This document shows positions 1-64,000 of a DNA stretch of 64,000 nt, piece by piece (position 1 is the stretch's first letter; each line of letters begins with the position of its first letter). The position numbers were made by a program, and so were the translations under genes. Source of the DNA: Brevibacillus composti (GTDB lineage: Bacteria > Bacillota > Bacilli > Brevibacillales > Brevibacillaceae). Location: the NCBI RefSeq assembly GCF_016406105.1, contig NZ_CP066308.1:4190501-4254500 (forward strand), in the 5' to 3' direction. The notes under the pieces are model-generated. The model was not told the DNA's origin, did not search any database, and saw nothing but the letters and a program-made list of their open reading frames with translations.

Positions 1-314
1 GCCGTTACTTTCATCTTGTTGACGTGCAGTTCCATCAGAAAGGTGCCATGGGGGCTGCGGTAGGTCGTCCGATCCGTTTTTCCCCGCTTGAACATCTGCT
101 TCGTCTGGATGGCCCCCTGGCGCACCAAGGAGATGACTCCCTCGGATATTTTCCAAATGGTGCTGACCTCCCCAGCGCCCTCCAGCTGTTCTTTATACGT
201 CAGGTACCAGTCGCTCTCCTTCCACACGAAGCGGCCTGCGTACCGGTTTACTTCCTCTTGCCAGTCATCGTACAGCCGATGCCGGGTTTTCAGTTCTACA
301 CTCACCTCTTGCAT
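1..314 (-). CDS. ywiB: YwiB-like DUF1934 beta-barrel protein, 3' end cut by window edge
   Basis: The first 104 codons of a minus-strand gene are visible, starting at an ATG (314-312) behind an AGAGAGGAA ribosome site. The protein begins MQEVSVELKTRH and contains a WYLTYKEQLEG segment and an RSPHGTF segment, the pattern of the small DUF1934 (YwiB) family, which has no assigned function. Family members are about 140 residues, so roughly a quarter is missing beyond position 1. In Bacillus this gene sits just upstream of argS, which would lie outside the window. The family call is from memory of the pattern, not a search. Confidence 0.72.
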   Translation of the reverse strand, partial: MQEVSVELKTRHRLYDDWQEEVNRYAGRFVWKESDWYLTYKEQLEGAGEVSTIWKISEGVISLVRQGAIQTKQMFKRGKTDRTTYRSPHGTFLMELHVNKMKVT

Positions 315-405
315 GGATCACGATTCCTCTCTTTCCGAAACGGTCATGCCAAGCAGCCATATCCTCGGCTGCTGCCGCGGACTGGACAGCTTTCACCCGT
401 CCATT

Positions 406-1656
406 TTACGCGGAGGTCTCCTCCGCTGCAACTGTTGCTCTCGACTGGGCGGATTCCAGCAGATAGCGCATCGATGTGACGATCCCGAGCGCGGCCAGCA
501 GCAAGAGCCCGGCCAGGACCAGATAGCCGACTCCCGCCCCGGTGTAGTCGACCGTATAGGTGAACAGCCCGATCAGCAAGAGACGCATCATCATACCGAC
601 CGAATTGAAGAAACTCATCACGCGTCCCATCACCTGCTTGGGCACTACATTCATGTACAAAGTTTGGCGCACCAGCCGCACCGAGGAGTTGCACCAGCCG
701 AAGAAGATCGAAGCGGCGACAAAGCCCCAGCCCTGCGAGATGGCGACCATGGCAATCGTGACGACAGCGAAAAGCAGCGTATTCCCGACCATGGCGGGCA
801 GCTGCCCTACTTTGCCGACCATCCTGGATACGAGCAGGCCGGCCGCGACCGCTCCGACCGCATAGGTGACCTCGCCCATCGAATAGACGGTCACATCCGC
901 TTTCAGGGTCTGGTTCACGTAGACGGGCGACAAAAGATTGCTGGCCATAATCGCGATAAACGGCATCATGGCGGAAATGCCGAAGACGAGAAAGCCTTTT
1001 TGCGAGCGGATGTACTGCCAGCTTTGGTAAAGCTGTCCCATCCAGGATACCCCGACATTTTGCTTCGCTTCTTTTTCCAAGGTGAATGTATACGCCATCG
1101 TCGACATCAGCAAATACGCGGTCAGATAGGTCAGCGCATTGATCATAAGCACCAGGTGCAAGCCGAAATAATTGAGCAGAAGCCCGGCGAAACCTCCCGC
1201 CAGGACGGAAGCCGTCTGCCCCTCTACCTCCAACAGGCTGTTGATCGCGTGGTAATGCTTGGAATCAAAACTCTCCTGCACCAGTGCCGCCTGCGCCGGA
1301 TAGTGAATCTGGTACATCAAGGTCGTGACGAGGTAGATCGCGATCAGCATCCACTCCGCATACGGGCCGAAAAAGCCCCAGAGAGACAAGACTGCCAGAA
1401 CTGTGAACCCGATAACATGTTCCGCCAGCATCATTTTTTTCCGTGACAGGCGGTCGATCAAGGTGCCGATATAAGGCCCGATAAAAAACATCAGAAAGGC
1501 AGATGTCAGCATGGTCGTTCCCAGCAGCTCCGCCGATCCGGTCGTCTCCACCAGGTACCAGGCAATGCCGATCATCGTCATCCCCTGACCGAAACCGGAA
1601 AACAGATTGGAGAAAAACAGTTTCTTAAACTCGCGGTTGGCGAACACTTCTCTCAC
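406..1656 (-). CDS. MFS transporter, probable drug exporter
   Basis: A 416-residue polytopic membrane protein with about 12 hydrophobic segments. After the first helices comes a loop reading GTLIDRLSRKKMM, which matches the major facilitator motif between helices 2 and 3. The start is a GTG with an AAAGGGG ribosome site 8 bases upstream. Proteins of this shape are proton-driven exporters in the cytoplasmic membrane; the substrate cannot be read from sequence. It is transcribed in the same direction as ywiB, 91 bp before it, and lies downstream of the speB terminator, so it probably has its own promoter. Confidence 0.85.
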   Translation of the reverse strand: MREVFANREFKKLFFSNLFSGFGQGMTMIGIAWYLVETTGSAELLGTTMLTSAFLMFFIGPYIGTLIDRLSRKKMMLAEHVIGFTVLAVLSLWGFFGPYAEWMLIAIYLVTTLMYQIHYPAQAALVQESFDSKHYHAINSLLEVEGQTASVLAGGFAGLLLNYFGLHLVLMINALTYLTAYLLMSTMAYTFTLEKEAKQNVGVSWMGQLYQSWQYIRSQKGFLVFGISAMMPFIAIMASNLLSPVYVNQTLKADVTVYSMGEVTYAVGAVAAGLLVSRMVGKVGQLPAMVGNTLLFAVVTIAMVAISQGWGFVAASIFFGWCNSSVRLVRQTLYMNVVPKQVMGRVMSFFNSVGMMMRLLLIGLFTYTVDYTGAGVGYLVLAGLLLLAALGIVTSMRYLLESAQSRATVAAEETSA

Positions 1657-1776
1657 AGCTGACAGCCCCTTTTATCCCTTTGGTATCTGCCACCATTTTA
1701 TCCAATTTAGACTAATTTGTAAACGAAAATGTTTAAAAAGTGAATGCCTTCTATCTCGGGACGCTCGCCCGCCGAA

Positions 1777-1810
1777 TAAAAAACACCTCCGGACAACTGT
1801 GCCGGAGGCG
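1777..1810 (-). terminator. Intrinsic terminator of the speE-speB operon
   Basis: Read on the minus strand, CGCCTCCGG (1810-1802) pairs with CCGGAGGTG (1792-1784) across an 8-base loop and is followed by a run of T. It lies about 60 bp past the speB stop codon. Confidence 0.85.
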
Positions 1811-1869
1811 TATTCGCAAATAGAGTTTCAAGTGGACTGTCGTCCCCAGGCAGAACGGGGGCACAGTTT

Positions 1870-2742
1870 TTATTTTACAAAGCCCAGAATCAGCTCGCGC
1901 AGAATTTTGGAGGCCACGATCTGCGTCATTTCGCTGTGATCATAGACCGGGGCTACCTCTACGAGGTCGCAGCCGATCACATTGGCTCCGTTTTTGGACA
2001 TGAAATGGATCGTGTCCAGCAGCTCGCGGGAAGTGATGCCTCCTGCTTCCGTCGTGCCTGTGCCCGGGGCATGGGCCGGATCCAGCACGTCGATGTCGAT
2101 GGTCAGGTAAATCGGGCGGTTGCCGATGGTCGGCAGCACCTGCTTGACCGGTTCAAGCACATCGTACTTGTAGAGATGCATGTTTTCTTTGGCCCACTCG
2201 AACTCTTCCTTCATACCGCTGCGGATGCCAAAGGAGTAGACGTTCTTTCCGCCAATCAAATCGCACGCTTTTTTGATCGGCGTGGAATGGGAATACGGAT
2301 AGCCCTCGTAATGGTCCCGCAGGTCCGTATGGGCGTCGAAATGGAAAATCACCAGATCGGACTTGTACTTCTCATATACCGCCTGAAACACCGGCCAGGA
2401 GACGAGATGCTCGCCGCCGAGGCCGATCGGCATTTTTCCGTCCGCCAGCACTTTGCTGACAAACTCGCGGATCGCCTCCAGACTGCCTTCGACATTGCCG
2501 AAGGGCAGCGGAATATCTCCCGCGTCAAAGTACTTTACTTCTTCCAGCAGCCTGTCCAGGTACGGGCTGTACTCCTCCAAGCCAATCGATACCTCGCGGA
2601 TACGGGCCGGGCCAAAACGGGACCCCGGCCGAAAGCTGACGGTCCAATCCATCGGCATGCCGTAGATCACCGCTTGGCTCTCCTCGTAGTTGGCGTGGCT
2701 GCGGATAAACACATTCCCCGAATACGCTTCATCAAAACGCAT
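1870..2742 (-). CDS. speB: Agmatinase
   Basis: A 290-residue ureohydrolase that hydrolyses agmatine to putrescine and urea in the cytosol. The binuclear manganese site is visible: GGEH, FHFDAHTDL and DIDVLDPAHAPGTGTTEAGG carry the conserved His and Asp ligands, and the length is normal for bacterial agmatinases. It starts 17 bp after the stop of speE, so the two form one operon that makes putrescine and then spermidine. The same pair occurs next to pbpG in Bacillus subtilis (ywhG-ywhF-ywhE). Confidence 0.95.
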   Translation of the reverse strand: MRFDEAYSGNVFIRSHANYEESQAVIYGMPMDWTVSFRPGSRFGPARIREVSIGLEEYSPYLDRLLEEVKYFDAGDIPLPFGNVEGSLEAIREFVSKVLADGKMPIGLGGEHLVSWPVFQAVYEKYKSDLVIFHFDAHTDLRDHYEGYPYSHSTPIKKACDLIGGKNVYSFGIRSGMKEEFEWAKENMHLYKYDVLEPVKQVLPTIGNRPIYLTIDIDVLDPAHAPGTGTTEAGGITSRELLDTIHFMSKNGANVIGCDLVEVAPVYDHSEMTQIVASKILRELILGFVK

Positions 2743-2759
2743 CTGCTCTGCCTCCGTCC

Positions 2760-3599
2760 TTAGTCGCGAGTCAGCTCAGCCACGAAGTTCGGCAGTTTGA
2801 ACGCAGCGTGGTGAAGCTCGGCATTGTAGTATTTGGTGCCAACGTCCTTGATCTTGCTCGGATCGACTTCCAGCGGATCGTACTGCTTGGACCCAATGGT
2901 AAAGCTCCACAATCCCGATGGATAGGTCGGGATGCTGCATGTATACAGGCGGGTGACCGGGAAGATAGACGAGATATCTTTAAATACGCGTTTGATCAAA
3001 TCGCGGTTGAACCAAGGGGATTCCGTCTGCGCTACCATGATGCCGTCCGGCTTCAGCGCATCGTAGATTCCTTGGTAAAAACCTTTTTCAAACAAGCCTA
3101 CTGCCGGCCCGACAGGCTCGGTCGAGTCGACCATGATGACGTCGTACTCGCCTTTGTGATCATGGATATGCTTGATGCCGTCGATCACTTGGACGTCAAC
3201 GCGCGGATTGCCGGTCAGTTCGCTGGCGATGTGTGGAAAGTATTTTTTTGAAGACTCGATGACCCCGCCGTCAATTTCAGCCAACACGGCTTTTTCTACG
3301 GAAGGATGCTTGACGATTTCGCGGATTGCGCCGCCGTCTCCCCCGCCTACGACCAGAACCTTCTTCGGGTTCGGGTGAGTGTTGAGGGCCACGTGGGAGA
3401 TCATCTCATGATAGACAAACTCATCCACGTCAGTGGTCATGACCATGCCATCGAGGACCAGCATACGGCCAAATTGTTTGGTGTTGATAATATCCAGCTG
3501 TTGAAATTCTGTTTTTTCGCTGTATAAGGTCTCGCTAATTTTTGTTGTAATACCGTGATTTTCCGTTTGTTTTTCGGTATACCACAGTTCCATGTTCAT
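2760..3599 (-). CDS. speE: Spermidine synthase
   Basis: Transfers an aminopropyl group from decarboxylated S-adenosylmethionine to putrescine. The reading frame is open to 3722, but I place the start at ATG 3599 because AAAGGAGGG lies 9-10 bases upstream of it. That gives 279 residues ([11 protein letters not shown]...), the usual length. Family motifs are [17 protein letters not shown], the nucleotide-binding [12 protein letters not shown] and the substrate loop [11 protein letters not shown]. First gene of the speE-speB operon. Confidence 0.95.
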
Positions 3600-3726
3600 G
3601 ATTATGTACCCTCCTTTTAATAACCGCGTTGGTTGAAAAACGCGACCAAAGCTAGGCCAGAGGCCGCTATTTGGTTCGTAATGGAAGTCAGACGCGAGGA
3701 TTGGATAATTCGTATCTGCCAAGAAA

Positions 3727-3754
3727 ATTATAGTGGCTGGACCCCAAAATGCAA
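3727..3754 (-). promoter_or_regulatory. Sigma-A-type promoter for speE-speB
   Basis: On the minus strand TTGCAT (3754-3749) and TATAAT (3732-3727) are separated by 16 bp. This predicts a 5' leader of about 120 nt before the speE start. Confidence 0.55.
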
Positions 3755-3792
3755 GAAGTTTTTCAAAAATGTCTTTTTGCGCAGCAGCCCAA

Positions 3793-3822
3793 GTTTATCT
3801 TGACCCATTTTTCCCCATACTA
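3793..3822 (+). promoter_or_regulatory. Possible forespore (sigma-G/F-like) promoter for pbpG
   Basis: GTTTA (3793-3797), an 18-bp spacer and CATACTA (3816-3822) resemble forespore sigma-factor sites. The Bacillus subtilis orthologue of the downstream gene is known to be forespore-expressed. The -35 is one base off consensus and no other support is available. Confidence 0.4.
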
Positions 3823-3893
3823 AATGGGAAAAAGCATCGTCTACGTATTATGCCCCGCGAAGCAAAAAATAAGGGAGGAAAGGGCGAGATGTC

Positions 3894-5948
3894 ATGGAAG
3901 TGATGCGGGAAGCCCCGCTGCTCAGATACCTTCGTCTGGTAAAGAAATTCGTAAAATTTCTCATACTCAGCCTATTGTGCGGCTCCTTTGCCCTGCTGAT
4001 GCTGATTCTGTACCTCCGCTCGCAGCCGCTTCCGGAGGTATTTATCAATCAAACAACCACGATCTACGCAGAGAATGGCGAAGTGATCGATACGCTGCAT
4101 CGCGGCCACAACCGGATCGTCGTGCCGCTGAGGGAGATGGCCCCGGCGCTGATACAGGCGACGGTCTCCATCGAAGACCGCTCCTTTCACAATCATTTCG
4201 GGATCGACCTGAAGCGGCTTGCCCGTGCAGCGTATGTCGACGTGATCCATATGGAAAAAGTGCAGGGGGCCAGCACCATTACCCAGCAGCTCGCCCGCAA
4301 CCTCTATTTGACGCTGGACAAGACCTGGGAGCGGAAAATCAAAGAGGCGCTGCTGGCCATTCAGCTGGAACTCAATTACACCAAGGATGAGATCCTGGAG
4401 ATGTACATGAACCAGATCTACTACGGCCATTCTGCTTACGGCGCCCAAGCCGCTGCCCAAACTTACTTCGGCAAGGACGCCAAAGACCTCACCCTGGCGG
4501 AAAGCGCACTGTTGGCCGGCATCCCCAAGGGACCCTCCTACTATTCGCCCTATGTCGATTTCGAAAAGGCGAAGTCGCGGCAAAAGCTGATCCTGCAAGC
4601 GATGCAGCGCTCCGGCTACATCACCTCCGAACAGGTGGAGAAAGCCTTTGCCGAGCCCATCAAGCTGCGGGAGAGAAGCCGCGAAAAGGCGCCTGAGCTC
4701 GCCCCTTATTTTCAGGATTATCTGGCCAATCTGGTGAAAAACCGGTACGGGATCGACGAGGAGACATTTATTCACGGGGGCCTGAAGATCTATACGACGC
4801 TAGACCCGGTCATGCAGAAAAAGGCCGAGGAGATCGTCGCGGCGACGCTGCCAAAGGACAGCCCCGATCTGCAGGCCGCCCTGGTCGCGATGGACCCGAA
4901 GACCGGCCATATCAAAGCCATGGTCGGGGGACGGGATTACCAAAAGAGCCAGTACAACCGGGTGCTCGGAAAGCGGCAGCCCGGCTCGTCATTCAAGCCG
5001 ATTCTGTACCTGGCCGCTTTGCAAAACGGTTTTACGCCTCTAACCATGATGAAAAGCGAACCGACGGTCTTTACGTATGACCGGGTGAAGCAGTACATCC
5101 CGCGCAACTTTGGCGAACGCTACGCCCACGACTTCATCAGCATGCGGGAAGCGATCAAAACCTCGGACAATATCTATGCCGTAAAAACGATCGACCATCT
5201 CACCCCGCAAAAAGTCGTGGATACGGCCAAACAGCTGGGAATTAACAGTCCCCTGCTCGCCGTGCCCTCTCTCGCGCTGGGGGCCTCGCCGGTATCCCCT
5301 CTGGAGTTGAATGCGGTCTACGCCGTTTTTGCCAATAACGGCGCCTATGTAAAGCCGATTGCGATTACCCGCATCGAGGATCAGCAGGGAAATATCCTCG
5401 TCGAAGAAAAGACGGAAAAAACCGAGGTGGCCGACCCGATCGCTTCCGCTCTGCTGACCAATATGATGCAGAGCGTGTTCGAACGCGGCGGCACCGGCCA
5501 TCGGGTCGCGGAACTGCTGAACCGGCCGGTAGCCGGAAAAACCGGTTCGACGGATTACGATGCCTGGCTAAGCGGTTTTACACCGCAGCTGGTCAGCACG
5601 GTCTGGGTAGGGTACGATCAGAATCGCAAGGTGGATGATGTCAAGGAAGGGTATCTGTCCAAGAAAATTTGGGCGGAGTTCATGGAAAAAGCACTGGCGG
5701 ATCAGCCGCCGGCCCTGTTCGAGATGCCTGCAGGGGTGGTCTCGGTCTATATCGATCCGAAATCCGGAAAACTGGCGACAGAAAACTGCCCGAACCCTCA
5801 GCTCTTCTACTTTGCCAAAGGCACAGAGCCGCAGGAGTTTTGCAACGATCATCTGCCCGAACACGAATCGCCCCAACCGCTGACCCCGCCGGATTCGCCA
5901 TCGATCTGGCAGCGAATGGGCAGCTGGCTGAGCCAGCCGGGAGACTGA
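3894..5948 (+). CDS. pbpG: Bifunctional class A penicillin-binding protein (transglycosylase/transpeptidase)
   Basis: A 684-residue peptidoglycan polymerase. It has a short cytoplasmic N-terminus, one membrane anchor at about residues 20-45, then a glycosyltransferase domain (EDRSFHNHFG with the catalytic Glu near residue 94; STITQQLARN) and a transpeptidase domain. The transpeptidase motifs are SSFK (Ser near 365), SDN (near 424) and KTGS (near 549). Position next to speE-speB matches Bacillus subtilis ywhE/pbpG, which makes spore peptidoglycan. Divergent from speE, with CATACTA upstream. The start follows GGAGGAAAGGG; an ATG three codons in is an alternative. Confidence 0.92.
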   Translation: MEVMREAPLLRYLRLVKKFVKFLILSLLCGSFALLMLILYLRSQPLPEVFINQTTTIYAENGEVIDTLHRGHNRIVVPLREMAPALIQATVSIEDRSFHNHFGIDLKRLARAAYVDVIHMEKVQGASTITQQLARNLYLTLDKTWERKIKEALLAIQLELNYTKDEILEMYMNQIYYGHSAYGAQAAAQTYFGKDAKDLTLAESALLAGIPKGPSYYSPYVDFEKAKSRQKLILQAMQRSGYITSEQVEKAFAEPIKLRERSREKAPELAPYFQDYLANLVKNRYGIDEETFIHGGLKIYTTLDPVMQKKAEEIVAATLPKDSPDLQAALVAMDPKTGHIKAMVGGRDYQKSQYNRVLGKRQPGSSFKPILYLAALQNGFTPLTMMKSEPTVFTYDRVKQYIPRNFGERYAHDFISMREAIKTSDNIYAVKTIDHLTPQKVVDTAKQLGINSPLLAVPSLALGASPVSPLELNAVYAVFANNGAYVKPIAITRIEDQQGNILVEEKTEKTEVADPIASALLTNMMQSVFERGGTGHRVAELLNRPVAGKTGSTDYDAWLSGFTPQLVSTVWVGYDQNRKVDDVKEGYLSKKIWAEFMEKALADQPPALFEMPAGVVSVYIDPKSGKLATENCPNPQLFYFAKGTEPQEFCNDHLPEHESPQPLTPPDSPSIWQRMGSWLSQPGD

Positions 5949-5977
5949 CAGAACGTCAAAGATGTGGCCATGCGGAA

Positions 5978-6023
5978 AAAAGGCCTTACCCGAACAGCAT
6001 CTGCTGGACGGGGTAGGGCCTTT
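5978..6023 (-). terminator. Hairpin between pbpG and the small minus-strand gene
   Basis: AAAGGCCTTACCC (5979-5991) pairs with GGGTAGGGCCTTT (6011-6023). The T-run follows the stem only on the minus strand, so it ends the minus-strand gene at 6192-6521 best, though the stem may also stop pbpG transcripts. Confidence 0.7.
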
Positions 6024-6065
6024 GCTGACCACCTAACAGACTTTGAGGACCGATCTTTTTGTTGA

Positions 6066-6190
6066 ACGTTGTACCGCCCCTCTGCCGTTTGTATCGACCT
6101 TTGTAGTCGGTCTACCGACACGGACCTTTGTACTCGATTTGCCGACTTTATTCCGACCTTTGTCCTCGATTTTGCCGACCTCTGTACCGG
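6066..6190. repeat. Degenerate short tandem repeat, array 1
   Basis: Read on the minus strand, the core TACAAAGGTCGG or a close variant recurs about every 27-32 bp four to five times, with spacers holding TCGGCAAA and TCGAG. Units differ by substitutions and small indels. It fills the space between the small gene at 6192-6521 and the pbpG terminator. Confidence 0.6.
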
Positions 6191-6191
6191 A

Positions 6192-6521
6192 CTAATGGAT
6201 GGAGGGGCGATTGGCCTCGGGAGATGCGGCGGCATCAGAAACTCCTTGCTGCACGTTGCCCTGCCCCTGACCTTGGGCCGTCTCCTGCTCGCCGCCCCCG
6301 ACCACACCGTTCCCGTCGGCAAACAGTTGGTCGTTGTAGATGCTGATCTTGCCGGCCTTTTCTAATTCATCCAACACCTCAAACAAGCTCTCTCGTTTAC
6401 CGGCAGGCAGTCTGCCAATAAATTTGTTAATTTCCTGGGGAGACACAAGGGAACGAAAATGCACGCCGCCGTGCCGGACAAAGTGATCCTGTTCATCGCG
6501 GATGCGAGTATCGTCGGTCAA
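6192..6521 (-). CDS. Hypothetical protein with glycine/glutamine-rich tail
   Basis: I do not recognise this protein. The frame is open up to a TTG at 6629, but that codon lies inside the ywhD terminator and has no ribosome site. A TTG at 6521 has AAGGAGGCG 8-9 bases upstream, which makes a 109-residue protein beginning (M)TDDTRIRDEQDHFV. Residues to about 75 look like a compact alpha/beta domain (HFRSLVSPQEINKFIGRLPA); the last 35 are low-complexity and rich in Gly, Gln and Ala. Probably cytosolic, with no signal peptide or membrane segment. Confidence 0.5.
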   Translation of the reverse strand: MTDDTRIRDEQDHFVRHGGVHFRSLVSPQEINKFIGRLPAGKRESLFEVLDELEKAGKISIYNDQLFADGNGVVGGGEQETAQGQGQGNVQQGVSDAAASPEANRPSIH

Positions 6522-6618
6522 CCAAAACGCCTCCTTGTGGCAACAGTATGGACGTACATCTCTAGTCTGCGACGACAGCCACGGGCAAATGCGCTGTAAA
6601 TATTGTTGGAGGGCTTCG

Positions 6619-6661
6619 AAAAAAGACAAACAGGGAAAGAGTGACGGCTCTCTCCCTGTTT
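6619..6661 (-). terminator. Intrinsic terminator of ywhD
   Basis: On the minus strand AAACAGGGAGAGAG pairs with CTCTTTCCCTGTTT, followed by a T-rich run (6624-6619). It lies about 110 bp after the ywhD stop codon. Confidence 0.85.
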
Positions 6662-6768
6662 GCTAACCTAGTGTACATGTATACAGCTATGGAATTAAGT
6701 GTACCTGACTTCAATATGACTAACAATTGATTTCACGATTTGTTCACATACCGTTCAAGATTTCCAGC

Positions 6769-7266
6769 TCAGGCCAAGCTGTCCTTTAGTTCTTGCGTGG
6801 AATTTTCCCACATTTTTTCGTTATGGGTCATGAGCAATTTTTTCAGGGCGGCTTTTTCCTTATCGCCTAATTCGGAGAGCATAATGCGGCGTTTCATGGA
6901 GTAATCCATCCGGTTCACGTGTTCCGCCAGGATCTTGTACCCGCGGCGGGCTTCCCGATCCACCTCCATGTAGCATGCTGTCGCTCCCGCATAGTAAGGC
7001 CCCGCTTCGTTGCGATCCACGGTTACCCACACAATCCAATAAGGTTTGCCGTTCGGCACTTCATCTTTGTTCGTTGTCCATTTGATCCCTTTCTCCACTG
7101 CACTCTTGGCGTGAAGCGCTCCCATATCGATATAGGCTTCGTCCCCGTCAATAATGACCGACGACACCGCCGACAAATCCAATACCCCCTGACCGAAACC
7201 GCCATGGACGTCCGTCTTGCTGTTGACAATTGTAAAGCCGCCTTTTTTGCTGTCAAAAATATCCAC
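6769..7266 (-). CDS. ywhD: YwhD family protein
   Basis: A 165-residue protein of the YwhD family, which is conserved in Bacillales and has no established function. It starts with GTG behind GAGGTG and reads MDIFDSKKGGFTIVNSKTDV; the internal NGKPYWIVWVTVDR stretch is typical of the family. No signal peptide or membrane segment. It lies close to pbpG as in Bacillus subtilis, where ywhD is the neighbour of ywhE. Confidence 0.85.
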   Translation of the reverse strand: MDIFDSKKGGFTIVNSKTDVHGGFGQGVLDLSAVSSVIIDGDEAYIDMGALHAKSAVEKGIKWTTNKDEVPNGKPYWIVWVTVDRNEAGPYYAGATACYMEVDREARRGYKILAEHVNRMDYSMKRRIMLSELGDKEKAALKKLLMTHNEKMWENSTQELKDSLA

Positions 7267-7321
7267 CGCTCAACACCTCTTTACATACGTACTCTTGCTC
7301 ATATTCTACCCTGAAAGGAAG

Positions 7322-7480
7322 GGGCGTGGCAATTTGCCGAAGTGCCCGGGGCAGTTTTGCCGGTGCGGCCAGCAGAATATGCCGAGTGCCTGGGGCAGTT
7401 TTGCCGGTGCGGCCAATTTGCCAAGTGCCCGGTGCAATTTGCCGGGGTGCCTGGTGCAATTTGCCAAGGACCGCAGGGAA
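7322..7480. repeat. Degenerate short tandem repeat, array 2
   Basis: About seven imperfect units of 17-23 bp follow one another. On the minus strand each begins GGCAAA or GGCATA and most continue to a GGCAC or CGCACC end, for example GGCAAATTGCACCGGGCACTT. Several overlapping reading frames pass through it only because of the repeat; none has a coding signature. It occupies the gap of about 290 bp upstream of ywhD. Confidence 0.75.
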
Positions 7481-7554
7481 GGAGCGGTCTCTTTTCCATG
7501 TGACAGATGCGTTTGAACGGGTGTGTTCCGCATGATTAGTTTTGGCGGTTACAT

Positions 7555-7854
7555 TCATTTGGTTTTGAAGGCTTGGAAGATGCTGCGGATGAGCCATGCT
7601 GCAAGCTGTACGGTCCAAGCAGTGTTAAAGGCCCGGAACAAGTTGTAAGGCACATCGCCTCCAAACCAACTGTCTTCCCCAAATATTAATTCGTAGCAAG
7701 CAAAAGATACGAGAAACATGATCAGCATGTTCACCCAAGCTCTTACGTTGAAAACAACCGTGGTAAAGATCGAGATCGTTAGCAAAACGACGGGGATGCC
7801 GGTAATCCAAGAAAAAATGATGGTAAAAACTACAGAGCCTATGACCGTTTCCAG
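7555..7854 (-). CDS. Small three-helix membrane protein, start uncertain
   Basis: I do not recognise the family. The protein has about three hydrophobic segments (IGSVVFTIIFSWITGIPVV, MLIMFLVSFACYELIF, and AAWLIRSIF near the C-terminus) and ends AFKTK. The first usual start codon is TTG at 7785, but it has no ribosome site and would cut off the first helix. The frame is open into the preceding lipase gene, and a CTG at 7854 sits 8 bases after AAAGAGAGG, directly after the lipase stop. Translation coupled to the lipase gene is therefore likely. It is the last gene of the surface cluster. Confidence 0.55.
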   Translation of the reverse strand: METVIGSVVFTIIFSWITGIPVVLLTISIFTTVVFNVRAWVNMLIMFLVSFACYELIFGEDSWFGGDVPYNLFRAFNTAWTVQLAAWLIRSIFQAFKTK

Positions 7855-7855
7855 A

Positions 7856-10456
7856 TTAATCGCCTCTCTTTCTCTTGTACGCGTCTTCGTCTACACGGTG
7901 GTCCGCTTTGTCTTTTGACGAATAGGTTTCGATCTGGACGGCAGAGGAGTTTCCATTACGCGACTGCCTTGACTGCGTAAAGGTGAGGGGCTCGTGGTCC
8001 AGTACGTGGATGACGACGGTATTGCCGTGATATTCAATCCGTAGGTCTTCCCATTCTTCTCTCTTATCGGGCGTAATCTCAATGGTTTGTCCTGATTTGG
8101 TAAATGTTATTTCCGGGAATTCGCCGTCTTCTCGATAGAGAATATAGTACAAATAATCGTTTTTGGTATTGGCCGTATGGCGCAAACCCGGTTGGACCCG
8201 ATCATTCCCTCTGGTAAGTTGAACAACCTGTTCAATCACTTGTGGATTTTTTGGCAATTGTGCATGTTCTTCCGCTACATAAAATTTCTTCAAAATATCT
8301 TTTTGTCCGTAATTGGCACTCGCCAAAGTAACAGTCCCATCTCCTGCACTTTCAAAAAAGGGCCTCAGAACCTTCAAACCCGTAAAATACTCATATCCCT
8401 TCAGCGTGGTTTGTCCAAAACCAATAATAGAGTATTGCGGAACACGAATGGTTTTGTTATCCCATTTACTGTGAAGGGTATCCGCATGCTTTAACAGTGG
8501 GAGGTAATCCAGCTTGACTCGGTCATCTTCGAGCATCGCGTTATAGGGGAAACCGTAAACGGGATCCCTCTTCAGGACAAGCTCCTTTTCAAATAATGTA
8601 CGTGAGGGAAGCAGCTCGTAAACGGCTGGGGCATATTCAGCGATGGCCTTGCCCGCCCCTTCATGGAATACCGGAATCCCAAAGTTATACCCAAACTTAA
8701 TAGCCTGGTACGCTCGAGGTGAGCCTAGAAATGGCGTTCCCATATAGACAATTCGTTTGACCTTTGGCTGATAGGAAGCGGTCGTCAGCAATGTTTCTCT
8801 TACCAGTAGGCCTCCCATACTGTGAGCCACAAGTTGAACCTGTTTTGCCCCACTCGTTCGGAGCGCCTCATCAATCTTTTGTTTCAGATACTTTGCATTC
8901 TCTTTATTGCTCAAACGCCAGTCGTACGGCATGGCAAACAAATCTTTGTTTTTTGTATACCCTTCCTCTTCTAGCCTTTTTACCATGCTTAAATATTGTT
9001 CGACCCTTTTTTCTACATAGTCAAATTTAATCGTGTAGGAGAGAGACTCGATGGCTCGGAATCCCCCATCCGTTCCCTCGGGATTAATCTTGATCCATGG
9101 TGCATACGGAACTACGTTTACGCTATTTTTCTCCGCCGGTTTCAGAGCAAGCTCTATTCGGTGACGAAGATCGCCAATCCCGAATCCTATGTCAACAAGG
9201 CCGAGCCATGCCTCTCTTACTTCTCCCTCTTCCTCCGCTTGAAGACGGGACCCGCCAATACCGGGGATCAAAATGATCGGAATGGTGTAAGTCTGGAGGC
9301 TTAAGCGATAGGCGTGGTTTGTGATGGCCGAGCTGCGGCTTGCATAGACCTTGATGTAGTAGGTCCCAGGGTCGCCGTTGTAAACAATCTCTTCGTCCTT
9401 GTTTTTGGACTTTTCGGAAGAGGCGACCTGTTTGCTGCTGCCGTCAAACAGCTGTATATCCAAATCCATCGTCTCTGGTATGTCTGTCAGTTTCACCACG
9501 ATGGTTGAGGCCTTTTTTACGGAGAATTGATAGTAATCCACATCCTCTTTTCGGTGCAGGTTCGCGGTTATCTGCGCGGCTTCCAGTTTCGCGGATTCGC
9601 GTATGCTGTTATTCGGCTCGTATGGATCTGGCTTTCCCTCTTGTCCCGTGCGAAGGTCGGCGCGCAGTTGGTAGTAGAGTTGGTTGTTATAGCTGCGATT
9701 GTTCCCGACGACACGGACGTAGTACCTCTGTTTCTTCTCTACGCCGATGTTTTCAACCTTCCGCACTTTCCCCTCGCTATTTTTTGAATTCCCCAGCTCC
9801 CTTTTCTCCTTGTCGTAGACATAGATATCGTAGTCGGCGGAAGGGGGCAGGCTTAACGTAAATGTCAGTGTGCCGTGATCCCTGGGCTCAATTTTCCAGG
9901 TGTCCACATCGCTGCTCGACCTGATTCTGCCAAAAGCATTGTTCCCCGCAAACATGTAATCCGCTTTTTCAAACGTATCATTGGACTCGACTTCATACGT
10001 TTTAGACTCTTTGCTTAATGCCGCTTTGCTGGGCTTGCGGCCGCCTGAATATTGACGGTAAAAACGGCGGGCTCCCTCCTCGATCTCTTCTTGGTCCAGC
10101 TCCTCGCCATCCCCCTCTGACTCCGGGTAACCATCTGGAGCTTCACCTGTGGCGGCCTCCTCTTCTTCTGTCCGTTCTGGCGCGGACGATCCTAACTCAT
10201 CTGCAGGCGCCTCGTGACCGTCTTCCGGGACGCCATCCGGCGATGAATCTTCTCGGGGTGCTTCCATATCAGGCGCGTCTGTTTCGCTGTCCGCCTGCTC
10301 CGGGGCTTCGGGCTCCATTTTCCGCCATTCCCCGACACCGGGCTGTCCGGCGAGCTGAAGCTTTTCACTCGCTATGCCTGCGGGTATGCTGCCCGATATC
10401 AGCAAGGCCGCCATCGCGACTGTGCACGTGATCCTCGCAAAGCGCTTTTTCATCAA
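7856..10456 (-). CDS. Secreted LCAT-type acyltransferase/lipase with two PPC domains
   Basis: An 866-residue exported protein. It has a signal peptide (MMKKRFARIT to about residue 30), an acidic low-complexity stretch (about 45-130), two beta-sandwich pre-peptidase C-terminal domains (about 155-265, opening EVESNDTFEKA, and 277-388, opening DPYEPNNS) and an alpha/beta hydrolase domain of the lecithin:cholesterol acyltransferase type. IPGIGGSRL forms the oxyanion region, AHSMGG carries the nucleophile near Ser546, and SAGDGTV and EEHAQLP supply the likely Asp and His. It probably acts on lipids or glycerol esters outside the cell. It follows the 1318-residue surface protein by 81 bp. Confidence 0.82.
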   Translation of the reverse strand: MMKKRFARITCTVAMAALLISGSIPAGIASEKLQLAGQPGVGEWRKMEPEAPEQADSETDAPDMEAPREDSSPDGVPEDGHEAPADELGSSAPERTEEEEAATGEAPDGYPESEGDGEELDQEEIEEGARRFYRQYSGGRKPSKAALSKESKTYEVESNDTFEKADYMFAGNNAFGRIRSSSDVDTWKIEPRDHGTLTFTLSLPPSADYDIYVYDKEKRELGNSKNSEGKVRKVENIGVEKKQRYYVRVVGNNRSYNNQLYYQLRADLRTGQEGKPDPYEPNNSIRESAKLEAAQITANLHRKEDVDYYQFSVKKASTIVVKLTDIPETMDLDIQLFDGSSKQVASSEKSKNKDEEIVYNGDPGTYYIKVYASRSSAITNHAYRLSLQTYTIPIILIPGIGGSRLQAEEEGEVREAWLGLVDIGFGIGDLRHRIELALKPAEKNSVNVVPYAPWIKINPEGTDGGFRAIESLSYTIKFDYVEKRVEQYLSMVKRLEEEGYTKNKDLFAMPYDWRLSNKENAKYLKQKIDEALRTSGAKQVQLVAHSMGGLLVRETLLTTASYQPKVKRIVYMGTPFLGSPRAYQAIKFGYNFGIPVFHEGAGKAIAEYAPAVYELLPSRTLFEKELVLKRDPVYGFPYNAMLEDDRVKLDYLPLLKHADTLHSKWDNKTIRVPQYSIIGFGQTTLKGYEYFTGLKVLRPFFESAGDGTVTLASANYGQKDILKKFYVAEEHAQLPKNPQVIEQVVQLTRGNDRVQPGLRHTANTKNDYLYYILYREDGEFPEITFTKSGQTIEITPDKREEWEDLRIEYHGNTVVIHVLDHEPLTFTQSRQSRNGNSSAVQIETYSSKDKADHRVDEDAYKRKRGD

Positions 10457-10537
10457 AAAACCCCCTCTAGCCTGTTTCTTCTTTTACCGTAGAAAAAGAC
10501 AGACAGAGGGGGCAAATAAATTTCCATTCACAGGCAC

Positions 10538-13500
10538 CTAGCGCGTGGTGTGATTGCGTATTCCTTGACGTTCCCAGGCGTTGGCTGTGACGGTAAACGG
10601 CACACGGTAATCCGCGATGTCATGGCCGGTACCGTTTTGTTTTTGGGGAAAGGCAAAACCCTTCTCGGCCCCAAAGCGGAACCGAACGGTAAAATAGACG
10701 GCATAGGAAGCTCCTTTTTGAAACCCTTTCTGCTTGTCCCCCATCAAGGGAGTGTCCACGCCCATCTCGCGCTGCCCCAGCTTAGGCACGGTATAGGACG
10801 GCCCCTGCCACCAAAGCGGCGTCGTCTTTTTTAAAGCCAAAGTGGATTGCAGCGGGGTCTGCCGCAGTCCCGTCTCCGAGATCCACGACTGAGCTCCCGC
10901 AATCTCCGGGTACTGGCCGCTGACCGGATGCTGATGGCGCGGCTCCAGCAGGACATGTGTCAGGATGCGCTCGCCCGCGTAAAAATCATCCGGCTTGTTG
11001 GCGGGATAGCGGTCGCGGGCCGTGTATTCCAGCCACTCGGCTGTGTGGCGGAGAACCCCTTTCGCATTAGGCTCAAACACCTCGAAGGTACGCTCGCTCC
11101 CTTTTACGGTGACGGTATATCTCCCCGTCATCTCTTGCACGATGGTCTCCGCACTGCACGTTTCCTCTCCCTCCTCATCTTCGGAGCAACGGTCGTAATT
11201 CACGTCGAACTGCACGCGGTAATCGACCGTGATGACAAATCCGTTGATGGACGCCTGGTATTTGATTGACTGCAGGGTTTGTCGCCAAGTGGTTTGCGTA
11301 GGGACAACCGTCCCCGTGTAGAGATAGTCGCCGCCTGCGGAAGCGCTGCTCACCCGCCACTCCTGCGGGTTTCCGGGGCCGCCCACACGAAGGTCCAGCA
11401 TAGTCGGGGCGTAGAACGCCATGCTCTTCGCATCGGCGATCGAGCCGGGAGTGGCTGTCACGCTGACATTCTTGATTCCTTCGCCGCTCACAGACTGATA
11501 GAGCTGGGCCTGGTAGGCTTGAATATTTTGATTGATCTCCTGTTTGATCCGCTCGTAGGCTTGATTGATCTTGGTCTGGCCGATGACGACGCGAATGGTC
11601 GCCGGCTCCCGCTCCCAAACGCCATCCAGATGGGTGGTCAGCTTTTGCAGTTCGCGGCCGCCGCTGTCGATGATGATCAGCTCAATTTCCCCCCCGTCCA
11701 GATTGCCTCCTCCCCCCGGAGGCGCAGGAATCTTCAGCTCCTCTTTGACGGAAACGGGCCACTGTGCGCGGTTATCCGGCCAGACGGTTTCATGTTCAGG
11801 CCTGTTTTTTTCCGGATTGATGTTGGCAATGAAGTTCTCCGATTGCTGCGGGTATTTTGTCGGCACGGTAATTTTTCGCACTTCGCCGGGCCTGAAGTTC
11901 TTGACGTCAAGTCTGGTCGCCTGCTCCGAGCTTTCCCAGCGAACCGCCAAAATCGTGTCGTGAGCTTCTTTGCCCTCGTTTTTCACATCGAAGGTAATGG
12001 TCGCGTCTGTGCCGGCCGCCTGCGGGTCTTTCGGGGAAATGGCAAAGCTGCTCTTGATGATGAGCAGGTTTTCACCCTCCGGCTTTGGCGCCCCCTCTCC
12101 GATTTGAACAAAGAAAACTCCGTCGCAATGGGCGTATCGGCTGTTATCCGGGTAAAAATAAATTTTGTACAGGCCTTCCAAGGCTAGTCCGTCAGCGCCT
12201 TTGGGAAAATTGAGGGTGTGCTCGAGTCGAGGCGAGTTGGAACTGCCTAGCCACTTCCCGTCTCGTCTCGGGGACCACTGCTGTGTTTTCGGATCCAGAT
12301 AGAATATTTGGTATTCAGAGGCTACTTCCGGATAGAAACGGAGGGAATGCTCACTGGTAAAACCCTCTGGAGACATCTCTATCTTTTCTCCACGCTTCAC
12401 CGAGCGCTCCCATTCAACTTGACCCCCTTGCCTTACCAACGCGACATCCAGGATAAAACAAGATTGGTTGGTTTTCAGGTAAAGTACAAATTCGAAGATA
12501 CAGCCGTCATCCGAGACAAACATCACCTGCAGCGCGTCTCCCGCACGGATATGGGAAGGGAGAAGGAGTTGGAACTTTCCGTTTGCTTGCAACGGTCCGC
12601 TCAAGGGCGATTTGGTGGATCCTTTGTTCAGGTACCATTTCCCTGCCATATTGGCGGAAAGCATTAAGTGGGTATCGTAACCTTCGGCCGTTTTCGTGAA
12701 ATGGTCTATGGATGCTTTCACTCCGAAAACAGGTTCGATGTAATCGCCAGAAGGAGGGAATTCATGGGGCGGCTGACCGTGTATTTTCGCGCTGAGCTGT
12801 TTTTGCATATCGATAGTGCAGGCTTGATCCTTCACTTTGATGGTGATTTCCCAGTCGCATTCCGGCCGTTTGGCATAGTTGGTATTGGACATGTCTAATT
12901 TCACTTTGTATGTCTTGCCCGGCTCAAGCGGAACAAAAGCAGCAGATGTCTTCGACCCGTAGGGAAGTGTTAATCGGTCAGACTGGTAAGGATCCGGCCT
13001 GTCTCTATTATCGTAGCCGACAGGGAGTTTTTCCGTCTTTCCATCTGGCAAGGTAACAAGCCAGTAGGTATAATGCGGCTGCTTATTCCCGTACTTGTCG
13101 ATATAGTGCGTAATCATGCTAACCTGTTGTCCCGGTATCACTTCGATGACGCTGCCGCTTGTTGTGTAGTCATTGTTAACCTGAACGATGGGGCATCCGT
13201 CTTCTCCTTTTTTACCGGAACTGGCGTAAAACACTTTTTCCCAGCACAAGGTTCCATCGTCGCTGGTGTATGTGATCGTGAAGCTCCCGGCGTCCGCATA
13301 ATCCAACACTCCGACATTTCGATTTCCTCCGGAGCCGGTGCGCAGGGGGATTCCATTTTGGGTGAAGGTTCCCGGCTTGGAGGCGGTGATTACCAAGCGG
13401 TCTTCTTCTTTGATGTATACCGTGTCTCCGCCGCTTGTCACACCTTTCAGTTCGCGGTCGCTGTTATCGCTTTCTACTCGGATATCCATGGTGGTTTTTT

Positions 13501-14494
13501 GGCAGCCTTTGGGCGGGGGTGGGTCTTCGGGAGCGGGAGGCGGGTCTTCTTTGGGTGGGGGTGGGGTTCCAACGGTGAACTTATAAAAATACGGAACGCC
13601 CGGGCCGTTTACGGCGGGGGCGTTTTTGGTGTTACGTGCATGGGAGTCTGTAAAAAGAATTCTCGCTTCATAGTTACCTGCTTTTGTAGGTATCCAGGTC
13701 TTTTGTGGAAAATTGACTGTCTGCCCACTTCCATTACCTTCACCAGCAATTGGATAGTCAGTAATTGATTCGTAAAATGCTTTTTCCGTTTGTCCAGTAT
13801 CTAAGTTGTAAATGTAATAATTATACACTTTGAGACCACGGTTGTAGATGCTATAGTCTTTCCCCCAGGCGGTAATAGTAACAAGGTCGCCAACATTGTA
13901 CGTTGTTTTATCAGTCCTAATGGCTCCGTCTGGGCGCTGCGTAGTAGTAAAGCTCGTAACACCGACAAAGGAGCCTTTTTCACCTGTACGGGATGGGCGA
14001 AAGGTAAAGGCATTTCCCCTACCTCCGGACATTTCAGCTACTTTGGAGAGGAGGTAGCCGGTGTACGTGTCTCCTCCCCCTCCGCTAATAACCCCACCAT
14101 GCAGCCCGTTTTCAGACTTCAAAAAGGCAGGATTACCATTAAAAAGTTGGGCCCAAGCTATGGCCTCAGCCTGATCAACAATTGGATAGCCGTTATCGGC
14201 TTTTTCTAAAGCTCGGGAGTAGTTAGCGACTTTACCGCTTCCACTCGTTGCCCCGCTATAGTTTACATCTGCTATGGTTAAATTCATCCGTTCATTATTA
14301 AATCCAAATCCAGTTAGAAAATGGTCCTCACTATCCTGAACGATTTTGTCATGGTCTAACCATCCAGCAAATCTATCTTTTAGGTCCGGATTAGATGGAG
14401 ATGCCTCTGACTCATAAGGGAAAGTCATGAAGCTATTTCCAATCATCACCGCTAATAATATCATTCTCCCAATTTTATCCCACATACCCCTCAT
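10538..14494 (-). CDS. Large exported protein with four tandem cysteine-bracketed domains and a CARDB-like domain
   Basis: A 1318-residue protein I cannot assign to a named enzyme family. It has a signal peptide ending near ESEA (residue 31), an N-terminal region of about 280 residues, and a proline-rich linker (about 311-329). Then come four successive segments, each opened and closed by a cysteine: 331-417, 434-546, 559-665 and 679-790. A CARDB-like beta domain follows (about 808-925), then a C-terminal region. The regular cysteine spacing suggests four related disulfide-closed beta domains. It starts 13 bp after the SLH gene and is probably a cell-surface scaffold or adhesin. Confidence 0.75.
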   Translation of the reverse strand: MRGMWDKIGRMILLAVMIGNSFMTFPYESEASPSNPDLKDRFAGWLDHDKIVQDSEDHFLTGFGFNNERMNLTIADVNYSGATSGSGKVANYSRALEKADNGYPIVDQAEAIAWAQLFNGNPAFLKSENGLHGGVISGGGGDTYTGYLLSKVAEMSGGRGNAFTFRPSRTGEKGSFVGVTSFTTTQRPDGAIRTDKTTYNVGDLVTITAWGKDYSIYNRGLKVYNYYIYNLDTGQTEKAFYESITDYPIAGEGNGSGQTVNFPQKTWIPTKAGNYEARILFTDSHARNTKNAPAVNGPGVPYFYKFTVGTPPPPKEDPPPAPEDPPPPKGCQKTTMDIRVESDNSDRELKGVTSGGDTVYIKEEDRLVITASKPGTFTQNGIPLRTGSGGNRNVGVLDYADAGSFTITYTSDDGTLCWEKVFYASSGKKGEDGCPIVQVNNDYTTSGSVIEVIPGQQVSMITHYIDKYGNKQPHYTYWLVTLPDGKTEKLPVGYDNRDRPDPYQSDRLTLPYGSKTSAAFVPLEPGKTYKVKLDMSNTNYAKRPECDWEITIKVKDQACTIDMQKQLSAKIHGQPPHEFPPSGDYIEPVFGVKASIDHFTKTAEGYDTHLMLSANMAGKWYLNKGSTKSPLSGPLQANGKFQLLLPSHIRAGDALQVMFVSDDGCIFEFVLYLKTNQSCFILDVALVRQGGQVEWERSVKRGEKIEMSPEGFTSEHSLRFYPEVASEYQIFYLDPKTQQWSPRRDGKWLGSSNSPRLEHTLNFPKGADGLALEGLYKIYFYPDNSRYAHCDGVFFVQIGEGAPKPEGENLLIIKSSFAISPKDPQAAGTDATITFDVKNEGKEAHDTILAVRWESSEQATRLDVKNFRPGEVRKITVPTKYPQQSENFIANINPEKNRPEHETVWPDNRAQWPVSVKEELKIPAPPGGGGNLDGGEIELIIIDSGGRELQKLTTHLDGVWEREPATIRVVIGQTKINQAYERIKQEINQNIQAYQAQLYQSVSGEGIKNVSVTATPGSIADAKSMAFYAPTMLDLRVGGPGNPQEWRVSSASAGGDYLYTGTVVPTQTTWRQTLQSIKYQASINGFVITVDYRVQFDVNYDRCSEDEEGEETCSAETIVQEMTGRYTVTVKGSERTFEVFEPNAKGVLRHTAEWLEYTARDRYPANKPDDFYAGERILTHVLLEPRHQHPVSGQYPEIAGAQSWISETGLRQTPLQSTLALKKTTPLWWQGPSYTVPKLGQREMGVDTPLMGDKQKGFQKGASYAVYFTVRFRFGAEKGFAFPQKQNGTGHDIADYRVPFTVTANAWERQGIRNHTTR

Positions 14495-14507
14495 GTGTCT
14501 CCCCCAA

Positions 14508-15404
14508 TTATCGGGTATTCTTGCGGACTAAATGTGGCAATTCATCATAGTTGTAAGCTGCAATTGCTTTAGATTGTCCCGAGTTCTTTACAGTAAAGCT
14601 CATGTATTTGACCGCACTTGTATTTACCGTGAAATCACCAGAGTAGTACGAAGTTACAGTATCATTATTGAATCGTATTAGGAGTCTAATATTTTTCCCG
14701 CTGACTACAGGTATTCGCCCTTTCAAAACCCCTCCAGAAACTTTCAAGGAATTATGAAATTGCAATGCAATATTCTCCCCAACTTTTATATCATTCATAT
14801 ATTGGTGAAGGAGGAATAAGGCATAGGCTTCCTCCCCGCGACTAACAGTTCCAAAACCGTCATATGCGGTTGTCGATACCCCGTTAACAAACTTGCCCTC
14901 TTTTTTGGGAAGCCAACCACTGTCTACTGCGGCATCTGAGTATACCTGCCGTGTTTTTAAGTAACCTATGGAGGTGCTTTTCCAAGCATTGTACATAAGC
15001 AAAGATGCTTCCTCACGATTGATAACCTTGTTTGGGTTTACAGGTACACCATCCAAAACCCCATCCTTCAAGGCCCGTTCATAGTAAACCATTGCCCAAT
15101 GATTAGCTGGGAACTCGGACAGCTCTTTCCCCTGTGTAAGACCCTTTGCATTAACCAGTCCACTTACCAAGTCAGCCTGGGTAATCGGTTGCTCCGGCCG
15201 GAAATTTCCATCGGGAAAAAGCCACATGAGTTTGTTTTGAATTGCATATTGAATTACATCTTTATATTGATGGTTCTGATAATCCGTCTGTTGTCCAGCT
15301 TTTGGAGCAGCAGCAAGTGTAGTCTTTGTACCCGCAACAACTGTTCCCGTCAAGAACATTACCGAAATCAACATAATAGGGAGTAGTTTTTTCAATTGGT
15401 TCAC
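14508..15404 (-). CDS. SLH-domain surface protein
   Basis: A secreted protein of about 298 residues with S-layer-homology motifs (FPDGNFRPEQPITQADLV and KVINREEASLLMYNAW, with DAAVDSGWLPKKEGKFVNG as a third, weaker one). Such modules bind pyruvylated wall polymer. I prefer the GTG at 15404, behind GAAGGGGG, over the ATG eight codons upstream. The signal peptide reads VNQLKKLLPIMLISVMFLTG. The C-terminal 100 residues form a beta-rich domain of unknown role. It lies 13 bp before the large exported protein and may anchor that system to the wall. Confidence 0.82.
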   Translation of the reverse strand: MNQLKKLLPIMLISVMFLTGTVVAGTKTTLAAAPKAGQQTDYQNHQYKDVIQYAIQNKLMWLFPDGNFRPEQPITQADLVSGLVNAKGLTQGKELSEFPANHWAMVYYERALKDGVLDGVPVNPNKVINREEASLLMYNAWKSTSIGYLKTRQVYSDAAVDSGWLPKKEGKFVNGVSTTAYDGFGTVSRGEEAYALFLLHQYMNDIKVGENIALQFHNSLKVSGGVLKGRIPVVSGKNIRLLIRFNNDTVTSYYSGDFTVNTSAVKYMSFTVKNSGQSKAIAAYNYDELPHLVRKNTR

Positions 15405-15534
15405 GGTATAAAATCCCCCTTCAGCCAACTTAGGATATTACTAAATTCTTGTTCAATGGTTTCTTACAAAGTAGGAAGAAATTCTGCCCCATACTTAGGA
15501 GCTGAAAAAGAAGCACAAAACTTGTTGGACAGCC

Positions 15535-15930
15535 CTAGAAAGACTGACTATACATCTGCTCCTCCATAAACTTCTGCAACCTCTCTTCCGTTACATCCCC
15601 TTCCAACTTACCCACTATTTCCCCTTTTTTCAAGACAAAAACCGTTGGCGTTACCTGGGCACCGAGCGCAATCGCCTTTTCCAACTCTCTCTGCTTATGG
15701 ATGTCCAGCCTCTCGACCTTCCTGGCAGGGAGCGCTTTGACGGCCTGTTCGAATTTCGGGGTGAAGCTGCTGCAGTACCCGCAGGTATCGCTGTATACGT
15801 ACACGACTCTCGGTTGTTCCTCTCCCGCAGCGGCGGACAGGAGCGCCGCCACAAACATGCAGCCCAAAAAGATTGCGCTGCCCCACAGCCAAATTGGCTT
15901 TAGGCCTCGTTTTTTCTGTCCCGTCTTCAC
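15535..15930 (-). CDS. Membrane-tethered thioredoxin-like protein
   Basis: A 131-residue protein with one N-terminal membrane anchor (LWGSAIFLGCMFVAALLSAA) and an extracytoplasmic thioredoxin-like domain: VYVYSDTCGYCSSFTPKF holds the CxxC redox pair, and VTPTVFVLKKG holds the cis-proline. It is a candidate disulfide oxidase, reductase or isomerase outside the membrane. It lies 130 bp upstream of the SLH gene on the same strand with no terminator seen between them, so the cysteine-rich 1318-residue protein downstream is a plausible client. That link is inference. Confidence 0.8.
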   Translation of the reverse strand: MKTGQKKRGLKPIWLWGSAIFLGCMFVAALLSAAAGEEQPRVVYVYSDTCGYCSSFTPKFEQAVKALPARKVERLDIHKQRELEKAIALGAQVTPTVFVLKKGEIVGKLEGDVTEERLQKFMEEQMYSQSF

Positions 15931-16234
15931 GATTTATCCCCCTTGCAAGACTATTTGCTGATAGTGGGCTTCCGGCTATCATTTCATTACCCCATGACCT
16001 GCCGGGTCTGCCCGCCAATTACGCCCACCCAAGCACCCGCTTGATCGACGAGCACTGTATCGCCACGCTATCTCATTGTCAAGGAACAACGGCCAAAGCA
16101 AGTCTGGTGATCCGCGAGCACTCGGCCTGCTTCCCAACCCAGACCCTCGCTGCCGGACTGCGGACTGCCTTCCCTTCCCGGGCACCATCCACCCGGACTG
16201 CCTTCCCGCTCATTATGCATTTCCTCCCTGGGAC

Positions 16235-16260
16235 AAAAAAAAGCCGGTCATCCGACCGAC
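16235..16260 (-). terminator. Intrinsic terminator of ywfO-ywgA
   Basis: On the minus strand GTCGGTC pairs with GACCGGC around a 4-base loop and is followed by eight T. It lies about 130 bp past the ywgA stop codon, with a repeat array between. Confidence 0.75.
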
Positions 16261-16261
16261 G

Positions 16262-16375
16262 TTTATCCTGGCTGCCTGTTTTTGTCCAGACTTCCTGCAT
16301 ATTCACTTTGCCTGTTTCTGTCCAAAAATGCCTGTTTATTCACTCGCCTGTTTCCCGCACGTTTCCCCAACACAA
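16262..16375. repeat. Degenerate short tandem repeat, array 3
   Basis: The word TGCCTGTTT or CGCCTGTTT recurs four times at 17-45 bp spacing, interleaved with TGTCC and ATTCACT. A related patch with ACTGCCTTCCC twice lies at about 16150-16210. These repeats are the only structure I see in the gap between 15931 and 16388 besides the terminator at 16235-16260. Confidence 0.5.
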
Positions 16376-16388
16376 AATAGACGTTCCC

Positions 16389-16913
16389 TTACATCAAAGC
16401 AGCGGGATTGGCTTTCATCAGCGCCCGCAATTCCTCGATGAGCTGCAGCCCCTTCTGAATCTCTTCTTCCGAATAGCGCTGCTTGCTTTTAAACGTAAAA
16501 ATTTTCGCTTTCATCTCTTCATAGGGAAGGTGGTTAAAATAAAGAATCGTCGAGACCAGCTCCAGAAAGCGAGAGTTCTCCTCGTTCATGCGCAGGATGA
16601 CCTCTTCGCCTTTTCCGAAATCCACCTCGTGAAAACGCAAAAAATCCCGTCCGGTATCATTTAGCGTATACCGGTACATGTGGATGGCCCCTTTGGTCTC
16701 CACCTGCTCATCTAATAGCCCCATGTTGCACAGCTCGTCCACCCGCAAGGTGAGCTCCTCCGAATAGGGGCCGTACATGTGAAATTCAAATCTCTCGTCG
16801 AAGTCGATATCGAGCTGCTTTGCTATGTATACCATCTTCTGCAGTTTTTTCCGCCCGCTTACTTCCCCTACGATCTCGATTAAGCGTATGATTTTGGCGT
16901 GACGCTTAAGCAT
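16389..16913 (-). CDS. ywgA: YwgA family protein
   Basis: A 174-residue protein of unknown biochemical role that in Bacillales is paired with the HD-domain phosphohydrolase YwfO. It reads MLKRHAKIIRLIEIVGEVSGRKKLQKMVYIAKQL, then a winged-helix-like region (FHMYGPYSEELTLRVDEL). No export signal. Its start overlaps the end of the ywfO gene by 8 bp, so the two are translationally coupled. Confidence 0.82.
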   Translation of the reverse strand: MLKRHAKIIRLIEIVGEVSGRKKLQKMVYIAKQLDIDFDERFEFHMYGPYSEELTLRVDELCNMGLLDEQVETKGAIHMYRYTLNDTGRDFLRFHEVDFGKGEEVILRMNEENSRFLELVSTILYFNHLPYEEMKAKIFTFKSKQRYSEEEIQKGLQLIEELRALMKANPAALM

Positions 16914-18201
16914 CCTCCATCACTCCCAGACGGTCTCGTATCTTTCCGGATAACTCTTCCGGCAATGCCAACACTTTATCCATCGGAAAATACAGTTTGT
17001 AGTCAAAACGGCGCTTGCCGCTGATCGCCTGCACGATCTCCGATTTCTCCGATAGCTCGGCCAGCTCACCCGACGGCATCAGCAGCATAATCGGGATCCG
17101 CTCTTCGTCCTCGCCGGCACGGTAAAAATCATACGGAAGATCGGAGGTGGTGTCTACTTCCAAATAATAGGCCGGGTCAATGTCCGCCGACTGGAACAGT
17201 TCTTTTAGCTCTGCCAGCAAACGGAAGTCTCTCGGGTTATATTCGACGTATTTATAGAGATTCCTGTCAAGAAAACGGGCGCATAAGTCTTTCAATACGG
17301 CATCCTCTTCCTGGCGCCACAGCTGCATGTAAAAGAGGATCACGGACTCGTCCAGGGACAAGTAATCCGACAGCTCTACCTTTTCCCGCAGGAACGGCAA
17401 CAAAAGCGTCGGCTCCTGATAGAAGGGATAGCCTTGGGCAAACAGCTCCTTGGCCCGCTGAAATATCTTTCTCAGCACGACCTCGGCGCTGCGCGTCACG
17501 GGATGGAAATACACCTGCCAGTACATCTGATAGCGCGACATGATATAGTCCTCCACCGCATGCATCCCGCTGTGCTTGAAGACAATGCCCTCATCGGTCG
17601 GCCGCATGACGCGCAAAATCCGCTCGATTTCAAAATTGCCGTAATTCACCCCGGTGTAGTAGGCATCCCGCAGCAGATAATCCATCCGATCGGCATCGAT
17701 CTGGCTGGAGACCAGGCTGACGATCAGCTTGTTGTCATAGGTTTTGGCGACGACCTCTGCGACCCGCTTGGGGAAATCCTCGCCCATCCGCCGCAAAAGC
17801 CGGTTAATCTGCGTGTCGCCCTCTAGAATCGCCCGCGTCCAGTCCTCGTGATGATAGCGAAACACCTTTTCAAAGGAGTGCGAAAAAGGCCCGTGCCCGA
17901 CGTCGTGCAGCAAGGCCGCACACAGGCAGAGCAGCTTCTCCTCATAGGAAAGCTGGATTCTTCCGTCAAAGGTCTCCAAAATGCGGCGCATGATCTCATA
18001 GACGCCGAGGGAATGGTTGAAGCGGCTGTGTTCTCCGCCGTGAAAGGTAAAAAAACTCGTGCCCAGTTGCCGGATCCGGCGCAACCGCTGAAACTCCGCT
18101 GAATTGATCAAATCCCAGATCAGCTTGTCTCGCACATGCACATAGCTGTGCACCGGGTCTTTAAACACTTTTTCCTCTTCCAAAAGATCGGGCTGCCTCA
18201 T
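16906..18201 (-). CDS. ywfO: HD-domain dNTP phosphohydrolase
   Basis: A 431-residue HD-superfamily protein related to dNTP triphosphohydrolases. The metal site is clear: the first His in FNHSLGVYEIMRR, the His-Asp pair in CAALLHDVGHGPFSHSFE, and a downstream Asp in SQIDADRMDYLLRD. ATG 18201 is chosen over GTG 18210 because GGGAG lies 10 bases before the ATG and almost touches the GTG. It probably removes triphosphate from deoxynucleotides in the cytosol. It forms an operon with ywgA. Confidence 0.87.
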   Translation of the reverse strand: MRQPDLLEEEKVFKDPVHSYVHVRDKLIWDLINSAEFQRLRRIRQLGTSFFTFHGGEHSRFNHSLGVYEIMRRILETFDGRIQLSYEEKLLCLCAALLHDVGHGPFSHSFEKVFRYHHEDWTRAILEGDTQINRLLRRMGEDFPKRVAEVVAKTYDNKLIVSLVSSQIDADRMDYLLRDAYYTGVNYGNFEIERILRVMRPTDEGIVFKHSGMHAVEDYIMSRYQMYWQVYFHPVTRSAEVVLRKIFQRAKELFAQGYPFYQEPTLLLPFLREKVELSDYLSLDESVILFYMQLWRQEEDAVLKDLCARFLDRNLYKYVEYNPRDFRLLAELKELFQSADIDPAYYLEVDTTSDLPYDFYRAGEDEERIPIMLLMPSGELAELSEKSEIVQAISGKRRFDYKLYFPMDKVLALPEELSGKIRDRLGVMEDA

Positions 18202-18435
18202 CCTGGACACTCTCCCTTCCCGTTCCGCAAATTTCCTGTTTATCGGATTATATCATACGGGCAGGGAACAAATATAACGCCTATCAGGCAAAAATCTTGA
18301 ACCCGTTTTAAAAGAAAGCCGGAAAAAATCGACCTCGGAGTCCGCGACAATACGTCTGGACGGCGAAGAGCAGCCGTACCAAAAAGGCAGGCCGCGAGCC
18401 GTTTGCCGCACATGAATCTAGCGATGCTTCCCATG

Positions 18436-18480
18436 AAAAAAAGGGTGCCTCTCCAGCTTTTAGCTTGGTCGAGGCACCCT
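18436..18480 (-). terminator. Intrinsic terminator of the RND efflux operon
   Basis: On the minus strand AGGGTGCCTC pairs with GAGGCACCCT across a 19-base loop and is followed by seven T. It lies about 30 bp past the permease stop codon. Confidence 0.9.
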
Positions 18481-18512
18481 CTCTCTTCCCCTCTTGCTTT
18501 CTCTCTTCTTCG

Positions 18513-21500
18513 CTACATGTCCAGCTCCGCTTCCGGCCCGTACAGGTCAGGCCGCTTCGCCGCCAGTCTCGCCCTGCGCTTCATTTTCCGCTCGGCCAGA
18601 ACGGTGTAGAAGGAAGGGACGACGATCAGCGTCAGCAGCGTCGAGAACAACAGGCCAAAAATAATCGTGACCGCCAGCGGTCGGAACAAGACATCGCCGG
18701 TTATGGCCAGCGGCGTCAAGCCCGCGACGGCTGTGAGCGAGGTGAGCAAAATCGGCCGCAGCCGCGCTTCCCCGGCCTGCACGACGGCCTGCTTCAACTC
18801 CACGCCGGCATGCCGCGCCTCTTCGATGAATTCGATGAAGACAATCCCGTTTCGCACGACGATCCCCGACAGCGAGATCACCCCCATCATCGTCATGAAG
18901 CCGAGCGGCGTCTGCGTCACGAACAGCCCGATCAAGCTGCCCGCAAAAGCGAGATAGACGGTACTGAGCACCAGCACCGGAATGCTGAGGGAATAAAACT
19001 GCATCGCAATCAAAATCAGAATCAGGAAGACGACGATGACTGACAGTTTCCCCATATCGATAAAGATATCCGTCTGCTCCGACGTCTCTCCGCCGATTTC
19101 CCAGCGATAGCCCTCCGGCATCTGCGTGGATTCCAGGATCGGCTTCACCTCGGCCATCACCTCGGTCGCTGTTCGGCCGCGCACATCGCTGTAGATGGTG
19201 ACGGTGCGGGAGAGATTCCGGTGCGGAATTTTTTGCGTGCTAAAGGAAGGCTTTACTTCAGCCAGCTGGGAGACCGGAATCTGTTGACCGAGCGCATTGG
19301 CCACGGTCAATCGCTGGAACAGGACGGTGGGGTCTTCCTCCCCTTTGTTCATAAACAGCTTGATGTCGAGCAGATCCTCGCCCGTGTCAAACTGGCTCAC
19401 CGTGATGCCTTCGCTGGCCAGCCGCAGCGTCTGCGACAGGTCGTTGTACGTCACCAGCTTTTCCTTCATCAGCTCCTGATTCACGACGAATTCCAGCGCA
19501 TAGCGCTCGATTCCGAAATCGTCCTGAACATCATAGGTGCCGTTTACCCTGGCGACGCGGTCCTTGATCTGTTCGGCCAGCGAGCGCAGCGTCGGAATGT
19601 CTTCGCCGTACACGCGGATCACCACTGGCTTGCCGACAGGCGGTCCTGCTTCCAGCTCGACCGGCAAGATGCTCGCTTCCGGATACAGCTGTTTGAATTC
19701 TTCGCGCCAAGGCTCAATCATGTCATCGATCTGGACCTGTGATTTGTCAAAACGGACGACCAGCTGTCCAACCGTGATCCCATCGCCCGCGCTTGTATCC
19801 CCGCTGAACATCTTGGGAGCGCTGCCCCCCGCATACGCGGCCACTTCCGTTATGCCCGGCTGCTTCATAATCCAGTCGGAAACGCCGCGAACGACACGGT
19901 CTGTCTCTTCGATGCTGCTGCCGACCGGCACGCGCACATTTACCAGGAACTGCGGCCTGTCGTCGTTGGGGAACAGCTGGATCGGGGTAAACGGAATCAG
20001 GCCATAGGCGCTGGTCCCGATCAGAACGCCCACCATGCCGGCCATGAGCGGCCGCTTTAAGATGCGCGGCATCAATTTTCCCGCATACCAGGCGTTCAGC
20101 TGATGCAGCTGTTTTCCGAGGAGACCCGGCGGTTTGCGGTACCCCTCTACCCCGCCCTTCCGGCGCAGCTCATACCACTGGCGGAAAATCGGAATAATCG
20201 TCAGGGACATGATCATCGACGCCAGCATCGTCAAGGATATGATGACCGGCACCGGACGGATAAACTGCCCCACGTTGCCTTTGAGAAACATCAGCGGGCC
20301 AAAGGAGGCGATCGTCGCGAGCGTCGCCGTCGTGATGGAGATCGAGACCTCTTTTGCCCCCATCACCGCCGCCCGCATCGGCCTCTCGCCCAGCGTGGAC
20401 AAGCGGCGTTCGATATTGTCGTTGACCACTACCGCGTCATCCACCAGAATCCCCAGAACAATGATCAAAGAGACAATCGAAATCATATTGAGCGTGATTC
20501 CCATGGAGGGCAGAAACAGCAGCCCGACGGCCAGGGAGATCGGAATCGCCAGCGCGACGACAAACGAAGTGATCAAATTCAGCCCCAGCATGCAGACCAA
20601 GAGCACCGCACTGACGGCGACCAGCATCTCCCGCGACAGGTCGCCGAACAATTCGTTGACCCGTTCGTTTTGCGAGTAGATGGAGTGCTTCTCGGCCCAA
20701 GCGGGCAAGGACTTCTCCAGGACGGCCATCTTCTCCTCGACGCGTTTTTGGAGAGAGGGAACATCGCTGCCCGTCTCCGCATTGATGCTGATCGACACCG
20801 AAGGCTTGCCGTTGAAATAAGAGTAGGATTCGACCGACTCGGTCGCAAGCTCGACGCTGCCGACATCTTTCAGGTAGATCGGGTACCCCTCCCTCGTCCG
20901 GGAGACGATAATGTCGGCCAATGCGTCCACATTCTGATTTTCCGCAATCTTCAGCTGGTACGTGCGGCTGTCGGAGGTGAGATCGCCGAGCGGGATTCGT
21001 TCGTTTTCCTGCTTGACTGCCATCAACACCTGACCCCAGGTGAGGCCGAACTGCGTCAGTCTCTGGGTATCCACCTGAATGTGAATTTCCTCATCGGGGA
21101 GACCCTCGATGGTAACATCGGCTACATTGGGGATCGTCCGCAGCTGCTCCTTCCATGATTTCAGCATGGAACGCAGGCTGTACAGCTCTTCCCGCGTATC
21201 GGCGGTAATCGCCAGCGTCTGCACAAATGTCCGGTTCAAATCGTCGTTGATAATCGGCTGTCTGGCATCCTCGGGCAAATCCGCTTCGGCATCCTTTACT
21301 TTCTTGCGCAGTTCATCCCATTTTTGCTTGGGGTCCACATCGCTTTTGGCTTCCACGATGATGCTGGATACTCCGAGGCTGGAGACCGATGAGATATAGT
21401 TGAGCCCTTGCAGCTCATTGATTTTTTCCTCCAGCTTTTTCGTGACCGTCTGCTCCACTTTTTCCGGCGAGGCGCCTGGGTAGATCGTCGTCACCATCGC

Positions 21501-21626
21501 CAAATTGACGATGACGTCCGGCTGTTCCTGCCGTGGCAGCTGAAAAAAGCTGAGGAAGCCCACCAGGATGACCATTACAAAAAACAGCAGCGTGATTTTT
21601 CGCTTGCGAATGATGTACTCAATCAC
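18513..21626 (-). CDS. RND-family efflux permease (AcrB/SwrC-like)
   Basis: A 1037-residue proton-driven exporter with the RND plan of twelve helices and two large extracytoplasmic loops. The N-terminus reads MIEYIIRKRKITLLFFVMV; the helix-4 proton-relay pair of aspartates is visible in GILVDDAVVVNDNIERR. Full length for the family. GTG start behind GGGAGGAC, overlapping the adaptor stop by 4 bp. In Gram-positives such pumps export lipopeptides, surfactants or drugs without an outer-membrane channel (SwrC/YerP is the best-known case). The actual substrate is unknown. Confidence 0.92.
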   Translation of the reverse strand: MIEYIIRKRKITLLFFVMVILVGFLSFFQLPRQEQPDVIVNLAMVTTIYPGASPEKVEQTVTKKLEEKINELQGLNYISSVSSLGVSSIIVEAKSDVDPKQKWDELRKKVKDAEADLPEDARQPIINDDLNRTFVQTLAITADTREELYSLRSMLKSWKEQLRTIPNVADVTIEGLPDEEIHIQVDTQRLTQFGLTWGQVLMAVKQENERIPLGDLTSDSRTYQLKIAENQNVDALADIIVSRTREGYPIYLKDVGSVELATESVESYSYFNGKPSVSISINAETGSDVPSLQKRVEEKMAVLEKSLPAWAEKHSIYSQNERVNELFGDLSREMLVAVSAVLLVCMLGLNLITSFVVALAIPISLAVGLLFLPSMGITLNMISIVSLIIVLGILVDDAVVVNDNIERRLSTLGERPMRAAVMGAKEVSISITTATLATIASFGPLMFLKGNVGQFIRPVPVIISLTMLASMIMSLTIIPIFRQWYELRRKGGVEGYRKPPGLLGKQLHQLNAWYAGKLMPRILKRPLMAGMVGVLIGTSAYGLIPFTPIQLFPNDDRPQFLVNVRVPVGSSIEETDRVVRGVSDWIMKQPGITEVAAYAGGSAPKMFSGDTSAGDGITVGQLVVRFDKSQVQIDDMIEPWREEFKQLYPEASILPVELEAGPPVGKPVVIRVYGEDIPTLRSLAEQIKDRVARVNGTYDVQDDFGIERYALEFVVNQELMKEKLVTYNDLSQTLRLASEGITVSQFDTGEDLLDIKLFMNKGEEDPTVLFQRLTVANALGQQIPVSQLAEVKPSFSTQKIPHRNLSRTVTIYSDVRGRTATEVMAEVKPILESTQMPEGYRWEIGGETSEQTDIFIDMGKLSVIVVFLILILIAMQFYSLSIPVLVLSTVYLAFAGSLIGLFVTQTPLGFMTMMGVISLSGIVVRNGIVFIEFIEEARHAGVELKQAVVQAGEARLRPILLTSLTAVAGLTPLAITGDVLFRPLAVTIIFGLLFSTLLTLIVVPSFYTVLAERKMKRRARLAAKRPDLYGPEAELDM

Positions 21627-22873
21627 TGTGGTTGTCCTCCCGCTGCTTCGATCGGGTCACCGTCAAACAGCCGGTCGACACCCTTGACCACGAGCTGGTC
21701 CCCTTCTTTTAATCCGCTAGTGATCTCCAGTCGGTTGTTGTTGATTTCGCCGATCGTCACCGCGGTTTTCACCGCTTTTCCGCCCTGGTTTACAAAGACA
21801 TGGGCTTCGCCCTGCCCGCGGCTGATCACGGCTTCCACCGGTATGTACAAACCCGTTTTTCCTTCGACGGTTTTGATCGCTTTGACGACTTGCCCGGCGA
21901 ACCAATCTTTCCGCTCATTGGCTACCTGTACTTCGACTCCGATGGTTCCGGTGCCCTGGTTGGCAGCCGGATAGATTTTGACGACCTTGGCGTCCCGTTT
22001 CTGTCCGTAGAGATCCAGCGTAATCGTCTCGCCCTCGCGCCAGGCAAAAATCTCGCGGTCCGGCACGGGCAGTACCACCTTGAGCGTACGGATGTCGCCC
22101 ACGCGGTAGACCGGACTGCCTATGCCCACCAGAGAGCCCTCCGTCGTCAGCTTGGCGATGATCGTGCCGTCGATCGGAGCGCGAAGTTGTGTCTTTGCCA
22201 GCGAGCTCGCCGCTATTTCCTGGGTGACCACGGCCTGTTTGTAGCTGGCCTGCGTCAGTTCCTTGTCTTCTGCCCGTGCTCCCTGTGTCACGAGGGAAAA
22301 GGCTTGCTGCGCGTTTTGCAAATCCTTCTCCGCGACAGTCAGGTAGTTTTGCGCGTTTTCGTATTCGCTCTGGGAAATGGCTTTTTCCTGATAGAGCCGT
22401 TCAATCCGTTTGAAATCATCCTGCGCCTTGTTATAGGCGACGGTCGCCTTTTCTACGAGCAGGCGTGCTTGCGTGATCTCTTGCTCCCGCGCTCCGTTGT
22501 TTACTTTGGCCAATGTGGCCCCGGTCTGCTGCACCGTAGCGCTGGCGGCAGCTACCTGGAGAGAATAATCGCTGCCGTCCAGACGGGCCAGTACATCCCC
22601 GGCTTTAACGGTATCCCCCTCATTTTTGGTCAGCTCCGTAATCCGGCCGGCGACCTCAAAGGACACCAGTGCTTCCTCCAAAGGCGCAAGCGTCCCGGAA
22701 AGCTCGGTCACCTTTACCGCCTGCTCCTGCTTCACCGTGGCCAGCACGACCTTTTTCACTTCGCTCCCTGTTTCGGCGGCCGGCTCCTGATTGCTGCACG
22801 CCGCCGTTGTCAATAAACCTATGATGATGAGAGAATACAGCCATTTTCCGTTCATGCTCTTGCATCGCTCCAT
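21623..22873 (-). CDS. RND efflux adaptor lipoprotein (HlyD/MFP family)
   Basis: A 416-residue lipoprotein with a short basic N-terminus, a hydrophobic segment and a lipobox ending TTAAC. The lipoyl-like half-domain (FEVAGRITELTKNEGDTV) is followed by a long coiled-coil hairpin (about 105-215), the second lipoyl half (LRAPIDGTIIAKL) and beta-barrel domains. It would sit on the outer face of the membrane and couple to the permease, whose gene it overlaps by 4 bp. ATG 22873 follows AGGGAG. Confidence 0.9.
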   Translation of the reverse strand: MERCKSMNGKWLYSLIIIGLLTTAACSNQEPAAETGSEVKKVVLATVKQEQAVKVTELSGTLAPLEEALVSFEVAGRITELTKNEGDTVKAGDVLARLDGSDYSLQVAAASATVQQTGATLAKVNNGAREQEITQARLLVEKATVAYNKAQDDFKRIERLYQEKAISQSEYENAQNYLTVAEKDLQNAQQAFSLVTQGARAEDKELTQASYKQAVVTQEIAASSLAKTQLRAPIDGTIIAKLTTEGSLVGIGSPVYRVGDIRTLKVVLPVPDREIFAWREGETITLDLYGQKRDAKVVKIYPAANQGTGTIGVEVQVANERKDWFAGQVVKAIKTVEGKTGLYIPVEAVISRGQGEAHVFVNQGGKAVKTAVTIGEINNNRLEITSGLKEGDQLVVKGVDRLFDGDPIEAAGGQPQ

Positions 22874-22939
22874 TTTCTTTTCTCCCTGGCTTCTGACCTA
22901 TTTTCTGTTATTACATACGGATGGGAATCCGCCGCAATT

Positions 22940-23560
22940 TCAGCGGCCGCCGATCCCCCGAAGAAGAATCTCGGCGGTGCTTTCAAACAACTTGGGCTCG
23001 TCGATCTCGCAGTCCACTTTGACCCAATGCTTCGCCATGAATGTATGAAAAAACGTGGCGACAAACATATTGGCCGCCGCACAAAAATCTCCCTCGGGCA
23101 GCTGCCCTTCTTCCTGCAGTTCCCGCAGTTTCTGCTCCAGCATGTCGACAGCGAGATGCGGCATGCGGCTGAGCAGATTGAACACCTCGGGATGATTGGC
23201 AGCTTCGATCAGACAGATGATCAAGACTTCCTTGCGTTCGACCAGTGCGTAGTAATAGGTTTGCGCGTAGTGGACCAGCAGCGATTTGACGTCGCCCCAC
23301 TCCGTCCGCAGCGCCTGATCGAGCGCAGGGCGAATCTCCGTCATCTCCTCCAGCAGTTCCACCAGAATGCGCTCCTTGTTTTTAAAGTGGCGGAAGATCG
23401 TCACTTCATTGACGCCCGCCAGCTCCGATATTTTCCTCGTCGTCGCCCCTTTGTATCCTTTTTGGGCCATCAGTTGCCGTGCGGCCGCCAAAATACGCTC
23501 GCGAGTCTCCTGTTCTTCGGCTTTTCCCCCCTGATGGATGCGGTGATTGGATTGATCCAT
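22940..23560 (-). CDS. TetR family repressor of the RND operon
   Basis: A DNA-binding regulator of about 206 residues. The helix-turn-helix is ATTRKISELAGVNEVTIFRHF, preceded by the usual RERILAAARQLMAQKGY helix; the rest is a ligand-binding helical bundle. ATG 23560 is preferred over the upstream ATG because GGAGGG lies 10 bases before it. It is the first gene of the operon, 66 bp before the adaptor. Two palindromes sharing TACTTGC flank its promoter, so it probably represses itself and the pump until an exported compound binds. Confidence 0.9.
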   Translation of the reverse strand: MDQSNHRIHQGGKAEEQETRERILAAARQLMAQKGYKGATTRKISELAGVNEVTIFRHFKNKERILVELLEEMTEIRPALDQALRTEWGDVKSLLVHYAQTYYYALVERKEVLIICLIEAANHPEVFNLLSRMPHLAVDMLEQKLRELQEEGQLPEGDFCAAANMFVATFFHTFMAKHWVKVDCEIDEPKLFESTAEILLRGIGGR

Positions 23561-23583
23561 TCGTTCCTTTCCCTCCATACCAT

Positions 23584-23661
23584 GCAAGTACTTGCTGTCA
23601 TATTGTCGTTTCAGCTTTTGCCATTATAAACCATCGGTTTGATGCATGTAAATACTTGCAT
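23584..23661 (-). promoter_or_regulatory. Promoter and two TetR-type operators of the efflux operon
   Basis: On the minus strand TTTACA (23652-23647) and TATAAT (23628-23623) are spaced 18 bp. A perfect palindrome GCAAGTACTTGC (23584-23595) lies downstream of the -10. A second site, ATGCATGTAAATACTTGCAT (23642-23661), nearly palindromic and sharing TACTTGCA, covers the -35. Confidence 0.72.
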
Positions 23662-23790
23662 ACATCGCATAAGACGAAGAATGGGTAGATTCCATTAAAA
23701 AACTGCCGATCAACTCATCGACAGTCAGTCATCCTGCAGGCCATCTGCGGAATATGGAATTGGGGCGAGCTCCATCTCAGCCGGTTTCGC

Positions 23791-24774
23791 TCAAATCGGC
23801 GGAGAGTCAAACAGGCGGGCGGTAAGTGATGCCAGGTCATCCGGCAAAGGTGCCTCGCAGGATATCTCCGCTCCGGTCAGCGGATGGGCAAAGGAAAGCC
23901 GTCTGGCGTGCAGAGCCTGCCGCCTCAACAGGTCTCGCCTGCCTCCGTACATCGCATCCCCTGCCAGCGGATGACCGATATGCTGAAAATGGACCCGAAT
24001 CTGATGCGTCCGCCCCGTCTCCAGCCAGACCCGGACGAGAGTGGCCTCCGCGGCCGCGGCGACCACCTCATAATGGGTGATCGCTTCCTCACCGCGATCT
24101 GTCACGCGGCGGCGCACCTTATGGCGATGGTCCCGACCGATGGGCGCATGGATCGTTCCCCGCTCATGAGCCATACGTCCGCAAGCAACCGCCAAATACT
24201 CCCGGCGCAAGCTGCCCTCGCGCAGCACGCGGTCTGCCAACTGATGCCCATAGCCGGTCTTCGCCACCAGAATCGCTCCCGAGGTCTCTTTGTCCAACCG
24301 GTGCACAGGGTGGACGCCCTCCGGCTCCCCCCGCTCCCGCATGCGGGCGGCAATGGCATCCACCAGCGTTCCACTCTGGTCCGGGCCGACCGGATGGACC
24401 ATCAAGCCGGCTGGCTTGTTTACGATGAGCAAGTGCTCATCTTCGTATAAGATGTCCAGGGGGAGCCTCTCCCTGGGTTCATCGGCAAAGACTCGCCCCT
24501 CCCGCTCGGCCCCTCCTGCCTTGCCGCCGACGGCAGCCGACGATGGTTGATCCGTGATGCGGATGGCTACCCGATCTCCCGCCTTGACCTGCCTCTGCAG
24601 AAAAGGGGCCTTGCGGTTCAAGAGAATTCCCTTGCTCCGGGTCAGTCTTTGCAGCATCCTGCCGGAGACCTGAAGCCTCTCGCGGACAACCCGCTCAACC
24701 GTCAGTCCCGCATCTTCTCCTGTCACCTCGTACTCCATCCAGCCTTTTTTGCTCACGGTCATCCTCCTGCTCAT
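23791..24774 (-). CDS. RluA family RNA pseudouridine synthase
   Basis: A 327-residue enzyme that isomerises uridine to pseudouridine in rRNA or tRNA. An S4-like N-terminal segment (VERVVRERLQVSGRMLQRLTRSKGILLNRK) precedes the catalytic domain with HRLDKETSGAILVAK, whose Asp is the catalytic residue, and the family motif GRTHQIRVHFQHIGHPLAGD. I place the start at ATG 24774 behind AGGGGG; a GTG at 24756 with GGAGG six bases upstream is an alternative. Which uridine it modifies cannot be told. Cytosolic. Confidence 0.9.
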   Translation of the reverse strand: MSRRMTVSKKGWMEYEVTGEDAGLTVERVVRERLQVSGRMLQRLTRSKGILLNRKAPFLQRQVKAGDRVAIRITDQPSSAAVGGKAGGAEREGRVFADEPRERLPLDILYEDEHLLIVNKPAGLMVHPVGPDQSGTLVDAIAARMRERGEPEGVHPVHRLDKETSGAILVAKTGYGHQLADRVLREGSLRREYLAVACGRMAHERGTIHAPIGRDHRHKVRRRVTDRGEEAITHYEVVAAAAEATLVRVWLETGRTHQIRVHFQHIGHPLAGDAMYGGRRDLLRRQALHARRLSFAHPLTGAEISCEAPLPDDLASLTARLFDSPPI

Positions 24775-24840
24775 TCGCTTGTTTCCCCCTATTGTAGCGA
24801 AAAAGGGCAAGCGCACGCCAGCAGGCCGCGATCCGTCCGA

Positions 24841-25011
24841 TCAGAGGCGAAGCAAGACGTCATGCAACCCCTGGTCCAACTCCTCTGTCTTCTTCACCTG
24901 TCCCATCTCCAGCCATTGCGTCACATAGCCTTCTTCCGCGTGATACTCCCTGCCCAAGAGGTTTCCTCCAAAAAACATGTGCAAATGATCTTTCCATTTT
25001 AAGCGGATCAT
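24841..25011 (-). CDS. Small protein of 56 residues, unknown
   Basis: A short frame with ATG 25011 and GAGGTG five bases upstream, ending in TGA at 24843-24841. The product begins MIRLKWKDHLHMFFGG and ends DQGLHDVLLRL, is charged and has no membrane segment. It lies 66 bp upstream of the pseudouridine synthase on the same strand and could be cotranscribed with it. I do not recognise it; support is the ribosome site and the protein-like composition. Confidence 0.5.
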   Translation of the reverse strand: MIRLKWKDHLHMFFGGNLLGREYHAEEGYVTQWLEMGQVKKTEELDQGLHDVLLRL

Positions 25012-25144
25012 GGTAACACCTCATTTTTAAACATAAATGTATAATAAATATAATATAGAGGTGCCATTTTGTAAACATATTTGTTTTAAAAGTTCTAAAA
25101 ATTTTCGCGAAAGCCCATCGGGTCTGGATTGAGCTGCGCGCACG

Positions 25145-25187
25145 AAAAAACAGAAGAAGCCCGGAGCTTGGCAGCTCCGGGCTTTTT
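25145..25187 (-). terminator. Intrinsic terminator after the M29 aminopeptidase
   Basis: GCCCGGAGC (25159-25167) pairs with GCTCCGGGC (25174-25182). T-rich sequence follows on both strands, but only the minus-strand gene at 25247 reads into it. Confidence 0.8.
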
Positions 25188-25246
25188 GATGCGAGGTCTG
25201 GAAGATATCCGCCTCCATCAGTTTTCCAACGGTATTCAACTCGGCC

Positions 25247-26359
25247 TTATCCCTTCAGATTTTCCGGGTTCAGTCCGGCAAGCTCCGGCAGGACAAACAA
25301 GCCGTCTTTGCGAATCAGCACATCATCAAACCAGATTTCCCCGCCGCCGTACTCCGGGCGCTGGATGTTGACCATGTCCCAATGCACCTGGCTGCGGTTC
25401 CCGTTGTCCGCATTCTCATAAGCGCGGCCAGGCGTAAAGTGGAAGCTGCCCGCGATTTTTTCGTCAAACAAAATATCGTTCATGGGGTGCAGGATGTACG
25501 GGTTGACGCCGATCGCAAATTCCCCGATATAACGGGCACCCTCATCGGTGTCGAGAATCTCGTTCAGCCGCTCGGTATTGTTGGCGGTGGCCTCCACAAT
25601 CTTTCCGTTCTCAAATCTCAGCTTGACGTTTTCAAAGCGTGTCCCCAAATAGGAAGTGGCTGCATTAAACGAAATGGTGCCCGTCACCGAGTCGATGACC
25701 GGCGCCGTATAGATCTCGCCGTCGGGAATATTGGCTTCGCCCGCACAGATGATGCTGGGGATTCCCTTGATCGAGAACTGCAGATCGGTACCCGGCCCTG
25801 TCAGTCTTACCTTGTCCGTCTTGTCCATCAATTCTTTCAGCGGCTGGAAGGCTTCCTGCATTTTGCGGTAATCCAGGGAACAGACATCGAAGTAAAAGTC
25901 CTCGAACGCCTCGGTCGACATATTGGCGCTCTGGGCCATGGACGCGGTCGGATAGTTGAGGAGCGTCCAGCGAATTTCGGATACGATGTAGTCGTTCAGC
26001 GGCTGCATCACCTTTTGATGGGCGCGGCGCCGCTCCACCGGTACGTCCGATGACTCGCTGTCATTGATTGGACCATTGATAACGATATAAGTTTGGATAT
26101 CTTTAAACATCGGCTCTTCCCATTTTCGCATGTAGGCGGCGCGTTCCTCGCTGGCCCCCATCAACAGCTCACGCTGGACAGCCGGGTCAATCAGGCGGAC
26201 AAACGGATAGGCGCCCTTGGCGTATGCCTGCTTCACCAACTCCTTGGCTAACGTGTGTCCTTCGCCGCGGACTTCCACCAACAAGCACTCTTTCTCCTGC
26301 AAACGCACCGAGTGGTTCAGCAGATTTTCCGCCAGCTTTACAATGCGTGGATCCAACAT
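25247..26359 (-). CDS. M29 family metallo-aminopeptidase
   Basis: A 370-residue cytosolic aminopeptidase (AmpS/PepS/aminopeptidase T family). The C-terminal half holds the metal ligands of the family: a Glu in GEFAIGVNPYI, the HPMNDILFDEKIAGSFH segment, and the His and Asp of QVHWDMV. The N-terminal half (MLDPRIVKLAENLLNHSV) matches the family's dimerisation domain. It starts at ATG 26359 behind AGGAGGAG. It trims N-terminal residues from peptides. Single gene with its own terminator. Confidence 0.92.
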   Translation of the reverse strand: MLDPRIVKLAENLLNHSVRLQEKECLLVEVRGEGHTLAKELVKQAYAKGAYPFVRLIDPAVQRELLMGASEERAAYMRKWEEPMFKDIQTYIVINGPINDSESSDVPVERRRAHQKVMQPLNDYIVSEIRWTLLNYPTASMAQSANMSTEAFEDFYFDVCSLDYRKMQEAFQPLKELMDKTDKVRLTGPGTDLQFSIKGIPSIICAGEANIPDGEIYTAPVIDSVTGTISFNAATSYLGTRFENVKLRFENGKIVEATANNTERLNEILDTDEGARYIGEFAIGVNPYILHPMNDILFDEKIAGSFHFTPGRAYENADNGNRSQVHWDMVNIQRPEYGGGEIWFDDVLIRKDGLFVLPELAGLNPENLKG

Positions 26360-26473
26360 TCGATCTCCTCCTGGGCATCGTCTTTAATAAAATTAATTTT
26401 ACCGAAGATGCAGAACTTTTTCAATTACGGAACGGATCTTTTTTCCTGCCGTTTCCAGATCGGTCGTATCGAT

Positions 26474-26746
26474 ATGCCCATGCAGCTGGCCGCGCAAGGC
26501 ATCGTCCCTGGCGGCAGCAAGTCGAATTACCGCTGGGTAGGAGACCGCGTCCGTTTTCCGGAAGAGCTGGACGAAATCCATCGCCTGATTCTGTGTGACG
26601 CTGTCACCTCCGGCGGCCTGCTGATCAGCCTGCCGGCCGCGGACGCCGAGCGCTTGCTGGAAAAACTGCACGCAGCCGGAGTGGAGTGGGCCCGCATCAT
26701 CGCCGAGGTCACGGACGAACATCCCGGGCAGATTGTTGTGGAATAG
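26474..26746 (+). pseudogene. selD: C-terminal remnant of selenide, water dikinase
   Basis: A frame of 90 residues reads MPMQLAAQGIVPGGS, then CDAVTSGGLLISLPAADAER and ends in a short beta strand. This is the order and spacing of the last quarter of SelD, the enzyme that makes selenophosphate. The remaining three quarters, including the catalytic N-terminus, are absent, and the sequence upstream is the divergent promoter region of the M29 gene. I see no other selenoprotein genes here. It is probably a decay product. Confidence 0.7.
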
Positions 26747-26792
26747 CGGAAAATCAGAACCATGCGAATAGGAAAAAAAAGCAAAAAAATCC

Positions 26793-26822
26793 TTGCATTT
26801 TTTCCTGTAGGTAGAGTATTCT
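26793..26822 (+). promoter_or_regulatory. Promoter of the attenuated MFS exporter
   Basis: TTGCAT (26793-26798), an 18-bp spacer and TATTCT (26817-26822). A start near 26830 would give a leader of about 500 nt before the exporter gene. Confidence 0.55.
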
Positions 26823-26874
26823 AGTCAACAAGAGTTGATCTGAAAAAAATTTTTAAAGACAGGAGAGCTGGTTC

Positions 26875-26904
26875 ATGGTAATCACTGTAGTTTCTCAGAT
26901 TTAG
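26875..26904 (+). CDS. Nine-codon leader peptide
   Basis: ATG 26875 with AGGAG nine bases upstream opens a frame encoding MVITVVSQI and a TAG stop. It sits at the head of a long structured leader that contains an intrinsic terminator before the MFS gene. This is the arrangement of ribosome-stalling leader peptides in front of antibiotic-resistance genes. The peptide itself does not match one I know. Confidence 0.55.
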   Translation: MVITVVSQI

Positions 26905-27329
26905 ATTGGGGACCTTATCGAGGGTCCCGACCCTTGATCATACCCTATCTGAATGCTAGAAGCTGCAGGATGCCTGAACCGCTTCCGTCTTTTCCGATAT
27001 GGGACTCCGGTGGAGAATCGAGTCGCTTTATTGTCGATTCTGCCTACGGGATACGTGTCGTTTCTTTCCGCGTACCCGAATCCCCAGTCCCGCCGTATCT
27101 CGACGAAAAGCGCAAGTGGATGAGGCCCCTTTCTCCTCCCCTTGTGCTTTTTTTGTATTCCCCGAAGGCGGGACGGGATGGCGCAGGCCGAATGTCGCAA
27201 CCGGTGAGAGCCTGGTGCAGACGACAAACGCCCCCGGACGAGCGGTGCGGCGGTGACGGCACCTGCAGCAGACGACAACGACAAGCCTTGCCAAATTTGA
27301 ATTCTCAACAGATCGGAGGAACCCTGGTC
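26905..27329 (+). promoter_or_regulatory. Structured leader RNA (attenuator region) of the MFS exporter
   Basis: Just after the leader-peptide stop, GGGACC (26909-26914) can pair with GGTCCC (26923-26928). An overlapping alternative, AGGGTC with GACCCT (26921-26934), excludes the first hairpin. Further down AGAATCGA and TCGATTCT (about 27013-27041) form another stem, followed by the terminator at 27108-27154. The remainder to the exporter ribosome site is about 170 bp without a coding frame I would trust. I did not recognise a known riboswitch class. Confidence 0.55.
27108..27154 (+). terminator. Attenuator terminator inside the MFS leader
   Basis: AAGCGCAAG (27108-27116) pairs with CTTGTGCTT (27141-27149), with an inner GAGG/CCTC stem, followed by a run of T. 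It precedes the exporter start codon by 175 bp, so transcripts must read through it. Confidence 0.7.
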
Positions 27330-28595
27330 ATGTATTGGCGTTCATGGGACCTGAATTTAAAAGTTCGCTTGTTTGGCGAATTGATCACACATACATTTTT
27401 TTGGATGTACTTTCCTTTCATGGCTCTTTACTTTAGCGATGTCTTCGGCAAAAATGTGGCCGGACTGCTGCTGACGATCCCGCCCTTGCTCGGCATTTTT
27501 TCCAATCTGGCCGGAGGATACCTGGCGGACCGGATTGGGCGGAGAAAGACGATGCTGTTTTCGATTTCGCTGTCCACAGTCATGTTTGCCCTGTTTGCCT
27601 TTTCACCGTCGCCCTGGATCGACTACATTGCATTTATCGGCATCGGGATGGCCGGGTCGATGTTTTGGCCGGCCAGCTCGGCGATGGTGGCCGACCTGAC
27701 GACAGAGGAGGAGCGCCGCGTCGTCTTCGCCACCTTTTACACGGCCATGAACATCGGGGTGGTGCTCGGACCGGTGCTCGGCTCGATCTTTTTCGTGCAC
27801 TACCGCTTTGAACTGCTGCTGGTCTGTACGATTATGGAGCTGGTGTACGCGATTGCCATTTTCTTTTTGATCAAAGAGACCCTTCCCTCGCTTGTCGGAA
27901 AGACGGAGGAAAGCGGACCGCCGCCGCGTTTTTCGCTGAAGGAGCAGTTCCGAAGCTACACCGTTATTTTTCAAGACAAACCATTTGCGATCTACATCCT
28001 GGCCGGCATCCTGGTCGCCATCGCTTTCATGCAGCTGGATTTGTACATGGCCCTCTATGTCAAAGAGAATGTCCACAACCAGCCGCTCGTCTGGTGGGGC
28101 GACTGGTCCTTCTCCATCGGGGGCACATCGGCCTTTGGCTGGCTGATGGGACTGAACGGCTTGCTCGTCGTCTTGTTCACGCTGCCCGTCACCCGCTGGT
28201 TCCGTAACTGGAGCGACCAAAGCAGCCTGATCCTGTCGTCCGTTCTATACGGCTTTGGCTTTTTCCTGATGGCGTTCACCGTTAACATCTGGCTGCTGTT
28301 CGGCTGTATGTTCATTCTCACCATGGGCGAACTGATTCGCACCCCCGTGGCGCAGAGCTTTATCAGCAAGTACGCGCCCGAAGATGCGCGGGGCCAGTAC
28401 ATGGGCGCCTCTTCCCTGCAGTTTTCCATCGGCCGGTTTATTGCGCCGCTGGCAATCGGACTGTCGCAATGGGTAGCGCCGCTCGGCGTGTTTTCGATCA
28501 TTCTCGGGCTTTCGCTGCTGAGTGCGCTCTTGTATGTGTACATGTTCCGGTTGATTCCCCCGATAAAAAATGAGGTCTTAGAGAAAGTGAATTAA
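27330..28595 (+). CDS. MFS exporter controlled by a leader peptide
   Basis: A 421-residue major facilitator protein with about 12 hydrophobic segments. The helix 2-3 loop reads GGYLADRIGRRKTML, the classic family motif. The start ATG 27330 follows GGAGGA by 9 bases; the frame is open further upstream through the leader, but that part has no start with a ribosome site. A long leader with a peptide and a terminator precedes it, pointing to induction by a translation inhibitor. The drug is unknown. The ISL3-type element begins about 45 bp downstream. Confidence 0.87.
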   Translation: MYWRSWDLNLKVRLFGELITHTFFWMYFPFMALYFSDVFGKNVAGLLLTIPPLLGIFSNLAGGYLADRIGRRKTMLFSISLSTVMFALFAFSPSPWIDYIAFIGIGMAGSMFWPASSAMVADLTTEEERRVVFATFYTAMNIGVVLGPVLGSIFFVHYRFELLLVCTIMELVYAIAIFFLIKETLPSLVGKTEESGPPPRFSLKEQFRSYTVIFQDKPFAIYILAGILVAIAFMQLDLYMALYVKENVHNQPLVWWGDWSFSIGGTSAFGWLMGLNGLLVVLFTLPVTRWFRNWSDQSSLILSSVLYGFGFFLMAFTVNIWLLFGCMFILTMGELIRTPVAQSFISKYAPEDARGQYMGASSLQFSIGRFIAPLAIGLSQWVAPLGVFSIILGLSLLSALLYVYMFRLIPPIKNEVLEKVN

Positions 28596-28639
28596 GTACT
28601 AGTATACTGTGGATAGGAATAACATTTTTCCCATTTTTT

Positions 28640-29981
28640 GATTCATCACCATAACCCGTGCTAGACATTGAAAAAACGCAGATGTTCCTCTATCGTGGGA
28701 GTTGTCGAGACAACCACTGAAAAGGAGGAAATCTGCGTTGTGCCTTGATTTTAGCACAGACTTTATCGGACTTCCATCATTCCATCTCACACATTGGGAA
28801 AAAACAAAGGAAACGGATTGGATCGCTGTTCTGGAACCGAATTCTGCCTGTCATCTTTGTCCGATCTGCCTCCGAGCCAGTACCAACCATGCCCGTCCTG
28901 GACGGCGTATTCTTCGTCATCGTTTCGTTCCTTCTTGGGGGACCGTCTGGGTATCCGTTCCCGTGTATCGCCAGCGCTGTGCGAGTTGTGTGCTTACATG
29001 GACAGTGGAATGGAACGGTATCCCGCCTCGAGGATCGGTCACCTCTGCATTTCAAGAGATGGCGGTGGATATGTGCCGCAGCCGGGATTTGCTCTCGGTT
29101 GCCAAGCAATTGAGTGTGGCCTACTCGACACTCGAACGCTGGTACTACCAACTGGCCCCCCAACGCCTTGCTCAACCAAAAGAACATGAAGCTCCTGAAG
29201 TGGTCTGTCTGGATGAGTTTGCTCTGCAAAAAGGACATAAGTATGGCGTGAACCTCATGGATGCTCAAACCGGTCATATCTGGCAAGTCACAGAAGGACG
29301 TTCACGTGAACAGGTACGAAACGCGCTACAGCAATGGCCTTTTCGTAAGGCTCCCCATGTAGTTGTCACGGATTTGGCTCCAGGAATGGCTGAAACCGTA
29401 CGTCAGGTCTGGAAGCATACCCTTGTGGTAGCAGATAAATTTCACGTGATCCAGCTTTTCTCTAAAGCGTTGGAAGCTACCCGAAAACGCACTCATGCTC
29501 GTGGAACACATCGTCGGGGCAGACATGAACAACGCCTGCTCCATACGATCCCTGACAAGCTGAAGCCCGAAGAGCTTCAGGAACTGAAGATTTGGTTAGC
29601 AGAAGATCCACATCTGGAACGACTCTACTATGCGCTTCAAGACATAAGAACCGTGTATGCCGTTCAAACCCAAGAGGCAGGGGAGGAAGCGCTTCAGAAA
29701 TGGATTGTCGACCATCTCTATTCTCCGACTCCTGCGGTTCGTTCCATTGCCAAAACGATTGTCCAGTGGCGAGAGCCCATTCAGAATTATTTCTCCTTTC
29801 GGGTAACGAATGCCAAGATTGAAGGGACACACAACAAAGTGAAGGTAATCAAACGAAGAGCCTACGGCTACCGCAATCTAGAGAGATTCAAGATTCGCAT
29901 TAGACTGGAGTGTAAACCGGCTACATAACTACGAAAAACTGCGATAGAGGGAGATCAAGCACGTTTTACGGTGAAGAGCTA
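28640..29981 (+). mobile_element. ISL3-family insertion sequence
   Basis: About 1.34 kb bounded by imperfect inverted repeats of about 28 bp. The left end (28640-28667) reads GATTCATCACCATAACCCGT, the right end in reverse complement AGCTCTTCACCGTAAAACGT; both continue GTGCTnGA, with about 20 of 28 bases identical. A single transposase fills the element. I could not define a clean 8-bp target duplication, so the exact ends may be off by a few bases. Confidence 0.8.
28738..29928 (+). CDS. ISL3-family transposase
   Basis: A 396-residue transposase. It has an N-terminal zinc-finger-like region (CHLCPICL and later QRCASCVLTW), a helix-turn-helix (LLSVAKQLSVAYSTLERWYY) and an RNase-H-like catalytic core: VCLDEFALQKGHKYG carries the first Asp, VVVTDLAPGM the second and the C-terminal TNAKIEGTHNKVKV the Glu. 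I choose TTG 28738 because AAAGGAGG lies 9 bases upstream. Full length and apparently intact. Confidence 0.9.
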   Translation: MCLDFSTDFIGLPSFHLTHWEKTKETDWIAVLEPNSACHLCPICLRASTNHARPGRRILRHRFVPSWGTVWVSVPVYRQRCASCVLTWTVEWNGIPPRGSVTSAFQEMAVDMCRSRDLLSVAKQLSVAYSTLERWYYQLAPQRLAQPKEHEAPEVVCLDEFALQKGHKYGVNLMDAQTGHIWQVTEGRSREQVRNALQQWPFRKAPHVVVTDLAPGMAETVRQVWKHTLVVADKFHVIQLFSKALEATRKRTHARGTHRRGRHEQRLLHTIPDKLKPEELQELKIWLAEDPHLERLYYALQDIRTVYAVQTQEAGEEALQKWIVDHLYSPTPAVRSIAKTIVQWREPIQNYFSFRVTNAKIEGTHNKVKVIKRRAYGYRNLERFKIRIRLECKPAT

Positions 29982-29987
29982 TTTGAT

Positions 29988-30974
29988 TTGAAAAAAGTGT
30001 TGATAACAGTTCTCTTTACTATGCTCATTTCCTCTTCAGTTCTTGCTGCTGGTAACGACGATATTAAAAGAACGAATAGGTATCAATCCATTAAAAATGA
30101 GTTGACTAGTTCTGGTTTGTCAACCGATGAAGCCGAACATTATGCATACTTAACTGAACTCGTAAAAGATATGGAGGAAAGAGGAATAGAGTTTTCACTC
30201 GATCATCAAGCAAATGAAAACTCAATCAATAGTAGACAACCTGATATTACTGACGAATACGTTAATTCTCATCCACGTGAATATAAAGAAAGGATACGCA
30301 AACTAGATAAAGAAGTGTGGAAAAAGGAATTAATTGCTTTGGCACAACAAGAAGACAGGATGGCTGAGGTTCAAAAAATTATTGATAAAGAAAGAAAGAA
30401 AGGAAAACTGAAAGATCACTATGAAGTTAAATTTTCTGATGGTACCGTCTTTTCAGTTAAGTTCGAAACATCAGAAACAGACCCTCAAAGAGCTGAAGAA
30501 ATGTCGAGGGAACTTTTTGCATCGTCATACGAAATTTTACCTCACATTGCCGGTCCGTGGAACTATTCCACGCACATTGACACCCATACAACACCTGATA
30601 GATCGGATCACTATACGACCGGTCCATCTTGGGAATTTAAGCAAGGTATCAGTTATTCCAAGGTTGCTATCGTTCATCACTTCTACCTGAATAACAACAA
30701 TACACCTGGAAATCTATCCGATGACGCCGTAAGCACAAATACACAAGCAACCAGTGGCGCTGCAGCCGGATATGGAGTAGTAAACGTTACAGAGGAACCC
30801 ATTAAGAATACAATTACTTACGCAAAAGGCATTTCCAAATACATTCAATCATACCAACCGGTAACAGCAAAAGTATCCAGCGCATTTTCAGCTAGCTTTT
30901 TAGGACTATCAATGCAGGTGCCTCTGCAAGCTGGAAACAATACGCAATTAGTGAGGTGGAAGGCCCAGGTATAA
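29988..30974 (+). CDS. Exported hypothetical protein, AT-rich gene cut off from its upstream region by an IS
   Basis: I do not recognise this 328-residue protein. It has a clean signal peptide (MKKVLITVLFTMLISSSVLAA), a charged helical middle (about 90-150) and a C-terminal domain of about 150 residues rich in His, Tyr, Thr and Asn (GPWNYSTHIDTHTT, HHFYLNNNN). Codons and base composition are clearly more AT-rich than in neighbouring genes, which suggests transfer. The only start is TTG 29988, seven bases after the end of the ISL3-type element, with no ribosome site. The insertion seems to have removed the original promoter and ribosome site. Confidence 0.6.
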   Translation: MKKVLITVLFTMLISSSVLAAGNDDIKRTNRYQSIKNELTSSGLSTDEAEHYAYLTELVKDMEERGIEFSLDHQANENSINSRQPDITDEYVNSHPREYKERIRKLDKEVWKKELIALAQQEDRMAEVQKIIDKERKKGKLKDHYEVKFSDGTVFSVKFETSETDPQRAEEMSRELFASSYEILPHIAGPWNYSTHIDTHTTPDRSDHYTTGPSWEFKQGISYSKVAIVHHFYLNNNNTPGNLSDDAVSTNTQATSGAAAGYGVVNVTEEPIKNTITYAKGISKYIQSYQPVTAKVSSAFSASFLGLSMQVPLQAGNNTQLVRWKAQV

Positions 30975-31001
30975 TTTACATGTTTGCTGCAATGTATAAA
31001 T

Positions 31002-31029
31002 AAAGGTGGGGGAAACCCCACTTTTATTT
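31002..31029 (+). terminator. Hairpin between the two AT-rich genes
   Basis: AAAGGTGGGG and CCCCACTTTT form a short strong stem with a tight loop, followed by ATTTAA and at once by the AAGGAGG of the next gene. It would act as a terminator of the first gene or reduce read-through into the second. Confidence 0.55.
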
Positions 31030-31047
31030 AAGGAGGAACCATTTTTT

Positions 31048-31623
31048 ATGAACAGTAAAATCCTTTATTCTATACTTGCCTTTCTAGTTTTAGTTGGATG
31101 TCAATCAAATGAGATCAATAACGGTCCCGAATTAACCAACACGATTACGGATACAGATCAGACTCTCGTTACCTTTGTTCATCAAAAAACTAATGAAAAA
31201 ATGGGGTCAAAGGTAGAAGATTTTAAAGTTGTAAAGATATCTTATATTGAGGAACTTGCATTTGGGCAAATTATATTTGAAAATAATGGTGATCTATTTG
31301 AAGGAGCATTTCATGCTGAAAATAGTAATGGTAACTGGGATGTAGTTAATATCGAAATTACCCAAACGGATGTTAAATCACCATTTACGAAATTGCAAGT
31401 GGTTGGTGGGTTACCAGGAAAAGAATCTAATTTTCACATCGTTAGTGGAATCATCCATGATAATCGGATAAAATCCATCCAGATTACCTATCCAAATAAC
31501 GAATCTTCCATATTTATAGTTGACAATAATTATAAATACTACTTCGATGTAAAAATTGGTGTTAACTCGTTCTCAACAATCGTTGCTTATGATAGTAACT
31601 ACAATGAGATCAGCTCTTATTAG
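31048..31623 (+). CDS. Hypothetical lipoprotein
   Basis: A 191-residue exported lipoprotein: MNSKILYSILAFLVLVGC ends in a lipobox cysteine near residue 18. The mature part is rich in Asn, Ile and acidic residues and looks beta-rich (FGQIIFENNGDLFEGAF). ATG 31048 follows AAGGAGG by 11 bases; an in-frame GTG at 31006 would put a hydrophilic leader before the signal and is rejected. As AT-rich as the preceding gene, so the two probably arrived together. No function can be assigned. Confidence 0.72.
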   Translation: MNSKILYSILAFLVLVGCQSNEINNGPELTNTITDTDQTLVTFVHQKTNEKMGSKVEDFKVVKISYIEELAFGQIIFENNGDLFEGAFHAENSNGNWDVVNIEITQTDVKSPFTKLQVVGGLPGKESNFHIVSGIIHDNRIKSIQITYPNNESSIFIVDNNYKYYFDVKIGVNSFSTIVAYDSNYNEISSY

Positions 31624-31669
31624 CTGAAGTAATTGAGCAATAGAGAGCGTAAAAAGGTTTGTGTAAATG

Positions 31670-31905
31670 GTTAAACTTCCCATTCCGTCCCCGCCTGTCT
31701 TGTAAAGCCGCCTGTCCATCTCTCTCATACTTCTTTAGAGTACAGATTTCCAAACAGTTCCATTCCGTACAACTCATACCAATGCCACCATGTCACTAAT
31801 AGGTTTTCACACTGATGTTAAACATTTGAGCGGTTTCCTGTACCTAATTCCAATTGTTGTATGATAGCTATCTTCTCTCTAGCGTTATATTCATTTTTTG
31901 GACAT
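31670..31905 (-). pseudogene. Decayed IS3-family OrfA transposase
   Basis: Three reading frames on the minus strand carry successive pieces of one IS3-type OrfA: ATG 31905 followed after a one-base shift by EYNAREKIAIIQQLELGTGN, then LVTWWHWYELYGME, then LKKYERDGQAALQDRRGRNG. Together they give the usual helix-turn-helix and Arg-Arg-Gly-Arg tail of such proteins, broken by at least two frameshifts. No OrfB is present. Nothing else is seen between 31624 and 32003 apart from the hairpin at 31909-31964. Confidence 0.6.
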
Positions 31906-31908
31906 AAA

Positions 31909-31964
31909 GTGCTCCCCTTCAAGCAGTGGTTTATTTTTTGAACCTGCTACTTAAAGGGGAGCAT
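31909..31964. repeat. Long imperfect inverted repeat at the edge of the IS3 remnant
   Basis: GTGCTCCCCTT pairs with AAGGGGAGCAT, and inside it AAGCAG-GGTT pairs with AACC-TGCT, giving a stem of about 20 bp around an AT-rich loop. There is no T-run, so it is unlikely to be a terminator; it may be an end of the decayed element. Confidence 0.5.
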
Positions 31965-32003
31965 ATCAGCTTAGGGGCAGCTTTACTTTTTGCATGAAGA
32001 CCT

Positions 32004-34781
32004 TTACTTGTTCACCGGCATGGCTTCCGGCAGCATATACTCGGTTTGATCAAACTTCCCTTTCATCCATTTGTACGTGTCGTCATAGATGGCGCGGATC
32101 GCCGGATCTTGACTTCTCACCGCTTCCAAGAGGGTCTTGGATCCGAAATAGTACGCGTGGATGTTGTTCTTGTCCATGCCGTAGTTATGCGCGGCGATCA
32201 GTTGGTTGTAGTAGAGCTGGTAGAACTTCGGATCGCGGTACATCCGCTCGTCCCCTTCGATCTCCACATCCATCCCGTACTTCTGAATCACTTCCAGCGT
32301 GCCCTCGATCCGGTCGAGCGGAACGGGCTTGTCCGAGTAATAGCTCGGCTGCAGGAATGCGACATCGAAATAGAGGGATTTCCACTCGCTCAAGCCCGGC
32401 GCTCCAAAATACGGAATCCAGTAGTAACGCAGGGCGTCCGCATGCACCATCCGGCCCATGTTGCGAATCAGCTCCCGCTCTTTGGGGGCGCTGTCTTCCA
32501 CCAGCTCATGGAACCAATAGATGCCCTCCAGCCGCAAATACTGGTATCCCGCCTGATCCCAGCGCTTTTTCAATTCGCTGTAGTACCACTCCAGGGCCTG
32601 TTTGCGGTTCTGGTACGCTTTTTCCTCGCCCACATGCTTGGCGGAGAAGGAGAGCGACTCTTTATCCGGAGCCAGCTTGCCAAAGTCGGTCTGCGCCGAA
32701 TTCGGGTAGGGTAAGGCCAAGACCACATTCTCGACAATCGGCGTCGTGTACAAGGTACCATACAGCCGATTAAATTCGCGCATCGCGTCGTTCAGGGCTT
32801 CCAACTGCTGGCGGGAGCCGAACAGATCCCGCAGATAAGCCTGCCACTTTTCCTTGGTGGCCGGCATGGTCTGGTACGGCAGAAACAGGACCGTGTCGAA
32901 CATCTGGTCACGCATATAGCCGTCCTTGGTCCGATAGCCGACCATCGGGAGGAAATCCTCTTTCGTCCATGTCCCCCGCTCGCCATGATCGCCCGTGTAG
33001 GCGAGCAGCATGTTTTCCACACGGCGGACGGACTTCTTTTCTACCAGTGTCTCGGTCTGGTTGGCAAACGGCAGGAGCACAGGTGCGGCACTACGCTGTT
33101 TGCCGTCTCTCCCCCAGATCTCCAGCTGTCTGGCAAAGGCAAACACCTTCACCGGGAAGGAAACGCGCACATAGCGAGTCTCTACCTGCGGCAGCGTGAC
33201 AGCCAGCGTCCGCTCCAGAGCAGCCTCTTCCGCCTGGGAGACGTCATGTCTGGCTTTTCCAGCGAAATACCAGGCTTTTCCGTCTGGAGAAACCTCGACG
33301 TCCATCCACTCCGGAATCGTGATCCCCGAGCTTTTGGCATGTCTGAACGTGAGCGTCACCCGCTCCAGCTGCTTGACCTCCGGCAATGCGACCATCACCT
33401 TGCGGCCAAATTGCCGATTGTAGCCGGTCCAGGTCTCCGAGGGCGTGACCAAACCGCCGACCGGACCGGGATACTGCTTCTCCACTTCACGGAAGTAGGC
33501 ATCCTCCTTGCCGAAGGGTTTGACAGAGGTGAAGCTGCCCGGCGCCAGATTGATCAGTTCATCCGCAGCCGCATCGGCATCGCTCTCTTCGGTCGCGGCT
33601 GTCTTCTCTTCGCCGGAGACAGCCTCGGCAGTACCGGGGTCTTCCTCATCTGCAACGGTTGCTTTGCTGTTTTCGGTGTCGCCTTCACTGGCGGCAGTCG
33701 CATTGCTGCTGCCGGTTCCGTCCTCACTAGCGTCAGTTGTTTTGCTGCTGCCGTTGTCTGCCCCACCGGCCGCAGTCTCCTGACGAGTATCAGCCTGCTC
33801 GGCAGGCGCTTTTTCCGCCGGGGCAGCCGTAATCTCCACGGGGATGGTGATCGAGCGCAGACCCACCGTAACCGTCAGTATGCCTTTGCCCGGCGTCGGC
33901 CCCGCTACAAAGGTGCCGTCCGGCATCATCGCGCCGAGAGCCGGACGGTCAAAGGCGAATACCGGCGTAAACGGCAAGGCTCCCCCAGTCGGGCGGGTAA
34001 CCTCCACTTTTTCGCTGGTGCCGGCCATGACGGTCAGCTTCGTCTTATCGACACGAAAATCGACCTTTTCAGCCAGCTGATACCGCGCTTGCCAGATACG
34101 CTCGGCAATGATGGCGGCATCCCCTCGGGTCACCTGTCCCTGGGGGCGGAACATTCCGTTTGCCCCTTTCATCCAGCCTTGGGCGGTGACAGAAGCGACA
34201 GCCTCTCTGGCGTATTCGGCGATCTCCTTCCGATCGGCGTAGGTTTCCTGCCGGGCTACCTGTTTGGGCCCGCTTCCCGCCTTCCACAGCCTGTCCAGAA
34301 TGACGGCCATTTCCTGCCGGGTCAAAGCGTCCCGCGCTCCCAGCGTGCCGTCGCTGCGTCCGTTCAGCACGCCGAGCTCGGTCAATCCGTATATATAGGG
34401 CGCATAGGGGCTGTCGACGGAGACATCCGTGTACTTCTCCTCTTTGGGCCGCTTCGGCTGGACACCCATCGCCTTGGACAGCAGCACAAAGACATCTTGG
34501 CGGGAGATGGGCTCCTGCGGCCGATATTGATCTCCCCCTTGCCCGCTGATCAAGCGAAGCGCTGCCAGACGATTGACGGCATCCCGCGCGTAGCTGTTCC
34601 CCAGATCGGTAAAGGCAATCGTCTCCTCTTCCGGAAGCGGCTGCGGCTCAATCTGCTGGCTGTCTTCCGGTCCCGGCGGCAGAGCAGCGGCAGGTTCTGT
34701 CGCCGCAAATGCCGAGCCGGTCATCAGGGAAAAGGACAAAAGCGCCGTAAGCACCCTCCCTGCCGTACGTGTCACACCCAT
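32004..34781 (-). CDS. SLH-domain protein with C-terminal DUF4855
   Basis: A 925-residue surface protein. ATG 34781 lies 7 bases after GGAGG and opens a signal peptide (MGVTRTAGRVLTALLSFSLM). Three S-layer-homology repeats follow (FTDLGNSYARDAVNRL; YTDVSVDSPYAPYIYGL; YADRKEIAEYAREAV), then a bacterial Ig-like domain, a linker made of four 13-residue repeats, and a large C-terminal DUF4855 domain, recognised by KNNIHAYYFGSKTLLEAV and related blocks. Anchored to the wall polymer by the SLH part. DUF4855 has no proven activity; a glycan-related role is a guess. Confidence 0.83.
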   Translation of the reverse strand: MGVTRTAGRVLTALLSFSLMTGSAFAATEPAAALPPGPEDSQQIEPQPLPEEETIAFTDLGNSYARDAVNRLAALRLISGQGGDQYRPQEPISRQDVFVLLSKAMGVQPKRPKEEKYTDVSVDSPYAPYIYGLTELGVLNGRSDGTLGARDALTRQEMAVILDRLWKAGSGPKQVARQETYADRKEIAEYAREAVASVTAQGWMKGANGMFRPQGQVTRGDAAIIAERIWQARYQLAEKVDFRVDKTKLTVMAGTSEKVEVTRPTGGALPFTPVFAFDRPALGAMMPDGTFVAGPTPGKGILTVTVGLRSITIPVEITAAPAEKAPAEQADTRQETAAGGADNGSSKTTDASEDGTGSSNATAASEGDTENSKATVADEEDPGTAEAVSGEEKTAATEESDADAAADELINLAPGSFTSVKPFGKEDAYFREVEKQYPGPVGGLVTPSETWTGYNRQFGRKVMVALPEVKQLERVTLTFRHAKSSGITIPEWMDVEVSPDGKAWYFAGKARHDVSQAEEAALERTLAVTLPQVETRYVRVSFPVKVFAFARQLEIWGRDGKQRSAAPVLLPFANQTETLVEKKSVRRVENMLLAYTGDHGERGTWTKEDFLPMVGYRTKDGYMRDQMFDTVLFLPYQTMPATKEKWQAYLRDLFGSRQQLEALNDAMREFNRLYGTLYTTPIVENVVLALPYPNSAQTDFGKLAPDKESLSFSAKHVGEEKAYQNRKQALEWYYSELKKRWDQAGYQYLRLEGIYWFHELVEDSAPKERELIRNMGRMVHADALRYYWIPYFGAPGLSEWKSLYFDVAFLQPSYYSDKPVPLDRIEGTLEVIQKYGMDVEIEGDERMYRDPKFYQLYYNQLIAAHNYGMDKNNIHAYYFGSKTLLEAVRSQDPAIRAIYDDTYKWMKGKFDQTEYMLPEAMPVNK
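33597..33752 (-). repeat. Four 39-bp tandem repeats coding a surface-protein linker
   Basis: The coding strand repeats a 39-bp unit four times, giving GSSKTTDASEDGT, GSSNATAASEGDT, ENSKATVADEEDP and GTAEAVSGEEKTA. The first two units are most alike. Acidic, Ser/Thr/Ala-rich spacer between the Ig-like and DUF4855 regions. Confidence 0.7.
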
Positions 34782-34804
34782 GTTTTCTCCTCCATTTTCT
34801 CCTT

Positions 34805-35983
34805 CTATCTCTCGTTTTGTTCGTCTTGGCCGGGGGCCTTGATCGGACTTTGACGGGGTGGTCGTGGACCAAAAAACTGATAGTAATCCACTTTGATATT
34901 GCCGTTGTAGAGCTTTCGTTTTTTGCTCGCTTTGCGTCCGATATGCTCTTCGAATTCTTCGTCCGACGTGAGGAAATAGAGCGACCAGGTATCCAGCGCG
35001 GAGAAGGTTTTGCCCATCTCCTGGTACAAGCGGCTGGCTTGCTTCCAGTCTCCCAGCCTCTCGCCGTACGGAGGGTTGCAAATCAGATAGCCGTACTTCC
35101 GTTTGGTGCGGACGTCGCGGACATCCATCTGCTGAAAATGAATATGCTCATCCACGCCCGCTTCCGCTGCATTCCGTCTGGCCACGCGCAGGATGTCCTC
35201 GTCGATGTCTGTGCCGATAATCTCCAGAGGCTGGTCGTAACGGGCCAGATCATGCGTCTCGGCACGCGCTTCCCGCCACGCGGTCTTCGGAATGGTCGGC
35301 CAGCTCTCCGAGACGAATTCCCGGTTCATGCCGGGGGCGATATTTTGCCCGATCAAGGCGGCTTCGATCGGAATCGTGCCCGAGCCGCACATCGGGTCCA
35401 TCAACACCCGGTCCGGCTTCCAGCGGGAGAGCAAAATCATCGCGGCGGCCATGGTCTCTTTCAGCGGTGCGGCCCCGATCAATGTGCGATATCCCCGCTT
35501 GTGCAGACCCGGGCCCGTCGTGTCGATCGTCAGGGTAGCGGTATCCTTTAGCAGTGCTACCTCGATTTTGTAAAGCGGCCCCTTTTCCTCAAACCAATCC
35601 TGCTTGTACGTTTTTTTCAAGCTTTCCACGACTGCCTTTTTGACGATGGCCTGGCAGTCCGGGACGCTGAAGAGTGTCGATTTGACCGATTTCCCTTCGA
35701 CCGGGAAAGTGGCGTCGACCGGGATCCAGTCGGACCAAGGAAGCGCCTTGGTCTTCTCAAACAGTTCGTCAAAGGTGGTCGCCTGAAATTCCCCTATTTT
35801 AAGACGCACGCGATCCGCCGTTCGTAACCATAAATTTGTCCTGGCGATGGCAGAAATATCGGCAGTGAACTCTACCTTGCCATTGTCTACTCTGACGTCT
35901 TCATAGCCGAGTGCTTTTACCTCATCGGCCACCACGGACTCCAGCCCGAAGGTTGCCGTTGCAATCAAGTTTACTTTTTGCAT
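34805..35983 (-). CDS. ypsC: THUMP-domain 23S rRNA methyltransferase (RlmL/YpsC family)
   Basis: A 392-residue RNA guanine-N2 methyltransferase. An N-terminal ferredoxin-like and THUMP region (LKIGEFQATTFDELFEKTKAL) is followed by a Rossmann-type SAM domain with MDPMCGSGTIPIEAAL for cofactor binding and the catalytic NPPYGERLGD for target amino groups. ATG 35983 follows AGGAGA. Cytosolic. The SLH-DUF4855 gene begins 23 bp after its stop on the same strand, so the two may share a transcript though their jobs look unrelated. Confidence 0.9.
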   Translation of the reverse strand: MQKVNLIATATFGLESVVADEVKALGYEDVRVDNGKVEFTADISAIARTNLWLRTADRVRLKIGEFQATTFDELFEKTKALPWSDWIPVDATFPVEGKSVKSTLFSVPDCQAIVKKAVVESLKKTYKQDWFEEKGPLYKIEVALLKDTATLTIDTTGPGLHKRGYRTLIGAAPLKETMAAAMILLSRWKPDRVLMDPMCGSGTIPIEAALIGQNIAPGMNREFVSESWPTIPKTAWREARAETHDLARYDQPLEIIGTDIDEDILRVARRNAAEAGVDEHIHFQQMDVRDVRTKRKYGYLICNPPYGERLGDWKQASRLYQEMGKTFSALDTWSLYFLTSDEEFEEHIGRKASKKRKLYNGNIKVDYYQFFGPRPPRQSPIKAPGQDEQNER

Positions 35984-36135
35984 GGATACGATCTCCTGTC
36001 CTTGCTAGATGGCAGGGGGTCTTGTCCCCCTATCATATATTACCCGATTCGGCTGGGATAATGGAAATCTTCTACACCTAATTGTTTTACTTACACCCGT
36101 TCGTTGAAAAGGATAAGAAATCGCGGCCGTAGTGA

Positions 36136-36246
36136 GAAGAAGCATGTCTCCCTGCTTCGCTCCGGGCTCCGCCTGCAGGGATGCTGAGACTGTCTGCTCC
36201 GCTGGGCTTGGCTACACAGTCGCTGCGCAGGGAGACATGCTTCTTC
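36136..36246. repeat. Long palindromic repeat element, copy 1
   Basis: A 111-bp element whose outer arms are perfect 20-bp inverted repeats: GAAGAAGCATGTCTCCCTGC at 36136-36155 and its reverse complement at 36227-36246. The interior shares CCCAGCGGAG, GCGACTGTG and GGCGGAGCCCGGAGC with copy 2, but in the opposite orientation. No coding frame. Confidence 0.8.
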
Positions 36247-36328
36247 CCGGTGCTTGCTTTTTGAAAGGATGTGATGGCTTTTACATGGATGGGGAAAAAT
36301 TGATCCTCAAGTTGGAAAGTCCGCATTT

Positions 36329-36361
36329 AAAAAAGCCCGGAGTAGATTTCCGGACTTTTTT
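36329..36361. terminator. Bidirectional terminator between the two palindromes
   Basis: AAAAAAGCCCGG pairs with CCGGACTTTTTT with one mismatch. On the minus strand it lies downstream of glcD-glcF and probably ends that operon. The rest of 35984-36672 outside this and the two palindromes shows nothing I can name. Confidence 0.75.
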
Positions 36362-36444
36362 GGAAGCGAACATATGAATTTGTGTACCTGAAGGCGAAAT
36401 TGTGCAGTTACAAAGCAGTGGGGACCATCAGCCGACTGTCACTG

Positions 36445-36639
36445 GAAGAAGCATGTTTCCCTGCGGCGCGACTGTGGAGCCCTGCCCAGCGGAGGAGTCA
36501 TTCGCGGGAAAAAGGGGCGCAACGTGGGATGACCCCGAAGCGCTACTCCTTTTGCGAACCCCCGCGAATTACTCTGGAGCGGCCAGTGAATCTCCTTGCG
36601 GGGCGGAGCCCGGAGCCTAGCAGGGAAACATGCTTCTTC
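36445..36639. repeat. Long palindromic repeat element, copy 2
   Basis: A 195-bp element with perfect 20-bp outer arms, GAAGAAGCATGTTTCCCTGC at 36445-36464 and its reverse complement at 36620-36639. It is homologous to copy 1 read backwards, with an added central block whose ends (GAGTCATTCGCGGG and CCCGCGAATTACTC) form a second stem with one mismatch. Confidence 0.8.
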
Positions 36640-36672
36640 TCACCGCAGCCCCGTTCCTCCACTATTTAATAA

Positions 36673-37965
36673 CTACAACGCCCGATCCAGCAAATCCATA
36701 AGATGCACCGCTTCCACTTTCCCTTCCAACCCCGCCCGCAGTATCCCTTTTTTCATCTGCAGCAAACACCCCGGATTAGAGGTAGCGATGATCTGCGCTT
36801 TGGTCTCCTTGACGTGCTCCATCTTCCCGTCGAGGATATGCATCGACATGTCAAAGTTGGTGATATTGTAGATGCCGGCGGAGCCGCAGCAGCTGTCCGC
36901 CCCGTTCATTTCGGCCAGCTCCAGTCCGGGGATGCTTTTCAGCAGCTGGCGCGGCTGATTGCGGATACCTTGGCCGTGTGCGAGATGGCAGGAGTCCTGG
37001 TAGGTGACGCGGGCATGAAGCGGCTTGGTAAAGGTCAGCGGCGGCAGCTCTGCCAAGAGTTCACCCGCATCCCTGACTTTCGCCACAAAGGCGCACGCCC
37101 GGTCTCGCCACTCAGGATGGTCGTGAAACCAGTGGTGATACTCTTTTAAAGCCGCACCACAGCCGCCTGCATTGTTGACGATCAAATCAACATCTGCCTG
37201 CTCACATGCGGCAATGTTGCGCTTGGCGAGCCGGATGGCCCCTTCCTTTTCTCCGGCATGGGCGTGGAGCGCCCCGCAGCAGCCTTGCCCTTCGATAAAA
37301 ACGACATCGCAGCCTGCTTTGGTCAGCAGGCGGGCGGTCGCCTGGTTGGTCTCAAAATACATCACATCCATGACGCAGCCGGTAAACAGCCCGATTTTCA
37401 GAGCAGCTTCTCCTTCGGCCTGCATCACCGGTTTCCGCTGCTTTCTCTCCTTGGGGGAAGCGATCCTGTCCACCGCCTGCTGCATCTCGGCCATTTCACG
37501 CGGCAAAAGGCGGATCAGCCCTGTCTTGTTAGCCAGCTCTTGCAGTCCCAGGCTTTGCGCCGCCCACAGCGCTGTCCCCGCCGCCCTCACCCGCTCCGGG
37601 TAGGGAAACACGTGATCGAACATCAGCCGGCGCAAAAATGGCTGCCTGGCTCCGCTCTTTTTGTCGTCCTCCACGACCTCCCGTGCGGTTTCCACCAGAC
37701 TTCCATAGGAGACACCGGCGGGGCAGGCTGTCTCGCAAGCCCGGCAGCCGAGGCAGGCGTACATGTTTTTTTCAAACTCCGGGTCTATGGCAAGCTGGCC
37801 GTTCGCAACCCCTTTCATCAGGGCGATGCGCCCCCGCGGACTTTGCGATTCCAGGCCTGTTTCCCGGTAGGTCGGACAGGCGGGCAGGCAAAAGCCGCAA
37901 TGCATGCAGTTCATGATTTCATCCATGTTGAATTTGGCCAGTCCTCCGCGATGCGCTGTGCTCAT
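36673..37965 (-). CDS. glcF: Glycolate oxidase iron-sulfur subunit
   Basis: A 430-residue electron-transfer subunit. Two 4Fe-4S clusters are visible as CMHCGFCLPACP (about residues 20-31) and CLGCRACETACP (about 70-81), followed by two cysteine-rich CCG domains (GCCGALHAHAGEKEG, and DSCHLAHGQG with SCCGSAG). It passes electrons from the flavoprotein GlcD toward the respiratory chain at the membrane. ATG overlaps the glcD stop by 4 bp. No third subunit (GlcE) is seen beside it, as is usual in Bacillales. Confidence 0.9.
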   Translation of the reverse strand: MSTAHRGGLAKFNMDEIMNCMHCGFCLPACPTYRETGLESQSPRGRIALMKGVANGQLAIDPEFEKNMYACLGCRACETACPAGVSYGSLVETAREVVEDDKKSGARQPFLRRLMFDHVFPYPERVRAAGTALWAAQSLGLQELANKTGLIRLLPREMAEMQQAVDRIASPKERKQRKPVMQAEGEAALKIGLFTGCVMDVMYFETNQATARLLTKAGCDVVFIEGQGCCGALHAHAGEKEGAIRLAKRNIAACEQADVDLIVNNAGGCGAALKEYHHWFHDHPEWRDRACAFVAKVRDAGELLAELPPLTFTKPLHARVTYQDSCHLAHGQGIRNQPRQLLKSIPGLELAEMNGADSCCGSAGIYNITNFDMSMHILDGKMEHVKETKAQIIATSNPGCLLQMKKGILRAGLEGKVEAVHLMDLLDRAL

Positions 37966-39374
37966 CGTTTCACCACCACTCTCCGTCGGCCGCTGCCTGC
38001 GAACATTTTTCCGGGATTCATGATGTGATTCGGGTCAAAAGCCGCCTTGATCCGCTTCATCAGCTCGATGCCGCCCGGTCCTGCTTTGAGGTCGAGGTAG
38101 TTCATTTTGGCCATGCCGACGCCGTGCTCCCCGGTGATCGTCCCCCCCAAGCGGATAGCAGCATGGAATATTTCCTCAAACGCTTGCTCGACACGCTTGA
38201 TCTCTTCCTGATCCCGTTCGTCCGTCATACAGGTGGGATGCAGGTTGCCGTCTCCGGCATGGCCAAACGTGCAGATATGGAGCTGGTATTTTTCGGCGAT
38301 CCGCTCGACCTCCGCAACCATCTCCGCCAAGCGGGAGCGCGGAACCGTCGCGTCCTCCAAAATCGTCGTGGGGCGCAGTCTGGAGAGCGCCGCCAATGCT
38401 GATCGCCGAGCCGCCAGCAGCTTCGCCCCCTCTTCCGGCGTCGTCGCCAGCTTCACTTCGGCAGCCCCCTGCTGCCTCGCGATCTCCGCGATCCTCTCTA
38501 TATCCTGCTCGACCAAATCGGCCGGCCCGTCCTGCTCGATCAGGAGCATCGACTTCATCTCCAGAGGCAGACCCAGCTTGGCGAAATCATCCACGACCTT
38601 CATCGTGGACTGGTCCAAAAACTCGATGGTAGCCGGGATGATCTTGTCGGCAATCACCTTTTCTACCGTCTTCGCCGCATCCACCAGATTGGTATAGTAG
38701 GCGACGAGCGTCCGCTTCGACTCCGGCAGGGGAAGCAGCTTCACCGTTATTTCCGTAATGACGGCGAGGGTCCCTTCCGACCCGACCAATAGCCTGGTCA
38801 TGTCGTACCCGGCCACGTCCTTCATGTTCTTCCCGCCGCAGCGAAGCACCTCTCCCGACGGTAGGACGTATTCCAGCCCCAGGATATAATCCTTGGTCAC
38901 CCCGTATTTCAGCCCTCTCATCCCGCCCGCGCATTGTGCCAGATTTCCGCCGATGGTGGAAATTCGCATGCTGCCCGGATCAGGCGGATAAAACAGGCCG
39001 ACGGCTTCGACTGCTGCGTGCAGATCGGCTGTCACCACCCCGGGACCGAGTGTGGCCGTCAGGTTTTGCTGGTCGATCTCGTAGATTTGATTCATACGGT
39101 TCATGTTCAGGACGATGCCGCCTTCGACCGGAATCGTCCCCCCGGCCAGATTGGTTCCGGACCCCCGCGGTACGATTGGGATGCCGTGCGCATTCGCCAG
39201 CTTCAAGACAGCAGCCACCTCCTCCGCGCCCGCCGGCATGACGACCGCATCCGGCATCGCCTGGAATATCGGAGTCGCGTCATAGGAGTACGCATACAAT
39301 TCATTGGGTGTATCGAGAACATACTTTTCTCCCACGATGGCTCTCAGCTCATCCCGGATCGCCTTTTCCAGCAT
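37962..39374 (-). CDS. glcD: Glycolate oxidase FAD-binding subunit
   Basis: A 470-residue FAD-linked oxidase of the vanillyl-alcohol-oxidase fold that oxidises 2-hydroxy acids such as glycolate or lactate. The FAD domain has VVPRGSGTNLAGGTIPVEGGI and MRISTIGGNLAQCAGGMRG; the C-terminal domain has FGHAGDGNLHPT and GEHGVGMAK, both family hallmarks. Start ATG 39374 behind GGAGGAGAG. Forms an operon with glcF under the promoter at 39435-39464. The exact 2-hydroxy acid cannot be told from sequence. Confidence 0.9.
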   Translation of the reverse strand: MLEKAIRDELRAIVGEKYVLDTPNELYAYSYDATPIFQAMPDAVVMPAGAEEVAAVLKLANAHGIPIVPRGSGTNLAGGTIPVEGGIVLNMNRMNQIYEIDQQNLTATLGPGVVTADLHAAVEAVGLFYPPDPGSMRISTIGGNLAQCAGGMRGLKYGVTKDYILGLEYVLPSGEVLRCGGKNMKDVAGYDMTRLLVGSEGTLAVITEITVKLLPLPESKRTLVAYYTNLVDAAKTVEKVIADKIIPATIEFLDQSTMKVVDDFAKLGLPLEMKSMLLIEQDGPADLVEQDIERIAEIARQQGAAEVKLATTPEEGAKLLAARRSALAALSRLRPTTILEDATVPRSRLAEMVAEVERIAEKYQLHICTFGHAGDGNLHPTCMTDERDQEEIKRVEQAFEEIFHAAIRLGGTITGEHGVGMAKMNYLDLKAGPGGIELMKRIKAAFDPNHIMNPGKMFAGSGRRRVVVKR

Positions 39375-39434
39375 TTTCTCTCCTCCGTCTGGTTTGTCTT
39401 CTGATCATCCTAGCCCAACCGCCAATTCCTTTCT

Positions 39435-39464
39435 ATTATATTGCAAAGTTTCTCCTATTAACAA
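39435..39464 (-). promoter_or_regulatory. Promoter of glcD-glcF
   Basis: On the minus strand TTGTTA (39464-39459) and TATAAT (39440-39435) are spaced 18 bp, about 60 bp before the glcD start. Confidence 0.55.
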
Positions 39465-39496
39465 AATATTGTATGTATTCCGAACAATGGTTTCTC

Positions 39497-39536
39497 CAAA
39501 AAAACAGACAACCCCCACTCTCGCATGGGGGCTGCC
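39497..39536 (-). terminator. Terminator after the amidohydrolase remnant
   Basis: On the minus strand GCAGCCCCCA and TGGGGGTTGT can pair in a hairpin with core CCCCCA/TGGGGG, followed about 5 bases later by a run of seven T. No intact gene reads into it, only the remnant at 39565-39700. Confidence 0.65.
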
Positions 39537-39564
39537 CGTAAAAGATTCATCGTCTCCAAATGTC

Positions 39565-39700
39565 CTAGTCAAGATGGGGCAAATACTCAATATCTGGAAG
39601 CGTCACAAGTTTACCGTTCATGTACACTTGCCCCACATGTTTGAGTGCCCAAATATCATCAACGGGATTATCATCCGGGTGAAGTCCTTTTTTGTCTTGC
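39565..39700 (-). pseudogene. C-terminal remnant of an amidohydrolase-family protein
   Basis: The last 36 codons of a minus-strand frame read NPVDDIWALKHVGQVYMNGK and on to the stop at 39565. That is the conserved tail of metal-dependent amidohydrolases (NPLEDI, then a strand ending in an xNGK/xDGR turn). Upstream the match is lost, apparently through a one-base frameshift near GGATGATAAT and then deletion. A terminator still follows it, which suggests that a full gene once stood here. Confidence 0.45.
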
Positions 39701-39813
39701 AAAAAGTCCGGATGGCTCACTCCCGGTCCCTGCGTAGCCGTCCGCTCCGGGCTGCTCTCGTATAGAACCGCATTTTCCGCACAAGGTAAAGAAAGGAAAG
39801 GAGTGCTTTTGCC

Positions 39814-40623
39814 ATGCCCGAGCTTCCGGAAATGGAAAACTACCGCCGCTTGCTGCATGAACGAGTAGTGGGCCGCCCCATTACAGATGTGCAGGTGGAG
39901 CGCGAAAAAACGATTAATCTCCCGGTGCCCGACTTTGCCTCGCATCTAAGGGGCAACTCCTTCACCGCCATCGAACGGAGAGGGAAACACCTGCTGTTTC
40001 ATTTGCAATCTGGCCGCGTCCTGCTGCTTCATCTCATGCTCGGCGGTTTTTTGTATTGGGGCACCGAGGAAGACAAACTAGACAGGACGGCGCAGGTTGC
40101 CCTTTCTACAGGAGCGCGCATCCTCTATTTTCACGGTTTGCGCCTGGGGTATTTGCACCTTCTGACCCGGGAGGAAGCAGATGAGCGGATGAGCCATCTC
40201 GGCCCCGAACCGCTCGACCCGTCATTTACGGCCGACGCCTTCTCCCGGCTGCTGAAGCAAAAGCGCAGCGCTTTGAAAAGCGCCTGGGTCGATCAGCATC
40301 TGCTGGCGGGAATCGGCAATTGCTATGCGGATGAGATCTGCTTCCGCGCCCGGATTCTTCCCCTGCGCCGGATTCCTACTCTCTCGCCGGAGGACATCGG
40401 CAGGCTGTATGAAGCGATGCGGACATTGCTCCCCGAGGCGATCCGGTACGGAGGCTACATGGAAACGCCGCTCTTCCGCGAGGACCGGCTGACCGGGGGA
40501 TACAATGAGCGCTGCCTGGTCTACGCCCGTGGCAATGAGCCCTGTCCCCGCTGCGGTCACCCGATCACGCAGGATGTCTGGTCCTCGCGCAAAGTTTTCT
40601 ACTGTCCCCATTGCCAGCATTAG
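39814..40623 (+). CDS. Fpg/Nei-family DNA glycosylase
   Basis: A 269-residue base-excision repair enzyme. The N-terminus MPELPEMENYRRLL supplies the catalytic proline and glutamates; residues 150-210 form the helix-two-turn-helix domain (LLAGIGNCYADEICFRARI); the C-terminus is a zinc finger (CPRCGHP and CPHCQH). The segment between, SSRKVFYC, replaces the more usual GRSTFYC, so it may be a paralogue of MutM with shifted specificity. ATG 39814 follows AAAGGAG. Its stop overlaps the convergent acetyltransferase gene by 4 bp. Confidence 0.87.
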   Translation: MPELPEMENYRRLLHERVVGRPITDVQVEREKTINLPVPDFASHLRGNSFTAIERRGKHLLFHLQSGRVLLLHLMLGGFLYWGTEEDKLDRTAQVALSTGARILYFHGLRLGYLHLLTREEADERMSHLGPEPLDPSFTADAFSRLLKQKRSALKSAWVDQHLLAGIGNCYADEICFRARILPLRRIPTLSPEDIGRLYEAMRTLLPEAIRYGGYMETPLFREDRLTGGYNERCLVYARGNEPCPRCGHPITQDVWSSRKVFYCPHCQH

Positions 40624-41519
40624 GCCTCCATCGGGCGGACCATGTACACCTGTTCAGTGCCGGAGGGAGCAAAGCCGGCCTGTTCCAGTACGCGCAGCAC
40701 CCATTCCTCCGAGGCGGGCAGGTTAAACGTCCCTCTCCGGCAAGGGGCGCTGAGCGGCGCGTAAGCATGCCCCAGCAAGACACGGACGATCTCTTCCCGA
40801 TCGGAGCGCTCCGGCTGACAGGCGCACTGGCGCAGCGTAATCGAGGCCAGCTTTCCTTCCTCGTCAAAGGTGCGCCGGAACAGCACATACCCGACCACTT
40901 CACCCGCAGGGTCCTCCGCGAAAATCGCCTCGCCGTCGCGGAGACTCTGCCATTGGTTTTGCCAGGGAATCAGCTCCGGGTAAAAGGAGAGGGCAGCCGC
41001 CTCCTGCGGGATCCCGCGGCGAATTCGATAGGGATGGGCGGATAGATCGCCAAAGGGATCCCCGACAAAGGGCTCCGTGTGCTGCCAGAACAGAAGCCGA
41101 TCCTTGATCTCATAGCCGAGCTGCCGGTAGAGTGCGATCGCTTTGTCATTCTGACTGACAGCCTCCAGCGTGGCTAGGTGCACGCCCTCTTCCCGGTACA
41201 AATCCAGCGTCGCCTCCATCAGCTTGCGGCCCACCCCTTGGCGGCGGTACTCGGTCTTTACCCCCGTGCCGCCATTCCACGCTATTTTTTTGCCTCCCAC
41301 GGTGCGGACGCCGCTGGCGGCCAGACCGACCGGTTCTCCGTCTGCGAATGCCACCACGGACAGCGAGGAGGTATACCCTTCCGTTCCCAGCCTTTGCATC
41401 ATCGTCTCTACCGTCATGGTAATGGGAAAGTAATACCCCTCGAACCCCCGGTTCCAGGCCATGGTAATTTCGTCCAGCGTACATGCGGGGAAACGTTTGA
41501 TGGAAATCATCGGCACCAC
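40620..41519 (-). CDS. GNAT family N-acetyltransferase
   Basis: A 299-residue protein with an N-terminal GNAT fold: the acetyl-CoA loop is EYRRQGVGRKLMEATLDLY, followed by NDKAIALYRQLGYEIKDRLLFW. The C-terminal 130 residues form a second, degenerate GNAT-like half (YVLFRRTFDEEGKLASITL). I keep GTG 41519 as the start because AAAGGGTG is well spaced to it; an ATG three codons later is possible. The acetyl acceptor is unknown. Cytosolic. Confidence 0.8.
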   Translation of the reverse strand: MVPMISIKRFPACTLDEITMAWNRGFEGYYFPITMTVETMMQRLGTEGYTSSLSVVAFADGEPVGLAASGVRTVGGKKIAWNGGTGVKTEYRRQGVGRKLMEATLDLYREEGVHLATLEAVSQNDKAIALYRQLGYEIKDRLLFWQHTEPFVGDPFGDLSAHPYRIRRGIPQEAAALSFYPELIPWQNQWQSLRDGEAIFAEDPAGEVVGYVLFRRTFDEEGKLASITLRQCACQPERSDREEIVRVLLGHAYAPLSAPCRRGTFNLPASEEWVLRVLEQAGFAPSGTEQVYMVRPMEA

Positions 41520-41654
41520 ACAACACCCTTTCTTTTATCAGCGATGGGACCGCCGCAAATCACGTTCGCACCGACTCGGTGACAACAGCCGAACCCTTCT
41601 GCTTGTGATTGATAAAAAAATTTTAATCGATAAATTTGAAAAATTCAATCTGTT

Positions 41655-42143
41655 TTGCGGGAAACCCGCTCGTTCTTGCTGTATGCTGGTAAAAATGTGC
41701 GCAAGCGAACCATGATGTACCTGCAGGCTGTTCCCGAGGAGCTCGTGGACTGGCGGCCGGGTGAAGACAAATTTTCTATCGGGGACCTGATCCGCCATCT
41801 CGGTTCGACGGAGCTCATGTTTCTTCACGCCATGACTCATCAGGAGTGGAAGTATGAGGGACATGGGCCGGAAAAAGGCAGAACGCTGCCCGAGGCCATC
41901 GCCTATCTGCAGGCTTGCCACAAGACAGCGCAGGAGGGGCTGAATCAGCTGGAGCCGGAGTCGCTTACCGGGAAAGTAAAAAATATGCTGGGCTATGAGG
42001 TGAGTGTCTGGAGACTTCTGATGGCGATGGCCGAGCATGAAATTCATCACCGCGGGCAGCTCTCCGCCTACCTGCAGGCAAACGGAATCCAGCCTCCCCA
42101 GATATTCGGCCTGAAAATTGAGCAGATCCCAACGACGTCCTAA
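41655..42143 (+). CDS. DinB family protein
   Basis: A 162-residue four-helix-bundle protein of the DinB/YfiT metal-binding superfamily. The three likely metal-ligand histidines lie in IRHLGSTE, and in the pair within AEHEIHHRGQLSAYL. The DWRPGEDKFSIGDL segment is typical of the family, some members of which are thiol transferases. The start is uncertain: TTG 41655 gives a complete fold but no ribosome site is seen. It converges on the YkvA gene with 1 bp between them. Confidence 0.75.
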   Translation: MRETRSFLLYAGKNVRKRTMMYLQAVPEELVDWRPGEDKFSIGDLIRHLGSTELMFLHAMTHQEWKYEGHGPEKGRTLPEAIAYLQACHKTAQEGLNQLEPESLTGKVKNMLGYEVSVWRLLMAMAEHEIHHRGQLSAYLQANGIQPPQIFGLKIEQIPTTS

Positions 42144-42144
42144 C

Positions 42145-42534
42145 CTACTCCTTTTTTTCCAATCTCTCGTCGATCTCATCCAGCTCGGCCAGCACCTCTG
42201 ATCCAAACCAGTCGGTCAGCTTGCCGCGCGCCTTTGCTTTGACATCCTCATTGATGTAGACCGCGACGACGACCAAAGCGCTGATCAACGTCGTCAAATC
42301 GTCGCCGTAGCCGACCACCGGCATCATGTCCGGCATTACATCCAGGGGACTGATAAAATAGCCCAAGGCCCCCAATATGACCGTCTTCGCCCATGCAGGC
42401 GTTTTGGGGTTCTGCAGCGCATAATAAAGCAGGAGCGCAACGTAGACGACTTTGCCTCCTGCTTTTTTGGCGAATTTCTTCACCTTTGTCCAAAAAGACT
42501 CCTCCGAATATACCTTGGCGTATTTATCCGACAT
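42145..42534 (-). CDS. YkvA/DUF1232 membrane protein
   Basis: A 129-residue protein with the DUF1232 signature ALGYFISPLDVMPDMMPVVGYGDDL between two hydrophobic segments. Members are small membrane proteins of unknown role. ATG 42534 follows CAGGAGGTG; upstream codons in the frame lack a ribosome site. The tail is charged (ELDEIDERLEKKE). Confidence 0.82.
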   Translation of the reverse strand: MSDKYAKVYSEESFWTKVKKFAKKAGGKVVYVALLLYYALQNPKTPAWAKTVILGALGYFISPLDVMPDMMPVVGYGDDLTTLISALVVVAVYINEDVKAKARGKLTDWFGSEVLAELDEIDERLEKKE

Positions 42535-42688
42535 CCTTGCACCTCCTGACTCCTCAGGGAGACTGTTTAGGCATCCGTCTGTACATGGTAAGATAAGGGC
42601 AGCAACTGTCAAGAGCGGTCCGGCCGCCATCGCGGCTTTCCGGTTAACTCTTGACGGTCACGAATTCATGCAAAATGAGGCGAACAAC

Positions 42689-43354
42689 ATGACCACCAAA
42701 CCAGCCAAAATTATCCTGTTTGCGGGGGGCCGCCTGGGCAGTTGGGCGTTGGAGGAAATCGAAGAAAATGACTGCCTGATCGGCGTTGACCGCGGCGCAT
42801 TGTTTCTGCTCCAGCACGGGAAGCGGCCGCATTTGGCGATCGGAGATTTCGACTCGGTCACACGGGAGGAACGCGAGCTCATTCGCCAAAACAGCGAGGG
42901 CATGCTCACCTGCGACCCGGTCATGAAGGATTTGACCGACACCGAGATGGGCCTGCGCTGGGCCTTGGAGAGAAGACCTGCCGAGATCGTTCTCACCGGC
43001 GCGCTGGGCTCCCGCTTTGACCACGCGCTGGCCAATGTGCACCTCCTCGCGAAAGCGCTCGAAGCCGGGGTGCCCTGCCGCATCGTGGACGAAACTAACC
43101 AGATCATGCTGGTAGAAGGGCACGCCACCATCAGACGCAGCCGCTTTTCGCATGTCTCCCTGCTGCCGCTGACGGAGAAGGTCACAGGCATTACCCTGAC
43201 CGGATTTCAATACCCGCTCAACAACGCCACCTTGCAAACCGGCGATACCTTGGGGATCAGCAATGTTCTGCTGGGCGAGACAGGAACGATATCGGTCGAG
43301 AGCGGCCGGCTGATCGCCGTTCAGAGCAGTGACGAATCCCCGTTCGATGCCTGA
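42689..43354 (+). CDS. Thiamine pyrophosphokinase
   Basis: A 221-residue enzyme that converts thiamine and ATP to thiamine pyrophosphate. GVDRGALFLL and LAIGDFDSV carry the nucleotide- and metal-binding Asp residues of the family; LTGALGSRFDHALANVHLL is the second hallmark. The C-terminal part is the beta-sandwich thiamine-binding domain. The frame is open to 42452, but ATG 42689 with GAGG about 8 bases upstream gives the normal length; ATG 42668 is an alternative. Divergent from the YkvA gene. Confidence 0.88.
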   Translation: MTTKPAKIILFAGGRLGSWALEEIEENDCLIGVDRGALFLLQHGKRPHLAIGDFDSVTREERELIRQNSEGMLTCDPVMKDLTDTEMGLRWALERRPAEIVLTGALGSRFDHALANVHLLAKALEAGVPCRIVDETNQIMLVEGHATIRRSRFSHVSLLPLTEKVTGITLTGFQYPLNNATLQTGDTLGISNVLLGETGTISVESGRLIAVQSSDESPFDA

Positions 43355-43399
43355 TTATGCAGCCGCGCCGCCTTTTATGAACCGACTCTCCGGGCAGCT

Positions 43400-44122
43400 C
43401 TATGAAAAAGCCCTGCTGGCCGTGGCTGGATCGTTTTCCGCAAGCTCCGCCTGCAGCGGAAGCTGCCAGTTGATCTCCGCCATCCCCTGCTCGCGCAAAA
43501 ACCGGTTGGTCCGGGAAAACGGACGGCTGCCAAAGAAGCCGCGATTTGCCGAAAATGGGCTGGGATGCGGCGATTGAATCACCATATGCTTTTGTGTGTC
43601 AATAAAAGACGCCTTTTCCTGGGCATGCCGCCCCCAGAGGATAAAGACCAAGGGAGCTTCCCGGTCGTTCAGCACCCGGATCACCCGGTCCGTAAACTGC
43701 TCCCAGCCCCTCCCCTTGTGGGAGTTGGGGGTGCCGCCTCGCACCGTAAGCACGGTGTTGAGCAGCAGTACGCCCTGCTTGGCCCACTCGACCAGATACC
43801 CGTGCTGCGGAATCGTGCAGCCGAGGTCGCTTTTCAGCTCCTTGTAGATATTTTGCAAGGAGGGGGGTGTGGCTACTCCCGGCTTCACGGAAAAACTGAG
43901 ACCATGCGCTTGACCGGGACCGTGATAGGGATCTTGTCCCAGAATGACCACCTTGGCCTCCCGGTAGGAGGTGAGGTGAAGCGCGTTAAAAATATCGAAC
44001 ATATCGGGATAGACCGTCTGCTGCTGATACTCCCTTTTCAAAAAATCGCGCAGCTGCAAGTAGTACGGCTTTTCGAATTCATCTGCCAGCAATGCGGCCC
44101 AATCGTTTTTCAATATCGACAT
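43400..44122 (-). CDS. ung: Uracil-DNA glycosylase
   Basis: A 240-residue family-1 enzyme that removes uracil from [25 protein letters not shown] holds the catalytic Asp and the water-activating loop, LLLNTVLTV follows, and [19 protein letters not shown] is the minor-groove-reading loop with the conserved His. ATG 44122 gives the usual length; in-frame codons further upstream are not family-like. The last 20 residues are a low-conservation tail. Cytosolic. Confidence 0.95.
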
Positions 44123-44358
44123 CCATCTACACCTGGCCTTTTTTCTCGTAGGACTTTTCTCTATCATACCCCCTTCCATTTTAATAGGAAAGAGACCGGG
44201 AAAATCCAATGCCCGCGGCAATCAGGCCTTCTTTCCCTGCCCGCCGCTCCAGCTTCCCCGCATACCCGGGACTTATGAAGAAGGCGACCGTGCTGCTGCA
44301 CCCGCCATATGGGCGTCCGTTCCTATGACCGTTGCTTGATAGCTTGGTCCTATGTTTT

Positions 44359-44387
44359 TTGACATAATATCCCTTGGATTCTATTAC
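44359..44387 (+). promoter_or_regulatory. Sigma-A-type promoter of the 44413 gene
   Basis: TTGACA (44359-44364), 17-bp spacer, TATTAC (44382-44387), placed 25 bp before the start codon. Confidence 0.65.
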
Positions 44388-44412
44388 GATAGACGGGGGA
44401 GAGTTTCATATC

Positions 44413-44931
44413 ATGAAATGGGATTGGAAGTCATTCGCGGGGGGCATTCTCGTCGGTTCGGTTCTGTTCTCCGGCTTGGCAATCGCTGCACCCGCTTTCC
44501 CGGATGCGGGAGACATCAACAAAGAACCATTTACCTACTACTTTGACGGCATCCCCAAATCGCCGAAAATGGATGTGCAAGGCATTCTGTACAAAAATTC
44601 AGTCTATGTGCCTATCCGTTTTGTCGCGGAAAATCTGGGGAAAACGGTCATCTACGATGGAAAAACCAAATCGATCTTCATCGGCAAGCTGCCAGTCGCC
44701 AAGATGTATTCCAAGCTGGAAGCGGTCGATCTGGTGAAGAAGAAGCTCGCCGGGAACCTGACGCCCCAACATGTCGTGGAATACGATCACGACGATGAAA
44801 AGGGGCATTATGTCATCCAGGTCTATCAGACGGTGGTCAATAACTTCCAGTCCGGCGACAGCTATACCAGCACCTATGGATGGTTTGTCGTCAATCCCAA
44901 TACGGGAGAGATTCGCTCTCTGTTGCAGTAA
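44413..44931 (+). CDS. Exported protein with copper-amine-oxidase-N-like domain
   Basis: A 172-residue protein with an N-terminal signal or anchor (SFAGGILVGSVLFSGLAIAAPAF). Next comes a copper amine oxidase N-terminal-like (stalk) motif, VQGILYKNSVYVPIRFVAENL, then YDGKTKSIFIG. The C-terminal 90 residues resemble a PepSY-type fold (LTPQHVVEYDHDDEKGHYVIQVYQ). ATG 44413 lies 12 bases after GGGGGAG. Such proteins occur in numbers on Paenibacillaceae surfaces; the function is not known. Confidence 0.75.
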   Translation: MKWDWKSFAGGILVGSVLFSGLAIAAPAFPDAGDINKEPFTYYFDGIPKSPKMDVQGILYKNSVYVPIRFVAENLGKTVIYDGKTKSIFIGKLPVAKMYSKLEAVDLVKKKLAGNLTPQHVVEYDHDDEKGHYVIQVYQTVVNNFQSGDSYTSTYGWFVVNPNTGEIRSLLQ

Positions 44932-45020
44932 GCGTCCAGGTTTTCTTGTTTGACCACTGCGATCATCCGTATTCTTACTCGCTCATTTGAATCAGTACCA
45001 TTTCATACATTCCCATCGAT

Positions 45021-45056
45021 GAAAAAGCAGCAGTCCCCTGGGCCGCTGCTTTTTTG
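45021..45056. terminator. Bidirectional terminator
   Basis: AAAAAGCAGC and GCTGCTTTTTT pair around GTCCCCTGGGCC. It serves both the plus-strand gene ending at 44931 and the minus-strand regulator ending at 45128. Confidence 0.85.
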
Positions 45057-45127
45057 GCTATGCAATTGGACTGGCGGAGACAATCGCCATCGGGCCTCCG
45101 CAGACATCCCCTATCCCCAACGAGAGC

Positions 45128-46609
45128 TCAGACGAGCTGATGCTTCTCCAGCTTCCGATAAAGGGTGGAGAGGCTGATTTGCAGGTCGTCGGCGATCCGC
45201 GCCTTGTCTCCTCCCCACTCGGGCGATTGGAGATACCGCTCCAATACCCCCTTCTCATAGCGGGCGATCCGCTCCTCCAGACTACCCGCCGCCAGCATCT
45301 CATCCCGCTCCGGCCGAGAAATGGCCGTCGTCCCTGCGCGGGCGGCCAGCGGCTCCAGATACTCCGGCACATCACCGATGCCGATGACCGCATCCTCCGC
45401 CATATTGACCATGTACTCAATCGCATTCTCCAGCTGCCTGATATTTCCCGGCCAGTCATAGCGGCCCAAGAGCTCCATGAGCGGCGGCTCCAGTTCCAGG
45501 CGTCCCTTTTGCAGCAGCGTTCCGTACTTGTGCAAAAAATGGCCGATGTACAGCGAGATATCCTCCCGCCGCTCGCGGAGAGGCTGCAGCCGGATCGGGA
45601 TCACGTTCAGGCGATAGTAGAGATCCTCCCGAAACAGCCCTTCCCTGACCATGCCCTCCAAATCGCGATGGGTGGCGGCGATGACCCGGACGTCCACCGG
45701 AACCGGCTTTACCCCGCCCACCCGGTCGACTGTTCGCTCCTGGAGCACGCGCAGTAGCTTGGGCTGCAAGGACAGCGGGATATCTCCCACTTCATCGAGA
45801 AAGATTGTTCCGCTGTGCGCCAGCTCAAATTTCCCCGGCTTGCCTTCCCGGCGGGAACCGGTAAAGGCTCCCCCTTCGTAGCCAAACAGTTCGCTTTCCA
45901 GCAGGCCCTCCGGTATCGCCGCACAGTTCACCGCAATAAACGGATGCCGGGCACGTCCCCCTTCACAGTGGATCGCCCGCGCCAACAGCTCTTTACCCGT
46001 CCCGCTCTCCCCGCGTATCAACACCGTGGAGATGCTGTTCTTCACCTTGTTTGCCTTTTGGATCACTTCACGGAGGCCGGTCTCCGCCCCGATCAACTGG
46101 GCGAAATAGATGGCTTCACCCGACTCGGGCGGCACTTCCTCCTGCAGATGACAGCCGAGCCGCCCCTCTTCCTCCAGCTCCAGCAGCTTGTGCACAATCA
46201 GGGCGCTGGTATGGTCCAAAAACGTCATCAGCTTTTCCGCATGCTGGACCATCTTTTCCTTTTGTTCCGGCGAAAACCCGATCAGGCCGATGACGCCCAC
46301 TGTTTTTTCCCGCTTGTGTACGGGAAAGCCGATCGTGGCCAACTCGCGGCACTGCTGCAGGAACTTGCAGCTCCTGCACTCCGCTTCATTCTTTTTCATG
46401 TCGTAGATGATGCCCGGCTGCCCCGTCTGCAAGATCATGCGGAAAAACGATCCCTCCGGGGCGGGCAGACCGACCAGGTCCTGATAATAGCCAGTGCCGC
46501 TCACTCGGATCCCCTGTTCGTCCAGAATGGTGACATCCAACCCCAGCACCTCTGCAATATTTTCCGCGTATCCCTGTATGAATGTGCGGATGCGTGAAAA
46601 TTCCGTCAT
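45128..46609 (-). CDS. Sigma-54-dependent activator (enhancer-binding protein)
   Basis: A 493-residue regulator. The N-terminal sensor of about 160 residues resembles PAS/GAF-type input domains and has a cysteine cluster (CRSCKFLQQC) that could bind a metal or sense redox state. The AAA+ domain (about 170-400) has GESGTGKE for ATP, GAFTGS for sigma-54 contact and LFREDLYYRLNV. The C-terminus is a Fis-type helix-turn-helix (KARIADDLQISLSTLYRKLEKH). It lies 42 bp after the lyase gene, whose promoter has a sigma-54 consensus, so that gene is its likely target. Confidence 0.92.
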   Translation of the reverse strand: MTEFSRIRTFIQGYAENIAEVLGLDVTILDEQGIRVSGTGYYQDLVGLPAPEGSFFRMILQTGQPGIIYDMKKNEAECRSCKFLQQCRELATIGFPVHKREKTVGVIGLIGFSPEQKEKMVQHAEKLMTFLDHTSALIVHKLLELEEEGRLGCHLQEEVPPESGEAIYFAQLIGAETGLREVIQKANKVKNSISTVLIRGESGTGKELLARAIHCEGGRARHPFIAVNCAAIPEGLLESELFGYEGGAFTGSRREGKPGKFELAHSGTIFLDEVGDIPLSLQPKLLRVLQERTVDRVGGVKPVPVDVRVIAATHRDLEGMVREGLFREDLYYRLNVIPIRLQPLRERREDISLYIGHFLHKYGTLLQKGRLELEPPLMELLGRYDWPGNIRQLENAIEYMVNMAEDAVIGIGDVPEYLEPLAARAGTTAISRPERDEMLAAGSLEERIARYEKGVLERYLQSPEWGGDKARIADDLQISLSTLYRKLEKHQLV

Positions 46610-46651
46610 GCTCCGACCTCCTGCTGTTTCCCGTCAATCACTGCCGTTATG

Positions 46652-47860
46652 TTATCCGCTGGAAGCCACCTGCTTCAAAAGCGGCTGCAAAGCCTGCTCC
46701 AGATCATCGATGATGTCGGATGCATCCTCCAGACCTGTCGAAAAGCGGATCAGTCCATCCGTAATGCCGAAGGCTTCCCGCTCCCCGGACGGGATGGCGA
46801 AATGTGTCATCGATGCCGGGTGCTGCACCAGTGTTTCCGGATCTCCTAAGCTAAACGATATCATAGCCAGGCGCAGTCCGTTCATGAAAGTTTTGGCCGC
46901 CTCCAAGCCTCCCCTCACCTCAAAGGAGACAATGCCGCCCATTCCGCTCATTTGCCGCCGGGCCAGCTCGTGCTGCGGATGGGAGGCCAGTCCCGGGTAG
47001 TAGACACGCTCAATCGCGGGATGAGCCTCCAGATACCGGGCAATCTCGCCGGCGCTCTGGCAGTGCTGCCGGATGCGCAGGCCCAGCGTTTTCAGCCCGC
47101 GCAGGATCAAAAATGCATCCCATGCGTTCAGATTCTGCCCCAGATCGCCCATGATGTGCCTGCGCATATACTGGATCGCTTCCCGTTTGCCGACGATAAA
47201 ACCGGCGATGACATCGCCGTGGCCGTTGAGGTACTTGGTAGCGCTGTGCACGACCACATCTGCGCCGAGTTCCAGCGGCTGTTGCAAATAGGGCGTCATG
47301 AAGGTATTGTCTACGATCACCGTAAGGCCATGGGCGTGAGCGAGCCGGGAAAGCTGGCCAATATCCAGGATCGTCAGACAAGGGTTGGACGGCGTCTCCA
47401 GATAGAGAACGCGTGTCTCGGGCCGAATCGCCCGCATGACAGCGGCAAGATCGGTACAGTCTACAAAATCTGTTTCGATTCCGTAGCGCGGTGCGAGCGA
47501 GGTCAAAAATTTATAACTGCCCCCGTACACATCCCGGGTGCAGATCACATGATCCCCCTGTTTCAGAAAGGCCAGCAGCGCCCCCGATATCGCTGCCATC
47601 CCGCTGCTGACCCCCAGGGCGGCTTCCCCCTTTTCCAGAGAGGCGATCTTCGCCTCCAGGGAAGCAATCGTCGGGTTGCCATAGCGGCCGTAGTAGGTCC
47701 CCTCCCTCTCGCCGGCGACCACGGCCGCAGCTGCATCCACATCCGTGAACGCATACGCAACCGCAGGCACGACGGCCGAAGCGACGGCGCCTGTCTTCTC
47801 ACATGGCTCCTGTCCCGCATGGATCAGGGCCGTATCCATTTTCCATTTTCTCATCTCCAT
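46652..47860 (-). CDS. Cys/Met-metabolism PLP enzyme, probable methionine gamma-lyase
   Basis: A 402-residue trans-sulfuration enzyme. It has the phosphate-binding YGRYGNPT and SSGMAAISGAL, the Asp stack in VIVDNTFMTPYLQQPLELGAD, and the PLP lysine in SATKYLNGHGD. Methionine gamma-lyase, cystathionine gamma-lyase and cystathionine gamma-synthase are hard to separate by eye; methionine or cysteine catabolism is favoured because expression appears to be under sigma-54 control. ATG 47860 lies behind GAGAGAGGAAG; the longer frame lacks a ribosome site. Cytosolic. Confidence 0.8.
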   Translation of the reverse strand: MEMRKWKMDTALIHAGQEPCEKTGAVASAVVPAVAYAFTDVDAAAAVVAGEREGTYYGRYGNPTIASLEAKIASLEKGEAALGVSSGMAAISGALLAFLKQGDHVICTRDVYGGSYKFLTSLAPRYGIETDFVDCTDLAAVMRAIRPETRVLYLETPSNPCLTILDIGQLSRLAHAHGLTVIVDNTFMTPYLQQPLELGADVVVHSATKYLNGHGDVIAGFIVGKREAIQYMRRHIMGDLGQNLNAWDAFLILRGLKTLGLRIRQHCQSAGEIARYLEAHPAIERVYYPGLASHPQHELARRQMSGMGGIVSFEVRGGLEAAKTFMNGLRLAMISFSLGDPETLVQHPASMTHFAIPSGEREAFGITDGLIRFSTGLEDASDIIDDLEQALQPLLKQVASSG

Positions 47861-47921
47861 GCTGTCTCTTCCTCTCTCCAGTTGGATAATCCTTTCGTGG
47901 CAGACCTTATCCAAAAGGCAT

Positions 47922-47937
47922 AGCAAAGATCGTGCCA
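47922..47937 (-). promoter_or_regulatory. Sigma-54 promoter of the lyase gene
   Basis: On the minus strand TGGCACGATCTTTGCT matches the -24/-12 consensus TGGCACG-N4-TTGCW at every fixed position. It lies 60-75 bp before the lyase start codon. Confidence 0.82.
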
Positions 47938-48055
47938 TCGCGGGGCACCATCTGGCTTTACCCGTTACAATCCCGGAGAATCCAGTCTGCTGGCCGTTTT
48001 CCGCTTAGTGGCATTTTCTCTCGCCTCGTCCTCTCGCCCGCAAATCTGCCTGCTT

Positions 48056-48096
48056 TTCGCAAACTTGCAAAGCCGCCCTTCGCAAAAATGGCAAAA
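48056..48096. promoter_or_regulatory. Candidate enhancer sites for the sigma-54 activator
   Basis: Two copies of TTCGCAAA-N3/4-GCAAA (48056-48071 and 48079-48096) lie 23 bp apart and 120-160 bp upstream of the sigma-54 promoter, the usual distance for activator binding. Each has weak dyad symmetry. Confidence 0.45.
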
Positions 48097-48155
48097 GGGA
48101 AACGCCCTTCTGGACGCTTCCCTCCTTTTCGAGATGGATGTGCGGATCGATCTAC

Positions 48156-49874
48156 TTAGACCAGCAGTCCGCCGTTTCCTTTTGCGTACTTCGCGATACC
48201 CTCTGCTGCCCGGTAGGCCAGTGCGCCGACCGTATCCGTCGGGTTGTAGCCGCTGTTGTGCGGAAACGCCGTAGCCCCGACCACGAAGAGGTTTTCTACA
48301 TCCCACATTTGCAGGTAATTGTTCACAGCCGAGGTGTCCGGCGATGCCCCCATGATCACCCCGCCGGTGTTGTGCGTGGATTGATAGGGCGTGATGTCGT
48401 AGGGACCCAGCTCCCGCCTCACGTCCACATGCGTCGCGCCCATCTCCTTGAGAATCTGCCCGCATTTGTCCGCCGTAAAAGCAGCGAGCTGCCGATCCTG
48501 CTCCTCGAAGTCAAAGGTGATGCGGATCAGCGGATCGCCAAATACGTCGCGGTACGTGGGATCAAGATCGAGGAAGTGGTGGCGGAACGGCATCGAGGCC
48601 CCCTGCGCTCCCACTCCCAGCGTCCGGTAAAAATACTTGAGCGAAGCGGCCTTGAACTCTTTGCCCCAGTTCGGCGTCCCGGACGGCACCGGATTGTTGG
48701 CGATCGGACGAAGCCCGGTTTGCGACAAGCTGATGCTGGCTCCGTGCAGGAACTTGAGATCGGAGTGGTCAAAGTTGTCCCCGTTGTAGTCATCCAGGGT
48801 GATGCCGAGCGCACCGGCGCCTGCGTACAGATTAAATTCCCGGTCCTCGAAAAAGCCTGTCGCTCCGCCGCGGATGACCTGGTAGGCATAGTTTTTGCCG
48901 ATGACGCCCTTCCCGGTTGCCGGGTCATACGGCCGTCCGAGATTGGACAGCAGGAGCAATCTGACGTTATTGAATACGTAACTGGTCAGCACGACGATGT
49001 CTGCGGGCTGCTCGATCTCTTCACCCGTCGTCGTATCCGTGTACAGGACGCCCGTCGCCCGGTTGCCGGTATGCAGGATGCGCCGCACGTACGAATGCGT
49101 GCGAATCTCGAATTTGCCTGTCTTTTTCGCGACCGGGATGACGGTCACGACCGGATCGGCCTTTGCCCCGTACTCGCAGCCAAAACGCTCGCAGTATCCG
49201 CAATACTGGCAGGCTGCACGGGAGACGCCATCCTCGTTGGTGTACGCCTGCGAGAGGTTGGCTGACGGCATCATGTACGGATTCAGCTTGAGCTTTTTGG
49301 CGGCTTCGGCAAACAGCTTGATCGCAGGCGTCTGCTTCATCGGCGGGGTTGGATATGGGCTGGAGCGCTTGCCCCCTAGTGGATTTTCCTCCCCGGAGAT
49401 CCCTGCCATCTTCTCAAATCGGTCATAATACGGCTCCATCTCCTCGTAGGTGATGCCCCAGTCCTGAATCGTCATGCCTTCGGGGATCTTGTCCTCCCCG
49501 TATCGTTCGATGGTTTTGCTGCGAATTTCGAAATCATAGGGCAAAAAGCGGAAGGTCTGTCCATTCCAGTGGACACCCGCTCCCCCCAGACCGGTCCCGA
49601 TCAGAAAAGAACCGTACTGCCGCATCGGCAGCGCGCGAATCCGCGTATTGCTGCGGAAGGTAATCGTTTCCTTGGACAAGTCCTGCATCAATTCATAGCG
49701 GAGGGCGTAGCGCAATTCGTCGTGGACCATGTAGTAGTCTTCCGTCTTCCGCTCTTTTCCACGCTCCAGCCCGACCACAGTCAAGCCCTGCTTGGTCAAT
49801 TCTGAGGCGATGATCCCCCCGCCCCATCCGACACCGACGATGACGACATCCACTTTCGGCAGTCTGCGTGCCAT
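48156..49874 (-). CDS. GMC family FAD-dependent oxidoreductase
   Basis: A 572-residue flavoprotein. The FAD-binding VVIVGVGWGGGIIASEL opens the protein; GTGLGGAGVHWNG is the GMC signature region, CQYCGYCERFGCEYGAK supplies a cysteine cluster, and STHNTGGVIMG and PHNSGYNPTDTVGALAYRAA form the C-terminal active-site region with the conserved His. The partner gene 12 bp upstream is a Tat-exported subunit, so the complex probably oxidises a sugar or alcohol at the outer membrane face and feeds electrons to the respiratory chain. Usual partner cytochrome not seen here. Confidence 0.88.
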   Translation of the reverse strand: MARRLPKVDVVIVGVGWGGGIIASELTKQGLTVVGLERGKERKTEDYYMVHDELRYALRYELMQDLSKETITFRSNTRIRALPMRQYGSFLIGTGLGGAGVHWNGQTFRFLPYDFEIRSKTIERYGEDKIPEGMTIQDWGITYEEMEPYYDRFEKMAGISGEENPLGGKRSSPYPTPPMKQTPAIKLFAEAAKKLKLNPYMMPSANLSQAYTNEDGVSRAACQYCGYCERFGCEYGAKADPVVTVIPVAKKTGKFEIRTHSYVRRILHTGNRATGVLYTDTTTGEEIEQPADIVVLTSYVFNNVRLLLLSNLGRPYDPATGKGVIGKNYAYQVIRGGATGFFEDREFNLYAGAGALGITLDDYNGDNFDHSDLKFLHGASISLSQTGLRPIANNPVPSGTPNWGKEFKAASLKYFYRTLGVGAQGASMPFRHHFLDLDPTYRDVFGDPLIRITFDFEEQDRQLAAFTADKCGQILKEMGATHVDVRRELGPYDITPYQSTHNTGGVIMGASPDTSAVNNYLQMWDVENLFVVGATAFPHNSGYNPTDTVGALAYRAAEGIAKYAKGNGGLLV

Positions 49875-49886
49875 TTCCGTCCCCTC

Positions 49887-50627
49887 CTATCCATGCTGAT
49901 GGTCTCGTAAGCTTTTAGGGTCCATTTTGACGAACTGATCTTGCTCGATCACCTGCGTGTAGGCCATCTGGTTGCCCGGATAGCGTTTCAGCCTCCAGCC
50001 GTCCATGTTTTTGTTGCCTCCGTAGAGCGGATCGGCATAAATCCCTTCCAGCGTAGATGCGCGCAGCATCTGGAAAAAACCGCTGGCGGAGATCGTCGTC
50101 AGCTTGACCTCATTCGTCTCAAAGGCCTTCAGCACCGCATCCTGCTGATCCGCCTCCAGCTCGTAAAAACGCTTGCCGAATTTGGACGTGCTGTAGTTGT
50201 TCATCTCCTGTATCCCAATATCGAAAATTTCCCGGCGTTTCAGCCTGCCTTGGTAGCCCTGCGTGGCTTCACCCGGAAAAAAAGGCCCCTGCATGTAATC
50301 GCGGGCGTTAAATCCCCAATCTCCCGACAGTTGGTGGTCGATAAAATAAGCGGCCCCCAATGCCCTCGCTCCTGGGCCGTTTTCATCCTCTGGAAAAATC
50401 CGTTCCGTCGCTGCATCTACCACGCGGAATTGCTCAGGAGTGAAATACATCAGCGCCTGGTTAAAATCCGGAGCTGCCGGAGCCGCCTGCGGAACAGGAG
50501 GTCCCTGCGTTTTCAGCAAGCTGCCCGCCACGCCGCCAATCACCAGGCCGCCCAGAACCAAACCGGAGTTTTTCAAGAATTTTCGTCTTGATACGGCCTG
50601 CTCTTGTCTTTCATCTGTCTGTGCCAA
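49887..50627 (-). CDS. Gluconate 2-dehydrogenase subunit 3-like protein, Tat exported
   Basis: A protein of about 246 residues with a twin-arginine signal (SRRKFLKNSGLVLGGLVIGG) and the body of the gluconate 2-dehydrogenase subunit 3 family. It would carry its folded GMC partner across the membrane. TTG 50627 is preferred because AGGAGG is 8 bases upstream; the GTG at 50636 overlaps that site. It forms an operon with the GMC gene and is divergent from the YhcN-type lipoprotein gene. Confidence 0.85.
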   Translation of the reverse strand: MAQTDERQEQAVSRRKFLKNSGLVLGGLVIGGVAGSLLKTQGPPVPQAAPAAPDFNQALMYFTPEQFRVVDAATERIFPEDENGPGARALGAAYFIDHQLSGDWGFNARDYMQGPFFPGEATQGYQGRLKRREIFDIGIQEMNNYSTSKFGKRFYELEADQQDAVLKAFETNEVKLTTISASGFFQMLRASTLEGIYADPLYGGNKNMDGWRLKRYPGNQMAYTQVIEQDQFVKMDPKSLRDHQHG

Positions 50628-50777
50628 AGCGTCCACCTCCTGAATGTCTATCTTTTATTTGCGCAATATCGTGCCAAATTAATCGTTTTGGGTGAAAATT
50701 TTCCATATCGCGCCATCAATAAACAGGCAATAATCGGTAAATCCTAACCCTAGCTGGAAAAATGGAGGGATAGATGG

Positions 50778-51599
50778 ATGCGTATACCACAAATCATCAG
50801 CGGCCTCAGCCTCATCTGCCTGCTCGCGGCATGCGCAGGCCAGGGAGCGCCGGACCAGGGGAATCAAGGCGCCGCGAATCAGGCTGGCCAGAACCAGGGG
50901 ACACAGACCCAGTCGATGCACCAGCAGGCAGCGGGGGGACATGAACATGACCAGATGACGGTCATCCCCAGTGTCGACCGAGATAAAAAGCTGACCACCA
51001 ATCGGCATGGCGGAACGAACAGCGGCATGGGCACCGCCACCTACAGCCGGATGGGCAGCTCCGGTCTTTTGGACGGCGGGCCTTCCACCAACCTGGAGTC
51101 TCAATTGGCGGCGGCCGGAGTAAACGGCGTACAGGTGCTGGTTGTCCATGACAGCGTCTTTATCGCCCCTGCCGACGGAAAAACCCTTTCCGTCAATCAG
51201 ATGGACGAGACACAATCTCATGTGCTGAGCAATTATCGCGGAAGCTCCCAGCGCGGCACGCAGTTCAAGGATGGACAGGTGGGCACGCTGGGTACGAGTG
51301 ATCGAGACGGCTTGTTGGCCCAGGCAAAAGACCAGCTGGAGCGGATTTACGGCGGCGGCGTCCAGATTCGGACGGTCACCCAGCCCCAAGCGATTGCAGC
51401 CTTGGAGCGAATCAAGCAGAGCATGGGGGGCGCAAGACAATTGGACCCGAACAACGCCAGCACGACTGGTATCTCCGGCACGGCCGGCAACAACCGTACT
51501 ACGAGGACGGCCGGCAGCACAAATGCCGCAGGCAACGCCAATCTGGCTCAGGACCTCGCTCTCCTGCTGCGCAGCGCATCACCCGGCGGCGGCCGTTAG
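50778..51599 (+). CDS. YhcN/YlaJ family sporulation lipoprotein
   Basis: A 273-residue exported lipoprotein (MRIPQIISGLSLICLLAAC, lipobox cysteine at 19). A Gln/Gly/Asn-rich linker (about 20-60) precedes a domain with VLVVHDSVFIA and LERIYGGGVQIRTVTQPQAI, typical of YhcN/YlaJ spore lipoproteins; the C-terminal 60 residues are low-complexity, rich in Thr, Ala and Asn. Relatives are deposited in the spore membrane or cortex. ATG 50778 follows GGAGGGAT. Ends in a strong bidirectional terminator. Confidence 0.82.
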   Translation: MRIPQIISGLSLICLLAACAGQGAPDQGNQGAANQAGQNQGTQTQSMHQQAAGGHEHDQMTVIPSVDRDKKLTTNRHGGTNSGMGTATYSRMGSSGLLDGGPSTNLESQLAAAGVNGVQVLVVHDSVFIAPADGKTLSVNQMDETQSHVLSNYRGSSQRGTQFKDGQVGTLGTSDRDGLLAQAKDQLERIYGGGVQIRTVTQPQAIAALERIKQSMGGARQLDPNNASTTGISGTAGNNRTTRTAGSTNAAGNANLAQDLALLLRSASPGGGR

Positions 51600-51628
51600 A
51601 CCATACCCTCTCTTAGGGAAGGCATGAC

Positions 51629-51678
51629 AAAAAAGGACAAGCCCGGCTGGCATTATGCCAGTCTGCTTGTCCTTTTTT
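51629..51678. terminator. Strong bidirectional terminator
   Basis: AAAAAAGGACAAGC pairs with GCTTGTCCTTTTTT, and an inner CTGGCA/TGCCAG extends the stem. It ends both the YhcN gene and the ECF operon. Confidence 0.92.
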
Positions 51679-51692
51679 GATCGAAGCCCGGA

Positions 51693-52481
51693 TCAGATTC
51701 TTCCGGGAATCAGCACACCCACATGCTCGGGATGGATGCGCGCAAAGTAAAACAGGGTCATGACGACCGCCAAGCCCAGCAGCAGGATGACCCGCTCGCC
51801 TGTTTTCCACTTGGGCATACGGTAAAAGCGGTGACGGCTGTTTCTCATCTGAAAACCCTTGGCATCGAGTGCATTGGCAATCAACTGCACGCGCTTGAGC
51901 GAGCTGAAGATCAGGGGAACGAGGACAAATCCGTACTTCCGCAGTCTTTCCGAGAGGGAGCCCTCTCCCAATTCCAGCCCCCGCACCATCTGTGCCTCGC
52001 GGATCGTCGCCAAATCGCGCTTGACCAGAGGGATAAAGCGGAAGATCAGCGACAGCATGTAGCTGATGGAAAACGGCAGGCCGAGCCCCCGCAGCCCCAT
52101 GGCAATCTCCCGGGGACTGGACTGGAACAGATAGTACATCGACAGCAGCGCGACATTTGCCAGCCTGAGCCCCATCCCCAGCGCCCAGAGAACACCTGTG
52201 TCCGTGATTTGAACCGGATAGCCGATCCAGGGAATCGTACTGCTCCAGTAAGGCTTGCCCAGGTTTGTGAACGGCAGCCAAGTGATGGCGGCAAAGACGG
52301 CCCCGACTCCACCGATCAGGAGATACCCCTTTACCATCGAGCGATTCCAGCCCAGTTTGGCGATCAAGAGAACATTGATCAATAGGGCCGCAGCGAGAAA
52401 GCGCGGGTCCTGGAATAGAAACGGCAATGTCCCCAAGAGGATAAAGGACAGCAGCACAAAGCTAGGATGGGCATGTTTCAT
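51693..52481 (-). CDS. ECF transporter transmembrane subunit (EcfT)
   Basis: A 262-residue membrane protein with about five hydrophobic helices and the EcfT coupling-helix sequence with Ala-Arg-Gly-type motifs (REAQMVRGLELG and IANALDAKGFQ). It links the two ATPases to the substrate-binding S component. ATG 52481 follows GGAGGAG and overlaps the preceding ATPase gene by 20 bp; the longer frame lacks a ribosome site. Last gene of the operon. Confidence 0.87.
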   Translation of the reverse strand: MKHAHPSFVLLSFILLGTLPFLFQDPRFLAAALLINVLLIAKLGWNRSMVKGYLLIGGVGAVFAAITWLPFTNLGKPYWSSTIPWIGYPVQITDTGVLWALGMGLRLANVALLSMYYLFQSSPREIAMGLRGLGLPFSISYMLSLIFRFIPLVKRDLATIREAQMVRGLELGEGSLSERLRKYGFVLVPLIFSSLKRVQLIANALDAKGFQMRNSRHRFYRMPKWKTGERVILLLGLAVVMTLFYFARIHPEHVGVLIPGRI

Positions 52482-53298
52482 GCTTGACTCTCTCCTCCGC
52501 AAGCCGTTCCTTGGCTTCCTCCATCGTGAGCGGGACAGGCGCACTCCAGCCTGCCGCCACCCCAAATCGATAGACAGCCGGCGGCTCTACCTGGGCCTTT
52601 TCCCACACATCCGGACGGGTGAATACCTCGCGCGGCGTGCCGTCGTACAAAAGACTCCCCTGATGCATGACCAGCACTCTCCATGCGTATTCGGCCACCA
52701 GCTTCATGTCATGGGTCACTACGATAATGGTATGGCCGGCCCGGTGCAGCTGCCTGAGCAGCTCCATAATGTCCCGGACCCCCCGATGATCCAGGCCTGT
52801 CGTCGGCTCGTCCAGCACGATCACTTCCGGTTTCATGGCCAGAATCGAAGCGACCGCAATTTTTTGCCGGGTGCCTTTGCTCGAAAAGTACGGCTCTGCC
52901 TCCCGCATCTGCTCCAAACCCACCGCCCGGAGCGCCTCGGTCACGCGCTCCTCCAGCTCCGTGCCGGAGAGGCCCATGTTTTTGGGGCCGAATGCCACTT
53001 CTTCGTAGATGGTTGATTGAAAAATCTGATGATCGGGATTTTGGTAACAATACGTCACAAAGCGCGACAACTCGGCCACCGAAAGCGACCGGGTATCCCG
53101 GCCGGCGACCGTAACCGTCCCTTCGGTTGGCTTGTAGAGACCATTGAAGTGCTTTGCAAGCGTCGTCTTCCCGGAACCATTCCCGCCGATGATCGCGATA
53201 AAATCGCCTTGATAAACCGACAGGGAAATATGTTGGAGCACCTGTTTTTGGGCGCTGTAGCCATAAGAGACGTGATCAAAGCGGATCAGTTCGTTCAT
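52462..53298 (-). CDS. ECF transporter ATP-binding subunit, second
   Basis: A 278-residue ABC ATPase. Walker A is GGNGSGKTT, the Q-loop is CYQNPDHQIF, and Walker B with the catalytic Glu is VIVLDEPTTGLD, followed by the H-loop VVTHD. The signature region reads FSSKGTRQKIAVAS, so the usual LSGGQ is degenerate, as in one ATPase of many ECF pairs. ATG overlaps the first ATPase gene by 4 bp. Confidence 0.88.
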   Translation of the reverse strand: MNELIRFDHVSYGYSAQKQVLQHISLSVYQGDFIAIIGGNGSGKTTLAKHFNGLYKPTEGTVTVAGRDTRSLSVAELSRFVTYCYQNPDHQIFQSTIYEEVAFGPKNMGLSGTELEERVTEALRAVGLEQMREAEPYFSSKGTRQKIAVASILAMKPEVIVLDEPTTGLDHRGVRDIMELLRQLHRAGHTIIVVTHDMKLVAEYAWRVLVMHQGSLLYDGTPREVFTRPDVWEKAQVEPPAVYRFGVAAGWSAPVPLTMEEAKERLAEERVKHETCPS

Positions 53299-54143
53299 GT
53301 TTGCTTCCTCCCGCCCGGGCCGATGCCCTCTTCACGGCACCATGCGGCCAACTCCTCCACATGGAGCGGGACGCCTTCCTCCCGCTTCTGCAAAAGATGC
53401 GCCCGGCAGAGTTCCTGATACAGCAAAACAGCGTCGGGTATGAGGATGCCGTGCCGCTCCAGCTCCTCGATCTCGCCGAAAAACGGACGGGTGGGCAGGT
53501 CCAGCTCGATCCGCCCGTCCGCGATCAGCAAGACGCGATCGCAAAACTGTGCCAGTTCCTCGGTCGCATGCGAGGAGACGACGATGGCGATCTCCTGCTC
53601 CTGCTTGAGCCTCTGGAGCAAGTGAAACACGTCCTTCGCCCCCTTGGGATCCAGCTCCGAGGTAGGCTCATCCAACAGCAGGATCTGCGGGCGATGGGCC
53701 AGGGCAGAAGCGATGGCCACGCGCTGTTTTTCTCCCCCCGACAGTTCAAAGGGGGATCGCGGCGCAAATCCCTCCAGTCCGACCAGCCGCAGGACCTCAT
53801 CAATCCGCTGCGCGATTTCCTCATCCGGGCGCCCGCTGTTTTCCAGGCTGAAGGCGATTTCCTCTTCGACCGTCAAACCGATAAACTGGGTCTCCGGGTC
53901 TTGAAAGACGATGCCCAGCTCCCCTTCCACCTCTCGCTTGCCGGAGAAATGGCCGGTGTAATTGCTCGGGATCAGCCCGGACAGAGCCAGCAGAAGCGTC
54001 GTTTTCCCGGCTGCCGAGGGGCCGACGATGCCCACTACCTCCCCCGGATAGAGGGACAGCGTAAGGTTGGACAAAGCCGGCCGTCTGCCGCTCTCATACT
54101 GCCAGCTCACATCGTCCAGCCTCAGCAGCGGCTTTCCGTTCAC
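53295..54143 (-). CDS. ECF transporter ATP-binding subunit, first
   Basis: A 282-residue ABC ATPase with Walker A GPSAAGKTT, Q-loop FQDPETQFIG, a full signature FELSGGEKQRVAIAS and Walker B ILLLDEPTSELD. It keeps the canonical signature that its partner lacks, so the pair forms an asymmetric heterodimer. GTG start overlaps the S-component stop by 4 bp. Confidence 0.88.
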   Translation of the reverse strand: MNGKPLLRLDDVSWQYESGRRPALSNLTLSLYPGEVVGIVGPSAAGKTTLLLALSGLIPSNYTGHFSGKREVEGELGIVFQDPETQFIGLTVEEEIAFSLENSGRPDEEIAQRIDEVLRLVGLEGFAPRSPFELSGGEKQRVAIASALAHRPQILLLDEPTSELDPKGAKDVFHLLQRLKQEQEIAIVVSSHATEELAQFCDRVLLIADGRIELDLPTRPFFGEIEELERHGILIPDAVLLYQELCRAHLLQKREEGVPLHVEELAAWCREEGIGPGGRKQT

Positions 54144-54745
54144 GGACGCAGCCCGCCTTCTTCAACCGGCAGCAGGTCGCTGCCATAGACGCGTCCGCGG
54201 TACAGTCCTGCCCGTTTGACGAACGGATACAGCAATTTGAGCAAAAACGGCCCCAGGATCGCGGTGGAGACCGCTTGATTCAAGAAGACGGTCGGGATAA
54301 ACATCGTGGCGATCGCCATCGGGGTAAACCCGAGTGCCACGTTGATCAGGATGGAGCAAGCGACGACGGCCGATGCGATCAGAACAACGAATATGAAATA
54401 TTGCAAAATACTGCGCTTCGTTTTCAAGACCGGATGGCTGACTGCCAGATAGCTGATATATCCGCCCAAAAAGTTTCCGAGAAAGCCGACAGCCACTGCG
54501 TGCGGCGGTGCGCTGCCCGTCAACAGATCGCTCGCCACATTGCCAAAAGCTAGTCCCAAACAGCCGGGAATGCCAAACAAGATGCCGAATACAGGCTGCA
54601 GCGCATTGGCCGGGCGAAGCGGAACGCCCACCATGAGCTTCACGTTTGCCAGCATAATCAGGGCGACTGCGTACAATGCCGCCGTGACGACGATCAGAAC
54701 AAAATCGACGGTCGTCCACTTGCGCCGAAAGAGAGACGTTCCCAT
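54140..54745 (-). CDS. ECF transporter substrate-binding (S) component, substrate unknown
   Basis: A 201-residue membrane protein with about six hydrophobic helices. The segment VGVPLRPANALQPVFGILFG followed by LGLAFGNVASDLL has the shape of S-component loops, but I cannot match it to a vitamin-specific family such as BioY, ThiT, RibU or QueT with certainty. It heads a four-gene operon with overlapping junctions, so this is a dedicated transporter rather than one sharing a common ECF module. ATG 54745 follows GGAGG. Confidence 0.78.
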   Translation of the reverse strand: MGTSLFRRKWTTVDFVLIVVTAALYAVALIMLANVKLMVGVPLRPANALQPVFGILFGIPGCLGLAFGNVASDLLTGSAPPHAVAVGFLGNFLGGYISYLAVSHPVLKTKRSILQYFIFVVLIASAVVACSILINVALGFTPMAIATMFIPTVFLNQAVSTAILGPFLLKLLYPFVKRAGLYRGRVYGSDLLPVEEGGLRP

Positions 54746-54797
54746 CTCGAATATCCTCCTTTTATGTGAAAAAAGATAATGAGAGTAACATGATGCT

Positions 54798-54826
54798 AGT
54801 TTACCCCTCTGCGATCACTCTCGCAA
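54798..54826 (-). promoter_or_regulatory. Possible promoter of the ECF operon
   Basis: On the minus strand TTGCGA (54826-54821) and TAAACT (54803-54798) are 17 bp apart. I see no known vitamin riboswitch between this and the start codon. Confidence 0.4.
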
Positions 54827-54916
54827 TGCTGGAACTTGTGACAGCCTACGCCCGATGCCCTGCCGAAGAAAACCGGAGCGCCCGCATACAGAGACACAGG
54901 CTTGCGCCTCACGCGC

Positions 54917-54958
54917 AAAAAAGCTGTCGAGCGTCCTCAACAGACGTCAACAGCTTTT
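54917..54958 (-). terminator. Intrinsic terminator of glnS
   Basis: On the minus strand AAAAGCTGT pairs with ACAGCTTTTTT across a loop that itself can fold, 12 bp past the glnS stop codon. Confidence 0.85.
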
Positions 54959-54969
54959 CCCGCATACTA

Positions 54970-56634
54970 TCAAGATCCTTGCTTCGGCAATTCAAACGAG
55001 CTTTTCAGAGAGACGATCCGGTTGAACACCAGCTTGTCCTCTCTCGTATATTTCGGGTCTACGTTAAAATAGCCATGACGGAAGAACTGGTATTTATCCT
55101 GCGGCTTGGTCGCCTTCATATCCGGCTCGACAAACCCCTGAAGCGTCTCCAGCGAGTTGGGATTCACATTGTCCAGAAAACTGGCCCCTTCCTCCTGGCC
55201 ATCCAGAATCAACGGTTCATACAAGCGGAATTCGGCCGGCAGCGCATGCTTGGCGTCTACCCAGTGAATCGTCCCCTTCACCTTGCGGCCGGTAAAGCCG
55301 CTGCCGCTTTTTGTTTCCGGATCATAGGTACAGTGGATTTCGATCACGTTTCCTTGCTCGTCTTTGATCACGTCATTGCACTTGATGAAATACGCGTGCT
55401 TCAGCCGCACTTCATTTCCCGGGAAGAGGCGGAAGTATTTGCTCGGCGGATTCTCCATGAAATCATCCTGTTCGATATAGATTTCACGGGAAAACGGTAT
55501 TTTTCTCATGCCCATTTCCGGTACTTCCGGGTTGATCTCGGCATCCAGCATCTCTACCTGATCTTCCGGATAGTTCGTGATCACGACTTTGAGCGGACGG
55601 AGCACGGCCATCGTACGCGGCGCTTTCAGCTTCAAGTCCTCGCGAATAAAATGTTCCAGCATTTTTTCATCGACGGTGCTGTTGGTTCGCGCTACCCCGA
55701 TCTCGCGGGCGAATGTCCGGATCGATTCCGGGGTGTATCCGCGCCGCCGCAGTCCGGAGATGGTCGGCATGCGGGGATCATCCCAGCCGTCCACTACCTT
55801 TTCATCCACCAGCTGTTTCAGCTTCCGTTTGCTCATCACGGTATTGGTCAGATTCAGACGGGCGAATTCATACTGTCTCGGCACCTTATCCATCTCGCAC
55901 TCGCGAATCACCCAGTCGTAGAGCGGACGGTGATCCTCGAACTCCAGGGAGCAGAGCGAATGCGTAACACCCTCGATGGCGTCCTCCAAAGGATGGGCGA
56001 AGTCATACATTGGATAGATGCACCACTTGTCTCCGGTGTTATGATGCGAGGCGTGAGCGATCCGATAGAGGACCGGGTCGCGCAGATTGATATTAGGAGA
56101 ACTCATGTCAATTTTGGCGCGCAATACTTTTTCGCCGTCCTTAAACTCGCCATTGCGCATCCGATGAAACAAGTCCAGATTCTCTTCCACCGAACGATTG
56201 CGGTAGGGGCTGTTGGTTCCCGGCTCCGTCAATGTCCCCCTGGTCTGCCGAATCTCTTCAGCCGACAGGTCGCACACATAGGCCAGTCCCTTTTTAATCA
56301 GGAGAACAGCCCGCTCGTACATCTCTTCAAAGTAGTCCGATGCGAAATACAGCCCGTCCCATTCATATCCCAGCCACTTCACGTCTTCCTTGATCGCTTC
56401 TACGTACTCCGTATCTTCCTTCAGCGGATTGGTGTCGTCAAAGCGCAGGTGGGCTCTGCCCGAAAACTCCTTTGCCAGTTCAAAATTGAGGCAAATCGCT
56501 TTGGCATGCCCGATATGCAGATACCCGTTCGGCTCTGGAGGAAAGCGTGTCACGATTTCCTTGACTCGGCCTTCTTGCAGGTCTTCCAAGACGATGTTGC
56601 GGATAAAGTTGGATGATGCCGATTTGTTTTCCAA
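54970..56634 (-). CDS. glnS: Glutaminyl-tRNA synthetase
   Basis: A 554-residue class I aminoacyl-tRNA synthetase. The HIGH motif is in [17 protein letters not shown], the KMSKS equivalent in [12 protein letters not shown], and the Gln-binding DDTNP follows the first motif. Two C-terminal anticodon-binding beta barrels complete the protein at the length of the E. coli enzyme. Most Firmicutes instead form Gln-tRNA through the GatCAB amidotransferase, so this gene was probably acquired. Single gene with promoter at 56669-56697 and its own terminator. ATG 56634. Confidence 0.95.
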
Positions 56635-56668
56635 TGAAAATCAACCTTTCCCTTCACCTTTACATTCC

Positions 56669-56697
56669 ATAATACTGATTCCATCGCGATAGTTCAA
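56669..56697 (-). promoter_or_regulatory. Sigma-A-type promoter of glnS
   Basis: On the minus strand TTGAAC (56697-56692), 17-bp spacer, TATTAT (56674-56669), about 35 bp before the start codon. Confidence 0.65.
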
Positions 56698-56899
56698 CAA
56701 AATCGCCCTCCGGCCAAGCCTACTTGCAAGTGCAAAATTTGCAAATCGTGGATTCGTTCTGTGAAAAACAGGGAATAGGTGAATAAATAGCGTGACAATC
56801 ATCCAAGGTAGTTGTGACAAATATCATTTTCTACTAAAAAACGAACCAGATTATGCCGAAGATATTTATTGAACACATGTTAACCAATACCTTTCATTA

Positions 56900-56999
56900 A
56901 TATCGATAATGGCAAACCCGGGGGAATCCGGCGACGCAAAGCTATAGGGGCTCATCTCTACTTGGTAGAAAAGCCAGCCAGCTGCCGAAGTATTGATGT
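56900..56999 (+). promoter_or_regulatory. Cyclic-di-GMP-I (GEMM-I) riboswitch
   Basis: The conserved blocks of the class-I aptamer occur in order: GGCAAACC at about 56911, a short CCGG/CCGG stem with an internal loop, then GACGCAAAGC (56933-56942). A variable helix closed by CTA/TAG follows, then CAGCCAGCTGCCG (56976-56988) as the return strand. ATCGATAATGGC and GCCGAAGTATTGAT can close the outer helix. An intrinsic terminator follows within 10 bases and the gamma-glutamyltransferase gene starts about 125 bp downstream. Confidence 0.85.
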
Positions 57000-57005
57000 A
57001 GGACG

Positions 57006-57036
57006 AGACCGATGATCCTATGTCATTGGTCTTTTT
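57006..57036 (+). terminator. Riboswitch expression-platform terminator
   Basis: AGACCGATGA (57006-57015) pairs with TCATTGGTCT (57023-57032), followed by TTTTT. It sits between the aptamer and the coding region, so read-through is the controlled step. Confidence 0.85.
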
Positions 57037-57124
57037 GTTGTGTTCAGCAAAAGGAGGTGGCTCTATCAGCAATCGTTTCCACTGTTTTTTTGCTTTATTC
57101 ATAAAGAATGGAGGATGAAGAATC

Positions 57125-58855
57125 GTGAAAAAGAGTTTCTGGCGCAAGGCTTCTGCGCTTGCTTTGACAGCTGTGATCGGATTGTCCAGCTTTTCCTCTG
57201 TAACGGAAGCGGCCAATCGTCCGACTACGATGGCCCCGAACGCGATGGTCACCACTCCGCATTATTTGGCTACGGCCGCGGCCCTCAAAACGCTGGAAGA
57301 TGGCGGAAATGCCGTAGACGCAGCGATCACCGCCGCTTCGACGCTGGCTGTCGTGTACCCTCACTACACGGCCATCGGCGGAGACAATTTCTGGCTGATT
57401 TACAACGCCAAGACGAAAGAAGTCCGGGCGTTGAACGGAAGCGGTCGTGCCGGTGAAAAAGCGACGATCGAGTATTACAAGGAAAAAGGCTATGAAAAGA
57501 TCCCGTCGCGCGGGTACGAGTCTGCGAATACCGTGCCCGGTGTCGTGTCCGGCTGGTGGGAGGCCTACCACTACGCGCAAAAGGAGCTGGCCGGAGACAG
57601 CAAGCTGAAGTGGGAGCGCTTGCTTGATCCCGCGATTGGCTACGCGGAAAACGGCTACCCGGTATCGCCCAACCAGGTGTACTGGACGAAATACGCCACT
57701 GACCCGACCGACAACGACCTGAAGAATCTGCAGCGCTTTGAAGAGTTCCGCAAGACCTTCCTGAAAGAGAACGGCGAGCCGTATCAGGCGGGCGAAGTCC
57801 TCAAGCAAAAAGATCTGGCGAACACGCTGAAAGTGATCGCCAAAAAAGGTGCGGACGGTTTCTACAAAGGCGAAATCGCCCAAAAAATCGTCAAAGACAT
57901 GGAAGCAAACGGCGGTTTGCTCACGCTGAAAGACTTTGAGACACACACATCCACGTGGGCCGATCCAATCTCCGTTGAGTACCGCGGCTTCCAGGCGTAC
58001 AATGTGCCACCCAACTCCCAAGGCATGGCCTCTTTATCTATCCTAAACATATTGAACAACATCGATCTGAGGAGCTTGGGTGAAGGAACACCGGATTACT
58101 ACCACGTGATCGTTGAAGCCACCAAACAGGCATTTGCCGACCGTGACAAGTGGCTGACCGATCCGGAATTTGTGGATATTCCTGTGGACAAGCTGTTGTC
58201 CAAAGAGCATGGAAAAGAACTGGCTGCCCGCATCGATATGAAGCAAGCGGCCAAAACAGTCGAACCGCTGGATCCAAAAGGGGACACCACCTGGCTGGCC
58301 GTCGTTGACAAATACGGAAATGCCGTTTCCATGATTCAAAGCCACTACTTCGACTGGGGTTCCGGCATCGTTGCGAAAGACACGGGCGTTCTGCTGCAAA
58401 ACCGGGGAAGCTACTTCTCCCTCGACCCGAACCATATCAACCATCTGGAGCCGGGAAAACGCACCTTCCATACCATCAATCCGGCGATGATGCTGAAAGA
58501 CAATAAACCATACCTCCTGTACGGCACACAGGGCGGTGAAGGCCAGCCACAGACACAAGCGGCTCTGGCGACGCGGATTATCGACTTCGGCTTCTCCGTC
58601 CAAGATGCGATCGAAGCGCCGAGATGGCTGCATGGACGCAACTGGGGTTCTTCCTCCAACAACTTGAAAGTGGAAAGCCGCATTCCGCAGGACGTTTTGG
58701 ATGAGTTGATCAAGCGAGGCCATCCGGTTGAAAAGCTGGAAGCGGCCTATACGGATGCGATGGGTCAATCCGGCGCGATCCTGATCGATCCTGTAACCAA
58801 CATTAAATTCGGCGGTGCCGACCCCCGCGGTGAAGGAGCCGCGATGGGCTACTAA
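57125..58855 (+). CDS. Secreted gamma-glutamyltransferase under c-di-GMP control
   Basis: A 576-residue Ntn-hydrolase precursor. A signal peptide (MKKSFWRKASALALTAVIGLSS) is followed by the large-subunit part (DGGNAVDAAITAASTLAVVYP; NTVPGVVSGWW) and the self-cleavage site GDTTWLAVVDKYGNAVS, where the first Thr of TTW should become the catalytic N-terminus of the small subunit. Such enzymes hydrolyse or transfer gamma-glutamyl groups of glutathione-like compounds or polyglutamate outside the cell. GTG 57125 follows GGAGG. The upstream c-di-GMP-I riboswitch ties it to the motile/sessile switch. Confidence 0.9.
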   Translation: MKKSFWRKASALALTAVIGLSSFSSVTEAANRPTTMAPNAMVTTPHYLATAAALKTLEDGGNAVDAAITAASTLAVVYPHYTAIGGDNFWLIYNAKTKEVRALNGSGRAGEKATIEYYKEKGYEKIPSRGYESANTVPGVVSGWWEAYHYAQKELAGDSKLKWERLLDPAIGYAENGYPVSPNQVYWTKYATDPTDNDLKNLQRFEEFRKTFLKENGEPYQAGEVLKQKDLANTLKVIAKKGADGFYKGEIAQKIVKDMEANGGLLTLKDFETHTSTWADPISVEYRGFQAYNVPPNSQGMASLSILNILNNIDLRSLGEGTPDYYHVIVEATKQAFADRDKWLTDPEFVDIPVDKLLSKEHGKELAARIDMKQAAKTVEPLDPKGDTTWLAVVDKYGNAVSMIQSHYFDWGSGIVAKDTGVLLQNRGSYFSLDPNHINHLEPGKRTFHTINPAMMLKDNKPYLLYGTQGGEGQPQTQAALATRIIDFGFSVQDAIEAPRWLHGRNWGSSSNNLKVESRIPQDVLDELIKRGHPVEKLEAAYTDAMGQSGAILIDPVTNIKFGGADPRGEGAAMGY

Positions 58856-58866
58856 TACTGTCAGTC

Positions 58867-58903
58867 ATCAGACTGCTGGGCAAAAGGCTCAGCAGTCTGA
58901 TTT
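58867..58903 (+). terminator. Hairpin between ggt and the chemoreceptor gene
   Basis: ATCAGACTGCTGGGC pairs with GCTCAGCAGTCTGAT with one small bulge. Only three T follow, so some read-through into the chemoreceptor gene 33 bp on is likely. Confidence 0.65.
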
Positions 58904-58935
58904 CCTAGCATGAATCACGAAAGGATGCTGCATCC

Positions 58936-60930
58936 ATGCGCCTGTTCAGCAAGCTTCGCAATAAGCTCGTCATCTGGTTTCTGCTTTTGGCTGTCGTACC
59001 CCTGATCATCAACTCTTACCTGGTCCTGACTGAGAGCACCCAGATTCTCATTGAGAAACAAAAGGAATCAATGGTCGACTTGACGAAGTCCACCGCCCAG
59101 GGAATGGATCAGTGGTTAGACAGAAGACTGACGGAAGTGACGGTACTGGCACGTTCTTCGGACATTCAGTCTACAGATGCCGAGGCAAAAAACGATTTTA
59201 TCCGCCGATTTACCAAAGAACTCAAAATTTTTGACGGCAATACCTTTATCTCCCCTGACGGGATCGTCACAGCGGACACCTTCGAAGGCAGTCTAGGAAT
59301 CAACCTCGGGGAGCGTCCGTTTTTCAAGCTGGGAATGGAGGGCAAATCCAGCTTTTCTGACATGCTGATCGCAAAAACGACGGGCAATCGCTCGATTGTC
59401 GTCGCCTCCCCTGTCATTAACAAGGAAGGGCAAAAGCTTGGGGTGTTAACGGGACTTGTCAATGTAGATTCCTTCACATCCACCTTCCTGCAAAATTTGA
59501 ACCTTGGTGAAGACGGCTATCCGATACTCGTGGACAACAAAGGGCTGATCCAGGTACACCCCAATCCAGAACTGATCGGCAAAAGCATTGAAGAAGCTGC
59601 ATTGCCAGAAGGGTTGACCACCATCCTGAAGACCGGGGCAGCGGAATCAGGATCCTCGACTTATCAGGACGGCGGAAAAGAATACGTCGTTACCTTCTCT
59701 TCGATTCCCAGTACGAATTACAGTCTATTCTTCCATATGCCCAGCGAGCAAATTACCTCGCAGGTATGGGCCATCACGAGGTATATCATCATCCTGGTAT
59801 GTGTGGTTACCGCCATCGTGCTAGCAGCAGCCTTCTTTGTCTCCCGTCAAATCAGCCGCCCGATTGTGGAAGTGGCTTCCGTGACCGGCCGTATCGCGGA
59901 TGGCGATCTGGCAGTAGACCCATTGAAGATCAGAAGCAGAGACGAAGTCGGTCGACTCTCAGAATCCGTCAACCTCATGGTGGCGAACTTGCACGACATC
60001 ATCCAAAAAGTGAATACATCTGCGGAAGAACTGGCCGCCTCGGCGGAAGAGCTGTCTGCAAACGCAGAGGAGACCAGCAAGGCGACCGAACAAATCGCTT
60101 CCTCCATCCAAGAAGTCGCCTACGGCGCGGAGCAGCAGGTGCAGAGCGTATCAGAGAGCGTCAGCACCATCAACGAAGTGTCCAAGGGCATCCAAAACAT
60201 CGCCGCCAACGCTCAACACGCGGCAGAGTCTGCCATGACAGCTTCGCAAATTGCGGCTCACGGCAACCAGGCAATTGAAACGGTCATGCATCAGATGGAA
60301 CTGATCCATGCTACCGTGAACGATATCGCTACCATCGTCAAACGACTGGGAGACAGCTCTCAGGAAATTGGCCAAATCGTCCAAGTCATTACCGATATTG
60401 CCCAACAGACCAATCTGCTTTCGCTCAATGCGGCGATCGAAGCCGCGAGGGCGGGCGAACATGGCCGCGGCTTCGCCGTAGTAGCCGATGAAGTGCGCAA
60501 GCTGGCTGAGCAATCGGCAAGCTCCGCCCAACAAATCGAGCAGCTGATCGCCTCGATCCAGAACGAGTCGCATCAGGCTGTCGATTCGATGGAAAAAGGC
60601 ACGCGAGAAGTGTCCCTGGGCATCGAGGTCGTAAACGAAGCCGGTAAATCTTTTGTGCAGATACGCGATTCTGTCTCGCAGGTGGCCAGCCAGATTCAGG
60701 AGGTTCAGGCCTATTCCCAGCTGATGACCAAAGATACCGAACAAGTCGTCCAGCTGATTGGACAGATCTCTGCGATTGCGGAAAACTCGGCGGATGGCAC
60801 GCAAAATGTGTCCGCGGCGACAGAAGAGCAGCTGGCTGCTATCCAGCAGGTCACCTCGTCGGCGGAGTCCTTGGCAAAAGTGGCCGAGGATTTGCAAGAA
60901 CAAGTGCGAAAGTTTGTCCTCTACCGGTAG
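58936..60930 (+). CDS. Methyl-accepting chemotaxis protein with dCache sensor
   Basis: A 664-residue chemoreceptor. A membrane helix ([19 protein letters not shown]) is followed by a double-Cache extracytoplasmic sensor (about 35-275, with [16 protein letters not shown] and [17 protein letters not shown]), a second membrane helix (about 283-303), a HAMP domain ([22 protein letters not shown]) and a long cytoplasmic coiled coil. The CheA-contact tip is [21 protein letters not shown]. Small-molecule ligands such as amino acids are usual for dCache sensors. It may share transcripts with the c-di-GMP-controlled ggt gene upstream. Confidence 0.92.
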
Positions 60931-60994
60931 ATGCGCCTCCCGTGCATCCCGCACGCAGCAGTGACAAAGCGCTCCCTTTGCGTATACAGGAAAC

Positions 60995-61038
60995 AGCCCC
61001 CGAAGCGAGATGGGTCACTTCGGGGGCTCGTTTTTTTT
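60995..61038 (+). terminator. Intrinsic terminator of the chemoreceptor gene
   Basis: AGCCCCCGAAG (60995-61005) pairs with CTTCGGGGGCT (61018-61028), followed by CG and eight T. Confidence 0.95.
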
Positions 61039-61046
61039 CGACTGGC

Positions 61047-61086
61047 AAAAAAAAGCTGATGCCCCTCGACTTGCGGGCATCAGCTT
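61047..61086 (-). terminator. Intrinsic terminator of the ugp-type operon
   Basis: On the minus strand AAGCTGATGCCC pairs with GGGCATCAGCTT, followed by a run of T. It lies 12 bp past the glycerophosphodiesterase stop codon, back to back with the chemoreceptor terminator. Confidence 0.92.
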
Positions 61087-61098
61087 GGCACCCTACTG

Positions 61099-61818
61099 CT
61101 AGCAAATGGCCAGCATGCGATCCGGATGATTGGTGCAGATTTGCACATGTGGATATGTCTTTACGATTTGCTGAATCGCTTGTGGATCATCTACTGTCCA
61201 GGCGATTACCTCGATCCCCTGTTCAAAGGCAGCGTTGACCAACTCCTCGGTCAGATACGGATAGGCGATGGACAGGACAGTGGCTCCTGCCTCGCGAAGC
61301 TGCTCCAGCATCATAACCGGATTTGCGCAGACAATCAGGCCGCATCTCACTTCGGCGTCGAGGCTCCGGAATCGGCGGATTTCCTCATGGTCAAAAGAGG
61401 TGACATAGACGTCCCGCTTCATATCATGCCGCTCCAGCAGAGCCAGGACCGTCTCGGACAGGCCCGGATGCATCCCGGGGGCCGTCTTCAGTTCGATGTT
61501 CAGCAGGCAGCGTCCCTTGACTGCCTGCAGCACTTCCTCCAGGGAGGGAATCCGTTCACCGGCATACCGCTCGCCAAACCAGCGTCCAGCATCCAGGGTG
61601 CGCAATTCTTCATAGGTGAATGCAGAAACCAACCCGTTGCCGTTTGTCGTTCGCTCCAGCGTGAAGTCATGGAGCAGCACCGGTACGCCGTCTTTGGACA
61701 GCTGCACATCGATCTCAATCGCGCCAATCGCCGGTTCTGCCAGCGCCAATCGGATGGCGGTCATCGTGTTTTCCGGCGCCTTTCCCGACCAGCCGCGGTG
61801 TGCCATACAGATGTTCAT
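61099..61818 (-). CDS. Glycerophosphodiester phosphodiesterase
   Basis: A 239-residue TIM-barrel enzyme that releases glycerol-3-phosphate from deacylated phospholipids. The metal and catalytic residues are in MAHRGWSGKAPENT, IEIDVQLSKDGVPVLLHD and LNIELKT; VIAWTVDD closes the barrel. No signal peptide, so it acts in the cytosol on imported glycerophosphodiesters. It follows the ABC binding-protein gene by 44 bp, an arrangement like ugpB-ugpQ. ATG 61818 behind GGAGGG. Confidence 0.93.
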   Translation of the reverse strand: MNICMAHRGWSGKAPENTMTAIRLALAEPAIGAIEIDVQLSKDGVPVLLHDFTLERTTNGNGLVSAFTYEELRTLDAGRWFGERYAGERIPSLEEVLQAVKGRCLLNIELKTAPGMHPGLSETVLALLERHDMKRDVYVTSFDHEEIRRFRSLDAEVRCGLIVCANPVMMLEQLREAGATVLSIAYPYLTEELVNAAFEQGIEVIAWTVDDPQAIQQIVKTYPHVQICTNHPDRMLAIC

Positions 61819-61862
61819 GTTCTTCCCTCCATTTTGCTTCGGTTGCCCCGTGGCCTGTTTCC

Positions 61863-63197
61863 TTACTTCTTCAAGAGCTTCTGCCCTTTTTCCACAGCAT
61901 TTCCAATCGCCTCGTCGACAGTCGCCTGCCCTAATACAGCCCGCTGGATTTCCGTCATAATCACTTCTTGCAGCTCCTTGTAGCCCGGCACCATCGGACG
62001 CGGTTTAGCGTACTCCAGCTGCTTGACCGCTACTTGGAAGTTCGGCTCTTTCTCATAAGCCTTTTTCATCTCATCGGAGTCCACGGCTGCTTTCGTTACA
62101 GGCATATACCCGGTCTCCAGGGACCACGGGATGGTTTGTTTCGTGTCTGTCATCCATTCTATGAATTCCCAGGCAGCTTTTTTCTCTTCATCGGAAGACT
62201 TGGCCAGCATCACCAGATTGGCTCCCCCGGTAGGGGCTCCATAGCTCTTGTTGGCCGGGAGAAAGGCTGTACCCATGTCGAACTTGGCCGCTTCCTTCAA
62301 TCCGCGCAGATCTCCGGTCGACGTAAAGATCATGGCTACCTGCTGGTTGATGAAATCCTGCTTGGCGACATCCCAGGCATTGTACTTCTCGCCGGGAGGT
62401 GCCTTCATTATGCCCTCTTCCAGCATGCTCGTCCAGAAGGCCAGTGGAGCTTTTCCGTACTCTTCGGAAATCAGCAGGCTTTTGCCGTCTTCGCTCAGGA
62501 TATTTCCCCCGCTCTGGAAGACCAGCGCTTCGTAAAACCAGATGTCAATCGGCGTGGAGAATCCGTAGGTTTTCGTCTTGTCTCCCTCTTTTTTCGTCAG
62601 CGCTTGGGAGAACTGGCGCAGCTCTTCCCAGCTTTTCGGCCCTTCCGGATCAAGTCCTGCCGCTTTCAGCAGATCCCGGTTCAGATACAGCAGCGGGGTC
62701 GAGCGGTTAAACGGAATGGCGTACAGCTTTTCCTTCCAGTAGGAGTTGCCCATCAAACCGGGAATGTACTTGTCTTCCGCGCCTTTCGCGTATTCGCCCA
62801 GATCCTGCAAGACTTTTGCCTCCGCAAAAGCGCCGATCGAACCTACCTCCACCATCGTCACATCAGGCTGGTTCCCTGCGGATACGGCGGCCAGCACCTT
62901 GGCATGGTTTTCGTAGTAGCTGCCCTGATAGGATGGTTTCACGACGATGTGCTTGTGGGACTCGTTGAATTCCTTTACCATCTTCTCGATCATTTCGCCG
63001 TTGCGGCCGCCGAGGGCGTACCAGAAATCGATTTCGACCGGCTTCGCATCAGCCGCCTGGGACTGGGGCTGGGAGGCAGAACCGCCCGCACCGCTTGCCT
63101 GTCCGCCTGCCCCCTGTTGATTGCCGGTGCCGCATCCAGCGAGCACAGCCGTCAGACCCAATACACATGCCATCATCGATATACGAACTTTTTTCAC
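61863..63197 (-). CDS. ABC transporter substrate-binding lipoprotein, UgpB-like
   Basis: A 444-residue lipoprotein (MKKVRISMMACVLGLTAVLAGC, lipobox cysteine at 22). A Gly/Gln/Ser linker precedes an extracellular binding domain of the sugar/glycerol-phosphate class (FWYALGGRNGEMIEKMVKEF; QPDVTMVEVGSIGAFAE; IPFNRSTPLLYLNRDLL). The opening WYALGG and the neighbouring phosphodiesterase point to sn-glycerol-3-phosphate or glycerophosphodiesters as cargo. GTG 63197 behind AAAGGAGG. Confidence 0.85.
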   Translation of the reverse strand: MKKVRISMMACVLGLTAVLAGCGTGNQQGAGGQASGAGGSASQPQSQAADAKPVEIDFWYALGGRNGEMIEKMVKEFNESHKHIVVKPSYQGSYYENHAKVLAAVSAGNQPDVTMVEVGSIGAFAEAKVLQDLGEYAKGAEDKYIPGLMGNSYWKEKLYAIPFNRSTPLLYLNRDLLKAAGLDPEGPKSWEELRQFSQALTKKEGDKTKTYGFSTPIDIWFYEALVFQSGGNILSEDGKSLLISEEYGKAPLAFWTSMLEEGIMKAPPGEKYNAWDVAKQDFINQQVAMIFTSTGDLRGLKEAAKFDMGTAFLPANKSYGAPTGGANLVMLAKSSDEEKKAAWEFIEWMTDTKQTIPWSLETGYMPVTKAAVDSDEMKKAYEKEPNFQVAVKQLEYAKPRPMVPGYKELQEVIMTEIQRAVLGQATVDEAIGNAVEKGQKLLKK

Positions 63198-63241
63198 CGC
63201 AAATGCCTCCTTTTATTATCAGAGAAAACATGCTCTCCGGA

Positions 63242-64000
63242 TTACTTGGATTGGTAGACAAACGCGCGGATGATATGCCGCTGCGCGAAAAAGAATATGG
63301 CGAGAATCGGCAGGACGAGAATCATGTTGCCCGCCATGATCACATTCCACAGCTTGCCGCCTTCTACCGCCTTGAGCATGGAGATGCCGATAGGCAGCGT
63401 TCTGACCTCCGCGCTGTTGGTCATGATCAGCGGCCAGAAATAGTCATTCCAGTGGTAGATGAAGCTGAACAGGCCAAAAGTGACAAGCACTGGCTTGGCC
63501 ATCGGCACCATGATCGTCCACATGATCTTCCATTCCGAGGCGTTGTCGAGCCGGGCCGCTTCGATGATTTCATCCGGGACCTGCATGAATGACTGGCGCA
63601 AGAGAAAGATGCCAAACGCGCTCGCCCCATACGGGAGGATCAAGGCCCACAGGGTATTGACCAGCCCCCAGTGGCTGAGTTCCACATAGACGGGGAGAAA
63701 AATGACCTGCGCGGGGATCATCAGGGCGATCAGGGTGAGGCCAAACAGCGCCTCTCTGCCGCGAAAGCGATAGCGGGCAAAGGCATACGCCGCCGGCACT
63801 CCGGTCAATAGCTGGAGGACGAGAATCCCTGCCGCCACGAGAAAGCTGTTCCATACATAGGTGAGAAACGGTCCCGATCTCCAGGCGGTCTCGAAATTTT
63901 CAAACTGCCAGGACTCCGGCCACCAGGTCGGCGGGAATTGGTAGACCTCCGGCATGGTTTTAAATGCCGTCAAAAACATCCAGAGAAACGGAAACACAAA
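63242..64000 (-). CDS. ABC transporter permease, UgpE-like, 5' end cut by window edge
   Basis: The last 252 codons of a membrane permease of the carbohydrate class (MalG/UgpE). The cytoplasmic loop EIIEAARLDNASEWKIMWTIMVPMAKP is the conserved ATPase-contact (EAA) motif; about five helices are visible. The frame runs off the right edge, so the start and first helix lie outside. It precedes the binding-protein gene by 44 bp in what looks like a permease-permease-binding protein-phosphodiesterase operon. Confidence 0.88.
   Translation of the reverse strand, partial: FVFPFLWMFLTAFKTMPEVYQFPPTWWPESWQFENFETAWRSGPFLTYVWNSFLVAAGILVLQLLTGVPAAYAFARYRFRGREALFGLTLIALMIPAQVIFLPVYVELSHWGLVNTLWALILPYGASAFGIFLLRQSFMQVPDEIIEAARLDNASEWKIMWTIMVPMAKPVLVTFGLFSFIYHWNDYFWPLIMTNSAEVRTLPIGISMLKAVEGGKLWNVIMAGNMILVLPILAIFFFAQRHIIRAFVYQSK

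Follow-up and report, generated by a model that had tools for sequence, protein, structure and literature searches.

On balance, we favour a reading in which a c-di-GMP-I riboswitch of Brevibacillus composti controls an operon as a transcriptional OFF switch, the operon encoding a Cache chemoreceptor together with an exported amidohydrolase of the GGT family. Judged from sequence, the enzyme and the chemoreceptor form a conserved unit, and both would apparently be produced while cells are able to swim. In the window, by which we mean the whole 64 kb stretch of DNA analysed here, the locus comprises the following features.

56895..56902, + strand: 5' strand of P1 (CAUUAAUA), which pairs with 56991-56998
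56901..56989, + strand: c-di-GMP-I riboswitch aptamer (RF01051), cmscan 64.9 bits, full model
56991..56998, + strand: 3' strand of P1 (UAUUGAUG), its last five bases shared with the antiterminator
56994..57003, + strand: 5' arm of the antiterminator (UGAUGUAGGA), which pairs with 57016-57025
57016..57025, + strand: 3' arm of the antiterminator (UCCUAUGUCA), partly overlapping the terminator
57005..57036, + strand: intrinsic terminator, 12 bp, loop of 5, T-tract, z -4.0
57125..58855, + strand: exported Ntn hydrolase of the GGT family (PF01019), lacking the canonical pocket, 576 aa, GTG start
About residues 1-30 of this enzyme: predicted signal peptide, by eye and from a hydropathy score of 2.15
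58867..58901, + strand: intergenic hairpin of 15 bp that lacks a proper T-tract, z -4.5
58936..60930, + strand: methyl-accepting chemotaxis protein (MCP), dCache_1-HAMP-MCPsignal, 664 aa, from domain match and synteny
60995..61038, + strand: strong hairpin followed by eight T, z -4.8 (a consensus scan listed the stem only on the - strand); likely the end of the operon

The preliminary description of this DNA proposed a c-di-GMP-I riboswitch on the basis of three sequence blocks, which are present in the order given. A covariance-model check bears this out. The RF01051 match at 56901-56989 covers the full model (1-87) with 64.9 bits (E 2e-10) against a gathering score of 35 bits, and it is the sole over-threshold Rfam match across the 64 kb. 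In the RF01051 alignment the aptamer has G at model position 11. We take this position to be the ligand contact G20, by which c-di-GMP aptamers are told apart from cGAMP types; GEMM-I RNAs of the cGAMP type carry A there. The assignment as a class-I c-di-GMP riboswitch directly ahead of an exported enzyme is supported, and the RNA would be expected to bind c-di-GMP. The fold of the whole leader is moderately stable compared with shuffled sequences (z -1.93, 8 of 200 shuffles equally stable).

An intrinsic terminator directly follows the aptamer, as had also been proposed, and none of 200 shuffles folds as stably as 57005-57036. A terminator consensus scan of 56600-61100 listed eight terminator-like sites, where shuffled sequences averaged 5.5 (sd 2.5); taken alone, this is weak evidence. 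P1, the antiterminator and the terminator are mutually exclusive, and across 19 aligned Brevibacillus leaders 100%, 100% and 99.1% of their respective cells are paired. All eight pairs of P1 are standard in every leader, six of them invariant; the same is true of all ten antiterminator pairs, of which eight are invariant. One pair of the terminator has changes on both sides. No pair of the antiterminator does so in the 19 leaders, and covariation was therefore dropped as proof of this helix; the case for it is made by conservation and layout. P1 has five bases in common with the antiterminator and overlaps the terminator nowhere, an arrangement expected of an OFF switch. Since all three helices are kept in the 19 leaders, the leader reads as an OFF switch, and the unit would be expected to be expressed when c-di-GMP is low.

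In nascent RNA that stops at the 3' arm of the antiterminator, the antiterminator is part of the minimum free energy fold in 19/19 leaders. For the complete leader, P1 plus terminator outranks the antiterminator state in stability in 18 of the 19, with one tie; in eight of the 19 the most stable fold is something other than P1 plus terminator. A shuffled-tail control covering three of these leaders was mixed: the observed engagement of the P1 3' strand was reached by 12 of 500 shuffled tails for the window, 62 of 500 for L078 and 13 of 500 for L092. We propose that at high c-di-GMP the ligand would keep P1 closed and block the antiterminator, the terminator would form, and the operon would be off. 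At low c-di-GMP the antiterminator would capture the 3' strand of P1, allowing readthrough into the enzyme gene, and transcription would continue through the T-tract-less gap hairpin into the receptor gene.

Motif comparison and a sigma-70 scan identified no promoter for the window leader. The scan of 56600-61100 gave three matches against a shuffle mean of 2.6, none of them on the + strand ahead of the leader. A sigma-D-like TAAA-N16-GCCGAAGA with three mismatches lies ahead of the riboswitch; it was rejected as the window promoter because it has no counterpart at the same place in 18 relatives. Fourteen of these 18 have TTTACC-N17-TATATT 117-144 nt upstream of the GACGCAAAG block, a motif that is absent upstream of the window leader.

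The enzyme had been described as an exported GGT. Its place in the family stands, with 512.1 bits to PF01019 and 478 bits to TIGR00066 (cut-off 357.85), and so does the predicted export signal. Function as a gamma-glutamyltransferase does not follow, because the canonical pocket is replaced. The residues R114, N411, Q430, D433, S462 and S463 of E. coli GGT correspond to S, Y, R, Y, H and T in the window enzyme, and all six gamma-glutamyl-binding positions are thus altered. The other GGT paralog of the genome has R, E, E, D, S and S, the canonical Bacillus set. The nucleophile Thr pattern is present in 50 of 51 proteins, and in L073 the Thr at that place was seen in its sequence; the E. coli GGT row of the pocket alignment is an Ala mutant at the nucleophile.

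In a tree that took in eight of the 19 Brevibacillus enzymes and four of 11 paralogs of about 40% identity, the window enzyme groups away from E. coli GGT and nearer to 5hft. It belongs to an 18-row group with 5hft (99/97), but 5hft sits on a long branch whose nearest join has support of only 84/76. 5hft is also the best solved match of each enzyme subunit alone (188.7 and 217.7 bits). The search tool labels it only as gamma-glutamyltranspeptidase; we take it to be the amidohydrolase HpxW. The pocket signature of the window enzyme is largely common to 5hft and 2nlz, which makes it a candidate HpxW-type amidohydrolase.

The preliminary description placed a dCache chemoreceptor 80 bp beyond the enzyme, and an open reading frame with dCache_1, HAMP and MCPsignal domains does begin 80 bp after the enzyme stop codon. 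Read by eye from alignments, the PctA motif R126, W128, Y144 and D173 retains R, with F, L and L at the other positions, and the receptor does not carry the dCache_1AA amino-acid motif. By way of PctA equivalences, W140, F167 and D169 of McpH correspond to F, V and A; the dCache_1PU purine motif (Y121, R129, W140, F167, D169) is thus absent at the three positions that were mapped. Among solved sequences, the sensor taken whole is matched best by McpH (purines), CtaA, PctC and PctA. Solved relatives of the distal module, sought by sequence at E up to 1, amount to two KinD sequences and, as a weak match, 3by9, all of which we presume to be carboxylate Cache sensors. The ligand of the receptor would most likely be a small carboxylate. 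The Arg of an R[PQ]F stretch is kept in all 19 Brevibacillus orthologs and in the receptor of genome G021; the receptor alignment (A2) comprised 15 of these 19 sensors and that of G021. The predicted sensor structure has a mean pLDDT of 70.3, falling to about 44-60 in the distal ligand module, and Foldseek returned dCache domains in general, with amino-acid receptors ranked highest. The model was set aside as a guide to the ligand because of this module pLDDT and the generic matches.

The order riboswitch, enzyme, receptor is found in 19 of 26 Brevibacillus genomes searched. These are all of the genomes with a close enzyme ortholog, and the receptor ortholog lies directly 3' of the enzyme in each. 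Kept in 19/19 ortholog-bearing genomes, the arrangement exceeds chance. In the seven genomes without a close ortholog, no riboswitch lies within 40 kb of any GGT-family match.

GEMM-I riboswitches are also found ahead of other receptors in Brevibacillus; in a survey of 30 riboswitch loci, one (L038) could not be placed.

The pairing was followed across 51 GGT-family loci, comprising 19 from Brevibacillus, 20 from outside the genus and, on shorter stretches, 12 paralogs at greater distance (one canonical GGT, which has an export signal, and 11 at about 40% identity). The outside loci were the first ten non-genus matches listed and ten lower ones chosen to span identity, drawn from 200 matching genomes of 398. 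A same-strand MCP is adjacent in 23 of the 24 loci with an export signal and in none of the 27 without one. The lone exported enzyme without an adjacent MCP is the canonical GGT paralog. No adjacent MCP is found at any of the 12 distant paralogs or at the 16 non-exported closer homologs. The exported, receptor-paired enzymes form one clade (96/94, with 12 of the 23 in the tree).

Four exported relatives in four other genera have an sCache_2 receptor upstream of the enzyme. A first riboswitch scan, which took in about 1.5 kb of flanking sequence at 12 outside loci, was negative. This absence on the closest outside homologs was overturned on longer stretches, where RF01051 lies upstream in two of the four operons with 68.0 and 52.0 bits, the 52-bit match having U at the key G position. 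The short flanks were misleading because the receptor gene sits between the riboswitch and the enzyme. The G026 leader has diverged and scores as no riboswitch, 66 of its 87 aptamer positions being identical to the G111 leader, and the G223 operon has no recognised riboswitch. L013 (Proteobacteria, 31%) was left out of the riboswitch scan. At E up to 1e-200, no further homolog was found in the families of G036, G111 and G026 or in the orders of G036 and G111; a search of the Brevibacillus family gave only G223 outside the genus. The carboxylate contacts of PscD are four residues including Tyr, His and Lys (PMC5062169), and all four sCache_2 receptors keep these three. The Tyr-His-Lys pattern fired in two of the receptors and was read by eye in the other two.

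Since the pairing recurs with another receptor type and another gene order, it is probably a real working unit. Motile cells would secrete a hydrolase that cleaves an extracellular amide. The receptor would be tuned to the same chemistry as the enzyme, most likely a small carboxylate, and the cells would climb toward sources opened by their own enzyme.

Other readings of the locus were weighed against this one. It is improbable that the aptamer is an ON switch, or that it binds ligand and no longer switches, given that P1 shares its bases with the antiterminator instead of the terminator and that 19 genomes conserve the core as well as the two platform helices. Nevertheless this aptamer type is known to include OFF as well as ON members (PMC9262584). 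The full-length RNA also favours the terminator state without ligand, and OFF switching would therefore need co-transcriptional timing. A more serious, if still doubtful, possibility is that the riboswitch controls the enzyme only, the MCP having its own promoter and the gap hairpin ending or processing the first transcript. The hairpin, noted earlier as having a weak T-tract, is strong and conserved, with a similar one after the enzyme stop in 19/19 Brevibacillus loci by inspection, and it could reduce readthrough. Moreover, G021 has the MCP at the same place without riboswitch or enzyme, and the MCP can therefore be expressed alone. Co-transcription is nevertheless favoured by the missing T-tract, by the gene order common to all 19 loci, by the lack of a match in the 80-bp gap in a scan limited to sigma-70-type promoters, and by the two RF01051-bearing outside operons, in both of which the riboswitch is followed first by the MCP.

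The preliminary description further suggested that the unit releases gamma-glutamyl-derived amino acids and senses them. The unit itself has held up, being conserved in 19/19 genomes and recurring in four genera. With no canonical gamma-glutamyl pocket and no amino-acid motif (W128, Y144 and D173 of PctA are replaced), the proposed substrate and ligand are unsupported. We consider it unlikely that the enzyme is a true gamma-glutamyl hydrolase or transferase freeing glutamate or other amino acids for an amino-acid receptor, although both family profiles match and amino-acid receptors lead the Foldseek list and are among the best solved whole-sensor matches. In addition, 'extremophile' GGTs of the GtGGT type, which carry these Ser and His-Thr changes too, show a low level of hydrolase activity on gamma-glutamyl substrates (PMC8062742). 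The genome's other paralog, with its canonical set, weighs against this reading, as do the six pocket replacements. Finally, riboswitch, enzyme and receptor may have been inherited side by side with no joint role. All 19 genomes come from a single genus and the exported enzymes from a single clade, and the counts are thus not independent; GEMM-I riboswitches stand ahead of other receptors in this genus anyway. Such an accident has little probability in our view, because the pairing persisted even as lineages came to differ in the type and side of the receptor, and because the 16 non-exported closer homologs have no adjacent MCP.

More tentatively than the OFF switch itself, we suggest a c-di-GMP-gated cassette in which an exported HpxW-type amidohydrolase would convert an extracellular amide to a small carboxylate, and the receptor encoded with it would sense this product as an attractant. 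The cassette may have outlasted an exchange of its receptor, from sCache_2 upstream to dCache_1 downstream, if selection acted on the chemistry and not on the receptor gene. If so, c-di-GMP would set both swimming and which extracellular chemistry swimming cells perform and follow. A role would be provided for a secreted branch of the GGT family that is annotated as gamma-glutamyltransferase on family grounds alone. The receptor swap with the pairing kept would be a genetic lead to the substrate of the enzyme, and chemoreceptor ligand and enzyme product would become one testable question.

A literature search that lay largely outside subscription papers found no paper on a c-di-GMP riboswitch ahead of a GGT or glutamyltranspeptidase, or on one in Brevibacillus, and nothing to the point on chemoreceptor-enzyme clusters. 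The RNA resembles other c-di-GMP-I (GEMM-I, RF01051) riboswitches in its full aptamer match, conserved core and intrinsic-terminator platform, and differs in the GGT-family exported enzyme downstream. Canonical secreted GGTs of E. coli and B. subtilis have in common with the window enzyme the Ntn-hydrolase family, the Thr that starts the small subunit and the Gly-Gly pair. The window enzyme differs from them in its replaced gamma-glutamyl-binding residues and lies in a separate clade (100/100). Its pocket S, S, Y, R, H, T, G, G is common to 5hft, presumably HpxW. Unlike the Klebsiella oxamate amidohydrolase HpxW, it is predicted to be exported and is paired with a chemoreceptor. At the position of D433 there is Tyr in the window enzyme, Ala in 5hft and Asn in 2nlz and neighbouring rows; we take these rows to be YwrD-like, YwrD itself being outside the comparison. 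B. subtilis YwrD has been described as similar to HpxW. It has been described as intracellular, with no role assigned (PMC8062742). The receptor has the dCache_1-HAMP-MCP architecture of PctA (amino acids) and McpH (purines), and differs from these in lacking the mappable amino-acid and purine motif residues. By sequence, its distal module is closest to the carboxylate Cache sensor KinD.

The window (C1:4190501-4254500 in a Brevibacillus genome of 4.47 Mb) contains a c-di-GMP-I riboswitch followed on the same strand by two genes. The preliminary description had recognised an aptamer and an intrinsic terminator from the sequence alone, and both are borne out: cmscan of the 64-kb window matches the full RF01051 model with 64.9 bits (gathering threshold 35), and a 12-pair hairpin with a T-tract comes next. 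No other Rfam family reaches its own threshold anywhere in these 64 kb. The features are as follows.

56901-56989, + strand, c-di-GMP-I riboswitch (RF01051)
57005-57036, + strand, terminator of 12 pairs with T-tract
57125-58855, + strand, GGT-family enzyme of 576 amino acids, PF01019 and TIGR00066 each above cut-off
58936-60930, + strand, chemoreceptor (MCP) of 664 amino acids with dCache_1, HAMP and MCPsignal domains
60995-61038, + strand, strong hairpin followed by eight T, candidate end of the unit

The unit probably ends at this last hairpin. A promoter for the leader was looked for and not found. The genome contains one more RF01051 riboswitch (75.3 bits), which stands before an MCP and an HD-GYP-like protein (L014:3534-6265, minus strand; names assigned by eye).

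Three mutually exclusive helices are found in an alignment of 19 leaders (A1). P1 joins 56895-56902 to 56991-56998 with 8 of 8 standard pairs in every leader (n=19), and the antiterminator joins 56994-57003 to 57016-57025 with 10 of 10 in every leader (n=19). In the terminator 99.1% of cells are paired across the 19 leaders, with changes on both sides at one pair. The antiterminator arm at 56994-57003 overlaps the 3' strand of P1, so that five P1 bases are taken by the antiterminator. When the RNA ends at its 3' arm, the antiterminator is present in the predicted fold of all 19 leaders (with all 10 pairs except in the window, which has 9) and is predicted to be more stable than P1 by 0.8 to 8.7 kcal/mol. 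For the full leader, predicted energies favour P1 plus terminator over the fold with the antiterminator in 18 leaders and show a tie in the remaining one; the free minimum-energy fold lies at most 0.1 kcal/mol from the P1-plus-terminator state in 11 leaders, and another fold is better in 8. The arrangement of predicted helices and energies is that of a kinetic OFF switch, in which the operon would be off at high c-di-GMP. This layout should not be over-read, because the antiterminator has no compensatory changes across the 19 leaders, shuffled tails equalled the observed ones in 12, 62 and 13 of 500 trials (three of the 19 leaders tested) and only a moderate gain in stability separates the whole leader from its shuffles, 8 of 200 being equally stable.

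RF01051 occurs at 77 places in 25 of 26 Brevibacillus genomes, G014 being the only one with no such riboswitch at all. Orthologs of the enzyme (at least 86% identity) are present in 19 of the 26, and in all 19 the aptamer is just upstream and an MCP ortholog just downstream. Close relatives include B. borstelensis, whose enzyme is 91% identical to that of the window, B. thermoruber and B. formosus. The riboswitch is also present at all ten named Brevibacillus loci, most of which appear to come from genomes already in this count. In the seven genomes that lack the ortholog, comparison of positions shows no riboswitch with a GGT-family match closer than 40 kb. One of these, G021, has kept the MCP (sensor 72% identical), flanked as in the window by genes for GlnRS and a glycerophosphodiesterase-like protein (named by eye), at a locus with neither riboswitch nor enzyme. 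The longest open reading frames downstream of other c-di-GMP-I riboswitches in the genus encode an aldehyde dehydrogenase, a transglutaminase-like protein and dCache_1 receptors (L030:1672-3084, L039:1604-2404, L016:1632-3101).

We examined 20 loci outside Brevibacillus, picked from a larger match list. The four closest enzymes (69-73% identity), from four genera in four families including that of Brevibacillus itself, begin with a hydrophobic stretch at the N-terminus, and the gene immediately before each of them, in the same orientation, encodes an MCP; neither feature occurs at the remaining 16 loci (0/16 for each). With the 19 Brevibacillus loci added, an adjacent MCP is found at 23 of 23 exported and 0 of 16 non-exported enzymes (39 loci), export being called from hydropathy score alone (at least 1.74 against at most 0.96). 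A further 12 paralogs, more distant and covered over shorter stretches of DNA, show no adjacent MCP there. One of these, the canonical GGT of this genome (L150), has an export signal, and the others score up to 1.31. Over 51 loci the MCP therefore accompanies 23 of 24 exported enzymes and 0 of 27 others, counts that come from few lineages and are not independent. The exported, receptor-linked enzymes form one clade (support 96/94; 8 Brevibacillus and 4 outside rows); inside this clade, the forms with an upstream receptor branch off outside the Brevibacillus enzymes. The simplest history suggested by this tree would be an old enzyme-receptor pair with later exchange of the receptor. Enzyme and chemoreceptor had been proposed as a unit, and this view is strengthened by the gene order kept in 19 of 19 genomes of the genus and by the pairing in four outside genera.

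RF01051 is found before the MCP in two of the four outside operons, G036 (68.0 bits) and G111 (52.0 bits). The G111 match (L147:3640-3726) has U at a key position where the G contacting c-di-GMP is expected, and its ligand may differ. The G026 leader (L148 around 3086-3180) can be aligned with that of G111 at 66 of 87 positions; its core is changed, RF01051 is absent even at E up to 5, and it could be a decayed aptamer or one with an altered ligand. No riboswitch was found before the pair in G223. The G026 pair lies beside fliS-, fliD- and flaG-like genes (L148:175-2736, minus strand; by eye), and two tandem T-box leaders are downstream of the G223 pair (L105:3271-3950, minus strand). Some 0.9-1.3 kb beyond non-exported homologs of the enzyme in two genomes, on the same strand, is a GGDEF diguanylate cyclase gene (L111:4703-6193, L112:1646-3112), possibly another c-di-GMP link.

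The window enzyme had been described as an exported GGT. Family membership stands, with PF01019 and TIGR00066 above cut-offs and the nucleophile Thr kept. The canonical pocket does not: at E. coli GGT positions R114, N411, Q430, D433, S462 and S463 the enzyme has S, Y, R, Y, H and T, while the residues of L150 are R, E, E, D, S and S. A tree separates it from E. coli GGT and L150 (100/100) and places it in an 18-row group with 5hft (99/97), whose exact position is unsure because of its long branch. The small subunit alone matches 5hft by far the best (188.7 bits; 2nlz 150.7, E. coli GGT 73.3), and the large subunit slightly so (217.7 bits; canonical GGT chain 202.1, E. coli GGT 177.8). The whole protein best matches 2nlz (361.6 bits), deposited as a cephalosporin acylase. 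We take 5hft, labelled gamma-glutamyltranspeptidase in the structure search, to be Klebsiella HpxW. According to PMC5270733, HpxW is an oxamate amidohydrolase, and YwrD closely resembles it. In PMC8062742, YwrD is assigned no role, and 'extremophile' GGTs with Ser and His-Thr at the corresponding places are hydrolytic only, with low tabulated figures. Taken with the pocket, tree and subunit matches, these reports make gamma-glutamyl hydrolysis possible, although not indicated, for the window enzyme.

The receptor had been suggested to sense gamma-glutamyl-derived amino acids. Read by eye from an alignment with PctA, it keeps the carboxylate-binding Arg, but W128, Y144 and D173 are replaced by F, L and L, which argues against this. 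Foldseek on a weak sensor model favours amino-acid receptors. The best solved sequence matches of the whole sensor are McpH (7.9e-8), CtaA, PctC and PctA; McpH is a purine receptor and is matched in the proximal part; purine-motif residues are lacking at the positions that could be mapped. For the distal module alone, the matches at E up to 1 are limited to a pair of KinD sequences (8.3e-5 and 5.8e-4) and 3by9 (0.26). KinD binds pyruvate, and 3by9 we take to be DctB with succinate; both KinD sequences differ from the window receptor at the carboxylate-binding Arg. The receptors of the four outside operons are sCache_2, and the two that were searched match 4k08, 2qhk, 5g4y and 4exo. Carboxylate is held in PscD by Tyr, His, Lys and Tyr143 (PMC5062169); all four outside receptors keep the first three, and Tyr143 is replaced by Phe (partly by eye). 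For five sCache_2 MCP domains the ligand is given as L-lactate or pyruvate in PMC12415202. From distal-module matches, kept contacts and published ligands, we lean toward small carboxylates, typical amidohydrolase products, for both receptor types.

We found no published description of a riboswitch, GGT-family enzyme and chemoreceptor unit in the open-access papers searched. The riboswitch itself belongs to a known class and is ordinary within it. Two points stand out as unusual: it is consistently used on an exported GGT-family hydrolase, probably a non-canonical one, that is tied to a chemoreceptor, and this unit recurs with another receptor type.
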